A stretch of DNA of 64,000 bases from Ecytonucleospora hepatopenaei (Eukaryota > Microsporidia > Enterocytozoonidae): NCBI GenBank assembly GCA_026692725.1, contig JAPMUG010000011.1, positions 5,001 through 69,000 of the forward strand. Reading direction: 5' to 3'. Position 1 is the first letter of the stretch, and each line of letters begins with the position of its first letter. The notes beneath the pieces were generated by a model. The model searched no databases, was not told where the DNA came from, and saw nothing but the letters and a program-made list of their open reading frames with translations. Position numbers and translations under genes: made by a program. Positions 1 to 64,000 of this stretch are shown here, piece after piece.

Positions 1-108
1 AGATATCTAGTCAATAGCTTACCGTAGGTAAGATATCTAGTCAATAGCTTACCGTAGGTAAGATATCTAGTCAATAGCTTACCGTAGGTAAGATATCTAG
101 TCAATAGC
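1..108. repeat. 30-bp tandem repeat array (3.6 copies, open at left edge)
   Basis: Three identical 30-base units followed by an 18-base partial copy. The array starts at base 1, so it continues outside the window. Each unit holds two palindromes: AGATATCT, and CTTACC-GTA-GGTAAG which spans the unit junction. The units are exact copies, suggesting recent amplification. A subtelomeric or satellite origin is an inference. Confidence 0.95.
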
Positions 109-156
109 GCTCCAAAACTTTAACTTCGTTACACTCCGTCAAGTTTTCTCGCGCTA
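105..156. repeat. Inverted repeat / hairpin next to the 30-bp array
   Basis: Arms TAGCGC (105-110) and GCGCTA (151-156), then AAAACTT (114-120) and AAGTTTT (141-147), pair around a central region of about 20 bases. The element starts inside the last partial copy of the tandem repeat. It is more GC-rich than the following kilobase. Confidence 0.8.
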
Positions 157-1284
157 CTAATCATAATCTAATTTTTGTTTTCACGTATTTTCTTTTCTTT
201 GTGAATACTTTTATTACTCGCAAAAAGGTGTTAAAATGTTTTTTATGTACTATTAACTTAAATTAAACTTTTTGTAATTTTTTCGTTTGTTATTTCTATT
301 GTTTTTATCATTTTATTATTAGGTTAATAAACTTATTAATAGTTTTATATTTTTTATATGTAAATATACTTAAGTATTAGTTTAGTTTTTTAATTTTTTT
401 TTCTTTATTTCTTTTTTATTTAATACTCTCATTGTTTTTCTTTTAAATTATATTATCTTTTAAAATATTTTTATTTTTTTATAAATTTTATAATATTTCC
501 CTAATAAATGTATATATTTTTATAATTTATTTAATAAAAACATATAAATATTTATTACACCATTTTATTATTACTATTACTACTATTTAAATACATATTA
601 ACTTTATCATTCATACTTATACTTATATTCTATAAGAATATTTCTTTAATTTTTTCTAAATTTCTTAAAATATGAATTTATTTAATAATAAATTCTAAAA
701 TAATGTATTTTTTATTCTTATAATTTATTTACTATCATTTATATTAAGTTTTACACTTATAACAATACATTTAAATTATGATTTTACTATTATTTTATTT
801 ATATTTTAGTTTTATTCTATTTTACTATAAGGGTTAAAAAATAAATACTAATAAGTTTACTAATATTTAAACTAAAGGGTATACTCACAAATACAAAAAA
901 TTGAAAAATACATCTACCTAAAACTATTCAATTTTCAATATCATTGCATTCTATATATACTTTTATTTCATCTTTTTTCTTTTCCTTTATTACCTACGTG
1001 TTTTTTATTTCTATTATATTTTATTTTTCAAATTATTTTAACATAAAATATCTTTATACTACTAATATATAATATACACAAATAATTTAATTTATTATAC
1101 AATTTATTTATAAAACATATAAAATGTTTTTAGTAGTTAATATATAGTATAGTTGTGTATTCCTTAATAGTTTATAATAGTTAAGTAGTAATACTATTTT
1201 AAATTTGTTATTATTGTTAGCTACTACTAAATTATATATATTAATATTTATTTTAGTTTATATTTATATTTAAATTAGTGTCTT
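157..1284. other. Gene-free AT-rich stretch
   Basis: About 1.1 kb of very AT-rich sequence with no open frame of useful length on either strand and no recognisable RNA gene. This is unusual for an otherwise compact genome and fits an end-of-chromosome setting. Confidence 0.6.
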
Positions 1285-1620
1285 AAGCTGGCTTATGCCA
1301 TCGAAAATGTAGAGTAGATATTTAAAATTAGAAATGTTTTAAACCTTAATTTTTATTTTATTAAACTTTATTACAATGTGACATTCTTATACTAATACAT
1401 TACCAAAGTGTATACTGATTATTTAGACACTCTTGAACAGAAAGAGGCACGTCGACAACAAGCACTTCAAGACCTTCCGCCTACTGTGTAAACAAAAGCG
1501 CTACGTAGCAATTCACAGCAAGAAATTATTTAAATCAAATTCATGAAAGCTCAAAAGGAAGGGATTATAGCATATACTTATTTTTGTTCCTTAATTATAC
1601 TATATAATAATAAAAATAGT
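1285..1620 (+). pseudogene. Decayed coding fragment
   Basis: One forward frame alternates coding-like segments with stops at 1315, 1393, 1489 and 1531. Readable pieces include KLAYAIENVE, then LDTLEQKEARRQQALQDLPP, then TKALRSNSQQEII. Base composition rises locally well above the surrounding AT-rich DNA, as expected for an old coding sequence. The family is not recognisable; a charged, Gln/Glu-rich helix is all that can be said. Confidence 0.4.
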
Positions 1621-2064
1621 TTTATATATTTGTTATTATTTTAAATTTTTACTTTTTATATTAACCTTATCCTTTTCTTATGTTATAAAATAAAATTAGT
1701 TTTTTATCTATTGATTTTTATTTTTATGAATAACTAAATAAGTTTTTATTGTTCAGTTTTATGGTTAATATTTTTATAAACATTTTCTTCTATTGTTTTC
1801 TATTACACTACTAAATTGCTATAAAATATAAATGTTGACAAAAATTTTATACATCAATTGCTATTATTTTGTTTTTATGTAAAAATATAAATATTTTTAT
1901 TTTTTTAAATTTTTAAGGTTGAATAATATAATTAATAAATTGTTCTAAAAGAATGTTTTTATATAATATGTATTTTCTATACATAGTTAGTGTTATTAAA
2001 TATATACATTGATTTTCTAATTAGATGTTTTTTATACTTTTTTAACTTTACATTAAAAAACCCT

Positions 2065-3270
2065 ATGTTTTATTGTAAATTTTTAAATTTTTTATATTTT
2101 TCTAATGTTATTTATAATGCTATAATTATAAAAAAAGAAAATGACTTTAATCTTACAAATTCACATTTACATAATACTGTAGAAAAAGAAATAAACAATA
2201 CAACAGAAACACTTTTAGATAATATTAATGATAATGAATATTTAAAAGATATGGAAGAATTATTTAAAAATTATAACAAAGAAGGTTTTTTAGATTCAAT
2301 TACATACAATTTATTCTCTAAAGTTTGGTCTGGCCCAAAACATCATGAATATAATATGATTATCAAAAACATTCTTATAAATTTAGAAAAACCTGGCTTT
2401 ACCAATTTTACATTAGGGTCAAGAGCTTTAAGCTCAACTATTTATTTTTTTCTGAAAAAAGTTCTTTTGCCTTTTTATAATCTTAAAATGAATAGTAATT
2501 TAAACATTAATGATTTTTTCCATAAAAGTACTATTACAAGTTTTTGTAAAACTACACGACTTAAAATGACTTTTTTAGATTATAGAAAGTTATATTTTAA
2601 TGTTTTTCTAAATTCAATTACTAATCTAATTTTAGCTGCACATAAATACCACAAATTTATGATAGCAAACTATAAAGATTTTAATGAAAAGTTAAAATTT
2701 AAAATGATCGTAACTGACATGTATATGCATGTTAGTGTTGCACATATTATTCAAGGTTTTACTATTATCGATGAATTTCAAAACCTATTAAATATGTATG
2801 AAGATAATGTAAAATCAATATTTTCTATTGATTTTAAATTATATAACAAAATGATAAGGTTTAAAAAATATTTTATACAATTAGAAAACTTTTGTATATT
2901 GGGAGAAATGAATTTTATACAAAATAATGTTACAGATATTATTACAAATAATGAACTAGAAAAGAAATATAAAGATTGGGATGAAATAAATAAACTTAAA
3001 AACAAATATATTTTACGTGTAAAGCGTAAACAGTTTTGTGATAAATATAAGTTAAAACATATTGATTGTATTAATTATGAAATAAAAAAGTTTATGAAAG
3101 ATGTAAATGATGTGTATAAAAATAACCTTAAAAATATAACAAAAAACAATGATGATAACAAAATATTTTTAAAAGAAGAAAGTAACAATGATATTACTAA
3201 TGTAGATGAAAATATATCAATAAAACAAGAAGTTGATATAGATATTGTTAAAGAAGAATTAGATTATTAA
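2065..3270 (+). CDS. Putative secreted protein, family shared with 38578-40030
   Basis: 401 residues from the ATG at 2065. The frame is open upstream to a GTG at 1990, but 2065 is the first ATG and gives a hydrophobic, signal-peptide-like N-terminus (about residues 1-20). The rest is basic and helix-rich, with an acidic tail. I do not recognise a known family. Its middle resembles the secreted protein at 38.6-40.0 kb: HKYHKFMIANY matches YKYHKLLLELY there, and YKDWDEIN matches YKQWNELG. The order of matching segments is the same, so I infer divergent paralogues. Secretion and a host-facing role are inferences. Confidence 0.75.
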   Translation: MFYCKFLNFLYFSNVIYNAIIIKKENDFNLTNSHLHNTVEKEINNTTETLLDNINDNEYLKDMEELFKNYNKEGFLDSITYNLFSKVWSGPKHHEYNMIIKNILINLEKPGFTNFTLGSRALSSTIYFFLKKVLLPFYNLKMNSNLNINDFFHKSTITSFCKTTRLKMTFLDYRKLYFNVFLNSITNLILAAHKYHKFMIANYKDFNEKLKFKMIVTDMYMHVSVAHIIQGFTIIDEFQNLLNMYEDNVKSIFSIDFKLYNKMIRFKKYFIQLENFCILGEMNFIQNNVTDIITNNELEKKYKDWDEINKLKNKYILRVKRKQFCDKYKLKHIDCINYEIKKFMKDVNDVYKNNLKNITKNNDDNKIFLKEESNNDITNVDENISIKQEVDIDIVKEELDY

Positions 3271-3629
3271 TATTTAAATAAGTTTATATTAATTTATTGT
3301 ACCTTTTACACTGTTAAAATTGTAAAATAATTAAAAATATAGTTACAATATTTTATGTAATTTTTTATTTAATGTATTATTTTGCTATTTTTATTATAAT
3401 TTTTTTAAAATCAATTTTATTTACATGTAAGTAAATTTTAGTTATTTATTTTTTTATATTTTAAACTTCAGTAAGTTTCTGATATAATTAAATAAGGTTA
3501 AATTTTTTTAGTTATTATAAGTATATAAATAAATTTAAGTAATTTTGTGTGTTTTATTACATTGTTTTATTAATCAACTATTTAAAATAAAAAAAATGAA
3601 TTTTTTATTATTTTTAAATAAAATTTAAA

Positions 3630-3719
3630 ATGCGTATTCCACAAGTGAAGTTCAAACATAAGATTTTCACATGTGAATCACTTGTTAATGTCTTGTCTTG
3701 TTTTAAACAGTTATTGTAA
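3630..3719 (+). other. Short coding-like island (29-codon ORF)
   Basis: An ATG-to-stop frame of 29 codons in a patch that is clearly less AT-rich than its flanks. It reads MRIPQVKFKHKIF followed by a Cys-containing stretch. It lies in the otherwise empty 3271-3865 gap. It may be a remnant of a larger gene or chance; no family recognised. Confidence 0.25.
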
Positions 3720-3783
3720 AATGTTGCATTTGAATTTCAATTTTTATATGATATAATGATACTAATACTGAATATATGTGTAT

Positions 3784-3819
3784 AAAATGATAATTGTTAT
3801 TAAAATGATAATTGTTATT
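3784..3819. repeat. 18-bp tandem duplication
   Basis: Two exact adjacent copies of AAAATGATAATTGTTATT upstream of the broken gene at 3866. Confidence 0.85.
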
Positions 3820-3865
3820 AAAAATAGGTTAGATAAATTTTTAATTTTTAAGTCCCTTTAATTAA

Positions 3866-4475
3866 ATGAAAATGTTTAATTTGTTTTTTATAAATTTGAT
3901 TAATGTTTCGATCAATAAAATAGATATATCGGTTGAATCAGAAGACATAAATAAACATTAAAAACCAGTATACGATGTATTTTATAATCGTAAAATATAC
4001 ATTGGTAATCTTTTAAACATGAATAACAAAGAAAGTAAAAAATTTAATAAATATTTAAATTATTTAAGATATTTAATTCAAACAACTGACGAACAATACA
4101 GTATTGATTTAATTAGAAATAAAATAAGAAATTTTGAAAAATGCACAAAAAAGAATGTTTTGATGTATATAAGACTATCCATGATCTTAAGGAAAAAGAA
4201 AAGGAAAAATTACAAAAAAGATTTGTTTGGATGAATAGTTTTTTTGATAGCATTTTAAATGATGATAAAAAGATGAAACAATGTCTCTATTATAAAAGTG
4301 ATGGAAGTAATAGTAAAGAAATAAACACTTATTTAGATTTTCACAAAGAAATGTTTAAAACAATCAACGATAAGTTAAACACCACATACACTAATTATAA
4401 AAATGAAACTATTAATTATGATATTGGAGTTTTTATGAATACATTTAACAAACCATTAAGCATTCTAAGAAAAAT
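3866..4475 (+). pseudogene. Broken secreted-protein gene, truncated by A/C tract
   Basis: An ATG at 3866 starts a signal-peptide-like sequence (MKMFNLFFINLINVSINK). An in-frame TAA at 3959 interrupts it, and the same frame then runs on through 4019-4234. Around the A6 run near 4146-4151 the coding signal moves to another frame, which continues as a Lys/Asp-rich helical protein to about 4472. It then enters the A/C-only tract and degenerates into Pro/Thr/His. One extra A in the A6 run would join the two frames. The gene therefore shows three lesions: a nonsense codon, a frameshift and a lost C-terminus. The family is unknown. Sequencing errors could explain the single-base lesions but not the truncation. 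Confidence 0.55.
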
Positions 4476-4934
4476 CCCACCCACCCCACCCACCCCACCC
4501 CCCCCACCCCACCCCACCACCCCACCCCCCCCCCACCCCCCCCCACCCCCCCACCCACCCCCACCACCCCCCACCCCCCCACCCACCCCCCCCCACCACC
4601 CCCCCCCCCACCACCACCCCCCACCCCCCCCACACCCCACCCCCACCCACCCACCCCCCCACCCACCCCCCCCACACCCCCCCCCACCCCACCCCCCACC
4701 CACCCCACCCACCCCACCCCACCCCCCCCCCCCCACCACCCACCCCACCCACCCCCCCACCCACCCCCCCACCCCACCCCCACCCCCCCACCCCACCCCC
4801 ACCCACCACCCCACCCCACCCCCCACCCACCCCCCACCCCCCCACCCCCCCCCCACCCCCCCCCACCCCCCCACCCCCCCCCCCCACCCCCCCCACCCCC
4901 ACCCCCCACCCCACCCCACCCCCACACCACCCCC
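4476..4934. repeat. 459-bp tract of only A and C (C-rich/G-rich low complexity)
   Basis: No G or T occurs on the + strand over 459 bases. The pattern is an irregular CCCCACCC-type array with no fixed period. The complementary strand is almost pure G with isolated T, with obvious potential for G-quadruplex or i-motif structure. It is open in all frames, giving spurious Pro/Thr/His or Gly/Val/Trp proteins. Both flanking genes stop making sense at its edges. It may be a real repeat, a rearrangement scar or an assembly artefact. Confidence 0.95.
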
Positions 4935-4935
4935 G

Positions 4936-6204
4936 CTCATATTTCTTTAAATAGCTTTGTATTCCTTTTTGAAAGGTAACTTCTCCCATCCAATTCTCTA
5001 ACATTTTTATAACACTACTTCCCTTATCATAACTTATTGCATCAAATATTTGGTCTATTTCTCCTGGATTTTTTACTTCCACTGCAATTTTGTGTGTGTT
5101 CTCCAAACAATCTGCTGTCATTCCTCCCTCTATGTCTGATGATGCAAAATTAGTCACTTCATTCCAATCCACCAAATGAGGATGATCTTTGCTTAATTTA
5201 TACAAAGCCTTTGATGCTGCCCATGTTGCAAATCCTTCATTGAGCCATAAGTCATTCCACCACCTCATGGTCACCAAATTACCAAACCACATGTGTGCTA
5301 ACTCGTGACATACTGTGTTTGCTATAATCTTCTTCGACCTTATGAAAGAATCGTCTTTTGAAAATAACAATGAAGTTTTTCTAAAAGTTATCAACCCCCA
5401 ATTTTCCATTGCTCCTGATGCAAATGATGGAATTGAAACTAAATCTGCCTTTGATAATGGATATTTTATACCAAAATACTTTTCAAAATATTTAAGACAA
5501 TTGTATGCTACTTCTAATGAATATTCTGCCCAATCCAATTCTTCTTCTGTTGCAAACACCCTTACAACAATTCCTTCTTTTTTCAACTCACGGGCCTTTA
5601 ATTGTCCTACTACCCATGCAACAATGTATGTTGACATTTTTGGTGTTTCCTCAAATGTATATGTTTTTCTACCATTTTCTTCTGTTATGTTTTTTGCTTC
5701 ACCATTACCTAATGCCATATACTCGCTTTCACAATTTATTTTAACATTAAAAGTTGCCTTCAAATCAGGTTGGTCAAAACATGGAAATGCCTTTCTTGCA
5801 TCTGTTGGTTCAAATTGGGTTGAAAATAAAAAATTGCCATTTGCATCTGCTTTTTTGTAAAAACCATCTAAATTACCATATCCATTAGATTTATACTTTA
5901 TTTCCAAAGTAAACTTTTCATTTGAATTTATTTCCTTTTTGTCTTCCACTGTAATTATTACAAAATCCTCGCTTTTTTCTTTTTCTTCTGAATATTTAAA
6001 ATTGCAATTGTATGTTGAATTACTTGCTTTTACTTTGATTTCCTCAATTTCTAAGTTTTTTGCAATGTTAATTTCAAAACTTGTAATTTTCTTTATTGCT
6101 GTGCACAATATCTTTACTACACCTGTAAAAAAGTCATTGTTAATTGTCAAAAATAAATCATAATTAGAAGGTACTACTGTACCTGATAAATTTACACGTG
6201 ACAT
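4936..6204 (-). CDS. M1 family zinc aminopeptidase, C-terminus missing
   Basis: Aminopeptidase N/puromycin-sensitive type metallopeptidase, which removes N-terminal residues from peptides. About 420 residues are recognisable from the ATG at 6204. The exopeptidase motif GAMENWG lies near residue 262, and the zinc site HELAHMWFG near 298 is followed by the Glu of WLNEGFA. Family members are usually 800-900 residues, so the C-terminal half is lacking. After SYLKKYERG the frame enters the A/C tract and yields only Gly/Val/Trp. AACCCT sits just upstream of the start. Start and catalytic region are secure; whether the chromosomal gene is really truncated is open. Confidence 0.9.
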
Positions 6205-6206
6205 AT

Positions 6207-6213
6207 AAGGGTT
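6207..6213 (-). promoter_or_regulatory. CCC-like start-site motif of M1 aminopeptidase
   Basis: Reads AACCCTT on the minus strand, ending 2 nt before the ATG. CCC-like motifs immediately upstream of start codons are described for microsporidian genes. Confidence 0.55.
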
Positions 6214-6790
6214 AAAAAAAGTATATTTTTAACAAACAATTTTAAGATGGACACTATTTAGTTTTTTTTATTTTTTTAAATTAATTCTTTTAATATTTTA
6301 GATTAAATAAATGATTTTATTTTTTTTAATATTATTTTAATATACTAAATACACTGTAATGTTATGTTACTTGTTGCAATAATTTTTTAAAATTATTTTT
6401 ATTTTTTATTTAAATATTATAAAAAACATTTTATTAGTCTTAAAATTTATTATTAAAGGTTAACAAAAATGTTTTAAATGTAAATTGTTAGGCTTTGTAG
6501 TTTTATGAGTGTAAAATAGTTTACATTTATTAAGTTATGACTAAAAATAGTTATAAATATAAAGTTTTGAAAAATAAAATTTTAAATTTTACAAAAATAT
6601 TAACCCTCCATTCTTGTAATATTAATTGTTTTTACAATAATTTGTTTTCTTTAATTTTGTTTAAGTAAGATTTTTTTAACTACAATAGTTTATATTGTAA
6701 TATTTTTTATAAACTAATAAAATCAATTAATAAGAGTATTTTATTTGTAATTTTATTTTACTTTATTATTTATAAAATTACTATTTTATT
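6214..6790. other. Intergenic AT-rich stretch
   Basis: About 580 bases between two divergent genes. No coding potential or RNA gene seen. Confidence 0.6.
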
Positions 6791-8206
6791 ATGTTAAGAA
6801 GCAACAAATGTATAACTCATGGAATTACAGGTGCTGTCACTTTAGATGGTTCTACAAAATATAGCATCAGTAAAAACAAAGAATTAATAAATTTTCTTAC
6901 CAACCAGAATTTTTATGAATCTGAAGAGGATTCTAAAACCAGAGAACGTGCGCTAGGACGCTTGGATTTTCTATTAAAACATTTTATAAAGCAACAGATG
7001 AAAATCAAAGGAGAAACTAAGAATATAAACGGTAGAATACAGACATTTGGTTCTTATAGATTAGGTGTACATAATAAAGGAGCAGATATTGATACTTTAT
7101 GCATAGTTCCCAAACAAATTACAAGGAAAGAATTTTTTGTTGATTTTTACAAAATGTTAGAAGATGATGAAGATGTGAGTGATCTATCAAAGGCAGAAGA
7201 CGCATATGTACCTGTCATAAAAATGAAGTTTTTCAACATTCCCATAGATTTAACTATGGCAAGAATAAACTTACCAAATATAGACAATAAGGTTGATTTG
7301 TTAAATGACAGAATGCTCAAAAATATGAACGAGAAGTGCATTTTATCACTTAATGGTGCTCGCGTGACAGATAAAATGTTAGAACTTGTTCCAAATACCG
7401 AGACATTTCACAATGCATTGAGGGTAATAAAGTTTTGGGCCAAAAAGAGATATTGCTATGGAAATGCATATGGGTATTTTGGGGGAGTAGCATATTCTAT
7501 TTCAGTAGCAAGAATATGTCAGATGTATCCAAACTATTGTGCATATGATATTGTTTGCAAGTATTTTGAAGTTTATGCACAGTGGGAATGGCCACAACCA
7601 GTGATTTTGACTGAAATAGTGGATCCACACTACAATTTGAAAGTTTGGGACAGTGAGAAAAATCCTTCTGATCGTCTCCACAAAATGCCAATTATTACAC
7701 CTGCCTATCCATCAATGTGTTCAACACACAATGTTTCACAGAGTACTTTTAATGTAATTTTAAGAGAATTTCAAAGATGTGTTGATATTATTAAAGAAGT
7801 AAATTCTTTTGAAGATTTTAAGACAATTTTTGAAAATACAGATTTCTTTAAAAGATTCAAGGTATTTATAAAAGTTACTCTAAATGCAGAAGAACCTAAT
7901 CTTAAAACATGGTTGGGATATGGAGAAAGTAAAATAAGAATTTTAGCAGGTAAAATTGAATTAGCTGAAAATGTTACTCTCTCCGTTCCATTCCCAAAGA
8001 TGTTTGAAAAAGAAAATACAGCAGTATTTTTTATAGGAGTGGAACACGTAAGAGTAAATAAAAATAATAAAAAACTTTATTTAGATGCACAGATAAAAGA
8101 ATTTTTAACTCAAATAAACAGCTGGAATAATAAAACACTGGACATGAAAATTAAGGTTGAAGCACAAACAAAAAAAGAAGTGAATCAATTTATCAGTGAT
8201 TTTTAA
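6791..8206 (+). CDS. PAP1: Poly(A) polymerase
   Basis: Nuclear poly(A) polymerase that adds poly(A) tails to cleaved pre-mRNA. 471 residues, shorter than the yeast enzyme. The nucleotidyltransferase motif FGSYRLGVHNKGADID contains Gly87-Ser88 and the metal-binding Asp99 and Asp101, and the third Asp is 153 in IPIDLT. The central domain (FWAKKRYCYGNAYGYFGG) and C-terminal RNA-binding region follow in the usual order. The yeast-type C-terminal extension is missing. MPE1, part of the same 3'-end processing machinery, is encoded at 53.3 kb. Confidence 0.95.
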   Translation: MLRSNKCITHGITGAVTLDGSTKYSISKNKELINFLTNQNFYESEEDSKTRERALGRLDFLLKHFIKQQMKIKGETKNINGRIQTFGSYRLGVHNKGADIDTLCIVPKQITRKEFFVDFYKMLEDDEDVSDLSKAEDAYVPVIKMKFFNIPIDLTMARINLPNIDNKVDLLNDRMLKNMNEKCILSLNGARVTDKMLELVPNTETFHNALRVIKFWAKKRYCYGNAYGYFGGVAYSISVARICQMYPNYCAYDIVCKYFEVYAQWEWPQPVILTEIVDPHYNLKVWDSEKNPSDRLHKMPIITPAYPSMCSTHNVSQSTFNVILREFQRCVDIIKEVNSFEDFKTIFENTDFFKRFKVFIKVTLNAEEPNLKTWLGYGESKIRILAGKIELAENVTLSVPFPKMFEKENTAVFFIGVEHVRVNKNNKKLYLDAQIKEFLTQINSWNNKTLDMKIKVEAQTKKEVNQFISDF

Positions 8207-8287
8207 TTTTAAATAGTTACTTTTTACTGCTTTAGTTAATAATTAAACTTATTAGAGATTTTCTTAAATTTATTTTTTGTAAAAAAT

Positions 8288-8295
8288 TTAACCCT
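8288..8295 (+). promoter_or_regulatory. CCC-like start-site motif of RPL9
   Basis: TTAACCCT ending 6 nt before the ATG at 8302, the same spacing class as at the M1 aminopeptidase. Such motifs are characteristic of highly expressed microsporidian genes. Confidence 0.6.
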
Positions 8296-8301
8296 ATAAA
8301 A

Positions 8302-8871
8302 ATGTTGTTGCATAATTCAGCTGAGGTAGAGTTACCTAAAGAATGTGAAGTTACTTTTGTAAATGATCATCTTTTTACTTTTAAAGGACCTCTTGGTCAA
8401 CAGCAATACGATGTTAGCAAGTTTAACTTTACTTTTACAATTAGGGAAAATGATGGTCAAAGAGTAATTGTTATTGACTCTTGGCACGGAAGCAAAAAGA
8501 AAAACAATTTTTTAAACACTGTTGCATCACATCTTAGAAATTGCGTGACTGGTGTAACCAAAGGATTTAGATATGTGTCAAAGGCTGTTTATAAACACTT
8601 CCCAATTCAAATGGTTATTGAAGATAAGGGAAAAACAGTTGTGGTCAAAAACTTTTATGGAAATAAACAGGCTAAGAGATTTCCAATGTTAGGGGATAGC
8701 ATTGCTACAATTGGAGATGAAAAGGATGTTTTAATAGTTGAAGGAACAAATATTGAACATGTTTCTCAGTCTTCTGCTAATGTTACTAACTGGGGTAAAA
8801 AAGAAAAATTATATGACCCAAGAATCTTTTTGGATGGAATTTATTTGGTTGAAAGAGGTGAAAAAGCTTAA
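8302..8871 (+). CDS. RPL9: 60S ribosomal protein L9 (uL6)
   Basis: 189 residues, full length for eukaryotic L9. Diagnostic segments are the N-terminal VTFVNDHLFTFKGPLG, the central HLRNCVTGVTKGFRY and the C-terminal EGTNIEHVSQSSANV near an extended tail. It forms part of the large subunit near the GTPase-associated region. The following gene is convergent, with its stop codon 9 nt away. Confidence 0.96.
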   Translation: MLLHNSAEVELPKECEVTFVNDHLFTFKGPLGQQQYDVSKFNFTFTIRENDGQRVIVIDSWHGSKKKNNFLNTVASHLRNCVTGVTKGFRYVSKAVYKHFPIQMVIEDKGKTVVVKNFYGNKQAKRFPMLGDSIATIGDEKDVLIVEGTNIEHVSQSSANVTNWGKKEKLYDPRIFLDGIYLVERGEKA

Positions 8872-8880
8872 ATAAATATT

Positions 8881-10374
8881 TTAATTTTCTTCTGACATTT
8901 TTTTACCTGCTAAAATCATTTCATCACACATTAAAAGGCTGGCTGAAGTAAAAATAGAATTAGTTAGCACATTTCCTAAGACAGATGCATTGTCAATTAC
9001 AATTTCAGAATCTCCTTTTTGCATCAAATATGCAAATGTTTCCTGTGCAGGTTTACCTTCATTTTTTATTAATGTTTTGCACATTTTTTCAAAAACCTTT
9101 GCTATTATCCCATACCCTAAGGAATCTACATGGTTTACTTCCTTAGCTTTTTGTTTCATTAATTTTATTAAATCACAATATAATTGTTTTCCTCCTCTAA
9201 TAACACACTTCTCATTTATAGCAAGCATAACAGACCTTAAAGTTCCTTGTATGGTTTGTTGTATTCTTGAAAAATCAACATTTCCTTTTATTAAAATTGT
9301 GCTTGCGCCTTTCAAAGGTACTCCTTCAACAAAAGTAAATTGGTCTTCTCCTACCTTTTTAACATTTACTGAATTGCAAAAACCTAAATTTTCCTTTTTT
9401 AATTGATGCACTTGTGTTACAACTCTGCCACCGCAAATATTTACCAACCTTTCAAGATTCCTTTTTTTACATCTCCTCAATGCTAAAACTTTGCCCTTTG
9501 CTAAAATTTCTAGTGACTGTAAATCAATTCCTTTTTCGCTAATAACGACCAAATGCTTACCTTGTTTCCGCATTTCATTAGCAAGTTCAACTATCTTTTC
9601 AGTTTTTTCAATTATCAATTTGTTTTCAAACTTTGCTAATCTTTCCCTATCTTCAATATTTTTATAAACAAATTCTGCATTTATCTCAGGCTTTTCATAT
9701 TCCAAAGACATATTGGTTGTTAAAATAACACAGTTAGTCAAATTTGTAGGCATTTCAGCGTGTCTAATTCCATGGTCTAAAACTAACCCTGGAACGAATT
9801 CGCTGTCTTTTAAATCTCCTATGTCCATTTTCATCAATTCTACAAGCTTCAAGTCATTAGTGTGTTTTAATGTTTGTAATATGATATCCACCAGAACTTC
9901 TCCATTTTGTATTTTTGAACCAATTTGACTTAAAACAAGTTTTCTTAAATTTGAGTCATTAAATGGTAGTAAGTTTTCTTTTAAAAATTTAGAAACATCA
10001 TCAACTGCTAACTGTAAGCTGTTAATTATTGGAGAAATTTTAGAACCATCCAAATACTGAGAAAAAGATTCTGAAAAAATGTGACTGGTTAGCAAAACAA
10101 AACTTATAATTCCATCTCCTACCCTTTCAAACAGTGCCTTTCCCGCTCTTGTAATTATTATGGAAGTTGGGTGGGTGTATCTTATATCCCTACAAAGCTT
10201 AAATCCGTTCTTTGTAAGATCCATTTGGTCTGCTCCACTAACCAAAGCCTTAAAAGATCCATTTGGTCCCAGACATGATTCAAATAGCTCAATTAGCTGT
10301 TGGCAAGTTAAATTGCTGTAGGCCAAAGCCTGTCCTTCCTGTGTATATTTTGCTTCTGATTTTGTATTTTGCAT
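8881..10374 (-). CDS. CCT6: Chaperonin CCT subunit, zeta (CCT6)-like
   Basis: Group II chaperonin subunit of the ring that folds actin and tubulin. 497 residues from the ATG at 10374; the frame runs on to an ATG at 10422, but MQNTKSEAKYTQEG matches the usual N-terminus. LGPNGSFKALVSGADQ followed by LTKNGFKLCRDI resembles the zeta subunit. The ATP-site motif that is normally GDGTT is GDGII here, so nucleotide hydrolysis may be altered. Zeta is my best assignment; another CCT subunit is possible. Confidence 0.85.
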   Translation of the reverse strand: MQNTKSEAKYTQEGQALAYSNLTCQQLIELFESCLGPNGSFKALVSGADQMDLTKNGFKLCRDIRYTHPTSIIITRAGKALFERVGDGIISFVLLTSHIFSESFSQYLDGSKISPIINSLQLAVDDVSKFLKENLLPFNDSNLRKLVLSQIGSKIQNGEVLVDIILQTLKHTNDLKLVELMKMDIGDLKDSEFVPGLVLDHGIRHAEMPTNLTNCVILTTNMSLEYEKPEINAEFVYKNIEDRERLAKFENKLIIEKTEKIVELANEMRKQGKHLVVISEKGIDLQSLEILAKGKVLALRRCKKRNLERLVNICGGRVVTQVHQLKKENLGFCNSVNVKKVGEDQFTFVEGVPLKGASTILIKGNVDFSRIQQTIQGTLRSVMLAINEKCVIRGGKQLYCDLIKLMKQKAKEVNHVDSLGYGIIAKVFEKMCKTLIKNEGKPAQETFAYLMQKGDSEIVIDNASVLGNVLTNSIFTSASLLMCDEMILAGKKMSEEN

Positions 10375-10635
10375 ATAAAAAACTATTTTAAAATAGGGTT
10401 TATAAATATTTTTAAAAAACATATAGCAAAAAGTATAGATTTGTTATAATGTATTCTATTGTATTGTACTATTTATTATTCTATTGCATTATATTATTGT
10501 GTATTATTATGTTTTAAGCTTAAAAATATACAATAAATAGTAAAAGACAAGTTTTTATTTAACCTTAAACTGAAAATATAAATTAAAGGAAATAATTAGA
10601 AAATCAATAAAATATGTTTAATTATAGAAAAAAGT

Positions 10636-11646
10636 TTAATATGTTTCAAAGTTATGTTTAGATTGTGAATTTTGATTTTCAGAATTAGAACTATGGCTCT
10701 CATTGTCTTTGTTTTGATTTTCTGACTTTGTTTTTTTGACGGTTTCTTTTTTAGTCTCAGTATTATTAACATTTTCATTTTCTAGTAGATGTTCCTTCCT
10801 TTTATAAACATCACTTTGCTTGTTATCTTTTAATTCAACTGCATTTCCTTTGATTTTGTCCTTAACATACACTATTTTTGTCTTGATAATGTAATAAATT
10901 TCAACAGCTGGTTCGTATAGCACAACCTGTGATACCATACTTAATGTTATAAAAATAGTAAGCAGTAAAAATGTCAGTGAAAGTACCTCTCCATTACCAA
11001 TGTCTGTTACTATAGTCTCAATCATTGAATTTTTAGTAAAACTAAGACCTGCGTTTTTGTCGATGTACCAAACAGCAAAGAAGGTTGAAAGTGCTGCATT
11101 TGAAAATGCACCAAATATCACGTCAATGTACTGATAAACCAGTAACAAAAACAAAGCAGGTATTGTAACACCCAAAACAAACAAAACGTTTTTAGCCCAT
11201 GTTGACTTTATTTCACTGTCTGTTAAATTTGTGAAATATGAAATGTACGTCAGCACCAATCCAACCATAACAGTCACTGCACTTGCTTTTGCAATAATAA
11301 CACCTGAAATTATTGCCAGTGTTATTGCTCCAAATTCATTCTGTGCTACCTTAGAAAATATAGCGAATGGTTTTTCAAAAAAAGAATTTTTAGCTGAATT
11401 TTCCATCATTTCCACTGCAAGACTGGAGTGAGACCCAAAAAAGTTTTTGATTATTAAAAATGAAAGTGCAATACCTGAAACATATTTCATAGAGGTTCCT
11501 ATAAAGTATGTAAATGCTATAATTGTAAATACCAAGAAGAAATCGAAGTAACTAACATATTGGAACCACATTTGCAAAAAACATTTTGGTGCAGATTGTC
11601 TTAGCACAGGTAACAATGCTTTAACTGATAAAATACCATTTGACAT
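10636..11646 (-). CDS. Multi-pass membrane protein, unknown
   Basis: 336 residues. Roughly six to eight hydrophobic segments occupy residues 30-260, including FFLVFTIIAFTYFIG, a long one around ITLAIISGVIIAK and FLLLTIFITLSMVSQVVLY. A highly charged Lys/Glu/Asn/Ser cytoplasmic-type tail of about 70 residues follows. There is no signal peptide and no recognised transporter motif. The ATG is directly preceded by ACACCC, a CCC-like motif, which supports this start. Confidence 0.85.
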   Translation of the reverse strand: MSNGILSVKALLPVLRQSAPKCFLQMWFQYVSYFDFFLVFTIIAFTYFIGTSMKYVSGIALSFLIIKNFFGSHSSLAVEMMENSAKNSFFEKPFAIFSKVAQNEFGAITLAIISGVIIAKASAVTVMVGLVLTYISYFTNLTDSEIKSTWAKNVLFVLGVTIPALFLLLVYQYIDVIFGAFSNAALSTFFAVWYIDKNAGLSFTKNSMIETIVTDIGNGEVLSLTFLLLTIFITLSMVSQVVLYEPAVEIYYIIKTKIVYVKDKIKGNAVELKDNKQSDVYKRKEHLLENENVNNTETKKETVKKTKSENQNKDNESHSSNSENQNSQSKHNFETY

Positions 11647-11652
11647 GGGTGT
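11647..11652 (-). promoter_or_regulatory. CCC-like motif abutting start codon
   Basis: ACACCC directly before the ATG of the multi-pass membrane protein, on the minus strand. Confidence 0.5.
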
Positions 11653-11864
11653 TTGTTTGTCTGGAATTTTTTGTTTGTTTAAGTTTAATGCGATTTTTGG
11701 TAAAAATGTACAATCTAATGATTATTGGATTGCGTTGAAAATTGTTATGCGCAAAAAATTTTAACTATTAACTAACACAAACAAACATATAATAAACAAT
11801 CAAAATGTCTTTTGATAAAAAATTATTAAAATATTTTTAAATAAATTATTTTAAAGAAAAAGTG

Positions 11865-11873
11865 TTAAACCCT
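11865..11873 (+). promoter_or_regulatory. CCC-like motif upstream of B55 gene
   Basis: TTAAACCCT, 23 nt before the ATG at 11897. Confidence 0.45.
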
Positions 11874-11896
11874 GAGAATTTATACGCATTTATAAA

Positions 11897-13129
11897 ATGT
11901 TTGGTATTTTTGGAAATTCTTCTTTTTTAAAAAACAAGAAAGAAATAAACACAAATATTTTTAAGTTTAAGTCATTTGAATTAAATATTAAGAATTCTTT
12001 TAAAGAAAAAGTGGGCTGTATTGCTTCTTTTAGGGATGAAGAAATTTTAGTGGGCCGTGAAGATGGAATTTTACAGGTAACAAACATAAATGCAAATAAA
12101 ACAGGAAACATTGAAATTTTTAAAAAAGATTTTGATTTGTTGGACAATGAAAACATAAAAGAATGCATTACTGCTATGGATTGTACCTCTGACAATTCCA
12201 TAGAAAAAACAGTTTTTCTTGCAAATGAGAAAAATATAAAATGCATAAAAATAAAAGAAAGGATGTCCGTAATAGAGTGGATGCAGCACTCTAAATACAA
12301 AAATAGAGTTAGTTTACAGAATACCACTCAAAAAGTCTTTAACCAGCAAACTAATACAAATATATTTGACAAAACAGAATATGAGTCTAAAACAATATTT
12401 AATGTTGGTTGTGTCCACAAGTATTTGATAAATTCCATTTCTTTAAACGTTTCAAATGAATTTTTAATTAGCTCCGATCTTCTCAAAATAAATTTATGGA
12501 AAAGTGACAGGCTAGAACAGTCATTTAACCTTGTCGATATAAAAGAAAAGTTGGATTGTGGTAGTATTTTTGTGATAAATTGTACTAAGTTTAATGCGTA
12601 TAATGATACAGTATTTGGTTATTGCACATCACAAGGACAGGTTGTCTTAAATGACATAAAAATAGAGCCAAAAAGCAGTGAAATATGCACATTTGATGTC
12701 CAAGAAAGCAGAAACAGTGATAATGAATTTAGAATGATAAAAAGTATAAGTGATTTTGTGTTTTTAGATGAGTATAAAATTGCAACAAGAACATTAAACA
12801 ATATTTCTATATTTGATATCAGACACACTAAAAATAAATTAAAAAACCAGGAACTATTTGATGTGGATTCAAGTATATTTAGCAGTGACATGATTTATGA
12901 AAAGTTTAAAATATCCCATCAAAATGGCATTTTATATACAGGAACGTTAACAGGGGAAATTTGTGTTTTTAACACGAATAAAATGGAGTTTAATAAAAGA
13001 AAAGTTAATGGAATAGAAAATGAGCTTCAAATTGAAAATGGTATAAAACACATTTGTATAAAAGAAGGAACACTTTATTGTGCTAATAAAGACAATATTT
13101 TTTATACACGATTACCACCTAATAAATAA
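11897..13129 (+). CDS. CDC55: PP2A regulatory subunit B (B55/CDC55) WD40 protein
   Basis: Seven-bladed beta-propeller that gives protein phosphatase 2A its substrate choice in mitosis. 410 residues. Family signatures are HKYLINSISLNVSNEFLISS and DLLKINLWKSDRL in the middle, FNLVDIK after them, and SDFVFLDEYKIATRTL near residue 300. The N-terminal CIASFRDEEILVGREDGILQV is the usual first blade. Insertions between blades are rich in Asn and Lys. A HEAT-repeat protein that may be the A-type scaffold is at 45.3 kb. Confidence 0.85.
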   Translation: MFGIFGNSSFLKNKKEINTNIFKFKSFELNIKNSFKEKVGCIASFRDEEILVGREDGILQVTNINANKTGNIEIFKKDFDLLDNENIKECITAMDCTSDNSIEKTVFLANEKNIKCIKIKERMSVIEWMQHSKYKNRVSLQNTTQKVFNQQTNTNIFDKTEYESKTIFNVGCVHKYLINSISLNVSNEFLISSDLLKINLWKSDRLEQSFNLVDIKEKLDCGSIFVINCTKFNAYNDTVFGYCTSQGQVVLNDIKIEPKSSEICTFDVQESRNSDNEFRMIKSISDFVFLDEYKIATRTLNNISIFDIRHTKNKLKNQELFDVDSSIFSSDMIYEKFKISHQNGILYTGTLTGEICVFNTNKMEFNKRKVNGIENELQIENGIKHICIKEGTLYCANKDNIFYTRLPPNK

Positions 13130-13255
13130 ATTATTATCAAAAATTATAATATTTATATAAAATTAATTATTGTCAAAAGTAAATAACTATTAAAAATACA
13201 ATATAATATAAATTATATTAAATAAATAAAGTATAATAAACAAATATATTAAAAT

Positions 13256-14014
13256 TTACTTCTTTTTTAAAATATAAAATGTTATTAATATAAAAATCCA
13301 AAATACAAGAAACTTTATCATTGTTTTTCTTTTTTCACTTACCATGTTCCATGTTTCTTGTAAATCATTAAGTGCTTTTTGACCAAAATGATTTGAATGG
13401 CTTATATCATCATCTATTCTTCTAAGCTCCATCTCCTGTAAGCTTACATGGAGTGAAATATTTTCAACTATTTCTCCCATTTCATTTATTTTGTTTACAA
13501 TTCTTCTTCTCTGCTCAAACTTTTCTGAATTCACTTGACTGCTACGTTGCTGTTCTTCCTGTAAAACAGCACTGTAGTTGCTTTTGTTTGTATTAATGCC
13601 TCCCATTCCTTGATATTCAAATTCATTTAGATTGTTTTTCTTTTTTGTTGTGTTATTGTTGTCTTTTTTTGTGTGTGTCATATTTGCTTTAATTCCTTTA
13701 AGTTTTATTCTATACCTTAATATTCTCATTTGTATTGTTTCGTTTATATTTTTGTATATTTCTTGTTGATGTTTGTTTCCTATTTCATTTATTTGCATGT
13801 TTTTGTAATTATCTATAGCTATCTCTATTTCATTTAATATAGGTTCAATTTTATATTTATCGTAATTGGTTAGTTTTGATAATTCACTAAATAAACTCTT
13901 AATATGGTTATTTACATCTTCGTAGTTCTTAAAACTATAATTTAAAATGTTTTCTTTTTGTCTTAAATGCCTTGATTCTATAATTGTATGGAACTCTTTT
14001 GTTCTTTCTATCAT
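13256..14014 (-). CDS. SNARE protein (syntaxin-like, probably Qa)
   Basis: Membrane-fusion SNARE. 252 residues: a helical N-terminal half, a SNARE motif at about 165-225 with Gln193 at the ionic zero layer (HVSLQEMELRRIDDDI), and a C-terminal anchor at about 233-249. The motif and the DDD/ERIDxxI-like segment favour Qa, but Qb is not excluded. It is divergent from NAR1, with 54 nt between the two start codons. AACCCC lies just upstream of its ATG. Confidence 0.8.
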   Translation of the reverse strand: MIERTKEFHTIIESRHLRQKENILNYSFKNYEDVNNHIKSLFSELSKLTNYDKYKIEPILNEIEIAIDNYKNMQINEIGNKHQQEIYKNINETIQMRILRYRIKLKGIKANMTHTKKDNNNTTKKKNNLNEFEYQGMGGINTNKSNYSAVLQEEQQRSSQVNSEKFEQRRRIVNKINEMGEIVENISLHVSLQEMELRRIDDDISHSNHFGQKALNDLQETWNMVSEKRKTMIKFLVFWIFILITFYILKKK

Positions 14015-14020
14015 TTATTA

Positions 14021-14026
14021 GGGGTT
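14021..14026 (-). promoter_or_regulatory. CCC-like motif of the SNARE gene
   Basis: AACCCC on the minus strand, 6 nt before the ATG at 14014, inside the 54-nt divergent spacer shared with NAR1. On the other side GGGAT precedes the NAR1 ATG. Confidence 0.5.
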
Positions 14027-14068
14027 ATCTTAATTTTATTGTTTTCTTTTTTTATAAAAATAAGGGAT

Positions 14069-14956
14069 ATGAGTAAAAAACAAGTTTGTATTAAAGAAAA
14101 TCCAGAAGAAATAAGACTAGATGATTGTTTAGCATGTTCGGGTTGCTTATCAAACGATGAAATGAGCAAATTTAATATCGACAAAACTGTACTTGAAGAC
14201 ATTTTAACTCAAACCAATTTTATTTTTACTGAATTTTCTAAAAATGATTTGTTTCTCACATGTAAGAAAATACATAAAAATTTAGAAGAAATTACATTTA
14301 GAGATTTTGAAAAAGCACTAATAACTTTGATTAAATCCACATTCAACACGCTATTATTTTTAGATTCAAGTAATTTTGAAAAATCAAAAAATAACATAAA
14401 TTCTGATTGTCCTGCAGTTGTTTTATATGTTGAAAGGCTTTACCCGCATTTAACTAAATATCTAAATAACAAAAAAACACAAATACAACAGGCCGTAGAA
14501 TATATAAGAAAGAAAAACAAAGAAAGAATTTTTATAATTTCACAGTGTTACGATAAAAAGGATGAAATTATAAGGGAAAAATACGAAAATATTTATTTAT
14601 TGGGGGCAAAAGACATAGAAAACATCATTATAAAGGATATTAACAATTTTTTAAACAATCAGGAAAAACTGTTAGAAACAAATAAATATGAACTATCGCA
14701 TTTTGATAAAAAAGAAAATATTATTTTTGGTCAAGTAAATGTTTTTAATGCTTTGCAAAATTATAAGGAAGGTTCTGGTTTCTTAAATGTTTATTGGTGT
14801 AATAACGGGTGTATAGGTGGACCTTGTATTGAAAACAAAGAAAAAGACATTCCTTTTGAACATAATGATTATATAAAAGGTAAAAATTCTGACTTTTTAA
14901 CATGTCGTAAACCTTTTACCCCCCATAAAAAGAAAAGATTTGAAATTGAGTGGTAG
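14069..14956 (+). CDS. NAR1: Cytosolic Fe-S assembly protein NAR1 (iron-hydrogenase-like)
   Basis: NAR1/NARF-type protein of the cytosolic iron-sulfur assembly machinery. 295 residues from the ATG at 14069. The frame extends upstream across the SNARE start, but 14069 gives the conserved N-terminus. Cys7 and CLACSGC (Cys20, 23, 26) match the N-terminal cluster ligands. WCNNGCIGGPC near residue 248 matches the C-terminal cluster of hydrogenase-like proteins. It is much shorter than the yeast protein of nearly 500 residues. APC10 starts 4 nt after its stop. Confidence 0.85.
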   Translation: MSKKQVCIKENPEEIRLDDCLACSGCLSNDEMSKFNIDKTVLEDILTQTNFIFTEFSKNDLFLTCKKIHKNLEEITFRDFEKALITLIKSTFNTLLFLDSSNFEKSKNNINSDCPAVVLYVERLYPHLTKYLNNKKTQIQQAVEYIRKKNKERIFIISQCYDKKDEIIREKYENIYLLGAKDIENIIIKDINNFLNNQEKLLETNKYELSHFDKKENIIFGQVNVFNALQNYKEGSGFLNVYWCNNGCIGGPCIENKEKDIPFEHNDYIKGKNSDFLTCRKPFTPHKKKRFEIEW

Positions 14957-14960
14957 TTAA

Positions 14961-15350
14961 ATGATAGAATTTCAACTTAGTTCGAGTAAAAGAGGATATG
15001 GTTTAAAAGAACTGCTTTTAGAAGATCTAAAGGAATATTGGTCTTCGGATGCAGTGCTTCCCCATAGAATTACAATTTTATTTAATAAAAAAGAATTTAT
15101 TTATAGCATAGAACTTTATTTAAGTTTTTCTAAAGATGAATCATATACCCCTGAAAATGTAAATTGGTATTTTAATGGGGTTGAACGCAGTGTAAACCTA
15201 ACAGAACCAGAGGGATGGACAGCTTTTATGATATGCGATAAGACTGCAAAAATAGACCTTGTTATAACAGGAAATCATACGGATGGAAAAGATTCTCATG
15301 TAAGAAACTTGAGAATAAAAAAGAGTCCAGAAGAAATTTTTTACTTTTAA
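14961..15350 (+). CDS. APC10: Anaphase-promoting complex subunit 10 (DOC1)
   Basis: The DOC domain that helps the anaphase-promoting complex bind destruction-box substrates. 129 residues, so little more than the domain. Signatures are YWSSDAVLPHRITILF, LSFSKDESYTPENV, the EPEGW segment, and NHTDGKDSHVRNLRI near the C-terminus. It follows NAR1 by 4 nt on the same strand. Confidence 0.9.
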   Translation: MIEFQLSSSKRGYGLKELLLEDLKEYWSSDAVLPHRITILFNKKEFIYSIELYLSFSKDESYTPENVNWYFNGVERSVNLTEPEGWTAFMICDKTAKIDLVITGNHTDGKDSHVRNLRIKKSPEEIFYF

Positions 15351-15572
15351 TTTAATTTTTTGTATTAATTCTTTTAAAATTTTTTGTAATTAATCTTTTT
15401 AATTTTTATTTTTACTTTTGAATGTGTATTTTTATAAAAAAGATATGAATTTTTAATATGTTTAAATTGATATTTAGTTTTTTTTACCCCAATACTTTAA
15501 TTTTACATTTCTAATTTTAAGTTTGTTTTTTATTATTATTTTATTGTTATTTACATTTTAAAACAAAACTAA

Positions 15573-16016
15573 ATGCATCAAGAATTTTCAGAAACAAGGG
15601 ATTTAGCAAACATTTCCTTCTTTAAAACACCAAAAGATGCAGGGAAATATGAAATAAGACAGAGCGACAAATTCATTATTGTTTCAAGAGAAGGAATTGT
15701 AGTTGAAAAGGTAGAACTTTATCTTCCTGCGCGGATTATAGCAGTACATGTTGATGATTATAAAATATGCGTTGTTTTACGGAAAGCAGAAGAAAAGAAG
15801 TGGCAGACGGTCAAGGGTCCAGTCGCACTAACAAATTCAAAACAAACAAACTATGAAGATTCAACCGAGGAAACCAAAAAGAAAGGACTATGGGAATTTT
15901 TAGAAGAAGTATATTTTAATGGGGACGAAGAGACTAAAAAAGCCATGATAGATAGCTTTAGGGAGTCACAAGGACAAGTTTTAAATACCAATTGGAAAAC
16001 TGCTAATAAAAAATAA
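15573..16016 (+). CDS. SGT1: SGT1-like co-chaperone (SGS domain)
   Basis: HSP90 co-chaperone linked to kinetochore and SCF assembly. 147 residues. Residues 20-80 look like a worn-down CS domain ending in RKAEEKKWQTVKG. The C-terminal SGS domain has LWEFLEEVYFNGDEETKKAM followed by SFRESQGQVLNTNW. The TPR domain found in yeast and plants is absent. Confidence 0.85.
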   Translation: MHQEFSETRDLANISFFKTPKDAGKYEIRQSDKFIIVSREGIVVEKVELYLPARIIAVHVDDYKICVVLRKAEEKKWQTVKGPVALTNSKQTNYEDSTEETKKKGLWEFLEEVYFNGDEETKKAMIDSFRESQGQVLNTNWKTANKK

Positions 16017-16076
16017 AATATTCTTCTTTGTTAATTTACTAATTTATGCTTAATATTTTATAATTAAGCTTAATTT

Positions 16077-16535
16077 TTAATTCAAATGTTCTGGATACAA
16101 ATGTTTGGTTCTATTCCGTTTATTTGTAAACCAGTTATTTACTTGTTTTAATGAAATAAGACACAATTCAGCAATTCTCACCTTTTCAGTTTCACTTGGA
16201 TATCTATCTCTAGAAAAAGATTCTTCTAACACACTAATAATTTTTTTACTAAACCGTTTTATTTTTTTATTTTCCACCATACACAGCTTTTCATCTTCTT
16301 TGTAAAAGTCTTTTAGCTCATCCAGTATTTTGTTAACTAGGTCTTTTTGTATAATTTTAAGTTTGTTTGTTAGTTCAAACACGGTGTTATTTGAAATTTT
16401 AGGCTCAAAATCTATGTTTTCATTGTTTTTTACATCTTTAACAACTGTTTTAACTCCTGAATTTATTGAACCTGTCATCATGACATATTTTTGACGTAAG
16501 AGTATCATTCTTTTAACAATTTCTAAATCATTCAT
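16077..16535 (-). CDS. Homeodomain protein, non-TALE (HD2-like)
   Basis: 152 residues with a C-terminal homeodomain at about 85-148. Helix 3 is QVNNWFTNKRNR, with Trp48, Phe49, Asn51 and Arg53 equivalents present. The loop between helix 1 (LEESF) and YPS has the ordinary length, not the three-residue TALE extension. The N-terminal half is helical without a known domain. It is transcribed away from the TALE homeobox gene at 17.5 kb, with about 1 kb between the starts. A transcription factor role is secure; a mating-type-like role is an inference from the arrangement. Confidence 0.85.
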   Translation of the reverse strand: MNDLEIVKRMILLRQKYVMMTGSINSGVKTVVKDVKNNENIDFEPKISNNTVFELTNKLKIIQKDLVNKILDELKDFYKEDEKLCMVENKKIKRFSKKIISVLEESFSRDRYPSETEKVRIAELCLISLKQVNNWFTNKRNRTKHLYPEHLN

Positions 16536-16877
16536 GGAAGGATTAAAAATTTTCAGGAAAAAATGTTGATAAAGTTTCGAATATCTAATAATTAAAAAGT
16601 TTTTTAAAATTGTATTTTGTCGTAAATTTTATTACTACAAAGGTAGTCTTAATTTTTTTAGTTTTTAGTTACTTTTTAGCTTTATAAAATTTTTAATGTC
16701 TTAGTGTAAGTTAAATTTAATAAAGTTTGAGCTTATAGAAACACAATAATAGTTTATAGATGATAGAAATAAATGAAAACTACAAAAAAGAAATACAAAA
16801 TTGGAAACTTTAAAAATATTTTAAACGCTAGGGTTCTTCAAATAATGTAAAAAGTCTATTATTATTGTTATATAAAG

Positions 16878-17122
16878 TTAGCCTTGTAAGGTAGGGTCAG
16901 GAACCATATACATGAACGGCTGATTTAAGGAGAAAACATTCTAAAAACAAACGTTTTTCTTTCTGTGAAACATTTAGATATTCAGAATAGTAAATAAATT
17001 TTTAGTTGTAAAAAAGTAAACTTATTGACTAACGCCTCTTGTTCCAGCTGTTCTAGAAATTTATTTAGTTCGTCCTTGAACGTTTAACTCTCAGGCTCAT
17101 TGATTAATTTGTCTTTAGACAT
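16878..17122 (-). pseudogene. Decayed ORF between the homeobox genes
   Basis: On the minus strand an ATG at 17122 begins MSKDKLINEPES and meets an in-frame TAA at 17084-17086. The same frame then continues with TFKDELNKFLEQLEQEALVN to a stop at 16984. In another frame, 16943-16878 reads NVFSLNQPFMYMVPDPTLQG. Composition is coding-like compared with the AT-rich flanks. I read it as a disrupted gene; chance cannot be excluded and the family is unknown. Confidence 0.35.
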
Positions 17123-17154
17123 GTATATTAAATATTAGTTATTAAAATATAATA

Positions 17155-17284
17155 ATATATAAATATATAAATATATAAATATATAAATATATAAATATAT
17201 AAATATATAAATATATAAATATATAAATATATAAATATATAAATATATAAATATATAAATATATAAATATATAAATATATAAAT
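17155..17284. repeat. 8-bp microsatellite (AAATATAT)n
   Basis: About 16 perfect copies of an 8-base AT unit in the spacer between the two homeobox genes, upstream of the TALE gene. Confidence 0.95.
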
Positions 17285-17532
17285 AAAATAGTTTAAGTGT
17301 AGTAAAAAAGATATGGGTAAATTTTTGTAAAAATTAAATCCTAAATAAAAAATAGTACCTTAATTTTTTTTTGTAATTTCCTTTTCAGGTTTTTACAATG
17401 TGATGATTATCACACTTATGTAATTAAAACAGTTTAATGTTGAATTAAACGTCAAATTTTATCAATACTTAAATAATACAAAAATAACGCTAGAAGAATT
17501 TAGAAAAGAAGAAAAATAAGAAAATTAAATTA

Positions 17533-18129
17533 ATGAAATTTATTTTTATACCCATGTTAGCTGCACACAAAAATTTTTTAACTGAATTTTTTCTTAAAAT
17601 TGAAAAGCGTTTCTTATTTTCTGAAATTGAAACAGGGCAACTTTATTTTGAATTTAATCAACTTTATCATAAAATCATATCATTGTCGAATGATTTTAAT
17701 TTTGTTGTTGAAGACCTCTTTACAGTTTACATAATTATTGAAAGATTGCATCAACTTCTTTTATTTGAAGATAGTATTAGAGATACAGTTGACAATATTA
17801 CAAATAGCAACAAGGAAAGTTTTAAGCTAGACAATAATTTTGTTGAGCATAAAATTAATAATGAAGACTTAAAATTAAACCAAACAATTGCAAGTGATAC
17901 TAATAAATATCTTAAATGTAAGAGAGCTAATTATAGCAAGGAAGTAAGCAAAATATTAAAAAATTGGCTTAAAGACAATCTTAATAATCCTTACCCTAGT
18001 GAAGCTGAGAAAAATGAACTTAAAAAAATTACAGGGCTTGATTGTACACAAATTAACAATTGGTTTATAAATGCTCGGCGTAGAATTTTGCCTTATATGA
18101 AAAGTAAATATGTTAAGTATGATGAATAA
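17533..18129 (+). CDS. TALE homeodomain protein (HD1-like)
   Basis: 198 residues with a C-terminal homeodomain at about 128-190. ILKNWLKDNLNNPYPSEAEK followed by TGLDCTQINNWFINARRR has the NPYPS extended loop and the helix-3 signature of TALE proteins (MEIS/PBC-like). The N-terminal 110 residues are helical and may mediate dimerisation. The gene is divergent from the non-TALE homeobox gene at 16.1-16.5 kb. Another ATG lies at residue 8 (MLAAHK), so the start is not fully certain. Confidence 0.88.
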   Translation: MKFIFIPMLAAHKNFLTEFFLKIEKRFLFSEIETGQLYFEFNQLYHKIISLSNDFNFVVEDLFTVYIIIERLHQLLLFEDSIRDTVDNITNSNKESFKLDNNFVEHKINNEDLKLNQTIASDTNKYLKCKRANYSKEVSKILKNWLKDNLNNPYPSEAEKNELKKITGLDCTQINNWFINARRRILPYMKSKYVKYDE

Positions 18130-18130
18130 A

Positions 18131-18140
18131 TTTTTACCCT
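18131..18140 (+). promoter_or_regulatory. CCC-like motif before the 93-residue ORF
   Basis: TTTTTACCCT, 9 nt before the ATG at 18150 and 1 nt after the stop of the TALE gene. It supports translation of the small ORF. Confidence 0.5.
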
Positions 18141-18149
18141 TATTTATTA

Positions 18150-18431
18150 ATGGTTAATTTTGAAGATTTTTTAGAATGTAAACAAATTTTGAAAAAAGCT
18201 ATTTACTCAAAATGCCAGTTAAAAAATGAAGATGAATTCAATAATTTAATTAATACTTATTGTCAGAATAAAGATAAATCTCTAGATGAAAATATTGGTG
18301 CAATTAAATATGCAGAATATTCATATAAGAGTTTTATGGAAAGTTTAAAAAATGTTGATGATGTTGATTTTGATAAAGAAGTTAAATTATTGGCCAAAGC
18401 ATTAGAAAAATCTTGTCCGGGACGGCAGTAA
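18150..18431 (+). CDS. Small acidic protein, unknown
   Basis: 93 residues, helical and acidic, without a signal peptide or membrane segment. It starts 20 nt after the TALE homeobox gene and has a CCC-like motif upstream, so it is probably a real gene. The C-terminus SCPGRQ is unusually GC-rich for the region. No family recognised. Confidence 0.6.
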   Translation: MVNFEDFLECKQILKKAIYSKCQLKNEDEFNNLINTYCQNKDKSLDENIGAIKYAEYSYKSFMESLKNVDDVDFDKEVKLLAKALEKSCPGRQ

Positions 18432-18604
18432 ATTATGTTTTAGTAAATTATTAGTATATAAAAAATTTCGTTTTTGTTATTTTCACTTTAATGTTCTTTA
18501 TTAATATTTTAAAGCAGTTAAATACATGTGTAAATTTATATTCCTTATTAAGTAGTAAATGTCTATATAAACAGCAAACTTATAAATATGTTTTTGAAAA
18601 CTTT

Positions 18605-18613
18605 AACACCCTA
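18605..18613 (+). promoter_or_regulatory. CCC-like motif of nucleoporin gene
   Basis: AACACCCTA, 5 nt before the ATG at 18619. Confidence 0.5.
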
Positions 18614-18618
18614 CTTTT

Positions 18619-21330
18619 ATGAAAAATTCTGAAATTACTGAAGCTTTTATTGAGACTAACAAATTACATCCTACAGTACAAGAGATTTATACAAGATCTT
18701 CTGACAGCTACAGTAGATTTAAAACTCTCTTCTTAAAAAAGGAACACCTCATTAACCTACAAAATGCTAATAAAGTTGGAATTTTAGCCGAAATAAAATC
18801 CATATGGTTTACTAAAGAAAATTCTTTATTTATTTATAACTACTGCACAACTACAGTAGAAGAAATTAATGGATTTGGTCATTCTATTTTGTTTGTTAAG
18901 ATTTTTACACCTACTTCTGGTATATTTTCCAAAAACATAAATTATTGTTTGTTTGTATTAACTAAACACGAAGCCATAATATATGCAATTGAAAGTGATA
19001 CCAATAACATTGTATACACGGATTTTAGTTGCAAATTATTAAGTCAACCATGTTCTTTAGAAGTTCAAAAAGACAAACTTTTTATAGGGTGTACAGATGG
19101 TAATGTATATTCTGTAATTTATAAAGTTGTTCCATTATTGGGATATAAAACAATGAGTCTATACACAACATCAAATTTTATAGCCAGAGCAGTAAAAACA
19201 GTTTTTAGGAGAAAATATGAGGAAGTGCACCATTTGAGCGTGGGTAAAATGTATTTAGCAGCATTAAACAATAATCTAAGTATTTTTGAATTTAAAAATA
19301 ACTTAAAAAGTATAAAAACATTTTCTTTATCTAAAAAATACGTAAGTTGTCAAATTCTAGAAGAAGAGCCGCTTTTGGTGAGTTGTACAGAACCAAACGG
19401 AAACAGAGATTTTTTTAGTTTTGAAGGGAAGGTATTTTCAAAAGAACACTGTGAATTTGTTAAAGAAGGTGAAAGCATGGCAGTGGTAAGTGATACAACG
19501 AAACAAGTGGTTCTTAGGAAATCCAATGGAATAAGTTTTTTGTATTTGCTGGCACAGAATGAAGACCAGTTGGTTAATTTTAAACCAGACAGTCCAAGTG
19601 AAAATTGTGAGCAAATAAATGTTGACCTTGGTGTTAAATCCATTTATCTAAAAAATAACACTCTAATTATATTATCAAACAATAAAATCAAAGAATATGA
19701 AATTTTCAGTTATAAAAAAATGCTGTTGAACTGCAGAACAGAAGAAATTTATTCTCTTCACAAAAATTATGGAGACTTAAACTTTATGATAAAATATTTT
19801 GAGTTATTGGCAGATAATGAAAATGTTTATAAAATAGAGGCATTTTGTAAAAACAAAAATATCAAGAGGTTTGCATTCTTTTGCTACTTAGCACAAGCAC
19901 TCAAAAAAATTTGGACTCTAAATTTATGTGATATTTTTAAAAAGAGTGAAACTTTAATTTATTTCAATAACCTAGTTAAGAAATTTGTTAATTTGGAAAA
20001 TAAAGTGAAGATGAGCAATGGATTTATTGATGAGTTGGCACAAACATACTACTACTGTTCTTTTCTTAATGACTATAATATAAAATATACAGAAACACTT
20101 GAAATTATTTTGACAAAATCAAATGAATCTTTTAAGAGAAAAACACTAAAACAGTTGCTCAAAATCTTTGAAAAGAACAAGTCTATTGATTCTTTGCTAA
20201 AGACAATGAACAACATGTGTCCTGCATATTTGCCAATGGATCAAATTAATAACCAAAGAGGCATGGAATTGCTTAAAACATTTTCTCCTCTAAACATGAA
20301 AGAATCCTTAAAATACTTTACAAATTGTAACACTGAAGTTATTGAATTGTTTAATTCTCAAAAATTTTATTATGGCTCTATTTATATTTTAAGGCATTCT
20401 TTTGGTCTAAATAAGGTTAAATATGAAACTTTGTGCAATTTATGTAAGGAAAGTTTGAAATGCAAGGGAGCACTGGACATTGGGTTAGAAGATTCCAGGG
20501 AAAGTTTTTTATATCCTCTTTTTGAGGCACTTATTGATTTAGAAGAATTTTCTGACTGTTCGTGTTGTGAGGAAAAAACTTATAGGCCGCATCTGCTTAA
20601 CATAAAAAATCCATTGTTTGAGCAATTTTTAAAAGAAAGAAAAAATAACAGTGCAAAAACAATTGACTTATTGTGGAAATACCAATTATCTAATGGCAAT
20701 AAAGAGGATGCAATACAAACCCTTTTAATTGCAGCTCAAAAAGTAAATCTTGATATGGAAATAAAAGTTGGTTTTTTAGAAAAAGCACTTTCTATTTCAC
20801 CAGCAAATATTCAGGTTAAAAGATTAATGGAAATTTATAAAATTCAAAAAGAACTTTCTGAAAGAAAGAATTTAAACATTACCAGATTACTAACCGCAGA
20901 CAGTTTGCTAAATGATTATTTATATGATGAGCATGATCTAGCAATTTTACTGTTAGATGCACTTGATTACAGATCTAAGAAAATATTCAAAGAAATTTAT
21001 AAAAAATTCATAACAAAAACAAGAAACATTGCAGTCATTTTTGAGGTATTGGAAAAGTTAAAAAATAAAATTAACGTTTTAGATTGCTTTTTGCTTGTGT
21101 TGATTGAAAAGGTTATTGGTCAAGATGAAAATTATAAATTAGGAAACAAATTAATAAGCATTGGATTCGAAAAGAGTGAAATTTTAGGTGTTTATAGAAA
21201 TTTGTTGATGAACAGCAACCATCCAAAAATAAAAGAGTTTATTTTAACAGAGATGCAAAACATTGCAAGTTATGAGGAATATGACGAATATAAAGGATTT
21301 TGTGAAAAAACATTTGGAATAAAACATTAA
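18619..21330 (+). CDS. NUP170: Nuclear pore scaffold nucleoporin, NUP155/NUP170-like
   Basis: 903 residues, shorter than the roughly 1,400-1,500 of animal or yeast members. The N-terminal part (about 40-350) looks like a propeller, with IKSIWFTKENSLFIYNY and KLFIGCTDGNVYSVIYK. EEVHHLSVGKMYLAALNNN follows, as in the Nup155 family. The remaining 550 residues are helical-solenoid in character, with a small Cys cluster (SDCSCCEEKTYR). Membership rests on pattern and layout, not on a catalytic motif; a vacuolar-sorting propeller/solenoid protein is the main alternative. Confidence 0.65.
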   Translation: MKNSEITEAFIETNKLHPTVQEIYTRSSDSYSRFKTLFLKKEHLINLQNANKVGILAEIKSIWFTKENSLFIYNYCTTTVEEINGFGHSILFVKIFTPTSGIFSKNINYCLFVLTKHEAIIYAIESDTNNIVYTDFSCKLLSQPCSLEVQKDKLFIGCTDGNVYSVIYKVVPLLGYKTMSLYTTSNFIARAVKTVFRRKYEEVHHLSVGKMYLAALNNNLSIFEFKNNLKSIKTFSLSKKYVSCQILEEEPLLVSCTEPNGNRDFFSFEGKVFSKEHCEFVKEGESMAVVSDTTKQVVLRKSNGISFLYLLAQNEDQLVNFKPDSPSENCEQINVDLGVKSIYLKNNTLIILSNNKIKEYEIFSYKKMLLNCRTEEIYSLHKNYGDLNFMIKYFELLADNENVYKIEAFCKNKNIKRFAFFCYLAQALKKIWTLNLCDIFKKSETLIYFNNLVKKFVNLENKVKMSNGFIDELAQTYYYCSFLNDYNIKYTETLEIILTKSNESFKRKTLKQLLKIFEKNKSIDSLLKTMNNMCPAYLPMDQINNQRGMELLKTFSPLNMKESLKYFTNCNTEVIELFNSQKFYYGSIYILRHSFGLNKVKYETLCNLCKESLKCKGALDIGLEDSRESFLYPLFEALIDLEEFSDCSCCEEKTYRPHLLNIKNPLFEQFLKERKNNSAKTIDLLWKYQLSNGNKEDAIQTLLIAAQKVNLDMEIKVGFLEKALSISPANIQVKRLMEIYKIQKELSERKNLNITRLLTADSLLNDYLYDEHDLAILLLDALDYRSKKIFKEIYKKFITKTRNIAVIFEVLEKLKNKINVLDCFLLVLIEKVIGQDENYKLGNKLISIGFEKSEILGVYRNLLMNSNHPKIKEFILTEMQNIASYEEYDEYKGFCEKTFGIKH

Positions 21331-21335
21331 ATTTA

Positions 21336-23414
21336 TTATCTTCTTTTCCCTTTATTTCTTTGCTTGATTTTTTTCTGTTTTATGTGCTTTAAGGCATTAA
21401 TTTTACGTTTTTCTTCATTTAATTTTATATTATCTTTATAATTTTTGTGTTCTTTATGTGTTTTATATGAAAAAGAAGATGAGATTTCTTCAAAACTTGT
21501 ACTTTCACTATTAATAAGTTCTTCTAAGCGATCACAACTATCCTTTTCTTTTTTGACAAAACTCTGTCTTTGTAATTTTTGTAAATATTTTGATTTCATT
21601 TGGGCGTCTTCATTCTCTTCACTATTTTCAAAAACTTCTTTTTCTCTTTCTTCTGAAATGCATTGCAAAAAATTATCCATCATATTTTCTTTCTTATTAA
21701 TATGTATGTATTTTTCCTTGACCTGAAGTAAAACAACATCACTTTCCAAAATATTTCCTTCAAAAGTAGCTCTGAAATCTCCACCTGCTCCTATTGGTGA
21801 TTTTAAAATTCCTCTTATTCCACTTGCAGTTTTTAAATTTGCGAACAAAAATTTAGAACATTCTTTTTTACTTCCAAACATCCCTTTAACATATACAGTA
21901 TTTACATTTACTTTATCAGGATACCCCATTAAATTGTATGTTTTGTATAATGTCCTTTTATCTGTAAATTTCCCACTAAATAAAATTCTAAAAAATACGT
22001 CCTCTGTACTAAAAACAAAAAACTTTTTACCTGTAAAACTTTCACTAGTTAGTGGGCAAAAATTAAAAGACAATCCATTTTTTGACATTTTTTCGCAAAT
22101 AACATCATTTTTGCTCAGTTTAGAATTTAAAGCAGAAATTTTGTATATTTCCCATCCAACATTCAAATACAAAATTCTTTCACTGTAAATTTTGATCAAC
22201 TCTTTTAGATTGTTTAAATAATATTTGTTGATTACAATATCACCCGAATTAAATTCTCCTTCATTAACCTTTTCATGGTTTTTTATTTTTGTATCATTCA
22301 AAACCAAAACATCACCACAAACACATGGTTTTGTCACTTTAAAACATACAATATCACCCGGTAGTGTATAGTTTTCTTTTCTTAAAATTTCTTTTTTTGT
22401 TTCCCATGCTTTTTTATCTTTTTCTTTGTTTTTCATCAAAAAATTGTCCTTGCATAAACTTTTGCTACTTTTTTTTGTTTCATTTTGAAAGTTTTCTTTT
22501 AATGTATCTTCTTCATTTATTTCTGTGCTTTTTATATCATCGTTACTATCATAAACCTTACTATTGATATTATCATTTTCAATAGAATCGTTAAAACTTG
22601 AACAATCAGAATTATCATCTTCCTGCAAAAATTCAAGCTTATTATCTTCCATTTCTTCAATAAAATCCACGTCTTCATTTTTCTGTTCTTTTTTATTTTC
22701 TTTAGTAAAACTTACACTTTTCCCCATAACCTTTATATTTTGTACATTGCTATAAACTTCATCGGTTAAAATGTTTTTATGTTCTAAATTACTTAAACTA
22801 ATAGGTTTGCCCCTTAAAACACCCGTAACAACATTATTTTCTACTTTATTAATTAACATGTAAGAATTGTTGCATTTAAACTCAACTGGTCTAATTTTAA
22901 ATTTAAATAAATTAAATTTCAAGGAAAGCAATGTAAAAATCTTAACAACATATCCACATTCAGCTTTAAGCCTCTTCTCAAATGCTTTTTTAATTTTTTT
23001 GTTTTTACTTTCAGAAACAAAAAATGCTTTAAGCTGTCCGTGTATGTTTATTATAGAAATGTATTCAAAGACTGCTAAATCTAATTTATCTTTCATATTA
23101 TCATCATCTGTGTTAACATCAAAAACAACCAAATCAGCTATTTTGCTAAGACAAATGAATTTTTGCATTTCATCATAGTTTAAAAATAAAAACTGAAATC
23201 TTTTCCCATTAATTTCATAATAATGTTCTTTTTGATATTTTTTAAAAAATACATCCGTAGTTTTTTGCAAATTATCATTTTTACATATAAACAATACAAT
23301 TGCAGGAGCAGCATCTTTATAAAACATGTTTTCTATGGTAACTTTAGAATGTAACTCATTGTAGAGTTGCATTTTCTTAGCTTTTTTAAAATCAGACTTT
23401 GTAATTTTTTCCAT
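21336..23414 (-). CDS. BMS1: Ribosome biogenesis GTPase-family protein BMS1/TSR1-like
   Basis: 40S subunit assembly factor. 692 residues against about 1,180 in yeast Bms1. The C-terminal region has VKGMFGSKKECSKFLFANLK, then TASGIRGILKSPIG and GDFRATFEGNILESDVVLLQ, closest to BMS1. The N-terminal G domain is worn: the P-loop position reads FICKNDNLQKTT rather than a GxxxxGKT motif, which resembles TSR1. A charged, acidic insert lies at about 235-330 and a basic tail ends the protein. Its start codon is only 24 nt from that of the next gene. It converges on the nucleoporin gene, stops 5 nt apart. Confidence 0.8.
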   Translation of the reverse strand: MEKITKSDFKKAKKMQLYNELHSKVTIENMFYKDAAPAIVLFICKNDNLQKTTDVFFKKYQKEHYYEINGKRFQFLFLNYDEMQKFICLSKIADLVVFDVNTDDDNMKDKLDLAVFEYISIINIHGQLKAFFVSESKNKKIKKAFEKRLKAECGYVVKIFTLLSLKFNLFKFKIRPVEFKCNNSYMLINKVENNVVTGVLRGKPISLSNLEHKNILTDEVYSNVQNIKVMGKSVSFTKENKKEQKNEDVDFIEEMEDNKLEFLQEDDNSDCSSFNDSIENDNINSKVYDSNDDIKSTEINEEDTLKENFQNETKKSSKSLCKDNFLMKNKEKDKKAWETKKEILRKENYTLPGDIVCFKVTKPCVCGDVLVLNDTKIKNHEKVNEGEFNSGDIVINKYYLNNLKELIKIYSERILYLNVGWEIYKISALNSKLSKNDVICEKMSKNGLSFNFCPLTSESFTGKKFFVFSTEDVFFRILFSGKFTDKRTLYKTYNLMGYPDKVNVNTVYVKGMFGSKKECSKFLFANLKTASGIRGILKSPIGAGGDFRATFEGNILESDVVLLQVKEKYIHINKKENMMDNFLQCISEEREKEVFENSEENEDAQMKSKYLQKLQRQSFVKKEKDSCDRLEELINSESTSFEEISSSFSYKTHKEHKNYKDNIKLNEEKRKINALKHIKQKKIKQRNKGKRR

Positions 23415-23438
23415 AAAAATTTTTGGGTTTTTACCGTA
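23415..23438. promoter_or_regulatory. 24-nt divergent spacer carrying two start-site motifs
   Basis: The only sequence between two divergent start codons. Read on the minus strand it holds AAACCC toward the BMS1-like gene. Read on the plus strand it holds TTTTTACCGTAA directly before the exosome-like gene. Any core promoter must lie inside one or both coding regions. Confidence 0.55.
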
Positions 23439-23972
23439 ATGAAATTTTATGAAGAAAAACTTGTAAATTATGAAAAAGACTATAAAATTAACGAAAATAC
23501 TACAATTTTTACAAAATTGAATGAAGAGTCATTTGTAATTGAGGATGTATTTGTTAATTGTATAATTAGACTCACACCTGTAAATACTTTTGCAGGAATT
23601 TCTTTTTCTTTTAACAGAAAAATGGACATTGTTTCTGGTATTTTACAAAAAACATTTCAAAAACTTAAACTCAAAGTAGAGGTTGATGTTGTTTTTACTT
23701 CAGTTTGTGATGAATATCGTCATTTCAGTCTATATGTTAGTAGTATCCTCACAAAATATATTTCAAAGTTTTTAAACTTAAAAATAAAAACAAATCTTTT
23801 AACAAAGTTTAAAAACATTATAGTAGTTGATCCTACACCACAGGAAATTGAATTTTGTAATAATTATTTTTATATGGTGGAACAAGGTGACATATTGTAC
23901 ACAGAAGCATTTAATTATGAAGATATAGAAAATGACGGTGTTTATGAAGAAATAAAAAGAAAAATGTCTTAG
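23439..23972 (+). CDS. Exosome RNase PH-domain subunit-like
   Basis: 177 residues from the ATG at 23439; the frame is open further upstream but there it overlaps the opposite gene. Late in the protein IIVVDPTPQEIEFCNNYF matches the DPT motif shared by RNase PH-type exosome ring subunits, and the preceding VEVDVVFTSVCDEYRHFSLY fits the second half of that fold. Catalytic residues are not evident, as in the eukaryotic ring. Which of the six ring subunits it is cannot be decided; Rrp46 or Mtr3 would suit the size. Confidence 0.55.
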   Translation: MKFYEEKLVNYEKDYKINENTTIFTKLNEESFVIEDVFVNCIIRLTPVNTFAGISFSFNRKMDIVSGILQKTFQKLKLKVEVDVVFTSVCDEYRHFSLYVSSILTKYISKFLNLKIKTNLLTKFKNIIVVDPTPQEIEFCNNYFYMVEQGDILYTEAFNYEDIENDGVYEEIKRKMS

Positions 23973-24079
23973 TTTAAAATATAATGTAATTTGTAAAGAG
24001 TTTGTATAATGCTTTTTTATATTAAAGACACTGGTGTTTCAAATAATCATAAAACACAAATGACACCTGTTTTTGTCAT

Positions 24080-25033
24080 ATGATCCTTTTTAATTTAAAT
24101 CTTTGTCTTTGCTGTTTTTATTTACAAGAGAAGGATAAAAAAGATGAGAGATTCGAAAAACAACTTAGTGATATCATTAATGAAAATGAAAAAGAACGAA
24201 CAGATAAACACAAATTTGTTTTATTAAAAGGTTTTGAAAGACTAAACAAAAAACTCAACAAATACGATCCAAACAAAGATAAAGGAGAGTGCAGTGCAGA
24301 TGTAGATGGTTTTAAAAAGCCACTATCATATCTAAAACAAAAATATGATAAATTAGAAGACAAAGAAATTTCACCTGTTAAATCAAAGAAAGAAAAAGAA
24401 ACAGATGAAAAACTATCAGAAATACTTGAGCTTTTAAAAGAAGTTAATGAGTCAAATCCCAAGATATCAGCGGTAAAAAATCAAAGGGATAATATGAAAG
24501 AACAATCTTGTTTAAACCAAAAAGATCCCTCCCTAGAAAATTATGAACAAAATGAAATGAAAGAGGAAGAACCAAATTCTCTTTTTAAATACCAAGAAAA
24601 TATAAATAATGGTCAAACAAGTCAAACTGGTAATATTGCCGGTGCAAAACAAAATAAGCTCGATTCAAAACTATTAGAAACACACAATTCATTAGGCAAA
24701 GAATTGGATAATTGGTTTAATTTATTATATATGAAGGGAAAAGATTTACATGACAAATCAAGGAAAAGTAAAAAACTAAAATATAATTCTGGTAAAAAAT
24801 TAAAGAGTGTTTTGTGTACTGATGATTTTGAAAGATTAACTTATAAAGAAAAAATGCTTTATAAAAAATTAATGTCACCAAAAATTGCTAAAATCTGTGC
24901 TAAGTTAAAGATAAAACAAAAAATGAAAAATAAAAATGCATTTTTATCATCTTCAAATGAAGTGGATTATTTTATGAGTAGGGTTAACAAAAGACTATTG
25001 TTGCTATCAGATAATGATTTTGAATCTAAGTAA
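24080..25033 (+). CDS. Putative secreted highly charged protein
   Basis: 317 residues. A short hydrophobic, Cys-containing N-terminus (MILFNLNLCLCCFYLQ) fits a signal peptide. The rest is very rich in Lys, Glu, Asp and Asn with likely coiled coil at 20-130, and a basic C-terminal quarter. The start lies in TTTTGTCATATG, like two other genes in the window. No family recognised; secretion is predicted by eye only. Confidence 0.7.
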   Translation: MILFNLNLCLCCFYLQEKDKKDERFEKQLSDIINENEKERTDKHKFVLLKGFERLNKKLNKYDPNKDKGECSADVDGFKKPLSYLKQKYDKLEDKEISPVKSKKEKETDEKLSEILELLKEVNESNPKISAVKNQRDNMKEQSCLNQKDPSLENYEQNEMKEEEPNSLFKYQENINNGQTSQTGNIAGAKQNKLDSKLLETHNSLGKELDNWFNLLYMKGKDLHDKSRKSKKLKYNSGKKLKSVLCTDDFERLTYKEKMLYKKLMSPKIAKICAKLKIKQKMKNKNAFLSSSNEVDYFMSRVNKRLLLLSDNDFESK

Positions 25034-25282
25034 AAACATTTTAATTTTATACCATTTTTAAATTAAAATAACAAAGTTATAATCAAATATTTTAAAATCT
25101 TTTTATATGGACTTTTACTAATATTTAAAGTTTGTAATAAAATTTTACCCTGATAAAATAAAAAACAATATAATAAACTAAAATACTATACTTTATCAAA
25201 ATATAATAAACTAAACTAAATTAGTATATAAGACAATATAATATAATAAAAAACAATAATATAAACATAAAATATTACTCAA

Positions 25283-26344
25283 ATGGATAATACCGAACAA
25301 AGAAAAATTGAAGATAAATTTAAAGAATTAAACTTAAAAAATGGAGTGGAAGAAAAGGTTACTTTGATTGAACGTAATTTACAAGAAATAACTGAAACAG
25401 ATAGAATTGCCATCAGAAAAATTATGAACGTTCGTCCTATGAAAATTTACTGGGGGACTGCTATTACAGGAAAGCCACATATTGCGTATTTTCTGCCAAT
25501 TTTGAAACTTAAAGATTTTTTAACTGCTGGATGTCAAGTTACTGTTTTACTTGCAGATATTCACGGTTTTCTTGATAACCTAAAGGCACCAATTGAATTA
25601 GTGGAAGCTAGATACATTTACTATAAAAAGCTTATTGAAACTATGATAAAAACAACAGTTGGTAATACAGATAAAATAAAATTTATTAAAGGAAGTTCCT
25701 ATCAAAAATCAGAAAAATACGTGTTTGACCTGTATAAACTTTCTTCTCTTACGAAAGAAAGAGATTGTAGAAGAGCTGGTGCTGATGTTGTTAAACAAAC
25801 AGATAATGCGCCTTTGAGCTGTTTGTTATATCCAAACATGCAGGCACTTGATGAGGAGTATTTGGAAGTTGATGCACAATTTGGAGGGGAAGATCAGAGG
25901 AAAATATTTATGCATGCCAAGACTTTTTTGCCTAAGATTGGTTACAAAAAAAGAATACACCTTATGAATCCTATGATGCCAGGGCTTAATTCTGAAAAGA
26001 TGAGTTCTTCAGATGAGCTAAGCAAAATAGACCTTCTTGATTCTGAAAAAAGAATTAAAAATAAAATTAACAAATGTTTTTGTGAGGAAGGAAATACACA
26101 AACAGGTGTTCTAATTTTATTTAAGCACATTTTGTTTTTGTATTTTGAAGAAATTTTAGTTAATGATGTTGAATATAAACATTATGAAGATTTAGAGAAT
26201 GCATTTATAAAGAAAATGATACATCCAGGTGATTTAAAAACAGCATGTGCCTTTTACATTAATAAAATGGTAGGACCAGTAAGAGAAGAAATGCTCAAGG
26301 ACAAAGAAATTATAAAAGCTGCATACAAAGATCATCAATTTTAA
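25283..26344 (+). CDS. YARS: Tyrosyl-tRNA synthetase, cytosolic
   Basis: Class I aminoacyl-tRNA synthetase charging tRNA-Tyr. 353 residues, the length of the minimal eukaryotic/archaeal form without the EMAP-II-like tail. TGKPHIAY takes the place of HIGH, and KMSSS is at about 239-243. FGGEDQRKIFMHAK and the Tyr-binding region YPNMQALDEEYLEVDAQ are intact. TACCCT occurs 133 nt upstream. Confidence 0.95.
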   Translation: MDNTEQRKIEDKFKELNLKNGVEEKVTLIERNLQEITETDRIAIRKIMNVRPMKIYWGTAITGKPHIAYFLPILKLKDFLTAGCQVTVLLADIHGFLDNLKAPIELVEARYIYYKKLIETMIKTTVGNTDKIKFIKGSSYQKSEKYVFDLYKLSSLTKERDCRRAGADVVKQTDNAPLSCLLYPNMQALDEEYLEVDAQFGGEDQRKIFMHAKTFLPKIGYKKRIHLMNPMMPGLNSEKMSSSDELSKIDLLDSEKRIKNKINKCFCEEGNTQTGVLILFKHILFLYFEEILVNDVEYKHYEDLENAFIKKMIHPGDLKTACAFYINKMVGPVREEMLKDKEIIKAAYKDHQF

Positions 26345-26431
26345 TAAATAGGTGAGTTTTTTGTTATTTTAATTTATTAATATTTTTTTCTTAGAAAAAT
26401 AATCCTTAACTTTTTTACCACCTTTTTGTTT

Positions 26432-26869
26432 ATGTCAAAAACTTTAAACAACTTTTCTAATACAAATATTTTTCAGAATAAAGACGAAAAAGAAGAGAGT
26501 GAAGTAGAACTAGAACTTAAAAAAGAAAATACTTCTTTTATAAATGAAAAACAATTCTTTAGTTTAATACCTGGAAAGTTCGATGATTTAAAAACATGTC
26601 ATCTTGTTATAAAAGAGCAAAAAGCTGTAATTAAGGCGTGCATGGCTGAAATTGAAGCTTTAAAAAAGAATAAAGAAAAAGTTTTCAAAAGAAAAAAATT
26701 AAACACATCAAAAATAGACCGAGCACTTGAATTAGTAAAAAAACTGAAAAAATTTAAAGGTGATACTGAAGAAATGCACAAGTTAAAGCTTCAAAATATG
26801 CGATACAAAAATATTATTGAGCTTTTAGTTGAAAAATATAAGGATACTGAAATTTTTAAAGATTTGTAA
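26432..26869 (+). CDS. Small coiled-coil protein, unknown
   Basis: 145 residues from the ATG at 26432. Mostly Lys/Glu-rich helix, strongest at about 55-140, with no membrane segment. The start is preceded by TTTTTGTTT, similar to the initiator of three other genes. No family recognised; a structural complex subunit is only a guess. Confidence 0.65.
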   Translation: MSKTLNNFSNTNIFQNKDEKEESEVELELKKENTSFINEKQFFSLIPGKFDDLKTCHLVIKEQKAVIKACMAEIEALKKNKEKVFKRKKLNTSKIDRALELVKKLKKFKGDTEEMHKLKLQNMRYKNIIELLVEKYKDTEIFKDL

Positions 26870-27043
26870 AGACTTTCGAACTGATATCTCTTTATAAAGT
26901 TTATATTAGCACTTACTTGTAATAATTGTTGTTCTTATTGTACTTATTAGATTATATGTTGGTATTAAATCTATATTTAAGTTATTAAAAGTGCTTTTTA
27001 AAAATTTTTTGAGAAATATTTTACATTTGAAACAATTTTTAAA

Positions 27044-27054
27044 TTTTACCGTAA
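27044..27054 (+). promoter_or_regulatory. TTTTACCGTAA start-site motif of RIO1
   Basis: The same 11 bases occur directly before the exosome-like gene at 23439. Here they end 4 nt before the RIO1 ATG. Confidence 0.5.
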
Positions 27055-27058
27055 AAAA

Positions 27059-28225
27059 ATGAAAGAAAATAAAACAGAAAGAAAAATCAAAGATTCTTCA
27101 ATGTTTGCAACAACAGATAAAGTATTAGATCACACATCAAAGGGTATTTTAGATTCTTTAAAAAGAAGAAATAAACTACACAGTGTAGAACAAGCCATAG
27201 CAACCGGAAAAGAAGCTGCTATTTTTCCAGGAATTATAGACAAAAATATAGAGACAAAATTTATAAATGCCGTTAAAGAAGAAACAGACAGCATTGTGGA
27301 TGTAAAACCACAAACTTTTGTTAAATGTGCTATTAAAATATATAAAACAAGCACAATGTTTTTTAAAGACAGGACAAAATATATAAAAAATGAAAAAAGA
27401 TATTCAAACATTTGTACAACAAACAGCAGAAAATTAATAAAAGTTTGGGCAGAGAAAGAAGTAAGAAATTTAAAAAGAATAAGGAAAGCAGGTATTTTAG
27501 CACCATGTCCTCTTTATCTCAAAAAAAGTGTGTTAATTATGGAAATGGTTATGAAAGAAGATAAAGTTTCACAAATTTTAAAAAATTATAAAAAAATCAC
27601 ACAAAAAACATATGATGATACACTTCAAATTATTGATGACATGTATAACAAAGCAAAACTTGTACATGGAGATTTATCAGAATATAATATTTTGATAGGC
27701 GATAATGAAAATCTCTATGTTATTGATGTGGGTCAGTCTGTAGATTTAACACATGAAAATGCCTTATATTTTCTGATAATAGACATAATAAATATAAATA
27801 TATTTTATAAAAACAAAAATGTATTGTTATATGATGAAAATACTATTTTTGAAAAAATCACAAATTTAAAAATTCCAAATTGTCTTAAAGGAATTAAATT
27901 AAATAAAAACAGTTTTATTCCAACTAATTTATCAGAAGTTGTTAACGAAGAAGATGCATATCTATTTTTGGAGGATAAAAATGTTAATTTAGAAAACACT
28001 TCAGAGAGTAGAGAAGAATTTAACATTCATAATAAATATACAATTTCTGTTGATTCTTATGACTCATCTAAATCAATTACAGACGATAATGATGAAACAA
28101 CAAATAAAGTTTGCCTTGAATCTTTGCATAAAAATGTAATTAAGCATAAACACAAAAAAGAAATAAAAGAAGCAAACAGGGAAAGAAGAAAATTAAAGGC
28201 ACTAAAAAAGAAAATAAAGCAATAA
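27059..28225 (+). CDS. RIO1: RIO1 atypical protein kinase
   Basis: Kinase/ATPase needed for late 40S maturation. 388 residues. The modified nucleotide loop ATGKEAAIF, KCAIKIYKTSTMFFKDRTKY, and VWAEKEVRNLKRI are in order. The catalytic loop is HGDLSEYN (Asp205) and the metal-binding motif IDVGQSV (Asp223). An acidic Asn-rich linker and basic tail follow. It ends 9 nt from the convergent CAP-Gly gene. Confidence 0.95.
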   Translation: MKENKTERKIKDSSMFATTDKVLDHTSKGILDSLKRRNKLHSVEQAIATGKEAAIFPGIIDKNIETKFINAVKEETDSIVDVKPQTFVKCAIKIYKTSTMFFKDRTKYIKNEKRYSNICTTNSRKLIKVWAEKEVRNLKRIRKAGILAPCPLYLKKSVLIMEMVMKEDKVSQILKNYKKITQKTYDDTLQIIDDMYNKAKLVHGDLSEYNILIGDNENLYVIDVGQSVDLTHENALYFLIIDIININIFYKNKNVLLYDENTIFEKITNLKIPNCLKGIKLNKNSFIPTNLSEVVNEEDAYLFLEDKNVNLENTSESREEFNIHNKYTISVDSYDSSKSITDDNDETTNKVCLESLHKNVIKHKHKKEIKEANRERRKLKALKKKIKQ

Positions 28226-28234
28226 ACATTTATA

Positions 28235-29059
28235 TTACAAATCAATTTCTATTCCGTATTTTTTCATTTTTTCTCTGAATATTTCTATATTTCTATCCAT
28301 TTTACACGTGTCATCATATTTATATGCATCAAAAATATCATTAAGTAAATTAACTATTTCATTATGTTCATTTCTATTCCTTTTAGCATTTCCATTGCTT
28401 TTATTTGTTACTTTTAAATCAGTGTTTTGAGCATTATAACGATTATTGTTTTGTATAGTGTAATCACTAAAAAGTGATGTTTTATTTTGTGAACCATTAA
28501 AATGTTTATTGTTTTCTAAATTTTCTGTATTTTTCATAAAACTTCTATTTTCATTATTAATCTGTTTAATATTTTTAATATTGTTTAAATTGGTAATATT
28601 ATTAGTATTAGTATTGTTTTCATTATTAAAAAAATTATTATTGTTAGTATTTTTATTTTCACTAACAAAACTTACTGTTTTATCATCTGTATAATTTAAA
28701 TAATTTGTATATTTGTTAATAATTTCTTCAGTCGTCATAAATGAAGAATTTTCTTTTTCTTCATTTTGTTGCTGTTTAATTTTGTCATACCTTATAAACA
28801 CGCCATGGTTTTCTTTACAGTCAAAATATTTTTTATTTTTATATGATCCATTGTTTTTACCTACAGGCTTTTCTAATTCTAAACCAACCCAAATCCCATC
28901 CTTTCCGTCTATCTTACCAATGAATTTTACCACACCTGAAAATCTCCCATTTATGGTAACATTTTCACCAATTTTTAAGTCTTTATTATTCTCCTCATTT
29001 ACCAAGCTACCATCTAATTTAAAATTATTTACGTAACTTATATTTGCATCATCTACCAT
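28235..29059 (-). CDS. CAP-Gly domain protein
   Basis: 274 residues. An N-terminal CAP-Gly domain at about 25-95 includes GVVKFIGKIDGKDGIWVGLE and GKNNGSYKNKKYF, a slight variant of the GKNDG motif that binds EEY/F tails of tubulin or EB1. A long Asn-rich low-complexity middle follows, then a short helical C-terminus. It could be a dynactin-p150-like or tubulin-cofactor-like protein; nothing in the rest decides this. Confidence 0.85.
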   Translation of the reverse strand: MVDDANISYVNNFKLDGSLVNEENNKDLKIGENVTINGRFSGVVKFIGKIDGKDGIWVGLELEKPVGKNNGSYKNKKYFDCKENHGVFIRYDKIKQQQNEEKENSSFMTTEEIINKYTNYLNYTDDKTVSFVSENKNTNNNNFFNNENNTNTNNITNLNNIKNIKQINNENRSFMKNTENLENNKHFNGSQNKTSLFSDYTIQNNNRYNAQNTDLKVTNKSNGNAKRNRNEHNEIVNLLNDIFDAYKYDDTCKMDRNIEIFREKMKKYGIEIDL

Positions 29060-29403
29060 TTATCAAAGCACTATTTTTTATAAAATATATTTTTATAATC
29101 AAAATTTCAAAAGTATTTTATAATGTATATTATTTTATATACTAAATATTAAATAATGTTGTAAAATATATGATATTTTATATAAATAATAGAAATATTT
29201 ATTATAATTTTATAAATTAATAAATTATAAATTTTATATGTTTTTTGGAGGGTATTTGCATAATAAAAAGAAAATATTTTATTATAAAAAATCTTAATAA
29301 TTTGATTTTTATGGTTTATTTATGTTATTAACTTTTAAGATAGATAAAACTACAAACAAATCTGTTTCATACATTTTTATATAGTTTTACTTTTTTGTTT
29401 CAT
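29060..29403. other. Intergenic AT-rich stretch
   Basis: About 340 bases between divergent genes; no coding or RNA signal seen apart from the TTTTTGTTTCATATG start-site motif at its right end. Confidence 0.5.
29390..29403 (+). promoter_or_regulatory. TTTTTGTTTCAT initiator-like motif
   Basis: Directly precedes the ATG at 29404. A near-identical sequence precedes the ATG at 50023, and a shorter version (TTTTGTCAT) the ATG at 24080. Confidence 0.4.
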
Positions 29404-29709
29404 ATGGCAGAAGAAGAACAGGTTGTTGAGCATTCAAACAAGACAAACATTATAAACAGGATTTTAGCGGTTCTTTTTGCAATAATATTTGTAATAGTAA
29501 TGTTCTTAAGTGTTAGAGCTATAGTACAACACATGAATAATGGATTGATCCATAAGAAAAGCAAGGTAGTTGATCCTAAAAATTTAGAAAGATTTACTTC
29601 AATGGAAGGAGAGGCTAAGTTAGATACAAATAGAATGTCAAAAGAAGAATTTGGAGAACAGTTAAGTAAAAATTACGAACAACACACTGGTAAAAGAATA
29701 GAAAGATAA
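29404..29709 (+). CDS. Single-pass membrane protein, unknown
   Basis: 101 residues from the ATG at 29404. A short acidic N-terminus, one membrane segment at about 20-40 (ILAVLFAIIFVIVMFLSV), and a hydrophilic tail of about 60 residues. The layout matches the next gene, so the two may be relatives. Function unknown. Confidence 0.75.
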   Translation: MAEEEQVVEHSNKTNIINRILAVLFAIIFVIVMFLSVRAIVQHMNNGLIHKKSKVVDPKNLERFTSMEGEAKLDTNRMSKEEFGEQLSKNYEQHTGKRIER

Positions 29710-29896
29710 ATTTATAATTAAAAACTTTATTATTTTATTGTTTAATTGTTTTATTATTTTATTATTTTATTATTTAATTTAAATTTATTATAATTTTGAT
29801 TAATCAAAGAAAGTTAATCATAAAGATGTAATACAATATATTTATTTGCTACATTGTTTCAAATCTAACAATATAAACTAAAAACATTCAAAACAA

Positions 29897-30424
29897 ATGG
29901 CAAGCGAGGAAGCAAACAATACACAAACAGGAAATGATAATGGAAGCTCTAAGAAAATGAAAAACATCATCATGATGGTCATTGGTGGAATAATTATCAT
30001 TGCACTTATAGTTGGAACAGCAGAACTTATAAAAAGACAGTCTAATAATTTAGTAAAGTCAGATGTTCAGGCTCAGCCTAAAAGTGACATGGATTATCTT
30101 TCAAGGGATGAAAAACAACAAATTAAGCTTAATGTAGAAAAGGCAATTGATGATGCTAAACAAGAACAACAATTTAAAAGTGTAAAGCCTTTTGATCTTA
30201 ACAAAAAAGAGCCAGTAAAAAAACCAAGTGAACCACAACCACCTGTCTTTTACTTTAACAACAGAGAAGAAAACAAAAAAGCAGAAGAAGGTAAAAAACA
30301 AGAAAATGGAAATAATGATAGCCAAAAACCATTAGATAAAAATAAAATAAAGGATAAAAAAGAAGAAAATGATCAAAAGAAAGAAGAATCTTCATCAAAT
30401 GAAACTAAAAATGATAAAAAATAA
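29897..30424 (+). CDS. Single-pass membrane protein with charged tail, unknown
   Basis: 175 residues. One membrane segment at about 23-43 (IIMMVIGGIIIIALIVG), then a Lys/Glu/Pro-rich tail with KKPSEPQPPVFYF and a run of KKEEN-type repeats. It resembles the preceding gene in layout and in the QSNNLVKS/MNNGLIHK stretch after the membrane segment. Function unknown. Confidence 0.75.
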   Translation: MASEEANNTQTGNDNGSSKKMKNIIMMVIGGIIIIALIVGTAELIKRQSNNLVKSDVQAQPKSDMDYLSRDEKQQIKLNVEKAIDDAKQEQQFKSVKPFDLNKKEPVKKPSEPQPPVFYFNNREENKKAEEGKKQENGNNDSQKPLDKNKIKDKKEENDQKKEESSSNETKNDKK

Positions 30425-30523
30425 ATAATTTGATTTTTGTTTGTTATTTATATTTCTTAAAGCATTTTTAAAAAATTTTGATAAAAATTGATCTTTTATA
30501 AAAAAATAAAAATAAATTTACAC

Positions 30524-31069
30524 ATGTTTTACACGTTTTATTTTTTAATCAGTATTTTTATATTTAAATGTGCTCATAACCCAAATATGTATGTAAGAAA
30601 TAATTTAGAAGAACATAAAGACAATGAAAATAAGGAATATCCTACAGATTACATATATTTTTATAATAAAAAATTTGATTTTTATTTTACGTCTGATTGT
30701 TTTAAAAATCAAGAAAAAATCAATTTTGGAGTAGATCTTATTTTTATAGGAACAAAAATAAAAAGCGAAGAAATTTTAAAAACAACAATAATATTTGAAA
30801 ACTATGCGAGATTCCAAGGAACAGTAGAATTAATACAAAGAAAAACAGGTAAAAAAGAGTTCAGACCACACAAAATTTTAATGAAAGGTATCATACCAAA
30901 AGGGACCATTACACTTTCTTTTGAATGGCTTTTGGCAAACAGCATGGAGTATTTGTTAAAATTAAAAGATGATAAAGACAATTCTACTAGTATATCATAT
31001 CTTTCTTTTAAAAAAATATGTGATCAAAAATTCGAGTATGCTCCAGCTAAAAATTTTGCTGAAATTTGA
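30524..31069 (+). CDS. Secreted Kre9/Knh1-like beta-sandwich protein, array member 1
   Basis: 181 residues from the first ATG at 30524, with a clear signal peptide (MFYTFYFLISIFIFKCAH). The C-terminal 100 residues have the array pattern: GTVELIQR, then KGTITLSFEW, then MEYLLKL and ISYLSF. This order resembles the Ig-like domain of fungal Kre9/Knh1 cell-wall proteins and Ser/Thr-rich GPI proteins. Relationship to the next genes is seen in the sequence; the fungal link is inferred. A spore-wall or surface role is plausible but unproved. Confidence 0.75.
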   Translation: MFYTFYFLISIFIFKCAHNPNMYVRNNLEEHKDNENKEYPTDYIYFYNKKFDFYFTSDCFKNQEKINFGVDLIFIGTKIKSEEILKTTIIFENYARFQGTVELIQRKTGKKEFRPHKILMKGIIPKGTITLSFEWLLANSMEYLLKLKDDKDNSTSISYLSFKKICDQKFEYAPAKNFAEI

Positions 31070-31361
31070 CTTTTATTTGTTCATATAGTCTTATAATTTG
31101 AGTATAAAACAATATATAATTATATACAATAATTAATTTTTTAATTTTTAAGATTTAAATGATTGCATATTATGTTTATAAATTATTACATTAATTATAT
31201 AAATAAATTCTAAGAACAATATTTATAAACAGAATATATTTTAATAAAATCTATGTATTCTTAAACTATAAAATTTCAGGGTATAAAATTATTATAGTGA
31301 TCATATTCTTTATATTTATATCAATAAATAAGATTTTATACTTATGTTTTGATTGAATTAA
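31070..31361. other. Spacer in the secreted array
   Basis: About 290 bases of AT-rich sequence between array members 1 and 2; no gene seen. AGGGTATAAAATT near 31280 is the only less AT-rich patch. Confidence 0.4.
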
Positions 31362-31916
31362 ATAAAAATTTGTGTTCTTTTTTTATTTTTATATTTTAAT
31401 AAATTGATATTATTAAACAACCTTATTGGCTGTGCAGGAAATCCACAGACTGGGAAAAAAGATAAGCTTGAAGAAAAGGATAGCACCACAAGTAATGAAT
31501 ACACTGATACATTTTGCGGTTTTAAAACACATAAGTATGATAATCTACTAATGACACCATACTTTATGAAAAAAGTTAATGAAAAGGAGCTCAAAACTCA
31601 TTTTATTTTATTAGAGACAAATAAATCTACAGGTGGAGAAGATCTAACATCAATAATGTTTATAATTTCTAAAAAATTTAAAGGGAAAGTTGAGCTGGTT
31701 AAAAGAAATGAAAATACAGGTGATTTTGAAAAGGTAAAGAGAGTTATGTGGAATTTTGTTCCAAAGGGAACAATTAACATTACATTACCATGGCAATTAG
31801 AAAAAAATACAGAGTATTTTTTAAGAATCACTGAAGATGAAAGAAAACTTATCATTTACTCTTCAAAGTATTTTTTGATTAGAGAAGATGGTGTAGTTGA
31901 AAGGGGATCAATATAA
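31362..31916 (+). CDS. Secreted Kre9/Knh1-like protein, array member 2, no ATG start
   Basis: The domain is intact: GKVELVKR, KGTINITLPWQLE, TEYFLRI, then YSSKYFLI. Reading back in frame gives a normal-looking signal peptide (CVLFLFLYFNKLILLNN, ending GCAG), but it begins at ATA (31362) after a stop at 31359. There is no ATG before 31551. TTG at 31404 would cut the signal peptide in half. Either a non-ATG start is used, an ATG was lost to an ATA change, or there is a sequence error. About 184 residues from 31362. Confidence 0.6.
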   Translation: MKICVLFLFLYFNKLILLNNLIGCAGNPQTGKKDKLEEKDSTTSNEYTDTFCGFKTHKYDNLLMTPYFMKKVNEKELKTHFILLETNKSTGGEDLTSIMFIISKKFKGKVELVKRNENTGDFEKVKRVMWNFVPKGTINITLPWQLEKNTEYFLRITEDERKLIIYSSKYFLIREDGVVERGSI

Positions 31917-32001
31917 AATTGATTTATATATTTTATTTTTAAATTTAAAAAATAAAAATTTTTTAATCTTTTTACTCCTTGGAAATCTTTTACTTCTCCT
32001 T

Positions 32002-32520
32002 ATGATATTTTATATTTTGTACTTTATTTTTATAAATTTTATTATATGTGCAGAAAGCATGGATATAAATGAACAAAATATATCAGAAAAGAAAGACAGT
32101 TCATCAAGTGAAGAATATTATGACGTAAAAGATTATGCATTAGGCAATAATATAAAACTAATTTCATACATTCCAAATTTAATAAAGAGAATAGACAAAA
32201 CAGATTTAGGAGTAGAATTAATTTGTATGGAAATAAATACAAAACCAGACAAAACAAAAACAGTTGTTATGATTTTTGAATTTTATACTGATTTTTCAGG
32301 TGATGTAGATTTGGTTGAAAGAAACCCCTATAAATATACATTTGAAAAACACAAAACAATAATAACAGGTGAAATAAAAAGAGGAACATACACAGTAACA
32401 TTTCCATTTGATTTAGAAGAAAAAATGGAGTATTCACTAAAAGTTAAAAATACTTCCTCTCTTATAACTTATAAATACATTGGTAACAGTACATTTAATA
32501 TTGGAAAAACAATAAAATAA
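32002..32520 (+). CDS. Secreted Kre9/Knh1-like protein, array member 3
   Basis: 172 residues from the ATG at 32002, which gives a signal peptide (MIFYILYFIFINFIICAES); the frame is open further upstream, but without a better start. The domain has GDVDLVER, RGTYTVTFPFDLE, MEYSLKV and YIGNSTFNI. It is the clearest match to the fungal pattern of glycine-containing turn, strand, acidic-aromatic strand and final Phe strand. Confidence 0.78.
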   Translation: MIFYILYFIFINFIICAESMDINEQNISEKKDSSSSEEYYDVKDYALGNNIKLISYIPNLIKRIDKTDLGVELICMEINTKPDKTKTVVMIFEFYTDFSGDVDLVERNPYKYTFEKHKTIITGEIKRGTYTVTFPFDLEEKMEYSLKVKNTSSLITYKYIGNSTFNIGKTIK

Positions 32521-32693
32521 GTTTTATGATTGATTTTTGACATATAATGACAAAAACTTAAAATTTGATATTATTGTTAAAAATATATGTTTTACATTAT
32601 ATATTTCAAATATTAATAAATACAAACTATTGGAAAATAAAAAATTTTTTGATCAATATTTTTTGTTTTTAAATAAATTTTTACCATTTATTT

Positions 32694-33347
32694 ATGATTG
32701 CATTTATTATAATAAGTTTTTTATCATTAGTCAGTACAGTATGTGGAAACAGTAATGCACATATTACTAGTTTAGGATCTTTTACAAAAGTTGAAGATAA
32801 ATTCACCAAATATTCAAAATACAAAAAAATTAACTTTACCTTTATGGAAAAGATTTTTAATAAAACGAATGAATATAAAATCGTTTTTAAACTTTTAATA
32901 AATGAAAAAGTTTCAGTATTTTTAGTAAAAAAATCAAAAGAAGATACTGAATATAAAAAATGTAAGTATATTGGAGATAATTTTGTTTCCAAGAATTTCA
33001 TTACTAAAACTGTATTATTAGAAAATATTCAAGATGGGGATAAATTTAAAATTTTAATTCGTTATACTAATAATAATGTTAGTATTTATTCAGATGTCTA
33101 TTTTGTTTATAATGAAAATACAGAGTCTATTTCAGAAAGTGATAATTTAGAAACTATTTTATCTGATAATTTAGAGAATGAAAATTTAGAGACTGTAGAA
33201 GAGAAAGAAACGTTTTATGATATTGCAAATGAAGCTTTAGAAACAATGCAAAAGAAAGTTGATGATGTTTTAAATTTATATTCTGATGATGAAACATATG
33301 ATAGTAAAAAAGAAGAAATTTCATTAACTAAAAAGAAAGATGATTAA
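32694..33347 (+). CDS. Secreted protein, array member 4 (divergent, acidic tail)
   Basis: 217 residues. Signal peptide MIAFIIISFLSLVSTVCG. The middle (VSVFLVKKS, then ITKTVLLENI, FKILIRYTNNN and SDVYFVY) follows the array pattern but is more diverged. A 75-residue acidic, helical tail follows with repeated NLE motifs. Family membership is inferred from pattern and position. Confidence 0.7.
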   Translation: MIAFIIISFLSLVSTVCGNSNAHITSLGSFTKVEDKFTKYSKYKKINFTFMEKIFNKTNEYKIVFKLLINEKVSVFLVKKSKEDTEYKKCKYIGDNFVSKNFITKTVLLENIQDGDKFKILIRYTNNNVSIYSDVYFVYNENTESISESDNLETILSDNLENENLETVEEKETFYDIANEALETMQKKVDDVLNLYSDDETYDSKKEEISLTKKKDD

Positions 33348-33446
33348 TTAAAATAAATTAATAAAATTATACTCATCAAATAAAAATAATTTTATATTTT
33401 ATATTTATTGTTTTTAAATTAAAACATCAAAATTTTAATCACCCTT

Positions 33447-33944
33447 ATGATAAATGTTTTATTGATCATTTTATGTTTATTTCAAAATAGTATTGCAAGT
33501 GATTATACATATAAACCATTGATTGATTTATATCCAGGAATAACTTCATTTAGTTTTACAAACATTCAAAATATTCAAATGATTAAACAAAATCATTCTT
33601 TATGTATTGCTGAATATAATAAAAAAAGTAATTATAGTGATATTACAATAATCATTAACAAAATGAAGGAAGGAAATCTGTTTCTCATTAGAAAAGAAGA
33701 AAACAACACATGGAAATTTGTTATGGCATTAGGTAAAGGTAGTTTTATACCAGGGTCATATACATTTAAAATACAAAATTATATAGAAGATGATAAAAAA
33801 CATAAAGTAATGTTTAGAAAACTAAATAAAACAACAGGACAGAAATATTCATGTAATAGTTTTAATAATAAAAAAGTAGGGAAAGTTAAAAATAAAATTA
33901 GAAATAACATAAAAGTAGAAGGACTTCCACCATTAGAAGGGTAA
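33447..33944 (+). CDS. Secreted protein, array member 5
   Basis: 165 residues. Signal peptide MINVLLIILCLFQNSIAS. The domain has GNLFLIRK, GSFIPGSYTFKI, HKVMFRK and a final YSCNSF. The tail is basic. CACCC lies immediately before the ATG, so expression is likely. Confidence 0.72.
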   Translation: MINVLLIILCLFQNSIASDYTYKPLIDLYPGITSFSFTNIQNIQMIKQNHSLCIAEYNKKSNYSDITIIINKMKEGNLFLIRKEENNTWKFVMALGKGSFIPGSYTFKIQNYIEDDKKHKVMFRKLNKTTGQKYSCNSFNNKKVGKVKNKIRNNIKVEGLPPLEG

Positions 33945-33985
33945 TAATATAATATAAAAAAATTTATAATTTAACCTTATTTTTT

Positions 33986-34107
33986 ATTGATATATTTATT
34001 GATATATTTTATATTTTTATTGATAGATATATAGATATATTTTATATTTTTATTGATATATTTTATATTTTTTATTTTTATTGATATATTTTATATTTTT
34101 TATTGAT
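33986..34107. repeat. AT-rich imperfect tandem repeat (TTATTGATATATTTTATATT)
   Basis: Five to six imperfect copies of a roughly 20-base unit fill the spacer before array member 6. Confidence 0.75.
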
Positions 34108-34794
34108 ATGAATATGTTTATATTATTAATTAATTGTTCATTTATATTTAATATATTTAAAAGTCAATATACACTAGTAGAACAACAATTAGAATTAATA
34201 AAAATAGTAAAAAATACAAATATAAACAAATATGAAGTACATTGGAAAGATAAAAATGTAGCAGATATGGCAGAAAGTGTGGTATTAGAAAGATATACAT
34301 TTCCAAAAAGTAACAGTATACAAAACATAAAAAACATTAGTAATGATACAAATATACATAATAGTAATGATACAAATATACATAATAGTAATGATACAAA
34401 TATACATAATAGTAATGATATAAAAGATAATACTAAATATAATATAAATTTAGAAAGTATGGAAGAAATGTTAAATACTAAAACAAATGATACATGTAAT
34501 AGCAATAAAAGTAATAATATATTTAAAACATTATTTAGTAAAAAAACAAAAGATAATACATCAAATATATTTAAAAATATAAATAATATAAACAATACAA
34601 GTAATACAAATATAAAATATAATTCATATGGTAAATGGATATTATTTGAAAATCTATTAAACTCAATAACATCATATGATAATTTACATACAAGAATAAA
34701 TACACATGTATCACTAGTAGATGAAATATATCATGGATATACATACAGAATAAAAGCAGATGATCATATATCAAATATATTATATATAGTATAA
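34108..34794 (+). CDS. Secreted protein, array member 6, with NDTNIHNS repeats
   Basis: 228 residues from the ATG at 34108 (a second ATG lies two codons on). Signal peptide MNMFILLINCSFIFNIF. VVLERYTF and the C-terminal GKWILFENLLNSI, then HGYTYRIKADDH match the ends of the array domain. Between them a low-complexity Asn-rich insert contains three exact copies of an eight-residue repeat. Codons are almost all A/T. Membership is inferred. Confidence 0.62.
   Translation: MNMFILLINCSFIFNIFKSQYTLVEQQLELIKIVKNTNINKYEVHWKDKNVADMAESVVLERYTFPKSNSIQNIKNISNDTNIHNSNDTNIHNSNDTNIHNSNDIKDNTKYNINLESMEEMLNTKTNDTCNSNKSNNIFKTLFSKKTKDNTSNIFKNINNINNTSNTNIKYNSYGKWILFENLLNSITSYDNLHTRINTHVSLVDEIYHGYTYRIKADDHISNILYIV
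34339..34419 (+). repeat. 24-bp coding tandem repeat
   Basis: Three perfect 24-base copies and a 9-base partial fourth, in frame, encoding SNDTNIHN-type octapeptides in array member 6. Confidence 0.95.
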
Positions 34795-34983
34795 ATATAA
34801 AATAAATTATATAAAATGTAATATTAAATAAATATTTATTAATTCTATCTATATTACATTTTAAATATTATATATTATATAAATAATTATTATTTAACCT
34901 TAATTAATTATAAAAAACATTGATAATAAAACAATAAAATATATCTATATTATAAAACATTAAGAATATATTTATATTATAAT

Positions 34984-35736
34984 ATGTTAATAAGTTATAT
35001 ATCAATTATATATAATACTGATAATATACATTATTATGATGATTGTTATATAGATGATATAATAAATATAACATCTAATAATAACACTATTCTATATGAT
35101 AATAACACTATTCTATATGATAATAATAATATATTATATGATAGTATATTACAAACAGGACCACTTAATTTATCAATAAAAGATAATACTAATAATATAA
35201 ATATATTAGACAATATACATAATAGTATAATAAGTGATAATGATAATAATAGTATAATAAGTGATAATGGTACTAATAGTAATTATTTATTTGATAATGA
35301 TAATATTGATAAATTAAAAAAGAAAATAAGAAAGGAATGTAAAGAAAGATTAACATATAATAATAATTATAATAATAATGTTACATTATCTAATACTATA
35401 TCTGACAATATATCTGATAATAATAGTAGTAATATTATATCTATTATATATAATAATACTAATAATATAATACATATAAATATATCAATAAACAATATAG
35501 ATATATTAAATAGTATAATTATATTAGAAGGATTCAATACATTAGAATATATCAATAATATAAATAATGCGTATAAAAATAAGTTATATAAACAAATAAA
35601 TATAACACATGTATATGGTAATATATATACATTAAGTATAAGTGTAAATAAAGAAGTATATAAGTATTATAGAATAAAGATAATAAGAGAGGATATAGTA
35701 GAATATACAAATATAAAGAGTATAACATATATATAA
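34984..35736 (+). CDS. Asn/Ile-rich protein, probable array member 7
   Basis: 250 residues. The N-terminus (MLISYISIIYNTDNI) is only weakly like a signal peptide. The first 150 residues are Asn/Asp/Ile low complexity. The last 100, with SIIILEGFN, then INITHVYGNIYTLSI and YKYYRIKIIRED, follow the strand order of the array domain. It may be a real but eroded member. Nearly all codons are A/T only. Confidence 0.5.
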   Translation: MLISYISIIYNTDNIHYYDDCYIDDIINITSNNNTILYDNNTILYDNNNILYDSILQTGPLNLSIKDNTNNINILDNIHNSIISDNDNNSIISDNGTNSNYLFDNDNIDKLKKKIRKECKERLTYNNNYNNNVTLSNTISDNISDNNSSNIISIIYNNTNNIIHINISINNIDILNSIIILEGFNTLEYINNINNAYKNKLYKQINITHVYGNIYTLSISVNKEVYKYYRIKIIREDIVEYTNIKSITYI

Positions 35737-35820
35737 CAGTATAACAGTATAACATATATATATAATAAATATTTTATACCCTATAAAAATAACAGTATAA
35801 CAGTATAATAATATATATAT

Positions 35821-37509
35821 ATGTCATATGTTATATTACATGTTATAATTACTAATGATAATAATGAATATTTTATAGCTAATAATACATATAATAATAT
35901 AAATTATAAAATATATAAAACAATAAATAATACATATAATACATATAATGTTAAATATATTAATAATCATACATTTATATTAAATAATAAATATTATATA
36001 ACATATGATAATAATATATTATATAATGATAATAATATATTACATAATAATACTAATATATTACATAATGATAATATAATTAGTATTGATAAAGATACAT
36101 CTAATTGGTTATGTGATATATCTAATACATATGCACCATATATAGTATTAATAAAATCAATATCAGAACCAATAAAATATAATAATACATATAATACATA
36201 TAATACATATAATAAATATAATACATATAATACATATAATAATACATATAATAAATATAATACTAATAATACATATAATGATAATATGTATATTATATAT
36301 ATTGATATATATGATACTACTAAAACAATAAAAATGAGTGTAATATATAATATAGAAGAATATAAAGAAATAAAAGTAGATAGGATATATATGATAAAAG
36401 GAATAAAGAATAATACATATAATAATACAAATAACAGTAATATAAATTATACTAATATAAATAATACATATAATACCAATTATATATGTAATAATATAAA
36501 TGATATAATATATATTAATATAGATTATAATATAAAATGTAAATATATTAATAATATATATAATAATATAAACATATATAATACAATATCATTTATAGGT
36601 ATAATATTAAATAGAGAGAGTAATAGTAATACTAATATATGTAATACATATAATACATATAATACTAATTATAAATATACTATTAAATATAATGATAATA
36701 GAATTATATTATATACTAATAACATATATGTAATAGGTAATACATATACATTTATAAACATAATAGTATTACATATAGATGAATATTATAGGAAGATATG
36801 TAATATAGATAATAAGAGTATAATAAAGAAATATAATATACATATAAAAGAGAATGATGATAATATACATAATATAGATATAGATGATAATAGTATTATT
36901 AACAATAAAATAGATTATAATAGTAATATTAAAAATAATATTATTAATGATATATATAAAATAAAAGAAAATAATAAATATAATAATAAATATAATAATA
37001 AATATAACAATAAATATAATAATAAATATAATTTTATAGATAGTAGTAGTGATAATAATACCAATAAATCTAATAATACTAATACATTATCAAATAATAG
37101 TAATAATACCAATACATTATCTAATAATACTAATACATTATGTAATAATAGTAAAATACAAATAAATATAAAAAGAAGAAAAGATAATAATACTAATATA
37201 ACATATAATGATAATACTAATATAACATATAATAATAGTTATGATAATATATATAATTACCATAATATGTTTAAACTACTCTCTATCAATGGTATTGATT
37301 ATACCTGTGAATGTGGTAGTATATATGCTTACTTGCATATGAGTGATGGATATACCTATGAAATACATTATAGACTGTTACGTATATTAGAAGAATATAA
37401 CATAGTAAGATATAATATAGTAGATACAGGTATAGAAATATTATATAAGATAGAGAATAATAGAATAGTAGGAATTATGGTAGATAAGAATATATTATAT
37501 TATAAATAA
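35821..37509 (+). CDS. Asn/Tyr-rich OB-fold protein, possibly RPA1-like
   Basis: 562 residues, full of NNTYNTYN repeats encoded by ATA/AAT/TAT runs. Conserved-looking islands remain: YIVLIKSISEPI, then YIIYIDIYDTTKTIKMSVIY and VDRIYMIKGIK near 155-200, NDIIYINIDYNIKCKYI with ISFIGIIL near 225-260, and a final 90-residue block with YTCECGSIYAY. Their order recalls the tandem single-strand-binding OB folds of replication protein A large subunit. The full zinc ribbon is not seen. A tentative assignment only. Confidence 0.45.
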   Translation: MSYVILHVIITNDNNEYFIANNTYNNINYKIYKTINNTYNTYNVKYINNHTFILNNKYYITYDNNILYNDNNILHNNTNILHNDNIISIDKDTSNWLCDISNTYAPYIVLIKSISEPIKYNNTYNTYNTYNKYNTYNTYNNTYNKYNTNNTYNDNMYIIYIDIYDTTKTIKMSVIYNIEEYKEIKVDRIYMIKGIKNNTYNNTNNSNINYTNINNTYNTNYICNNINDIIYINIDYNIKCKYINNIYNNINIYNTISFIGIILNRESNSNTNICNTYNTYNTNYKYTIKYNDNRIILYTNNIYVIGNTYTFINIIVLHIDEYYRKICNIDNKSIIKKYNIHIKENDDNIHNIDIDDNSIINNKIDYNSNIKNNIINDIYKIKENNKYNNKYNNKYNNKYNNKYNFIDSSSDNNTNKSNNTNTLSNNSNNTNTLSNNTNTLCNNSKIQINIKRRKDNNTNITYNDNTNITYNNSYDNIYNYHNMFKLLSINGIDYTCECGSIYAYLHMSDGYTYEIHYRLLRILEEYNIVRYNIVDTGIEILYKIENNRIVGIMVDKNILYYK

Positions 37510-37595
37510 ATAAGTTATATTTTATTATACCCTTAAAATATTTATATTTATATTTATTTTTATATATTTGTATAATAATATAATAATATAATAAT

Positions 37596-38192
37596 ATGCT
37601 AATTAGTCCTATTAAAGGTTATAAATGCATTAAAATTAGATATGGTAATATTGCCAATGTTAATGGAAATGACATTGAGAGGAAGAGTGGATTGACTCAT
37701 GAGTGGATGCTATTTGTTGTTGCACCTGTTGGATTTATTAAGTCAGTTACATTTAAATTACATGAATCATTTTTAAATAATACAATAACAGTAACAAGGG
37801 ATAATATAAATATAAATAATACATTAAGTAATACTAATAATACTAATAATAATACATTAAGTAACACTAATAATATAAATAACAGTAAAGATATGTTTGA
37901 TGAATTTACGTTAAAACAAAAGGGATGGGGTGAATTTACTGTACAGCTTAAAATAACCTTATTTAACAATGACAAACTTACTACCAGCCACTACTTGCAG
38001 CTACATGAAAATAAAAAAGTGGATGTCATTAACAGCACTCTCATCAGTGAGAAAGTAGACACTGTTTTCTATAAGGGTAAATATACACCTGCTAACATAC
38101 TTAATACTAAATATGCTAATGAGCAGGATGAATATAAGAGGATAGATAAATGTATAGATTATGTATTGGATCAAATAGATAAGTATTTATAA
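37596..38192 (+). CDS. YAF9: YEATS domain protein (YAF9/GAS41-like)
   Basis: Reader of acylated histone lysines; YAF9-type members sit in the SWR1 and NuA4 complexes. 198 residues. THEWMLFVVAPVGFIKSVTF, KLHESF and KGWGEFTVQLKITLF are the YEATS core. An Asn/Thr-rich insert of about 30 residues, with AT-only codons, splits the domain at about 68-97. The C-terminal 70 residues are helical. YAF9 is the simplest choice; other YEATS proteins are possible. Confidence 0.8.
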   Translation: MLISPIKGYKCIKIRYGNIANVNGNDIERKSGLTHEWMLFVVAPVGFIKSVTFKLHESFLNNTITVTRDNININNTLSNTNNTNNNTLSNTNNINNSKDMFDEFTLKQKGWGEFTVQLKITLFNNDKLTTSHYLQLHENKKVDVINSTLISEKVDTVFYKGKYTPANILNTKYANEQDEYKRIDKCIDYVLDQIDKYL

Positions 38193-38577
38193 TAATAAAT
38201 TAAATTATATATAATTGTATTTGTCACATCTAAGGTGATTCATAAATAAAATAGTTTAGTAAAAATCAAAATAATATATTAATAATAAGGATGGGTTTAT
38301 TTATTCTTAAAATTTTTAAGCAGCAAAAATTAATTTTGAAATTAATTTCATGAGAAAACTATTCTAATGTCAGTTCCGATGTATATAATGTAAAGTATAA
38401 TCATGGTTCTTACTTATTATATTAAATTTGTAAATTAAAAAAATCTGTTAAAATTTAAGGTAAAATTTGTATCACGGAACAACGTGTTGGGATGTGATAA
38501 ATTTTAATTTAAAATGATAGATTTTTAAAATTAAAAAATTTTAATTTATAAAATTAAAGGATAATTTTTAAAATATA
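38193..38577. other. Intergenic stretch with a hairpin
   Basis: About 385 bases without a gene. It contains the hairpin at 38462-38505; otherwise only AT-rich sequence. Confidence 0.4.
38462..38505. repeat. Imperfect hairpin
   Basis: AAAATTT-gt-ATCAC (38462-38475) pairs with GTGATAAATTTT (38494-38505): 12 base pairs with a two-base bulge, around an 18-base loop that is GC-richer than the surroundings. It lies about 75 nt upstream of a secreted-protein gene. Confidence 0.55.
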
Positions 38578-40030
38578 ATGCTAATTTTCTTATTTGAATA
38601 TTTTTATTTAATTTTTTGTGCTAATATAAATATAGATGAAGATAATACAAATAATACAAATAATACAAATAATGCAAATAATACAAATAATACAAATAAT
38701 GCAAATAATGCAAATAATGCAAATAATGCAAATAATATGGAAGAAGATGATATAGATATAATATTACAAGAAAAAAAAAGAAAGTTTTGTTAATTTACAA
38801 AAAATAAATGATGATTTTAAAGAAGAAAAACAATATGTTGATAAACTTAATGTACTACTTTTAGATAATGAAAATTTAAGGTTGTTAGATGAACATTTAA
38901 AAAATTATTTTTCCCGAGTTAGTGCGCAAGGGATATGGGAAATTACTAGTTTCAACATTTTTAATATGTTCCAAACTAAAATTAAAATTGACATTGTAAA
39001 AGCAGCATATCAATTTAGATCTATGGTAACTTATATTACGTTTAAAGAAAGGCACATTTTAGAAAATATTTTAGGACAAAAAACAGAAGGTGTTGATTAC
39101 AGAACTTATTTTTTCATGGATAAATTGATTTTACATATTAGATTTACCAAAAGAGAAGACTTTTCAAAGGTGAAAGAACAAAATGTGGATCTGATAATAA
39201 ATGCGTATTCTTTAAATTTAATGAAAAACAGAGTTATGCATTTAATTTATGTTTTTTATAAATACCATAAACTTTTGTTAGAATTATATAACAAACCACA
39301 TATTGCAAGTAAAGATTTGATTCAAATAGCTTCGTTTGACATGTTTTTAAGTAGAGTTATATTGCATTTTGTTGACATAATTATGCTCTATGTAAAAAAT
39401 ATTCAAACTATAAATAATGATACTATGTATGAAGTAAGTCAAATATTTTGTTTTAATTGGACTATTACACAATTTTACAATGATTTAATAAAAAACAAAT
39501 TAAATCACAATCCAATTTTTAAATTAACGTGTTTAGGAAAATTTGACAAACCAATTAACAATAGAACAAACATATACTATGATACAGTATATAAGCAATG
39601 GAATGAATTAGGTTCCGAATTACCAAAGAAAATATCATTGGTAACAATGGAACATTTTTATCATAATAATAGACATTTGGGTACTTTATTGGAACCAGAG
39701 GATATGTATGCATACAAAATGAAAGTATGTGAGAAATTTGAAGAATTAAATGCAGATGGAGAAGGTCCTTCTGGTAGTGCATCTGCTGTGACCGGTTTAA
39801 AAAGACAGAGTGTAATTCAAAGTGTAACAGGTGTATATCAGGCTGGTGGTTCATCCACTACCACAGAGACACCAACTCATTCTGAAAGATCAACTCATTC
39901 TAAAACACCAACTCATTCTGAAACACAAGAGGAGGGAGAACCACCTGTAAAAAGACAGGCACCTTCTTATGAAATGGTAGTTGTAGATCCTTCAGAAAAT
40001 GAAGAAGAAGACACGGATCAAAATGACTAA
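38578..40030 (+). CDS. Secreted-family protein split by a frameshift at an A9 run
   Basis: The 5' part (38578-38793) starts with a signal peptide (MLIFLFEYFYLIFCAN), then NTN/NAN repeats and an acidic stretch, and stops at 38791. The +1 frame is open from 38762 to 40030 and carries the rest: a 260-residue helical domain and a Ser/Thr/Glu-rich tail with THSE repeats. The two frames meet at an A9 run (38771-38779). A one-base change there would give one protein of about 480 residues. The domain resembles the protein at 2065-3270. Sequencing error, mutation or slippage are all possible. Confidence 0.6.
38643..38736 (+). repeat. 9-bp coding repeat (AATAATACA/AATAATGCA)
   Basis: About ten copies encoding Asn-Thr-Asn and Asn-Ala-Asn triplets just after the signal peptide of the frameshifted gene. 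Confidence 0.9.
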
Positions 40031-40287
40031 ATGAAAATCTTAAACACTAAAAAGCTAATTAGGAAATAATTAAAAAATTTTTATTTTACCCTCTCATTTA
40101 AAATTAAGAATATTTTAAAATACTTTATTATATTTTAGAATAATTTAAAATAGTTTATTATAATTAGAATAATTCTGAAATATTCTTAAGTATTTTCAAT
40201 TTAAAATATTATTATATTATTAGTATATTATTGGTATTTTGTTATATAAGGTTTACTTTATAATTTCCAAATAAAAAATATTTTATA

Positions 40288-41139
40288 ATGTTAGAAATTA
40301 AAATTGAAAATAAAGCTGATGAATCAGCATTTGCTATGAGTGTATTTAAACAAATATTTGGTGCACTTGAAGACATAATTACAACCATTACAGTAAGATT
40401 TAGCAAAGAAAACATGAAAATACAGGTTATTGATTCCATGCACGTCTGTTTGTGTGTTGTTGATATTGTAACCAGTGTATTTACACATTACAGGTGCGAT
40501 AAAGACATTGTCCTTACCATTCCTCTCAAGATTTTCAACACAATTATGAAAAATTGCAGCCTTTCAGGAGACAAAAGTAGTTTTATGCTTTCAGCCATGG
40601 AATCTTCTTCCAGGGAAATTGAAGTTGAGAATGCAGGGAATGACGGTGAAGGTAAAAAAGAAGAAGTTTCCACTGCCAATAAATTAAATCTATGCAATGA
40701 AATTGACGGAAGCATTTCTAAGTTTAGCATTGATCTACTTGAATCAGAATTGCCTCAATATACTGCACCTATGGCAAATTGGTCTTCAATTATAAACGTA
40801 AGAAGTGATGGATTTAAACTTTTTAAAAATTATGGAGATTTATTTGGCTCTAAAATTATTTTTAGAGTGCAGAAAAATGAATTTATTTTAGAACAACATG
40901 GAGAGGGAACTTCTTCAGATGTTGTTTTAAAGGCTGATGATGAAAATAAGCCATACACCATTGACTCTACTTCCCCATGTTCCATTGAAATAAAAAAGTC
41001 ATATTTAAATAACATTGGCAAGTTGTTTTCAATGAGTGAAGAAATGCAAATTTCAATGATGGAAGAACATCCCATTTTATTTGAGTTAAAGCTTTTTAAT
41101 TTTGGATATGTTCAGTTTTTTATAGCTCCACAGTCATAA
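40288..41139 (+). CDS. PCNA: PCNA sliding clamp
   Basis: Trimeric clamp for replicative polymerases. 283 residues, slightly longer than the usual 258-262. Signatures are ITVRFSKENMKIQVIDSMHV, the first-domain TIPLKIF, and the C-terminal EEHPILFELKLFNFGYVQFFIAPQ. An extra Glu/Lys/Gly-rich loop lies at about 108-125. MCM6 and perhaps RPA1 are encoded in the same window. Confidence 0.93.
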   Translation: MLEIKIENKADESAFAMSVFKQIFGALEDIITTITVRFSKENMKIQVIDSMHVCLCVVDIVTSVFTHYRCDKDIVLTIPLKIFNTIMKNCSLSGDKSSFMLSAMESSSREIEVENAGNDGEGKKEEVSTANKLNLCNEIDGSISKFSIDLLESELPQYTAPMANWSSIINVRSDGFKLFKNYGDLFGSKIIFRVQKNEFILEQHGEGTSSDVVLKADDENKPYTIDSTSPCSIEIKKSYLNNIGKLFSMSEEMQISMMEEHPILFELKLFNFGYVQFFIAPQS

Positions 41140-41241
41140 GGAAAAAAATTAAATTATAGTTTAAATATTATTTTTTTATTATTTGTAGTACAACATTATT
41201 GGATAATTTTAAATTAATCAAAACTTTTAAATAAGTATTAA

Positions 41242-42564
41242 TTAAATATTTATTGATAATTCTTTTATAATCCTTTTTGCATCTTTTTTTGATACCTTAA
41301 TCATACTGTCTATATCTTTTAAATTATTTTCTATAACAAAATCACAGTCTTTTAATGAACATTCTGTGCTATAAAGAATACATTTGTCACCATCTTCTAA
41401 AAAAATAATGGGGAAGAATTTTTCTTCAAATTTAAACTTTACATAAATTTTTAGCATTTTATCCAAAATATGCAGCAAATTAACATCTATTTCTTTTGTA
41501 TTTTTTATGTAAAAATATGCATTTAGCTTTAATGTAAAAACCATGCAATTTTCTGATTTCTTTATGTTTTTTATCAACATCTTAAACAAATGCATTGTTA
41601 ATTCCATAAATTGTATGTATTTTGTATTTTTATAATAATTTTTATTAAACAAGCTTAAAAAACCTTCCATTGCTTTATTTATATGCACATAAAATGCAAT
41701 TAACATAAAATGCTCAATTCCTTGTATCTCAAATTCATGTTTGTGTTTTAATACAGGTGTATCAACAGTGCCAAAATACTCTTCTATTTTTTCTTTTTGT
41801 TCATAATCCAATGTTTTAAAATTTTCTTTTGCCATAAAAATAGAAATGCCTTCCTTTGCCAAAAATTCAAATATTTTGGCATCAGTCCAGTTTTTCCCTT
41901 TAACTTGCTCTTTTATAATCTGAGTTTGACTTGTTTTTAAATTGTTTGTTTCATTTTCCTTGTAAATATGATTGTTTGTCCCGTATATTTTTTTATAACA
42001 GACAGTGCTAAGGTTATTTTTTATAGCTGAAAATAAATTTGATTCTGATAGAAAAGAAAGTTTTATTTTTTGCAGATGTTGCACCTTAACATGCCCTTTT
42101 TCAAGGTTAAGAAGTTTTGCTTCAGCTGCTAGTTTGTCACACCACTCACAGATTTCTCCAGTAAAATCGTACTCTATGTAAAAAGAAACAGCAACAAGTA
42201 AAGACCAGGCAACCGTATGGTCCAGCATTTTTTTAGCTTTTGCAAAATCAAACATAAAAGAACACCCATTTAAAACACCATCACAATCACATCCATTTTC
42301 AAAAGTGTCATTTCTTATGAAATATTCTTTTTCTTTGTACGTTATAGTAAAATTGATTTGGCTGTGCATATTTACAAAAGAAAGTTCATAATTGATCAGT
42401 TCTTTTTCTAAATAACATTTAAATATTTGTGAGGTGCATATGCTATAAATAAATGTATTGCTTTTTATCCTAATGACCTTTGTTTTATCCAATTCTCTTA
42501 TAAATTCATAGAAGGTATCTTTTCCTAGTACATTAACGTTTGCTAGATGGTCTTTTTCTTTCAT
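41242..42564 (-). CDS. Hypothetical protein, unknown
   Basis: 440 residues, soluble, mixed helix and strand. A small Cys patch (FENGCDCDGVLNGC) occurs near residue 95 and EICEWCDKL near 135. No signal peptide or membrane segment. It is divergent from the 42653 gene, with 88 nt and one TTTTACCCT motif between the two starts. No family recognised. Confidence 0.75.
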   Translation of the reverse strand: MKEKDHLANVNVLGKDTFYEFIRELDKTKVIRIKSNTFIYSICTSQIFKCYLEKELINYELSFVNMHSQINFTITYKEKEYFIRNDTFENGCDCDGVLNGCSFMFDFAKAKKMLDHTVAWSLLVAVSFYIEYDFTGEICEWCDKLAAEAKLLNLEKGHVKVQHLQKIKLSFLSESNLFSAIKNNLSTVCYKKIYGTNNHIYKENETNNLKTSQTQIIKEQVKGKNWTDAKIFEFLAKEGISIFMAKENFKTLDYEQKEKIEEYFGTVDTPVLKHKHEFEIQGIEHFMLIAFYVHINKAMEGFLSLFNKNYYKNTKYIQFMELTMHLFKMLIKNIKKSENCMVFTLKLNAYFYIKNTKEIDVNLLHILDKMLKIYVKFKFEEKFFPIIFLEDGDKCILYSTECSLKDCDFVIENNLKDIDSMIKVSKKDAKRIIKELSINI

Positions 42565-42584
42565 TGTTTAAGTATTTTCAGAAA

Positions 42585-42593
42585 TTTTACCCT
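42585..42593 (+). promoter_or_regulatory. TTTTACCCT motif in divergent spacer
   Basis: A CCC-like motif, 60 nt before the ATG at 42653 and 20 nt from the start of the opposite gene. Confidence 0.4.
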
Positions 42594-42652
42594 GAAAATA
42601 AAAAATTATTTTGTAAATTTATAAAAATTAATATACCTTTTATAGCATTTTT

Positions 42653-43111
42653 ATGTCAAGAACAAATAAAAAGAGATCTTCAATAACTAAAAAAGAAGAA
42701 TTGGTAAGTATCAAAAATGATATTTCACACGAAAATATAGAAATTGTAAAGGAATATTTAAATGAACTAAAAACAATCAAAGAAGCATACAACAAAAGAA
42801 AGCAACTGCTTAATATTATGTTTTGGGAATATGAAAATCATAACACGCATCTTTATGAGGATAGGGATGCAAAGATTTATAAGATAATTTCTGACAAACA
42901 AATTTATCCTAATAGTTTTTTAGGGAGTTCTTTAGGATTTAACAAAACCAACATGGACCAAAAGTTTCTTGATATTTTACACAAGTTTAGACTGGACAAA
43001 AAACCAAATGCACCTTCCCCCAGAAATAGCGTTGAGTTTGAAAAACTAAAGCTTTTGATCATAAAACTGTTTGAGATTTCTGCAGGAAAAGGTGTGTATA
43101 AAAAGAAATAA
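42653..43111 (+). CDS. Small basic helical protein, unknown
   Basis: 152 residues, Lys-rich, with a predicted coiled coil at about 25-65 (NELKTIKEAYNKRKQLL) and a conserved-looking SFLGSSLGFNKTNMD. No membrane segment. Its stop lies one base from the stop of convergent CBF5. No family recognised. Confidence 0.7.
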   Translation: MSRTNKKRSSITKKEELVSIKNDISHENIEIVKEYLNELKTIKEAYNKRKQLLNIMFWEYENHNTHLYEDRDAKIYKIISDKQIYPNSFLGSSLGFNKTNMDQKFLDILHKFRLDKKPNAPSPRNSVEFEKLKLLIIKLFEISAGKGVYKKK

Positions 43112-43112
43112 A

Positions 43113-44213
43113 TTATTTTACTTCAAGCTTGTTATTTCCTTCTTCTGAATAAATTTCATAATCTACGGATATCCCCCATGTTTTTTTGTAGATTCCTTGT
43201 TCCATAATCACTCTTTTTGCAGATGCGACAAAACCAACAGTCATTTTTTCCATTTCTTCACCGGAAACCATTGCATTAGCAAGTGCTACTGCTTCTCCTT
43301 TGGCTGTTAAAAGAACAACAAGTTCCCCTGTAACTATATTTTTGTCAAACATGCTTATTCCTTGTGAACTTAGTTTAGCACCTGCGCAAATAGCACCTGC
43401 TGCAGAATCTTTAATAATTATCCTTTTGTACCCCGTTAATAAACTTTCAAGGGGTTTTATAAGCTTTCTAAGGTATTTTTCATTATTTTCTTTGGTAAAA
43501 ACATAAACAGCATCTAACAAATCATGCAAGGTGCAGCATTCTTTTTCTGTAACGCTTCCGCTTTTTATTCTTCTGAGTTCTTCCATTTCCGCTGGAACAC
43601 CAACAAACAATCCTATATGGGTGCATAAGGTTCTGATATAACTACCTGCTTCACATTTTACAACAAAAAGACCTTTGCTAAATTCTTTGTCTTCTTCTTG
43701 AACATTGACAAACTCTAAAACTTCAATATCATAAATCCACCTCAGTCTGAGTTCCCTTTTTACAGCGCATAAAAGTGGAGGACGTTGCAGTAAATGACCA
43801 GTCAACTTTTTACATGCATCTCTAAAACTTTTTTCACATACCTTTCCGTCAAATTTTATTTCACAGACGTATGTTTTACCAAGAGATTGTTGTATTTTTG
43901 CTAATCTTGTTGCTCTATTTATGCAAATTGTTAAAACACCTGTAACTTTTGGATCAAGAGTACCGCTGTGACCAGTCTTGTTGCACTTTAGTGCTGTATT
44001 TTTATTTAAAATTTCCTTGACCCATGTGACTACTTCGTGGCTAGATGGATTTGCTGGCTTATCGATGGTAACTACTCCATAATCTATATACTGTGCAATA
44101 GGTCTGTTTTCTGGTTTATAACCACAGCCAGATGGACACCATGTGTCATCTTTAATTGTTAATTCATCAATGTTTTTAAGTAAATAACTTTCATTATTTT
44201 TATTTTCTTCCAT
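43113..44213 (-). CDS. CBF5: H/ACA snoRNP pseudouridine synthase CBF5 (dyskerin)
   Basis: Catalytic subunit of box H/ACA RNPs that converts uridine to pseudouridine in rRNA. 366 residues. GHSGTLDPKVTG holds the catalytic Asp87; ARPP-type RPPLLCAVKRELR, CEAGSYIRTLCTHIG and RRIKSG follow. The PUA domain occupies about 265-345. The long Lys-rich tail of larger eukaryotic proteins is reduced. One base separates its stop from the convergent gene. Confidence 0.95.
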   Translation of the reverse strand: MEENKNNESYLLKNIDELTIKDDTWCPSGCGYKPENRPIAQYIDYGVVTIDKPANPSSHEVVTWVKEILNKNTALKCNKTGHSGTLDPKVTGVLTICINRATRLAKIQQSLGKTYVCEIKFDGKVCEKSFRDACKKLTGHLLQRPPLLCAVKRELRLRWIYDIEVLEFVNVQEEDKEFSKGLFVVKCEAGSYIRTLCTHIGLFVGVPAEMEELRRIKSGSVTEKECCTLHDLLDAVYVFTKENNEKYLRKLIKPLESLLTGYKRIIIKDSAAGAICAGAKLSSQGISMFDKNIVTGELVVLLTAKGEAVALANAMVSGEEMEKMTVGFVASAKRVIMEQGIYKKTWGISVDYEIYSEEGNNKLEVK

Positions 44214-44383
44214 AGGAAGGTATAAAAATTTTAGTTAATAAATAGCTTTTTTTCTGCTTTAATATAATTTTATTTTATATAAAATCATGTTGTTCTATAT
44301 TTATTAGTAATTTTAAAAAATATAAAAAACTCCTTTTTAAAAACAATTATATAAGTTTTTATACCATTAAGAGTAAAATTTTG

Positions 44384-45160
44384 ATGCTTTTGTTATTTTA
44401 TAAATTGCTTTATTCTGTTAATGTTAACAACATTTCAGACAGCTGTATAGAAAAATGTCTTGAAAACATAAAATTAGTGGAAAATGCTGTTGATAGTTCA
44501 CTAAAAGAAAATGATGTTCATTTTGAAAATTTTAAAATAAAAAACACGAATTTTGTACAGGAAATTTCAAATTGCGAACCTAAAAATACATACGTAGTAT
44601 TCTTCGATAATTTATATAATGATCTGTCTAAAACTATTGTTAAATATAAATACGACATTGCTGAGCATTTTTTTAGAAATTTGAAAAATTTCTTTCAGCA
44701 TATCAAAAAAGTAGATTTGTATGAGAGGAAAGAAGCCTTTGTTTTTAAAAAGAATTATTTTCCGAGTGAATTTATTGATAAATATATAAAAATTTACAAA
44801 CAAAAACTAAAGGATTATAAGTTCCTTTTTAGAAAATATATGGAAAATAATTTTGATAATTTACAAAAAAATACAAGGAATGATCTAACACTTCAAAAGA
44901 ACATCCTACTCGCTAAACTTGATCAGGTTGAATGCGCATGGAACATTACTAACCAATACTTTACTGAACTTATAAACAATATATTTTATAATAAGAAAAT
45001 GTCTTTATTCTCAAAAAATAAAAACAACAAAAACAAAATTGCATATATTATTGGATTTACAGTATTAGCATTTGTATTGCTTGCCATTGGAATTTATTTG
45101 CTATTTTATTTCAAAAAAAGAAATAAAAATACGTTATCACCTAAAAAAATAATACTTTAA
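44384..45160 (+). CDS. Putative type I membrane protein, unknown
   Basis: 258 residues from the ATG at 44384. N-terminal signal peptide-like sequence (MLLLFYKLLYSVNV), a helical extracellular-type region with four Cys, one membrane segment at about 223-243 (YIIGFTVLAFVLLAIGIYLLFYF), and a short basic tail. It looks like a surface receptor or anchor. No family recognised. Confidence 0.75.
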   Translation: MLLLFYKLLYSVNVNNISDSCIEKCLENIKLVENAVDSSLKENDVHFENFKIKNTNFVQEISNCEPKNTYVVFFDNLYNDLSKTIVKYKYDIAEHFFRNLKNFFQHIKKVDLYERKEAFVFKKNYFPSEFIDKYIKIYKQKLKDYKFLFRKYMENNFDNLQKNTRNDLTLQKNILLAKLDQVECAWNITNQYFTELINNIFYNKKMSLFSKNKNNKNKIAYIIGFTVLAFVLLAIGIYLLFYFKKRNKNTLSPKKIIL

Positions 45161-45318
45161 CCTGGAATTTCTTTTAATAAAATAATATTGTTATATAAGC
45201 TTTTTGTGAAAATATGATAAAAATTACAATTTAGTTTTTATTTTGGTAATTAATTTTTTATTTTTATGTTTTCTCTTTAAATTTCTTTTCTGTAAATTTT
45301 AACCTTAAATAGCATAAA

Positions 45319-46821
45319 ATGGAAATGTTTGAAAAAATTGGATTGTATGATTTTGATACATTAATTACAGACATTTTAGTCATGAATGAAGACCAACAAA
45401 TAGAAATGTTTTATCTTTTGTGTCTATCAAATTATGAAGAACTTTCTAAATTTTTAAAAGAAACCTTTTCAAATGGTAATAAAAATAGTTTTTTATACAA
45501 ACTTTTGAAAGGAATTACTTTTAGCAAATATCTAAACCATAAGCTGTTATCAATTGATATTTTACATATTTTATATAAAAATGATTTTAAAGAAAATACA
45601 TTTATAAAAAACAAAATAAAATTCTACATAAATGACACAAATATTAAGGTGGTTCAAAAAATAGTAGAGATAACATTGGAATACATAGCAATAAAAGAAA
45701 AAACAGAAAATTTCGAAGAATTTCAAAATTTCATTTTTGGTGTTGTTGTAGATCTGTACAAATCACCGTTTGAAAGCAACAGAATTCAATCGATAAAGTT
45801 TTTGCGTTTTTTAACCAAAAATTTATCTAAATTAAATTATGCCATTGATGTGTTAATTAAAGATGAAAGTTATAGAGTAAGGTATAATCTTGCAAAAGAA
45901 ATTTTATTTGCTTCACAGCTAGAAACTGTAAAAAATGATGGACCAAGTAAAATAACAAACATAAGAAATCAGGAACCAAGTAAAATAATAAATGTAAGAA
46001 ATGATGAACAAATTAAAGAATGCTACGATCCAAAATTAATTTTAAAAATAATTAATATATTAAAAACAGATAAAATAGATTTGGTAAAGGAAATGGTGTA
46101 TGACAGCCCATCTTTTTACAAAAATAATTCACCCGAGGAAATTCTTCGGGTCCTTGAAATAGTAAATAATAGAAATGGATCTTTAAAAAGTATCTTGATC
46201 AAAAACATAATAAAACATACCGATTTATTAGAGTATAAGGATAATTCACATTTCGTTTCTAAATTTATAGATAAATATATAATGACCAGTATAAAAACAT
46301 ATGATTTTATTTTTGAAATAGAAGGCATGGATATTTTACCATACATTAATAAAATATACAAAGAGTTTATCTCTAATACAATGGAATACAATAAAATGTT
46401 GGGATTGCTTGAAAATATTAAAAAGTATTTTATAAGAATAAAAGAAAATGGTTTATATAAAATAATATTTACTAATAAACATGCATTAGAGGAACTAATA
46501 GCAAATATAATTGATTTGTTAGAAAATAAAGTGCATGTAATAAGAAAAGTATCTTCAGAATTGCTTGTTTATTTATATAATTGTGAAAATTGTGGTGTAA
46601 ATAACACAATAAACGATAATTGTAATGTATTTAATAATATAATAAATAGTGATTGTAATGTTAATATTAAAAATGACAGTATAAAATGTAAAAAATCAAA
46701 AAAATGTTTCTTTAATGATATTTTTACTGGTAACTTACGCAATAAAATTATAAGTTTATGCAACCATTCTAAAAAGCAAATCGTACAGGATAGTTATGAA
46801 ATAAGAAATATATTAGAATAA
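45319..46821 (+). CDS. HEAT-repeat protein, PP2A scaffold (A subunit)-like
   Basis: 500 residues of helical repeats. ESYRVRYNLAKEILFASQ resembles the DxSWRVRY motif of PP2A A-type HEAT repeats; other repeats are weak. An Asn/Lys-rich insert follows at about 200-225 and an Asn/Cys-rich one at 425-465. PP2A-A or PP4 regulatory subunit are the likely options. A B55 subunit is encoded at 11.9 kb. Other HEAT proteins cannot be excluded. Confidence 0.5.
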   Translation: MEMFEKIGLYDFDTLITDILVMNEDQQIEMFYLLCLSNYEELSKFLKETFSNGNKNSFLYKLLKGITFSKYLNHKLLSIDILHILYKNDFKENTFIKNKIKFYINDTNIKVVQKIVEITLEYIAIKEKTENFEEFQNFIFGVVVDLYKSPFESNRIQSIKFLRFLTKNLSKLNYAIDVLIKDESYRVRYNLAKEILFASQLETVKNDGPSKITNIRNQEPSKIINVRNDEQIKECYDPKLILKIINILKTDKIDLVKEMVYDSPSFYKNNSPEEILRVLEIVNNRNGSLKSILIKNIIKHTDLLEYKDNSHFVSKFIDKYIMTSIKTYDFIFEIEGMDILPYINKIYKEFISNTMEYNKMLGLLENIKKYFIRIKENGLYKIIFTNKHALEELIANIIDLLENKVHVIRKVSSELLVYLYNCENCGVNNTINDNCNVFNNIINSDCNVNIKNDSIKCKKSKKCFFNDIFTGNLRNKIISLCNHSKKQIVQDSYEIRNILE

Positions 46822-47348
46822 AATAGATCAAGGATTATTACATTTAAATTTTATATACATAATATTATGTTTTTTAACTTTTATCATATTTTGTTTTTAT
46901 ATTTATTTTATCATTTTTATTTTGTTCTTGTATGGTACTTTTTAATTTATTATATAACATAAAACATTCTTTTACATGTTTTATTTTATTAGATAAAGTA
47001 TTTAAAGTTTGTTTAAAATTATATTTTCTATGTTATATAAACGTTTGTCATGTGTGTTTTCTTTTATTACAGTTCATAAAAAATAATAGCTTAAATTAAT
47101 AAATACATTTAGCATATAAAATATAAAATATAAAATATAAAATATAAAATATAAAATATAAAATATAAAATATAAAATATAAAATATAAAATATAAAATA
47201 TAAAATATAAAATATAAAATATAAAATATAAAATATAAAATATAAAATATAAAATAAATAATAAATTATATAAAATCAGAATTAATTTTAATTAAATAAT
47301 ATATAAAAAATAAAAAACATGTTTTTAAAATTTCTTGATAATAATTTA
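46822..47348. other. Intergenic stretch with microsatellite
   Basis: About 530 bases with no gene, holding the 7-bp repeat at 47115-47255. Confidence 0.5.
47115..47255. repeat. 7-bp microsatellite (TATAAAA)n
   Basis: About 20 nearly perfect copies of a 7-base unit in the gap between convergent genes. Confidence 0.95.
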
Positions 47349-47852
47349 TTATTGTTTTTTTAATTCTTCTTCATCACGAAAATTATAAAATTTTAATGTT
47401 TTTATTTTAATAAGTAAACCATTAGCTTTATGAATATAATCACCTCTTGCCAATAATGCATTTAATTTAAGGTCTAATGCTGTTCTTAATGTTCTATTTC
47501 TCCCATTTCTTATATCTTTATTCTCTTCCATCTTTCTTTTATAAAAAACTATTTCTCTTTCCATGCATCCTTTCATTATTTTTAAAATGTTTTCTAGTTC
47601 CATCAATTGTTGAATTATCTTCTTAAACCTTCCTTCAAGTATATATAGCTCAGAATCTGATACATCAAATACATTCACTGACTTATAAGTAGGTTTAAAT
47701 TGTTCTTCTTTTTTAGAAAATTCAAATTCTGGTAATAAATCAACAAAACCATCAGAAGAATCTGCACCAAGTATAACATTTGTAAATCCTATGATATTAC
47801 TAAAGCTAATGCTTGTATAGCTTAACAAACTACTTAAAAACAATATAAACAT
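47349..47852 (-). CDS. Secreted coiled-coil protein, pair member 1
   Basis: 167 residues from the ATG at 47852 (the frame also has an upstream TTG). Signal peptide MFILFLSSLLSYTSIS. The mature part is a helical bundle: a coiled coil at about 75-120 and another at 130-165. Layout and spacing match the gene at 48018-48467, so the two look like paralogues. TCACCCC lies upstream. Confidence 0.72.
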   Translation of the reverse strand: MFILFLSSLLSYTSISFSNIIGFTNVILGADSSDGFVDLLPEFEFSKKEEQFKPTYKSVNVFDVSDSELYILEGRFKKIIQQLMELENILKIMKGCMEREIVFYKRKMEENKDIRNGRNRTLRTALDLKLNALLARGDYIHKANGLLIKIKTLKFYNFRDEEELKKQ

Positions 47853-47866
47853 AAAAATTATCAAAT

Positions 47867-47873
47867 AGGGGTG
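47867..47873 (-). promoter_or_regulatory. CCC-like motif of secreted pair member 1
   Basis: TCACCCC on the minus strand, 14 nt before the ATG at 47852. Confidence 0.45.
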
Positions 47874-48017
47874 AAAAAGATCAAAATAAAATAGTTTTTT
47901 TGAAATAATCTTTTATTTATTATAGGATTTGTAATACTAATTTATTGTATTATTTTGTTGTTCTAAAAATATATATAAAAACATCACTAATTTTAATATA
48001 ATTAGTCAAACAATTTC

Positions 48018-48467
48018 TTAATCACTTACTTCTTCACAATTCTCAAATAAATAAACAAATGAACCTGCTGAACTTATTTTTCCCTGAATACCTTTAAAAT
48101 ATTCCATCCTTTCTTTAATGTCATTATCAAACTGCTTTTCTAATTTACCTGTTTTTACTGCTTCATCTGAACTAAAAGATGTTTTGTTTTCTTCCTCATC
48201 TACTCTTTTAATTTTTATGTCATCTAAATTTTTTATCTCTTCCATAAATATGCTGTAGATCACTTTTAAATCATCAAAATAATTAGTTATCTCTTTAATC
48301 TGTTCATTTGTTTTATCAATTAATTCTTGAATATGCTCATCGGTTAAGTTTATAAAATCCTGTTTGTATTCAATATACTCTTTTATTTGATATTTAGCTG
48401 CTAATTGCCTTTCTACTTCTGTTAAAGAAAAAACACACAAAATAAAATAAACTATCCCTTTAAACAT
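48018..48467 (-). CDS. Secreted coiled-coil protein, pair member 2
   Basis: 149 residues. I chose the ATG at 48467 over 48500 because ATCCC directly precedes it and it gives a clean signal peptide (MFKGIVYFILCVFSL). The rest is acidic helix with two coiled segments (about 30-85 and 105-145), as in the neighbouring gene. Function unknown. Confidence 0.72.
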   Translation of the reverse strand: MFKGIVYFILCVFSLTEVERQLAAKYQIKEYIEYKQDFINLTDEHIQELIDKTNEQIKEITNYFDDLKVIYSIFMEEIKNLDDIKIKRVDEEENKTSFSSDEAVKTGKLEKQFDNDIKERMEYFKGIQGKISSAGSFVYLFENCEEVSD

Positions 48468-48470
48468 GGG
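48468..48470 (-). promoter_or_regulatory. CCC abutting the start codon
   Basis: Sequence ATCCC directly before the ATG on the minus strand decides the start of secreted pair member 2. Confidence 0.4.
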
Positions 48471-48900
48471 ATAAAAAAATTGATTTTTGATTAAGATCAA
48501 AATTTAAATTTTAAAAATATAACAAATGAATTGTAATGTTATTATTTTTAAAAAATTATTATATGAATGGTAAATACAACATTTTATTAAATTATTTAAT
48601 AATGCATAAAAAATAATTTATATAGATATTTTATTTTTAAAAAATCAACTATGTAATTTGATACAATTTTATTATTGATCAAAATGTATATAATTAATAT
48701 GTATTTTATAAAATATTATATTCTTTTTAATCCTTAAAAAATAAACTAAAAATAAAGTAAAAATTAAAACAATTCTATAAATATTATAGAAATAGTTTTT
48801 TATTATTGTGTAGATATATTATATTTTTATAAATAGTATAATTAGAGTATAGTTACAATATATTTGCAGCATAGTTGGATTTATAGAATATTTTTATTCG
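48471..48900. other. Intergenic AT-rich stretch
   Basis: About 430 bases between divergent genes; nothing recognisable. Confidence 0.5.
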
Positions 48901-49782
48901 ATGGTTTTTCAATACAATAAAAATAAAGAAGAAACTAAACAAGAAGGTAGCACAGATAAAAAAACATTTCATATTAAGCTTGATCCTAATAAATTTAACA
49001 ATTCTCTTAGAATAAAAGAATCTTCTGAAGAAGTCATAGAAATAGAATCTTCATCAGATTCTTTGAACAGCAAAACAAATTTAAAAAACAACGAAAGAAA
49101 ATTTCATATCAACACATATGAAAAACCATGTTGTAAAAAATATAAAGGAAGACATAGTTACGAAAACTTTTCTCATGTTATTTTTTTACTTAAAAAAGAC
49201 AAATGTTTGTGTATGAACACGTTTTTATACAAGGAAGACTTAAGAAGATTGAAGCCAGGTAAATGGTTCAATGATAAGCTTATAAATGTTTATTTTAGCA
49301 TACTTGGTAAGCTTAATCCTTCTTTTAAAATGCTTACAACATTTTTTATAGAAACTATTTTTTCAGAAAAGTCTCAGGAAAGTCAAAAACAAATTGTAAG
49401 CTTAAAATATAGAAACTGCAGGATGGATTGGAAAACTAAGCAACATATTCTTTTACCTTTACACATGGGTGCGCATTGGATTTTAATTCACTATGATTTT
49501 ATAAACATAAATATTTATGATAGTTATGTACAACCAATTTATTATTATACACTAAACAAAAAAATTATAAAAATAGTAAAATTATTTGAAGAAATTTTAG
49601 GAACTAAAATTCAAATTAGACTGCAAAATAGAATACAACAGCAGACTAATGGAAATGATTGTGGTGTATTTGTTTGTATGTTTGGGTGGAAATTGGTAAA
49701 AAAATTCGATGTTTTTTCAAAAATAGAAATGAAATATTTTAGAGACATGATTGCATGCGATATAATACAAAATATAAGTTAA
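48901..49782 (+). CDS. ULP1: SUMO protease ULP1 (peptidase C48)
   Basis: Cysteine protease that matures SUMO and removes it from proteins. 293 residues; the C-terminal 200 form the catalytic domain. KPGKWFNDKLINVYF opens it. The catalytic triad is His192 (AHWILIHYDF), Asp207 (IYDSY) and Cys254 (NDCGVFVCMF), with the oxyanion Gln in RIQQQTNGND. The N-terminal 90 residues are charged and Ser/Glu-rich, perhaps a targeting region with a SUMO-interacting motif (EEVIEIESSSD). Confidence 0.92.
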   Translation: MVFQYNKNKEETKQEGSTDKKTFHIKLDPNKFNNSLRIKESSEEVIEIESSSDSLNSKTNLKNNERKFHINTYEKPCCKKYKGRHSYENFSHVIFLLKKDKCLCMNTFLYKEDLRRLKPGKWFNDKLINVYFSILGKLNPSFKMLTTFFIETIFSEKSQESQKQIVSLKYRNCRMDWKTKQHILLPLHMGAHWILIHYDFININIYDSYVQPIYYYTLNKKIIKIVKLFEEILGTKIQIRLQNRIQQQTNGNDCGVFVCMFGWKLVKKFDVFSKIEMKYFRDMIACDIIQNIS

Positions 49783-49863
49783 AATAATTAAATATTAACA
49801 TAATTTTTACATTTAGATGATTTAATATGAAAAATATTATCAACATTTTATTAAAAAAATAAC

Positions 49864-49995
49864 ATGTATAATTTATTAGAAATGTTGTTTTTTCTAGCAG
49901 ACAATAACAATTTAAATGTTCAAATTGTTAATAAATTTTATAAATTAAAAATCATACTATCACCAATGGCTATTTTTAATTTAAAACCATTTTAA
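49864..49995 (+). CDS. Possible 43-residue small ORF
   Basis: ATG-to-stop frame of 43 codons (MYNLLEMLFFLADNNN, then VNKFYKLKII), 27 nt upstream of the next gene on the same strand. Hydrophobic at the start. Length and AT-richness mean it could be chance; no family recognised. Confidence 0.2.
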   Translation: MYNLLEMLFFLADNNNLNVQIVNKFYKLKIILSPMAIFNLKPF

Positions 49996-50008
49996 TAATT
50001 TGCAAATA

Positions 50009-50022
50009 ATTTTTTGTTTCAT
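50009..50022 (+). promoter_or_regulatory. TTTTTTGTTTCAT initiator-like motif
   Basis: Directly precedes the ATG at 50023 and matches the bases before the ATG at 29404. Confidence 0.4.
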
Positions 50023-50613
50023 ATGATAAGTTTATGCGCTTGCATAAAAAGTTTTTTTTATAATAAGCATGTACGTATAGCTGTTATTGGTAAAGATAAG
50101 TGTTTACTAAAGCATTTACTGCTTGATACAAGTCATAAATTACAAACACCTAACAAAAAACATGAAACTCAAAATTTATCAAATAACCATAGTATATGCG
50201 ATTGTTTTAAGGTTCCACCTTTTTTCAACAAAAGTAAGACAAAATACATTGGGTTTAATAATGATGTTCTTTATGAAATTGCTGAACTTCATAGAAAGTC
50301 TATTTGGGAACGGTTTTACATTAAGTGTGATTGTTTTGTTGCTGTTGTTTTTGAAAATGTAGAAAATCATTCCCTTTTGAATCTTCACAAGATGAAAGAA
50401 GAAAAAAACGCTAAAGAATATTTTGAGTCTGCATTAAAAATGATTTTATTAGAAAGCAATAAACTTAAAAATAATTCTTTTTTAAAAAAGAAAGTGTTTT
50501 TATTGACGGATAACACCTTACTTGCTGCAAAAATAATGCATTCAAATAATATTAAGGGTATTGTATTGTTAAATATAAATAAAAAAGAAGACATATTGAA
50601 TAAACTTATTTAA
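50023..50613 (+). CDS. Degenerate ARF/small-GTPase-like protein
   Basis: 196 residues from the ATG at 50023. RIAVIGKDKCLLKHLL sits where a GxxxxGK[ST] P-loop would be but lacks the GK[ST] end. LHRKSIWERFYIKCDCFVAVVFEN resembles the switch II to strand 4 part of ARF-type GTPases without the DxxGQ motif. KKVFLLTDNT replaces NKxD. I infer an inactive GTPase fold; support is moderate. Confidence 0.5.
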   Translation: MISLCACIKSFFYNKHVRIAVIGKDKCLLKHLLLDTSHKLQTPNKKHETQNLSNNHSICDCFKVPPFFNKSKTKYIGFNNDVLYEIAELHRKSIWERFYIKCDCFVAVVFENVENHSLLNLHKMKEEKNAKEYFESALKMILLESNKLKNNSFLKKKVFLLTDNTLLAAKIMHSNNIKGIVLLNINKKEDILNKLI

Positions 50614-50657
50614 TATAAAAAAATATTTTTAAATTTTTTAAAAATATTTTAATAAAA

Positions 50658-52280
50658 CTAACATTTAATGCTCCTAAGATATTCAATCCATTCCGTTGCA
50701 AACTTTTTAACATCAATTTCTTGAATGTCACTGCTTTCTTCTTCATCTTCAGGTTCTGAATAATTTTTCATAATTTCTTTAACCTTTTCTTTAGTTATTT
50801 TTGGAGAATTTCTCCATTCAAAAGAATTTAAACGGGTGTAAATTTGCTTAAACATCAATTTTCCATCTGTATTGATAATTTGAACCATTCCCCCTGCGCT
50901 TGCTTCTTCTGAAAATGCAGCAACATACAGTCCATAATCAGACCACTTTATACCCGTGCATTTCTTATGTGAAAATGTGCTGGCTCTCTTTTCATTTTCA
51001 TACATTTCAAGCTTTTCTTCTCTTGAATCATAAATGACCGTAAAAAGTTTTTTCTCAATAAATTTCATTTCTACCAAACTTCCACCATATTTTTGAATAC
51101 TCATCATCTTTTTATACATAAATTCATGCTTTTTGTAGACTTCAATTTCACCGGCTGCGTAAATAACAGCACATGCTCCATCAATCGCTACAATATCATC
51201 AACTTGATTTTTAAACGAAACAAATGCTATTTTTTCACCATCAAAAACTTCCATGGAATATGTTAGGTTTTCTCCAATTGCCTTAGTTAGCAAAACAAAA
51301 ATTTTCTCGTTTGCACAATATACTTTAATATCTGCTACGTTTAAATATGTTTTTGATGTAAAATTTGTTTTAAGCACCATCTGTGTCTTAAACTTGTATA
51401 TTTCAACAAAAATATTATTTACGGTAAAAACTTTGTGATCATTAATTTCTTCATTTATTTTAAAAAGAGTATTGTCTACCTTACCAGTTTGTAGGTTTAT
51501 AAATTCATTTCCACTGTCTTTTTTTTTACAATTTAAAAACCATGTTAAATTTTTGTTATCTTTTGTACTGCGAATATTTAAGTCACTGTTTAAACTTTTG
51601 TCCTTTTCTTCTTCAACCAAAATAGTGTTTTCATTATTATAAAGATTGTTATCGTGCAAATAAAAAGTACATTCTTCAATATTTTCATTATCAACAATCA
51701 CTATTCTTTTCCCTGTCAAAAAATCATAAACATAAAATTCTTCGCTGGTTTCTATTAATAAAAACTTGTCATCCTTTGAAAAACTGCACCTAATTACCCT
51801 ATTTTTATAATCAACAGAAAAAAATAAATAAAATTCTTCTCCTGCATAAATTTTAACACTTTTGTTTTTTATAAAACCAAAATATAGCCCACAGTGGGAT
51901 TGAAATGCACTATTTATGTTATTTAAATCAAAAACATTTGTAACTGTTCTTTTTTCAATTTGATTCAATTCCACCTTGTTGTTGTAGGAAACAATAAAAT
52001 AATTATTTTTTATAAAATCATAATTGCAATCAATTTGTTCAAGTTCAATGTGTTTAATTTCCTTTTTATTAATCAATGAATCTATTTCAGAAATATTAAA
52101 CACAAATAATTTATCCATTGCAATTGCCTTTTTAAAAGTTTCTTTTGCTTTTTCTAACACGTCTTTGTGTATTACAAAAATGTTATTTTCTTCAATAAAT
52201 TCATAATCACTTAGAAATTCACTTAATTTTTCTTTTTGAAAGTTGCTATTTTCTTTTATACAAATAACTGTTGAAGCCAT
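50658..52280 (-). CDS. PRT1: Translation initiation factor eIF3 subunit b (PRT1)
   Basis: 540 residues; yeast Prt1 has 763. A reduced RRM at about 15-65 (FVFNISEIDSL at its end) is followed by a propeller of about 400 residues. The hallmark is the last blade: GMVQIINTDGKLMFKQIYTR, then LNSFEWRNSPKITKEKVKEI, equivalent to the FLWRPRPPTLLS segment of eIF3b. TTCCCTAAATTTT lies just before the ATG. Confidence 0.8.
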   Translation of the reverse strand: MASTVICIKENSNFQKEKLSEFLSDYEFIEENNIFVIHKDVLEKAKETFKKAIAMDKLFVFNISEIDSLINKKEIKHIELEQIDCNYDFIKNNYFIVSYNNKVELNQIEKRTVTNVFDLNNINSAFQSHCGLYFGFIKNKSVKIYAGEEFYLFFSVDYKNRVIRCSFSKDDKFLLIETSEEFYVYDFLTGKRIVIVDNENIEECTFYLHDNNLYNNENTILVEEEKDKSLNSDLNIRSTKDNKNLTWFLNCKKKDSGNEFINLQTGKVDNTLFKINEEINDHKVFTVNNIFVEIYKFKTQMVLKTNFTSKTYLNVADIKVYCANEKIFVLLTKAIGENLTYSMEVFDGEKIAFVSFKNQVDDIVAIDGACAVIYAAGEIEVYKKHEFMYKKMMSIQKYGGSLVEMKFIEKKLFTVIYDSREEKLEMYENEKRASTFSHKKCTGIKWSDYGLYVAAFSEEASAGGMVQIINTDGKLMFKQIYTRLNSFEWRNSPKITKEKVKEIMKNYSEPEDEEESSDIQEIDVKKFATEWIEYLRSIKC

Positions 52281-52286
52281 AAAATT

Positions 52287-52293
52287 TAGGGAA
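52287..52293 (-). promoter_or_regulatory. CCC-like motif of eIF3b
   Basis: TTTCCCT on the minus strand, 6 nt before the ATG at 52280. Confidence 0.45.
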
Positions 52294-52356
52294 AAAATAA
52301 AAATAACTTTAAAATATTTTTAAAAAATAAACTTCCTTATAAAATTTAGTAAAAAT

Positions 52357-53295
52357 TTAAAAATCGCTATAAATTATACTCATTCCATAATCAAAATCAA
52401 CGAAATTATATTCTGCACTTGCACATACTTTTACTTTATCGCTTATCTTCTCTTCCCAACTTGCTCCCATGTTCCACAAATTGTTTAAACACATTTTCAT
52501 TTCTGTAGATAAGCTTTTATACCTTATACCCCCTAAAATACTGTTAGTCTTGTTTTTTATATTTGTTTGTGTTTCTATCCCTGCATCTATGCATGAACCG
52601 CTTGTAAAAAGACCCTTGTTAAACTCAAATAGTTTTCTATAAAAAGATATCTTAAGAAGATTAAACCTTTGTAAATTAACACATGTAACTGTATTTTCTC
52701 CTTCTATTCTACCTGATAAACCAATTCCCAAATGTTTTTCTAACCCTACCAATTCCAACCCACAATTTACACTTTTAATAAAGGAATTACCTGCTTTACT
52801 TTTATTCACAAGACCATTGGATTCTTCCCTAAAATCTATTTGAGAATGCATATTAAAAATATATATCAAATTCGATGCTTCAAAAACTGGTTTGATAAGT
52901 TTCAAAGCCATGTTATAATTTGTAAAATACATCATTGTGTCAAATTGTGTAAATATTTCCTTCCTTTCACTTATTACTGAATGATATGTTGTAACAATAT
53001 TTTTAAAATTATTTTTAAGCTTAATTTGGTAGCTTCCAGAAGGTTCTATTCCCAGTTGCAGCAAATTTTTGTCGTTAAAAAAGCTTATAAAATACTGTTT
53101 GGTATATTTCTGTAAATTGCATGTTATTTCAGTAAAACTGTTTATTTTTTTGTTAATTTCCATTTTAAATCCATTTAATAAATTTATGGACGTAACATTT
53201 TTAAATTCGTAATCATGTGCATCATATGGCAGTGTAAAAATACTTCTTTTACTAAAAATATTCTTTTCTTTTTTATTGCTCTTTTTAAAAAACAT
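52357..53295 (-). CDS. TOM40: Mitochondrial-type porin, TOM40-like
   Basis: 312 residues from the ATG at 53295 (the frame extends to a TTG inside the opposite gene). The pattern is alternating strands throughout. LGIEPSGSYQIKLKNN lies early, and a C-terminal VCASAEYNFVDFDYGMSIIY resembles a beta-barrel sorting signal. Microsporidian mitosomes keep TOM40 but have no known VDAC, so TOM40, the protein-import pore, is the better call. The family match is by pattern. Confidence 0.65.
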   Translation of the reverse strand: MFFKKSNKKEKNIFSKRSIFTLPYDAHDYEFKNVTSINLLNGFKMEINKKINSFTEITCNLQKYTKQYFISFFNDKNLLQLGIEPSGSYQIKLKNNFKNIVTTYHSVISERKEIFTQFDTMMYFTNYNMALKLIKPVFEASNLIYIFNMHSQIDFREESNGLVNKSKAGNSFIKSVNCGLELVGLEKHLGIGLSGRIEGENTVTCVNLQRFNLLKISFYRKLFEFNKGLFTSGSCIDAGIETQTNIKNKTNSILGGIRYKSLSTEMKMCLNNLWNMGASWEEKISDKVKVCASAEYNFVDFDYGMSIIYSDF

Positions 53296-53321
53296 TTTTG
53301 CAAGGCTAAAAAATTGTTGTA
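53296..53321. promoter_or_regulatory. 26-nt divergent spacer
   Basis: All that separates the TOM40-like and MPE1 start codons. On the minus strand it contains TTTTTTAGCCTTGCAAAA before the ATG; the MAK21-like gene has a closely similar TTTTTAGCCTACAAA. Confidence 0.5.
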
Positions 53322-54005
53322 ATGCCAAGTAGAATATATTATAAATTTAGATCCTATAAAGAATATAGTATGCTTGTTTACGAAGGTGAAGCACTGAGTT
53401 TATGGGAACTAAGATATGAAATAGAGCAAGAAAGAAGAATGACAAGCGGAGATTATGACTTGCTTTTCTACGATGGAGAAAGTGGTGAAAAAATTGAAGA
53501 CGAAAACTTAAGAATAGAAAAAAATAGCAGAATAATCGTGGAACGCATACCTCTTACTGGTATTAATGGTCCACTATTAAACAGAAATAAATCTAGTTCT
53601 CAAAAAGTTCCTCCTGAAAATTATGTGTGTTACCGCTGTGGAGAAAAAGGACACTTTATACAACACTGTCCTCATAAAAATGATAACGTGTATAAAGGAC
53701 CAAACTCAAACAGAACCTTTGGAATTCCAAAATACCAAGTGGATGCAAACAACACCAAAAAAGAATGGGAAAGGCAAACAAACAAATTTAAGTATAAAAA
53801 TGTTCCTGAAGAATTCAAATGCAGTGAATGCCTTGGAATATTGGAAAATGCAGTTGGTGCATCTTGCAGGCATTTATTTTGTGAAAAATGCATTTTAGTA
53901 GGAGAAAGGTGTCCAACGTGCAGAAAAACAATTATGCACGCAAAAAGAATTGAAGAAATGGATGAAAAAATATTAATCTATAAATCAAGAAACGATATAG
54001 AATAA
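53322..54005 (+). CDS. MPE1: MPE1/RBBP6-like cleavage and polyadenylation factor
   Basis: Subunit of the cleavage-polyadenylation factor. 227 residues with the family's three domains: DWNN ubiquitin-like at 1-76 (MPSRIYYKFRSYKEY at the start), a zinc knuckle at 103-116 (CYRCGEKGHFIQHC), and a RING/U-box at 167-200 (CSEC, SCRHLFCEKC, CPTC). All eight RING ligands are present. It is shorter than yeast Mpe1. It fits with PAP1 in the same window. Confidence 0.95.
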   Translation: MPSRIYYKFRSYKEYSMLVYEGEALSLWELRYEIEQERRMTSGDYDLLFYDGESGEKIEDENLRIEKNSRIIVERIPLTGINGPLLNRNKSSSQKVPPENYVCYRCGEKGHFIQHCPHKNDNVYKGPNSNRTFGIPKYQVDANNTKKEWERQTNKFKYKNVPEEFKCSECLGILENAVGASCRHLFCEKCILVGERCPTCRKTIMHAKRIEEMDEKILIYKSRNDIE

Positions 54006-54026
54006 AATGTCAAATATTTACTAAAA

Positions 54027-54101
54027 ATGTGTGTTGCTTTACATAACAAACAGGTGTATTACCCAGGAACGAGTAACATAAATGATTATGCTCCAAGATA
54101 A
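54027..54101 (+). other. 24-codon coding-like ORF or RNA candidate
   Basis: A patch less AT-rich than normal spacers between MPE1 and the MAK21-like gene. It contains an ATG-to-TAA frame of 24 codons reading MCVALHNKQVYYPGTSNIN and on to YAPR. It may be a small protein, a remnant or an untranslated RNA. Confidence 0.25.
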
Positions 54102-54140
54102 AGGCAATAAGGGCAAATTTTTTAAAAAAATAAATATTTT

Positions 54141-55382
54141 TTATATTTGATTTATTGAATCAAAAGGATCAAACATTTGTATTTTTTCACCGTCTATAAT
54201 CTTTTTGGATATTTCTCTAACCTTAGGATCCCAGTGCATCGAAAAAGTAAACAAGCTATATGGTCTGATTTCATGTTCTTGGCATAATAATAACATTCCA
54301 ATTATAAAACATGTTGAAAATGCATATATGTTATTTGTTAAATGATATATTAAATCAGAATTGCCGTTTTTATAAATTTCTTGTATAAAAATAATTTCTT
54401 TTTCTCTGTTATTTTTGCATAAATTATTGATTTTTATGCAATTCTTTAAAACAAATGCATTGTAAAAATTATTTTTAACAGCGCCAAGAATCTGAATGCC
54501 CTTGAGATATATTTTATCATTATTTCCCTTATAATTTTTTATATACTCAAGCAGTCCAAATCTTATGTTGTGTTTGTCACAACCAGTTTGTTTTGAAAAT
54601 TCAAGATTAAAGTGTAGAATAAAGATTATACGCTCATAAAGAATGTCTTTTTCGGCTTCTGAATATTTTTCATCCACTGAAATTTTGTTAATAAAATCAA
54701 AAACAGATTTTCCTTTTTTACCAACCAAAAACTTTAAAATATTTGCCTGTGATCTAAAATTATCGTTTTTAAAATAAAAATCTTCTATATTTTCTAAAAT
54801 TTCATTTTCAAATTGAGTAAAATTGTCGTTTAAAAACTTGCTTTTATATGAATTTATCATGTTAATTAGTATGGATATAAAATCATTTACAAAAATGCCT
54901 GCTTTAATAAGTTTTTCTACCAAATTAAGTATTTTGCTTCCTATATACTTGCTTTTTGCTTGTATTTCAAAAGTTTTTAAAATTCTTCCTGAAATATAGC
55001 CATCAATTATGTCTATGTCAAGTTCCAGCATTATGTTCTTTATGTTATTAATAGCGTAATAAATTGTATCGTTGTGTTGGTTTTCACAAAAACTAAGCAA
55101 ATTTTTCATATTTTCATTTGTATAATCTTTTAAAATAATCAGTGAAATCATGTCTATTTTATCCTTTAGTGTTCCATTTTTATACATTTCTTTTTGCTCT
55201 TCATTAAATCCATCTAAAAATTTGTCATTTTTTAAATTTTTTTCTTTTGAATTTTCTTGTTTCCCCTTTGGTTTATAACTTTTCTTTGAGTTTCTTATAT
55301 TTTCATTTTCTTTGCTTTTAGTTGACTTTCGTTTATTATGATTTTTGTTCTTTTTTGAATTTCCTTTGTGAATTTTACTCAT
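54141..55382 (-). CDS. MAK21: Ribosome biogenesis protein MAK21/NOC1-like
   Basis: 413 residues against 1,025 in yeast, so a reduced form. After a basic, Lys/Asn-rich N-terminus, NGTLKDKIDMISLIILKDYT matches the family's GTLSDKISALTLLIQ segment. The C-terminus SMHWDPKVREISKKIIDGEK followed by DPFDS corresponds to HFHPSVxxFAxxLLxGxxIxYxGDPL of the CBF/MAK21 domain. Role: 60S pre-ribosome assembly and export. TTTTTAGCCT precedes the ATG. Confidence 0.7.
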   Translation of the reverse strand: MSKIHKGNSKKNKNHNKRKSTKSKENENIRNSKKSYKPKGKQENSKEKNLKNDKFLDGFNEEQKEMYKNGTLKDKIDMISLIILKDYTNENMKNLLSFCENQHNDTIYYAINNIKNIMLELDIDIIDGYISGRILKTFEIQAKSKYIGSKILNLVEKLIKAGIFVNDFISILINMINSYKSKFLNDNFTQFENEILENIEDFYFKNDNFRSQANILKFLVGKKGKSVFDFINKISVDEKYSEAEKDILYERIIFILHFNLEFSKQTGCDKHNIRFGLLEYIKNYKGNNDKIYLKGIQILGAVKNNFYNAFVLKNCIKINNLCKNNREKEIIFIQEIYKNGNSDLIYHLTNNIYAFSTCFIIGMLLLCQEHEIRPYSLFTFSMHWDPKVREISKKIIDGEKIQMFDPFDSINQI

Positions 55383-55420
55383 TTTGTAGGCTAAAAATTT
55401 TTATTTTTTACATAAATTTT

Positions 55421-55894
55421 ATGGTTAAAAAAATGAGTGAATGTGAAAGATTTTATAAATCTTTGGAAATGCCTTTTAACTATACAATTGACAAAAATTT
55501 GCTTAAGAAAAAGTATTTTGACGTTGTTAAAAAGAATAAACACTCAACAGAACTCATAAACAATGCATATAATACGCTAAAAGACGATTATTTACGTGCT
55601 CTAAGCTTTAAAGAACATTTTTTTGTAAATTCTGATACAAACAATTTAGACAAAATTAAAAATTCTCTTTTAGCAACAGAATCAACCATAGAATTTGATA
55701 AAAACTTAGATGATTTTTTAAATTTACAAGAGCAAATTCTCCAAAATACACAAAACAAAGAGAAATTGAAAGAAATCGATCAAATTCTAACTGTAGAAAT
55801 AGAAAAATGCAAAAATAATTACAAAAATGTTTCTTTTCTAAACAAATGGTCATACCTAAGAAAAATACAAAATATTCTTAAGGAATATTTATAG
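55421..55894 (+). CDS. JAC1: JAC1/HSCB-like J-protein lacking HPD
   Basis: Co-chaperone class that delivers Fe-S clusters from the scaffold to the mitosomal HSP70 system. 157 residues from the ATG at 55421; the ATG at 55433 (MSECERFYKS) is an alternative. The J-type half has LLKKKYFDVVKKNKHS, then INNAYNTLKDDYLRAL; the C-terminal half is the helical HSCB domain with IEFDKNLDDFLNLQEQI. The HPD tripeptide expected after the second helix is missing. No obvious mitosomal presequence. It is divergent from the MAK21-like gene by 38 nt. Confidence 0.7.
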   Translation: MVKKMSECERFYKSLEMPFNYTIDKNLLKKKYFDVVKKNKHSTELINNAYNTLKDDYLRALSFKEHFFVNSDTNNLDKIKNSLLATESTIEFDKNLDDFLNLQEQILQNTQNKEKLKEIDQILTVEIEKCKNNYKNVSFLNKWSYLRKIQNILKEYL

Positions 55895-56001
55895 ATTTAT
55901 TTCATTTTAAATTTATATTATTTAGTTAATTTAATATAAAAATCAAAATGATTAAATATAAAATAACACATATAAGTATTAAATAAAATTATTTATGTTT
56001 C

Positions 56002-56244
56002 TTAGTAATATTTTTCTTTTTTAAAAAATTCTACCTGATCCTTAATATACACTTTATAAATTAATAAATTATATGCTAAAAGGCATAATAAAAAACCTAC
56101 AGGTATAAAAAATATTGTGTGGGTAAAAACATATGGAATATCCATAAAATAACCAGCACTCACAACTGTAAATAAAAACGTACTTAAAAAGATGATCAAG
56201 ATTCCATTGAACTTTCTAACCACTACTACATTCTCATAATTCAT
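56002..56244 (-). CDS. Small two-pass membrane protein, possibly VMA21-like
   Basis: 80 residues with two membrane segments at about 12-31 and 39-64 and a charged C-terminus. Size and layout suit Vma21, the ER assembly factor of the V-ATPase, but the short sequence has no diagnostic motif. Unknown small membrane protein is the safe call. Confidence 0.6.
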   Translation of the reverse strand: MNYENVVVVRKFNGILIIFLSTFLFTVVSAGYFMDIPYVFTHTIFFIPVGFLLCLLAYNLLIYKVYIKDQVEFFKKEKYY

Positions 56245-56419
56245 TGTTATATTTACTAAAAAAAATAGTAATGTTTAAAATCTATAATTTTTTATAATAA
56301 ACTTTTTATATTTTATGCTTTTTATTTGTTTGTATAAATTTATGGGCAATTTATAAATTATTAAAATATACACATTTATTCAATACTAAATTATGAATAA
56401 AATTATTTAAATAATAAAT

Positions 56420-57559
56420 TTACTGATCTTTATTTTCTAAAAATGAATTAACTGCTTCTTGATTAACCTTAGACTGTAAAATATATTTTCCCTCTTGAAT
56501 TGATTTTATGCTAAAATTCTTCCAATTTTTTTCAATAAACATACTTATACTGGCCTTGACTCTCTTATTTGTGCATTCATTTGCAAATAATTTTTGTATT
56601 ATCGCAATTCCTTTAGATCTTACTTTTTCATCCTGGTCCTTATAATAGAATGTAGTGTAATCAACGATAAAATTTATAAATCTTTCCACAACATATTCTT
56701 TCTTATAGTTAAATGACTTAAAGTTTTCTGAGTAATTATTTATATCTGCTAAGATTTTCTTTAATTCTTCATGTTGGCTTATTAACGATGATTTGAGTTT
56801 ATTTTCTAAAAATTTAGTAATCTCATCATCGGTAAAAGTTAATTTTAAAGGTGTTTTAACAGCATCTTCAATTACATCTGAACCTGTAATGTTTTCTTGT
56901 GTTTTTAACTGAGTCTCTGAATTTTTTATTTCTTGATTTTGTTTAGATTTTTCTGTTCCTTCTTTTTCTGTGTTTATAACTTGAGAAGTATTTTTTTCTG
57001 TGTTTATAACTTGAGAAGTATTTTTTTCTGTGTTTATAGCTTGAGAAGTATTGTTTTCTGTGTTTATAATCTGAGAAGTATCTGGTGAATTGTTAACATT
57101 TTCTTCACTTTTTGTCTTAACATAATTCGGAACTGATAAAATATTTCTATTTCTCAATATATAATCTAGAAGATAAAAATCCACTGTATTTTTATCCTTT
57201 ATGCTTAAATATTTCAAATACACCAAAAAATAAACAAGATTATGAAACTTTGCATCCTTTTTATAATCCCTTTTAAGCTTATTTTCAAACTCAAATGTAT
57301 TTCCAAGGTCTTTTTGTTCCTGATATTTATATTTTCTGGCTATTCTTTTTGGATTGTCATCTACTTCTCCCTTGTAAACAAAAAAATTTTCAATGTTGCA
57401 ATCTAAATCTACAAGCTGGTCATCTCCCTCAAATCTTTCAAGAAAGTCATCATCGTAATCGTAGTCTTCGAATTTCTTTCTCTTCTTCTCTTCTTTTGGT
57501 TTCAAGTCAATTTCTTTTTGTTTTGTAAAATCAATCTCAATCTCAATCAAATCTTTCAT
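56420..57559 (-). CDS. HPC2/ubinuclein-like histone chaperone subunit
   Basis: 379 residues. Residues 30-70, with FEDYDYDDDFLERFEGDDQL and then NIENFFVYKGEV, match the Hpc2-related domain (FIDD...FFVYxG) that binds histone H3.3 in HIR/HIRA complexes. A Thr/Glu/Asn region with four copies of a TSQVINTEKN-type decapeptide follows at about 160-200. The C-terminal 150 residues are helical. The assignment rests on the short HRD-like motif. Confidence 0.6.
   Translation of the reverse strand: MKDLIEIEIDFTKQKEIDLKPKEEKKRKKFEDYDYDDDFLERFEGDDQLVDLDCNIENFFVYKGEVDDNPKRIARKYKYQEQKDLGNTFEFENKLKRDYKKDAKFHNLVYFLVYLKYLSIKDKNTVDFYLLDYILRNRNILSVPNYVKTKSEENVNNSPDTSQIINTENNTSQAINTEKNTSQVINTEKNTSQVINTEKEGTEKSKQNQEIKNSETQLKTQENITGSDVIEDAVKTPLKLTFTDDEITKFLENKLKSSLISQHEELKKILADINNYSENFKSFNYKKEYVVERFINFIVDYTTFYYKDQDEKVRSKGIAIIQKLFANECTNKRVKASISMFIEKNWKNFSIKSIQEGKYILQSKVNQEAVNSFLENKDQ
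56963..57082 (-). repeat. 30-bp coding tandem repeat
   Basis: Four copies of a 30-base unit, in frame, encoding TSQ(V/A/I)INTE(K/N)N decapeptides in the HPC2-like protein. The first two are identical at base level; the others vary by a few bases. Confidence 0.92.
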
Positions 57560-57754
57560 CGTATAACTTAAATATAAAACAAATACAGATAATATAAATA
57601 TAATAGAACCTATGATAACTAATTAAAATTCTATAAAAATTACTAATTAATTAAACAATTCTAAAAAATACAATATTTGTTTTTATGCTAAAAATATTAT
57701 AAGGAGGTAAAAAATAGAATTAAAATAAAAAATGCCTTAATAATTTACTAAAAA

Positions 57755-59344
57755 TTAGCGAGTTCTTGCATGCTTTGCCGAGAGACCTCTAAATAAATGC
57801 TTTGGATTTTTAACGACATCTTTGTTTCCTTCCACCTGCTGTGTCTTTTTGTTCTTAACCACTGTGTTTTTATTAGGCTTGTCAAATATTTCATTGCCCA
57901 GTACTCCTTCTGCAATCTCATGCCCTTTAACACTAAATCCTCTTTTACTGTTGATGCTGCGCATATTAGCAGCAATTCTAGCTCTATTTATTCTTTCTAA
58001 TAATTCTTGATCTTCTTTACTAAAGATGTCATAAGTTTTCCTGTCCATTTCATTGAATTCTCTTAACACTTCTTCATATTTCTCTTTTATACTTTCTATA
58101 TGAAAATAATCAGAAATGTTTTTACCATTCATTAGCTCAGGTATAATATCATATTTATCCTTAATAAGATATGCGTCATTTTCGCATGGATTTTTAAATG
58201 TTGGATTTGTTCCAAAATGGTCGTTTCTGACATTTTCATCTTGATCAACATAAACATAAGGCGCATTTTTATCATGTGTTTCAGTAACTCGAATTCTATG
58301 ACTAAAATCAAGCGCTTTTTCTTTTTTGCTTTCTACTCTCTCTTTCAAAACACTTTCACAAATAAGTTCTGTAGCACTGTTTAAACTATTTTTATCATTT
58401 ACAGAAATTTCAACATATTTTTTATTTTTTAAAAACTCTCTTAATAAACTTCCCTCGGTAAATAAATTTTTGTCTGCCAAATCCATTTTTGATAAAACTA
58501 TGATAAAATTAGAATTAAGAAGTGTACTAATGTTATTAAACAAATCTATTTGTTCTGCAACAGAATAGTTTGAATTACTAACATCTATAAAATATAAAAT
58601 GGTGGCATTCAAATGTGCCATTGATGAAATTGAAAGCATTTCTATTCTGTTCCTTTCATCCAATGGCTTGTCGAGTATTCCCGGTGTGTCAATAAGTTGA
58701 AATTTTAAGTCTTTATGCAAAACATGACCAACAAAAAGTGATTTTGTTGTAAATGCAAAAGGCATTACCTCAGTCTTACACCTTGTAACAGCACTCACAT
58801 AGCTGCTTTTACCTACATTAGGAAATCCAGCAACAATAATAATCCTTCCTGAAATATCTATTTCTGGCAACCTGTTAAAATCCTGTCTTACGTTTTCTAA
58901 ATAACTCAATTGTTCCTTCAGCTTTAAGACAGTACTCGACATTTGTCCCAATCCTGCTACTTTAAGACACTTGCACCTATACATGCTGTCTCCAAACTTA
59001 ATCATCTTTATAGAATTGCTTGCTATTTTTCCAATTTGTATTTTTATTTTATTAAGCTTACTTAAGGTTATTTTGTAAGTATCCCTGTCATATAAAATGG
59101 AAATTTGTTCACTGTAAAAAGGATGCAAATCTTCAATAACAGGAAAATCACTTAAAATGTTGTTTATTCTTGTTGTAAATTCCTCGGCACAATGCTTAAT
59201 TTTTCTTATGTAAAAACTTCTAATTCTGGTAATTTCAAAATGTTTGTGAATAACCGTTGGTGTTTGTCTATTTGTCTTGCTTAAACAAATATCCACAAGT
59301 TCCTTTGCTTGAGGCACTGGTCGTATTCTTGCAAAAGTACTCAT
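57755..59344 (-). CDS. NOG1: Nucleolar GTPase NOG1
   Basis: GTPase on pre-60S particles. 529 residues against 647 in yeast. The N-terminal helical domain begins FARIRPVPQAKELVDICLSK. G1 is GFPNVGKSS (173-181), then FAFTTKSLFVGH (G2 region), LIDTPGILDKPLDERNRIEM (G3) and LSKMDLAD (G4). The C-terminal basic tail (RGLSAKHARTR) is kept. Confidence 0.95.
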   Translation of the reverse strand: MSTFARIRPVPQAKELVDICLSKTNRQTPTVIHKHFEITRIRSFYIRKIKHCAEEFTTRINNILSDFPVIEDLHPFYSEQISILYDRDTYKITLSKLNKIKIQIGKIASNSIKMIKFGDSMYRCKCLKVAGLGQMSSTVLKLKEQLSYLENVRQDFNRLPEIDISGRIIIVAGFPNVGKSSYVSAVTRCKTEVMPFAFTTKSLFVGHVLHKDLKFQLIDTPGILDKPLDERNRIEMLSISSMAHLNATILYFIDVSNSNYSVAEQIDLFNNISTLLNSNFIIVLSKMDLADKNLFTEGSLLREFLKNKKYVEISVNDKNSLNSATELICESVLKERVESKKEKALDFSHRIRVTETHDKNAPYVYVDQDENVRNDHFGTNPTFKNPCENDAYLIKDKYDIIPELMNGKNISDYFHIESIKEKYEEVLREFNEMDRKTYDIFSKEDQELLERINRARIAANMRSINSKRGFSVKGHEIAEGVLGNEIFDKPNKNTVVKNKKTQQVEGNKDVVKNPKHLFRGLSAKHARTR

Positions 59345-59618
59345 ATAAAAATAATTTTAAATAGAAAAAACTAAAGAGTAATCTTAATTAAAATATAGAA
59401 TAGTCTAAAATATTTGTGTAATCTAAATATCAGTAATAACTATTGTATGAAATTGATTAACTTTGTTAAATTTTAAAAATTGTGTGGGTAAATTTTTTAC
59501 TAAATTTTTATTTTATCGTCCATAAATTTATTTATTTAATTTTTTTATAATAATAACTTTTAAATAATACATTGATATCTTAAAACATTATCAATTAAAT
59601 ATACTTAACTATATAAAC

Positions 59619-60533
59619 ATGACAAAAATAAAGAAAAGTGATTTAAAAGATTGTGTGTTGTTTATGAAAAACACAAAAAATAAAAGTCTGGTAAGAGATT
59701 TGCTTAAAATTGCAGCAAAAGACAATTATTTTTTAGTTCCAGAAGAAGTTGATGGAATTCAAAACAAAGAGAAATGTTGTAGAATTGCAGCATCAAAGAA
59801 ATGTAAGTTTTTTGTGTCATTTAAGAATGAAATGGTTAATAAAACAAAAAGTGATAAAATACAAAAGAAAAACACAGCTGAAAACAACACAGAGAGTAAT
59901 TCAAAAAATATTACAGAAGATAATAACAATATTGACATTTCTGATAAACAACATGGTCTTTTTTCATTGGGACGAATTGTTGGTAATACCCCCAGTGATA
60001 TTTTTACCTTTAAATTGCTTTCTTACACTGATAAATTTGACAATGTTTTGCCTTTTGAACCTTTTTCTAAGTTTTTGTTTCTTTCATGCGGTATAAAAAA
60101 CAAAAATTTGGTTAATACCATGCAAGAACTTTTTAGCAGTAAAATACAGCAGGTGGATGTAGATGCCATTGAATATGTTGTTTTATTTTATTATAATGAA
60201 ATGTGTAATAATTATATTTTAACCGTCTTAAGAATAAAAAATAAACATTCTTTGTCTTTTGCTAATAAAAATTTAGAAAAAACAGAAAACACCAAAGAAA
60301 AGAAAACAAGCAAAATGCTAGGGGAAGGTTTTGATGAAATAGGCCCAAGGTATGAGTTATTCCTTATAAATGAATATAAAGGAAATTCTACAGAAGAAAA
60401 CCAAAAGAAAAAAGCAAAGAAAAATAAAAACATTTCTAAAACCGTTACCAAAGATACAGTTGGTAGATTATACGTTAAAAAGCAAGATTTAAGGGATGTT
60501 AAAGTTAGGTCAAATATTAAAAAAACTAATTAA
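59619..60533 (+). CDS. RPF2: Brix-domain ribosome biogenesis protein, RPF2-like
   Basis: 60S assembly factor that helps install the 5S RNP. 304 residues. VLFMKNTKNKSLVRDLLKI opens the Brix domain; HGLFSLGRIVGNTPSDIFTF and the sigma-like motif FDEIGPRYELFLI are in place. A Lys/Asn/Glu insert lies at about 75-105. RPF2 fits best; BRX1 or RPF1 are less likely. Confidence 0.8.
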   Translation: MTKIKKSDLKDCVLFMKNTKNKSLVRDLLKIAAKDNYFLVPEEVDGIQNKEKCCRIAASKKCKFFVSFKNEMVNKTKSDKIQKKNTAENNTESNSKNITEDNNNIDISDKQHGLFSLGRIVGNTPSDIFTFKLLSYTDKFDNVLPFEPFSKFLFLSCGIKNKNLVNTMQELFSSKIQQVDVDAIEYVVLFYYNEMCNNYILTVLRIKNKHSLSFANKNLEKTENTKEKKTSKMLGEGFDEIGPRYELFLINEYKGNSTEENQKKKAKKNKNISKTVTKDTVGRLYVKKQDLRDVKVRSNIKKTN

Positions 60534-60650
60534 TTTTTTTTAATTTTTAAATTAATTACTGCTTTATTTTTAACATATTTTAATGTTTTAATAAAATGGG
60601 ATAATAATTAATTTTTTTAATTAATAATTTCCCCTTTTTGACATTTTGAA

Positions 60651-61253
60651 ATGCTGTTCTTATGGTTTTTTAATATTTTATGTTATAAAATGTTAGTGAC
60701 ATCTAGTCAAGGATATAATCTATTAACTATGAGTTCTGATTATATTTTTAACATACATTTATTGGGAAGTGACCATTATGTTTCAACCAAAGCTTTTACA
60801 TTTAATTTAGCTGAAATAAAAGAGAATCTGGAAAGACAACAAATAGATCACTGGTACATGAATACTGGCCTTGTGCAGTTTAAAATATGGTTTAATTTAA
60901 ATCAAGTAATTTCTATTTCACCATATTTTGGAATTGAAGAAAAAGGAAAATTTGAAGAAGAAATGATTCTGACAGGTTTAGGAATAACAATAGAAAAAAC
61001 AGAAAAAATATCGATTAAAAGTTTAAGAAGGATTGTTGTAGAAGAAGAGAAACCATCAACCAGTAAAGAAATACAAGATGAACAACCATCAACCAGTAAA
61101 GAAATACAAGATGAACAACCATCAACCAGTAAAGAAATAAAAGATGAACAACCATCAACCAGTGAAGAAATGAAAAAAAGATATGCAAATGATCCAGGAC
61201 AAAGTAAAAAAACAGATGAATCTAATAAAACAGAAGAAGATACAGATGATTGA
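60651..61253 (+). CDS. Secreted protein with PSTSKEIQDEQ repeats
   Basis: 200 residues. Signal peptide MLFLWFFNILCYKMLVTSS. A 110-residue folded region with aromatic residues (DHWYMNTGLVQFKIWFNL) follows, then four copies of an 11-residue acidic repeat and an acidic tail. The repeat is encoded by almost identical 33-base units, so copy number is probably polymorphic. A surface or secreted role is inferred. Confidence 0.75.
   Translation: MLFLWFFNILCYKMLVTSSQGYNLLTMSSDYIFNIHLLGSDHYVSTKAFTFNLAEIKENLERQQIDHWYMNTGLVQFKIWFNLNQVISISPYFGIEEKGKFEEEMILTGLGITIEKTEKISIKSLRRIVVEEEKPSTSKEIQDEQPSTSKEIQDEQPSTSKEIKDEQPSTSEEMKKRYANDPGQSKKTDESNKTEEDTDD
61053..61184 (+). repeat. 33-bp coding tandem repeat
   Basis: Four in-frame copies starting at 61053, 61086, 61119 and 61152; the first two are identical. 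Confidence 0.95.
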
Positions 61254-61533
61254 AAATATTTTATTTAACAATTGTGTAATATTTACAAAATCAGTAGTAA
61301 ATAAAATATAAAATAAAAATTATTTTATAATAACTTATAGAAAATTATTATGAGAATATTTTACAATATAAAAAAATAACCTTAAAATATTTTATATTTT
61401 ATAATTTTTCACCCTATCTTTTTGACATTTATTTTAAACATAAATATATATACTTACATAAGATATAATTTAATATATTGCATAACATTCAATCAATAAT
61501 ATAAATATATTTAACAATTTTATAACCTAACTA

Positions 61534-63732
61534 ATGTCAATTGCTGTTACTGATATTTTCTATAATTTCCTTAACAATGATTCTATGCTTACTGAAATTG
61601 AAAATGTTTTGCTACAAAATGGACAGACTTTTTACGTCGACCTTGGTAAACTCAATGCTTTCGATAGTGCTCTTTCCATGGAAATCCAACAACATTTCAC
61701 ATCCACGTATGACACTCTAAAAAGTATTTTTGAAACTTTCTGCACAGAAAAGTTTGACCGTAAACTTGACCTGTCTTTTACCAACAACTTGATAAAAATG
61801 AAGATCAGAGACATAAAGTCACACGTACTCAACAAGCTTATAAGCTTTACAGGGACAGTCACCAGAACCACGCAAGTACGTCCGGAACTAACAAAGGCAA
61901 ATTTCCAGTGCAGAATTTGTAAGGCGATGATTTGCAATGTAGAGCAGGAATGCCGCTATACCGAGCCAATTTTTTGTCCCAACCAGCTGTGCACCAACCG
62001 TACGCTCTTTGACCTTCAAACGGAACAGTCGCAGTTTTCAAACTGGCAGCGCATTTGCGTTCAGGAATCCACAGAGGAAATTCCAAAAGGATCTCTTCCT
62101 CGTAATATGGATGTGATAGTACGTAATGAGTTGTGTGAGCAAATAAAGCCAGGATCTCACCTTACATTCACAGGATATGCAGTGGTGGTTGACTCTGACA
62201 TAAATTACAAAATGCCCAATAATACGCTCATTACGCAGTTACAGGGAGAGGGAGACATTCAAAAGAAAAAAAGCAGCAATTTGAAGGAAATGAATTTTAA
62301 ATTAAATTTTATATGCGTAAGTGTATCAAATAATAAAACAAATAGTGAAGATAATCAAAATGTATTAAATAATTTTAATATATTTGATAACAATATGCAG
62401 CATTTGGATGTTTACAACAAATTCAGTGAAGCACTCTTTCCCACCATTTACGGTCATGCAAACATAAAAAATGCAATTTTGCTAATGTTAGTGGGTGGAT
62501 GCAGCAAAAATGAGGATATAAAGCTAAGAGGAGACATAAACATTCTGCTGGTCGGAGACCCAGGAACAGCCAAGTCGCAGTTTCTGAAGCAAACAAGCGC
62601 ACTTATGGACAGGTGCATATACACCAGCGGAAAGTCCAGCAGCGCAGCAGGACTGACGGCAGCAGTCGCCAGGGATGAGACGGGGGAGTACACGATAGAC
62701 GCAGGTGCGCTGATGCTCAGCGATAACGGCGTGTGTTGTATCGATGAATTTGATAAAATGACGTATAAAGACCAGGTAAGCATCCACGAGGCAATGGAAC
62801 AGCAAACAGTGAGCATTTCCAAGGCAGGGATAAATGCAACACTAAATGCCAGGTGTTCCGTGTTAGCAGCAGCCAATCCCATAAAAGGAAGATATGACAG
62901 CAAAAGAACACTCAAGGCAAATGTAAACATGTCACCAGCAATAATGAGCAGATTTGATTTGTATTTTGTATTGATTGATAAAATTGATAAAAACAATGAT
63001 GCACTGATCAGCAAATACATTTTAGACGTACACAGTGATAGTTTAAACAACAACACCATGGAATATACCAGCAGTGATGTAATAAAATATATTAAGCAAA
63101 TAAAAAATAACAGGCCCATCATTACGGAGGAGGCAAAAGATGCACTTGAGTCCAAATACATTGCATTAAGACAGGAATGCCTGATAAACACCAACAACTA
63201 CAAAATGACAGTAAGGCACTTGGAGAGCATGGTGAGACTGAGTGAGGCACTTGCTAAGCTGCATAACACTGATGTGTATGTTACGCACGTAAATGAGGCA
63301 TACAGGCTGTTAAAGAGCAGTTTGGTGGAAATAGAGCAGAGTGAGGTTATGCTGTTTAACAGTGAAATAAATCAGGAAGCCAATAAAATTACAATGAAGG
63401 AATATAATGCCATGGTAAATGCCATGGTTTACATAATAAAGCAGAATGATTATGATAGGGAAGAAGTGGTACTGGCATATTGTAAGGCAGTAGAGGATAA
63501 AATAGAGAGTGAAGAAGAATTAAATGAAATAAAGAGAAAGGCAGGGGAAGTATTAAGGTTATTAATAGAAAATGAGGGAATATTGTATGAAGAAGAAATA
63601 GTATATAATGATAATATAATATCTAATAATATTATAAATGATAATATAATATCTAATAATATTATAAATGATAATATAATATCTAATAATATTAGGAAGA
63701 TTATAAGAATACATGAAGCATATGATATTTAA
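61534..63732 (+). CDS. MCM6: Replicative helicase subunit MCM6
   Basis: One of the six MCM2-7 AAA+ helicase subunits. 732 residues, shorter than yeast Mcm6 (1,017). The zinc motif at about 125-152 is followed by MCM6-type SFSN-like FSNWQRICVQESTEEIPKGS. Walker A is GDPGTAKS near 341, Walker B is CCIDEFDKM, and the arginine finger is SRFDLYF. The AAA+ core is much more GC-rich than any other gene in the window; the C-terminal end has Asn/Ile repeats. Confidence 0.95.
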   Translation: MSIAVTDIFYNFLNNDSMLTEIENVLLQNGQTFYVDLGKLNAFDSALSMEIQQHFTSTYDTLKSIFETFCTEKFDRKLDLSFTNNLIKMKIRDIKSHVLNKLISFTGTVTRTTQVRPELTKANFQCRICKAMICNVEQECRYTEPIFCPNQLCTNRTLFDLQTEQSQFSNWQRICVQESTEEIPKGSLPRNMDVIVRNELCEQIKPGSHLTFTGYAVVVDSDINYKMPNNTLITQLQGEGDIQKKKSSNLKEMNFKLNFICVSVSNNKTNSEDNQNVLNNFNIFDNNMQHLDVYNKFSEALFPTIYGHANIKNAILLMLVGGCSKNEDIKLRGDINILLVGDPGTAKSQFLKQTSALMDRCIYTSGKSSSAAGLTAAVARDETGEYTIDAGALMLSDNGVCCIDEFDKMTYKDQVSIHEAMEQQTVSISKAGINATLNARCSVLAAANPIKGRYDSKRTLKANVNMSPAIMSRFDLYFVLIDKIDKNNDALISKYILDVHSDSLNNNTMEYTSSDVIKYIKQIKNNRPIITEEAKDALESKYIALRQECLINTNNYKMTVRHLESMVRLSEALAKLHNTDVYVTHVNEAYRLLKSSLVEIEQSEVMLFNSEINQEANKITMKEYNAMVNAMVYIIKQNDYDREEVVLAYCKAVEDKIESEEELNEIKRKAGEVLRLLIENEGILYEEEIVYNDNIISNNIINDNIISNNIINDNIISNNIRKIIRIHEAYDI
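63607..63695 (+). repeat. 30-bp coding repeat at MCM6 C-terminus
   Basis: Three in-frame copies of AATGATAATATAATATCTAA plus ten further bases, encoding NDNIISNNII decapeptides. Confidence 0.95.
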
Positions 63733-63830
63733 ATATATTTTTTTATTTAATTTATTTTATAAACTAAAAAATAAATAGTTAATATATACTAATTTACAAT
63801 AATTTATTACATGATAATATTTTTATAACA

Positions 63831-64000
63831 TTAAATTATTTCCTGTGTGTTGCTTTGACTTTCTCCATTGAAATTACTGTCGCTTACCTCCTCTTCCTTT
63901 TTTGTTGGCTTTTTACTGATATTCTTGCTGAGAATATTCCTGTTTCTTTTTGTTCTTTTTACCAGGGCCAGTACTAAAAATAAAATAACCAGGGCTACTG
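63831..64000 (-). CDS. C-terminus of a membrane protein (partial)
   Basis: The last 55 codons of a minus-strand gene that runs off the right edge. It reads a membrane segment (VALVILFLVLALV), then a basic stretch (KRTKRNRNILSK) and a Lys/Glu/Ser/Asn-rich tail ending EII. This is the layout of a type I or tail-anchored membrane protein; no more can be said. Confidence 0.6.
   Translation of the reverse strand, partial: VALVILFLVLALVKRTKRNRNILSKNISKKPTKKEEEVSDSNFNGESQSNTQEII

Follow-up and report, generated by a model that had tools for sequence, protein, structure and literature searches.

A probable five-gene array of putatively secreted proteins with likely distant Kre9/KNH kinship in the microsporidian Ecytonucleospora hepatopenaei

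Five neighbouring genes, M1 to M5, in a 64,000-nucleotide stretch of Ecytonucleospora hepatopenaei DNA (the window) probably form a genuine array, to which one dispersed relative, EHP00_1324, can be added. Profile comparisons support a distant kinship of the encoded proteins to the Kre9/KNH domain, short of membership in PF10342. They may be small, secreted, single-domain binding proteins, apparently lineage-specific, that act at the parasite-host interface; we give this reading an even chance. E. hepatopenaei is a microsporidian parasite that stunts farmed shrimp. According to the accessible text of PMC8874471, 71 of its 130 spore-surface proteins are uncharacterized. With its predicted binding module, the family offers five adjacent genes and one dispersed copy as specific targets for studies of localisation, detection, and binding. 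Moreover, if the Kre9/KNH kinship is true, a Kre9/KNH-type domain exists in Microsporidia; the available portions of PMC10406608, PMC2409186, and PMC7389562 report none.

Layout of the array

The sequence-only reading described a family of seven consecutive same-strand genes. Seven consecutive + strand open reading frames (ORFs) are indeed present at positions 30524 to 35736, provided that M2 is started at TTG. M1 (30524..31069, + strand; 181 amino acids, aa) carries a signal-like N-terminus and one Kre9/KNH-like domain, and M3 (32002..32520, +; 172 aa) has a clear signal-like N-terminus and such a domain as well. In M4 (32694..33347, +; 217 aa) and M5 (33447..33944, +; 165 aa), a signal-like N-terminus is combined with a probable Kre9/KNH-like domain, and M4 also has an acidic C-terminal extension. 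M2 (31404..31916, +) measures 170 aa from the TTG at 31404. Its signal-like stretch sits upstream of the first in-frame ATG; no such codon occurs from the preceding in-frame stop to 31551, and the ATG form (31551..31916, +; 121 aa) lacks that stretch. The absence of an in-frame ATG at this 5' end is the sole oddity noticed within the array. M6 (34108..34794, +; 228 aa, with a signal-like start) and M7 (34984..35736, +; 250 aa) are both Asn-rich.

Rather than seven array genes, the family probably comprises five together with EHP00_1324 elsewhere (contig C5, G000:C5:188209-188742, strand not given), M6 and M7 being unsupported by profile and shuffle tests. Own-genome searches with M1-M5 and EHP00_1324 give a family of at least six members. 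The supposed rightward erosion is better explained by an array that stops at M5 and is followed by a very AT-rich, Asn-rich block. Among 18 families of DNA repeats of at least 30 bases, none links the coding parts of any two genes from M1 to M5, and thus no recent duplication is visible.

Core paralogues

Judged by their sequences, M1, M2, and M3 are certainly paralogous. In genome-wide searches, M1 recovered M3 (E 1.8e-17) and M2 (9.2e-14), M2 recovered M3 (3.0e-14) and M1 (1.5e-13), and M3 recovered M1 (2.6e-17). The ordered motifs ascribed to these three proteins are present, with substitutions, in their alignment, whose invariant columns include G, V, L, and R, next GT, and after it L, E-Y, and L; the genome-wide E-values among the three span 1.5e-13 to 1.8e-17. 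The family profile recovered EHP00_1324 at E 1.6e-10, a comparison that establishes it as a paralogue of M1-M3. As queries in their own genome, M4 and M5 each recovered only itself.

Kinship to Kre9/KNH domains

PF10342 matches M2 (18.6 bits, E 0.0031, residues 91-157) and M3 (15.8 bits, E 0.025, residues 102-159) below its Pfam gathering cut-off of 24.6 bits, which no family member reaches. For M1, M4-M7, and EHP00_1324, no match is listed at E <= 10, and a PF10342 search of the parasite's own genome returned nothing at E <= 0.001. The domain was found in 0/39 assorted prokaryote genomes; in the phylum of a Bacteroidia bacterium (G012), the count was 106/395, with 85 over the cut-off.

An external profile was assembled from 28 bacterial and 12 yeast-type Kre9/KNH domains and contains no member of the array family. 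The bacterial rows represent 28 of 30 loci (L137, open on both strands, and L152, with a cut flank, were dropped), and the yeast-type rows represent 12 of 15 Kre9 matches (the fragments P0006, P0011, and P0020 were omitted). Three versions (bacteria-only, bacteria plus yeast, and seven small bacterial proteins) were run on 107 ORF entries, with M2 in two forms. With the combined profile, M3, M2, EHP00_1324, M5, M4, and M1, in this order, outrank every other ORF (E 1.1e-5 for M3, 0.088 for M5, 0.095 for M4, and 0.11 for M1). As the E-values of M5, M4, and M1 are only 0.09-0.11, the case that this profile makes for these three rests on rank. M1 is the weakest member on the external profiles. The bacteria-only profile places five of the six genes first (M3, E 2.6e-4, with 0/2000 shuffles scoring as high; M4, 0.019; M5, 0.031) and M1 ninth or tenth (E 0.61; 52/2000 shuffles), two or three non-members equalling or exceeding it. 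The seven-protein profile yields M3, M2, M5, and M4, followed by unrelated ORFs, with M1 at rank 10 and EHP00_1324 at rank 22.

In hhalign comparisons, M4 is top-ranked with the bacterial profile, M5 drops to rank 12 with the combined profile, and M1 lies outside the best 14 with either; M1 alone against the bacterial profile gives P 0.5. Yeast Kre9 alone gives a poorer match than the bacterial profile (P 0.02-0.05, probability 1-2%) and was set aside as too narrow a yardstick. A PDB sequence search with a five-member profile returned nothing at E <= 10, NCBIfam gave only chance-level matches, and no relatives in other species emerged from word-limited searches covering 5.8 billion proteins.

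PF05390, the Kre9 C-terminal domain, gave no match at E <= 10 on M1-M7 or EHP00_1324, whereas 11 of the 15 Kre9 matches contain both PF10342 and PF05390; the two-domain Kre9/Knh1 architecture is therefore not supported. The Kre9/KNH-like sandwich, which has the strongest backing among the proposals of the sequence-only reading, is thus retained as distant kinship, on sub-threshold PF10342 matches and external ranks, but identity as Kre9/Knh1 proteins proper is not.

Borders of the family

M4 and M5 probably belong to the family, as suggested by their sequences and, for M5, also by its structure model. Residues 42-142 of M4 align to M2 near-colinearly and with few gaps, and 0/1000 shuffles reach the pairwise score. 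In pairwise z, M4 ranks 2 and M5 ranks 9 among 64 other ORFs, and unrelated ORFs equal both. Against a four-member profile, 2/1000 shuffles reach the score of M4, and 389/988 scored shuffles reach that of M5, which is shuffle level; with M5 added to the profile, the count for M4 is 0/1000, and with M4 added, that for M5 is 6/999. The score of an unplanned control, the end of M8 (residues 440-562), was equalled by only 1/997 scored shuffles in one setting of four; the other three settings gave 22, 67, and 27 of approx. 1000. For this reason, and because equal z-values occur among unrelated ORFs, pairwise shuffle statistics alone were judged insufficient to prove that M4 and M5 belong. The shared z-values and the result of M5 with the four-member profile favour an alternative that restricts the family to M1-M3 and EHP00_1324 and treats the neighbouring M4 and M5 as secreted but unrelated. 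It is nevertheless unlikely: external Kre9/KNH profiles built without family members rank both proteins high, the shuffle counts for M4 are low and that for M5 falls once M4 is added, M4 is near-colinear with M2, and both genes agree with the family in size, signal-like start, and position.

M6 and M7, by contrast with M4 and M5, were rejected as members after whole-protein, piecewise, pairwise-z, and external-profile tests. Neither whole protein rises above shuffle level against the family profiles, nor do three Asn-poor pieces, two from M6 and one from M7; with the bacterial Kre9/KNH profile, 1458/2000 (M6) and 1461/2000 (M7) shuffles score as high as the whole proteins. Their pairwise z ranks among 64 other ORFs are 59 and 22, respectively. 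These results make it very unlikely that the array is truly seven genes long, with M6 and M7 hidden by Asn-rich insertions, even though the two are adjacent and co-oriented, the start of M6 is signal-like, and their ends show a similar strand order by eye. M6 against M7 gave 1/1000 shuffles and M4 against M6 a weak 30/1000, both of which could be caused by shared Asn-richness. Also on the side of seven members, the combined external profile places M6 third among the non-members (E 0.81), and in hhalign M7 (score 16.3) comes just under the family, level with an unrelated ORF. The assertion that members 4-7 all follow the strand order of M1-M3 is not confirmed: M4 and M5 are probable members, and M6 and M7 score at shuffle level.

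Predicted fold

The AlphaFold2 model of M2 contains a seven-strand beta-sandwich domain (31596..31880, +; residues 65-159). Its mean pLDDT is 51.5, with ten-residue blocks of 67-83 at residues 81-140 and of 48-58 at residues 61-80. M5 is modelled, at low confidence (mean pLDDT 58.3), as an eight-strand Ig/FnIII-like sandwich (33540..33851, +; residues 32-135), seven strands of which match the M2 model in order. The alignment behind the M2 model contains three sequences only. That behind the M5 model includes other members, so the topology common to the two is not independent. For neither model did Foldseek return a match at E <= 0.001. Taken together, sequence and models suggest a seven-strand sandwich that may be of Ig/FnIII type, every fold match being weak. 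The M2 model itself is nearest to MATH and ToxA-like sandwiches, not Ig. The sandwich might be real but MATH/TRAF or ToxA-like, its Kre9 resemblance reflecting convergent strand patterns; this appears quite improbable.

Secretion signals and architecture

A signal-like start was defined as a best 11-residue mean hydropathy of at least 2.0 in a plain hydropathy scan, not SignalP. M1, M3, M4, M5, and M6 pass this mark, and EHP00_1324 (1.8), M2 (1.75), and M7 (1.45) lie below it; the anticipated minimum of five signal peptides is thus borne out as five hydrophobic starts, on hydropathy only. Those five are included in the 13 of 56 window ORFs (at least 120 aa) that pass. A description as Ser/Thr-rich GPI wall proteins does not fit M1-M5, in which S+T content is 11-17% and a C-terminal hydrophobic tail is absent (best C-terminal 15-residue hydropathy mean <= 0.29).

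Proposed function

From sequence, we infer secretion, binding activity, and a host-interface site for M1-M5 and EHP00_1324. An N-terminal signal peptide would route these proteins into the secretory pathway, and the mature form would comprise, besides a short charged linker, a single sandwich of Ig/FnIII type with seven strands, distantly related to the N-terminal domain of Kre9/KNH. As the family proteins contain no recognisable transmembrane segment, GPI tail, or enzyme domain, they would act by binding. Released to or retained at the parasite surface, they might use their divergent loops to touch a glycan or protein of host or parasite. Local duplication would have generated the five neighbours, with later divergence to approx. 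30% identity and below.

The main rival to a host-interface role is that these secreted sandwich proteins serve as structural or matrix parts of the spore coat, built in at sporogony and without host action, which we regard as the less probable option, though a serious one. The wall can take up secreted parasite proteins. Kre9/Knh1 appears among fungal cell-wall families in the accessible text of PMC10406608, and that of PMC7389562, a review, ties it to beta-1,6-glucan synthesis. However, the same review, as far as its available text goes, gives glucans as absent from Microsporidia; a Kre9-like glucan role is thus unlikely on general grounds, and a Kre9-like wall role would require another polymer. 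Moreover, out of the 130 spore-surface proteins of this species, the 15 high-abundance ones given in Table 2 of PMC8874471 (lengths 228-592) include none with a length of M1-M5 (165-217 aa); M1-M5 may still be present there at lower abundance.

Comparison with known systems

The array proteins resemble the yeast Kre9/KNH N-terminal Ig-like domain (PF10342) in the order of the last strands, namely Gly, a strand ending near Phe/Pro, and a Leu turn, followed by a final Tyr-x-(I/L)-(K/R/Q)-(I/V) strand. They differ in being below the Pfam cut-off, without PF05390, short, tandem, and microsporidian. Small bacterial Kre9/KNH proteins (L135, L138, L141, L142, L146, L149, and L153; frames of 134-154 aa) likewise have a hydrophobic start, a short linker, and one Kre9/KNH domain, but exceed the Pfam cut-off and are lipoprotein-like by eye.

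It is conceivable, though we consider it a long shot, that in a microsporidian an Ig-type Kre9/KNH module has become an array of secreted binding proteins that face the host and have diversified loops. The source may even have been a bacterial single-domain Kre9/KNH lipoprotein and not fungal Kre9 by descent, as suggested by the same architecture of the small bacterial proteins and by the hhalign preference for the bacterial profile over yeast Kre9 alone. The larger, more diverse bacterial set could by itself explain that better match. Adding yeast domains to the bacterial set raises four of the six scores (M3, M2, EHP00_1324, and M1), which counts against a bacterial source, although M4 and M5 fall.

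As far as the accessible text of PMC5423893 goes, NemLGF and other large host-exposed microsporidian families share with the array signal-peptide-like starts, adjacent paralogues, and no relatives detected outside their own species; they have, by definition, at least 10 members per genome, compared with the six found here, and the array family differs in having a fold that can be proposed. The microsporidian clusters of ricin-B-lectin-like proteins, as described in the available part of PMC3749934, are also tandem duplicates with a binding-module fold, but are beta-trefoil lectins of unrelated fold, broadly conserved in the phylum; some of these proteins have been demonstrated to be secreted.

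Gene order and the core family

The genome of Ecytonucleospora hepatopenaei comprises 3.09 Mb in 13 contigs, and the window is located on contig C2. On the + strand, positions 30524-35736 hold seven consecutive open reading frames (ORFs) of 165-250 codons each, M1 to M7, which the sequence-only reading took for a single tandem array of secreted Kre9/Knh1-like proteins. Two short genes (29395-29709 and 29897-30424), each with one hydrophobic segment by eye, lie upstream; downstream follow M8 (35821-37509) and a YEATS-domain gene (37596-38192) found by domain scan. The evidence supports an array that is real but smaller than claimed, and it supports the proposed fold as distant kinship.

M1 (30524-31069), M2 (31404-31916 from a TTG) and M3 (32002-32520) match one another at E values of 1.5e-13 to 1.8e-17 in whole-genome searches and are one family. 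The only further site found by these searches, although not with M1 as the query, is on contig C5 (188209-188742), where the paralogue is identical to EHP00_1324 of this species. In the reverse search, the C5 protein found M2 (E 3.7e-4) and M3 (E 5.9e-4), and an M1-M3 profile run against 107 ORF entries gave it E 1.6e-10, with the next ORF at 0.03. Among 5.8 billion proteins, the M1-M3 alignment drew 1181 candidates, of which 4 matched at E ≤ 1, all of them proteins of this window; the C5 protein matched only itself (1 of 32 candidates, E ≤ 10). Both searches depend on five-residue words in common and could overlook remote relatives.

Protein features

M1, M3, M4 (32694-33347) and M5 (33447-33944) begin with a hydrophobic stretch whose mean hydropathy exceeds 2.0, a mark passed by 13 of the 56 window ORFs of at least 120 aa; the values for M2 and EHP00_1324 are 1.75 and 1.8. 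The first in-frame ATG of M2 is at 31551, and similarity to M1 and M3 continues upstream of it, through a coding-like stretch (31404-31551) preceded by in-frame stops. Either translation starts at a codon other than ATG, or the 5' arrangement is one that does not show here, or the 5' end is damaged.

All of M1-M5 lack a hydrophobic C-terminus and Ser/Thr-richness, and Pfam scans of the array proteins and EHP00_1324 found no PF05390, the Kre9 C-terminal domain. Because of these absences, M1-M5 are neither Ser/Thr-rich GPI cell-wall proteins, as had been proposed, nor complete Kre9/Knh1 proteins.

EHP00_1324 is adjoined on the - strand by two neighbouring, secreted-looking proteins that are paralogues of each other (L005:4875-5771 and L005:6734-7459; E 1.1e-14) and by eye carry a membrane segment at the C-terminal end. 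By eye, the hydrophobic N-terminal stretch of these two and of M1-M4, unrelated proteins included, closes with a Cys that precedes Ala or Gly, which may be a signal-peptide habit of this species.

Probable distant kinship with the Kre9/KNH domain

When pairwise scores are set beside those of shuffles, M4 is conspicuous with M2 (0/1000) and M5 (7/1000) but with no other member, and M5 is weak against M2 (19/1000) and M3 (28/1000). M2 residues 61-162 align on M4 residues 42-142 with few gaps, spanning the entire domain. With a profile of M1-M3 and the C5 protein, the M4 score was reached by 2 of 1000 shuffles and the M5 score by 389 of 988 scored; adding M5 to the profile lowered the M4 count to 0/1000, and adding M4 brought that of M5 to 6/999. 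As whole-genome queries, M4 and M5 each match only themselves. Real proteins are a harder null than shuffles: by best pairwise z against M1, M2, M3 and EHP00_1324, M4 comes second and M5 ninth when compared with 64 other ORFs; since unrelated ORFs attain z values of 5.0, 4.6 and 4.1, these pairwise and family-profile scores alone do not settle membership.

External profiles are more decisive. PF10342, the Pfam Kre9/KNH domain, had been named beforehand, but from the appearance of these same sequences; it matches the same part of M2 (E 0.0031) and M3 (E 0.025), both under the Pfam cut-off. The scan at that setting covered 16 proteins and shows the domain in none of the remaining 14. A search of 395 prokaryote genomes gave matches in 106, from which 30 domain loci were taken and 28 kept; the combined profile joins these 28 domains to 12 yeast-type Kre9 domains and contains zero microsporidian sequences. 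Its targets were 107 ORF entries drawn from the window and from the C5 locus, with M2 present in two forms; M3 came first (1.1e-5), followed by M2 (3.5e-4 and 8.7e-4), EHP00_1324 (0.005), M5 (0.088), M4 (0.095) and M1 (0.11), with the best remaining ORF at 0.48. With the bacteria-only profile, M3, M2, M4, M5 and EHP00_1324 lead and M1 ranks nine or ten (E 0.61); shuffles attained the real score, those unreported by HMMER being taken as lower, in 52 (M1), 3 (M2), 0 (M3), 6 (M4), 6 (M5) and 9 (EHP00_1324) of 2000 cases. A profile of seven small bacterial proteins is led by M3, M2, M5 and M4, with M1 at rank 10 and EHP00_1324 at rank 22. These seven (L135, L138, L141, L142, L146, L149 and L153; open frames of 134-154 aa) combine a hydrophobic start containing Cys with one Kre9/KNH domain, and by eye look like single-domain lipoproteins.

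In hhalign comparisons of single proteins, M4, M3, M2, EHP00_1324 and M5 come out on top against the bacterial profile, M5 drops to rank 12 against the combined profile, and M1 is outside the best 14 rows with either. For the six-member alignment, the bacterial profile gave P 8.3e-5 with a probability of 61%, the combined profile P 1.8e-4 with 49%, and yeast Kre9 alone only P 0.02-0.05. M1-M5 and EHP00_1324 can thus be read, from external-profile ranks and sub-cut-off PF10342 matches, as distantly akin to the Kre9/KNH domain; the membership of M1 is least clear by profile but certain by paralogy.

Possible function

The best-supported reading is that these small single-domain proteins would be secreted and serve as binding modules where parasite and host meet, having arisen by local duplication. 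Host-exposed proteins of Nematocida carry targeting signals, are clade-specific and have members of their family next to them (PMC5423893), and the reading fits these properties. The main rival is a role in the spore coat; against it, none of the 15 abundant spore-surface proteins of this species in Table 2 of PMC8874471 (228-592 aa, from a list of 130) has the length of M1-M5 (165-217 aa). A Kre9-like role in building glucans is unlikely, because a review reports that glucans are absent from Microsporidia (PMC7389562).

The AT-rich block

M6 (34108-34794) and M7 (34984-35736) are not supported as family members. Neither the whole proteins nor the Asn-poor pieces taken from them rise above shuffles against family profiles; with the bacteria-only profile, 1458 (M6) and 1461 (M7) of 2000 shuffles attained the real score of the whole protein, and with the combined profile M6 is the third non-member (E 0.81). 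M6 (228 aa) and M7 (250 aa) coincide in length with EhSWP1 and EhSWP7 as listed in PMC8874471, but their computed pI values (7.1 and 4.8) differ from the 8.45 and 5.28 in that listing.

Together with M8, they occupy a block (34000-37500) that is sharply unlike its neighbours: it has 11-18% GC and its proteins contain 19-25% Asn; third-position GC is 6-7% in M6, M7 and M8 versus 12-22% in M1-M5. M8 matched nothing in the PDB at E ≤ 10, and one piece gave only a chance-level OB-fold match (PF01336, E 0.16); by eye, parts of it look like the OB folds of the replication protein A large subunit.
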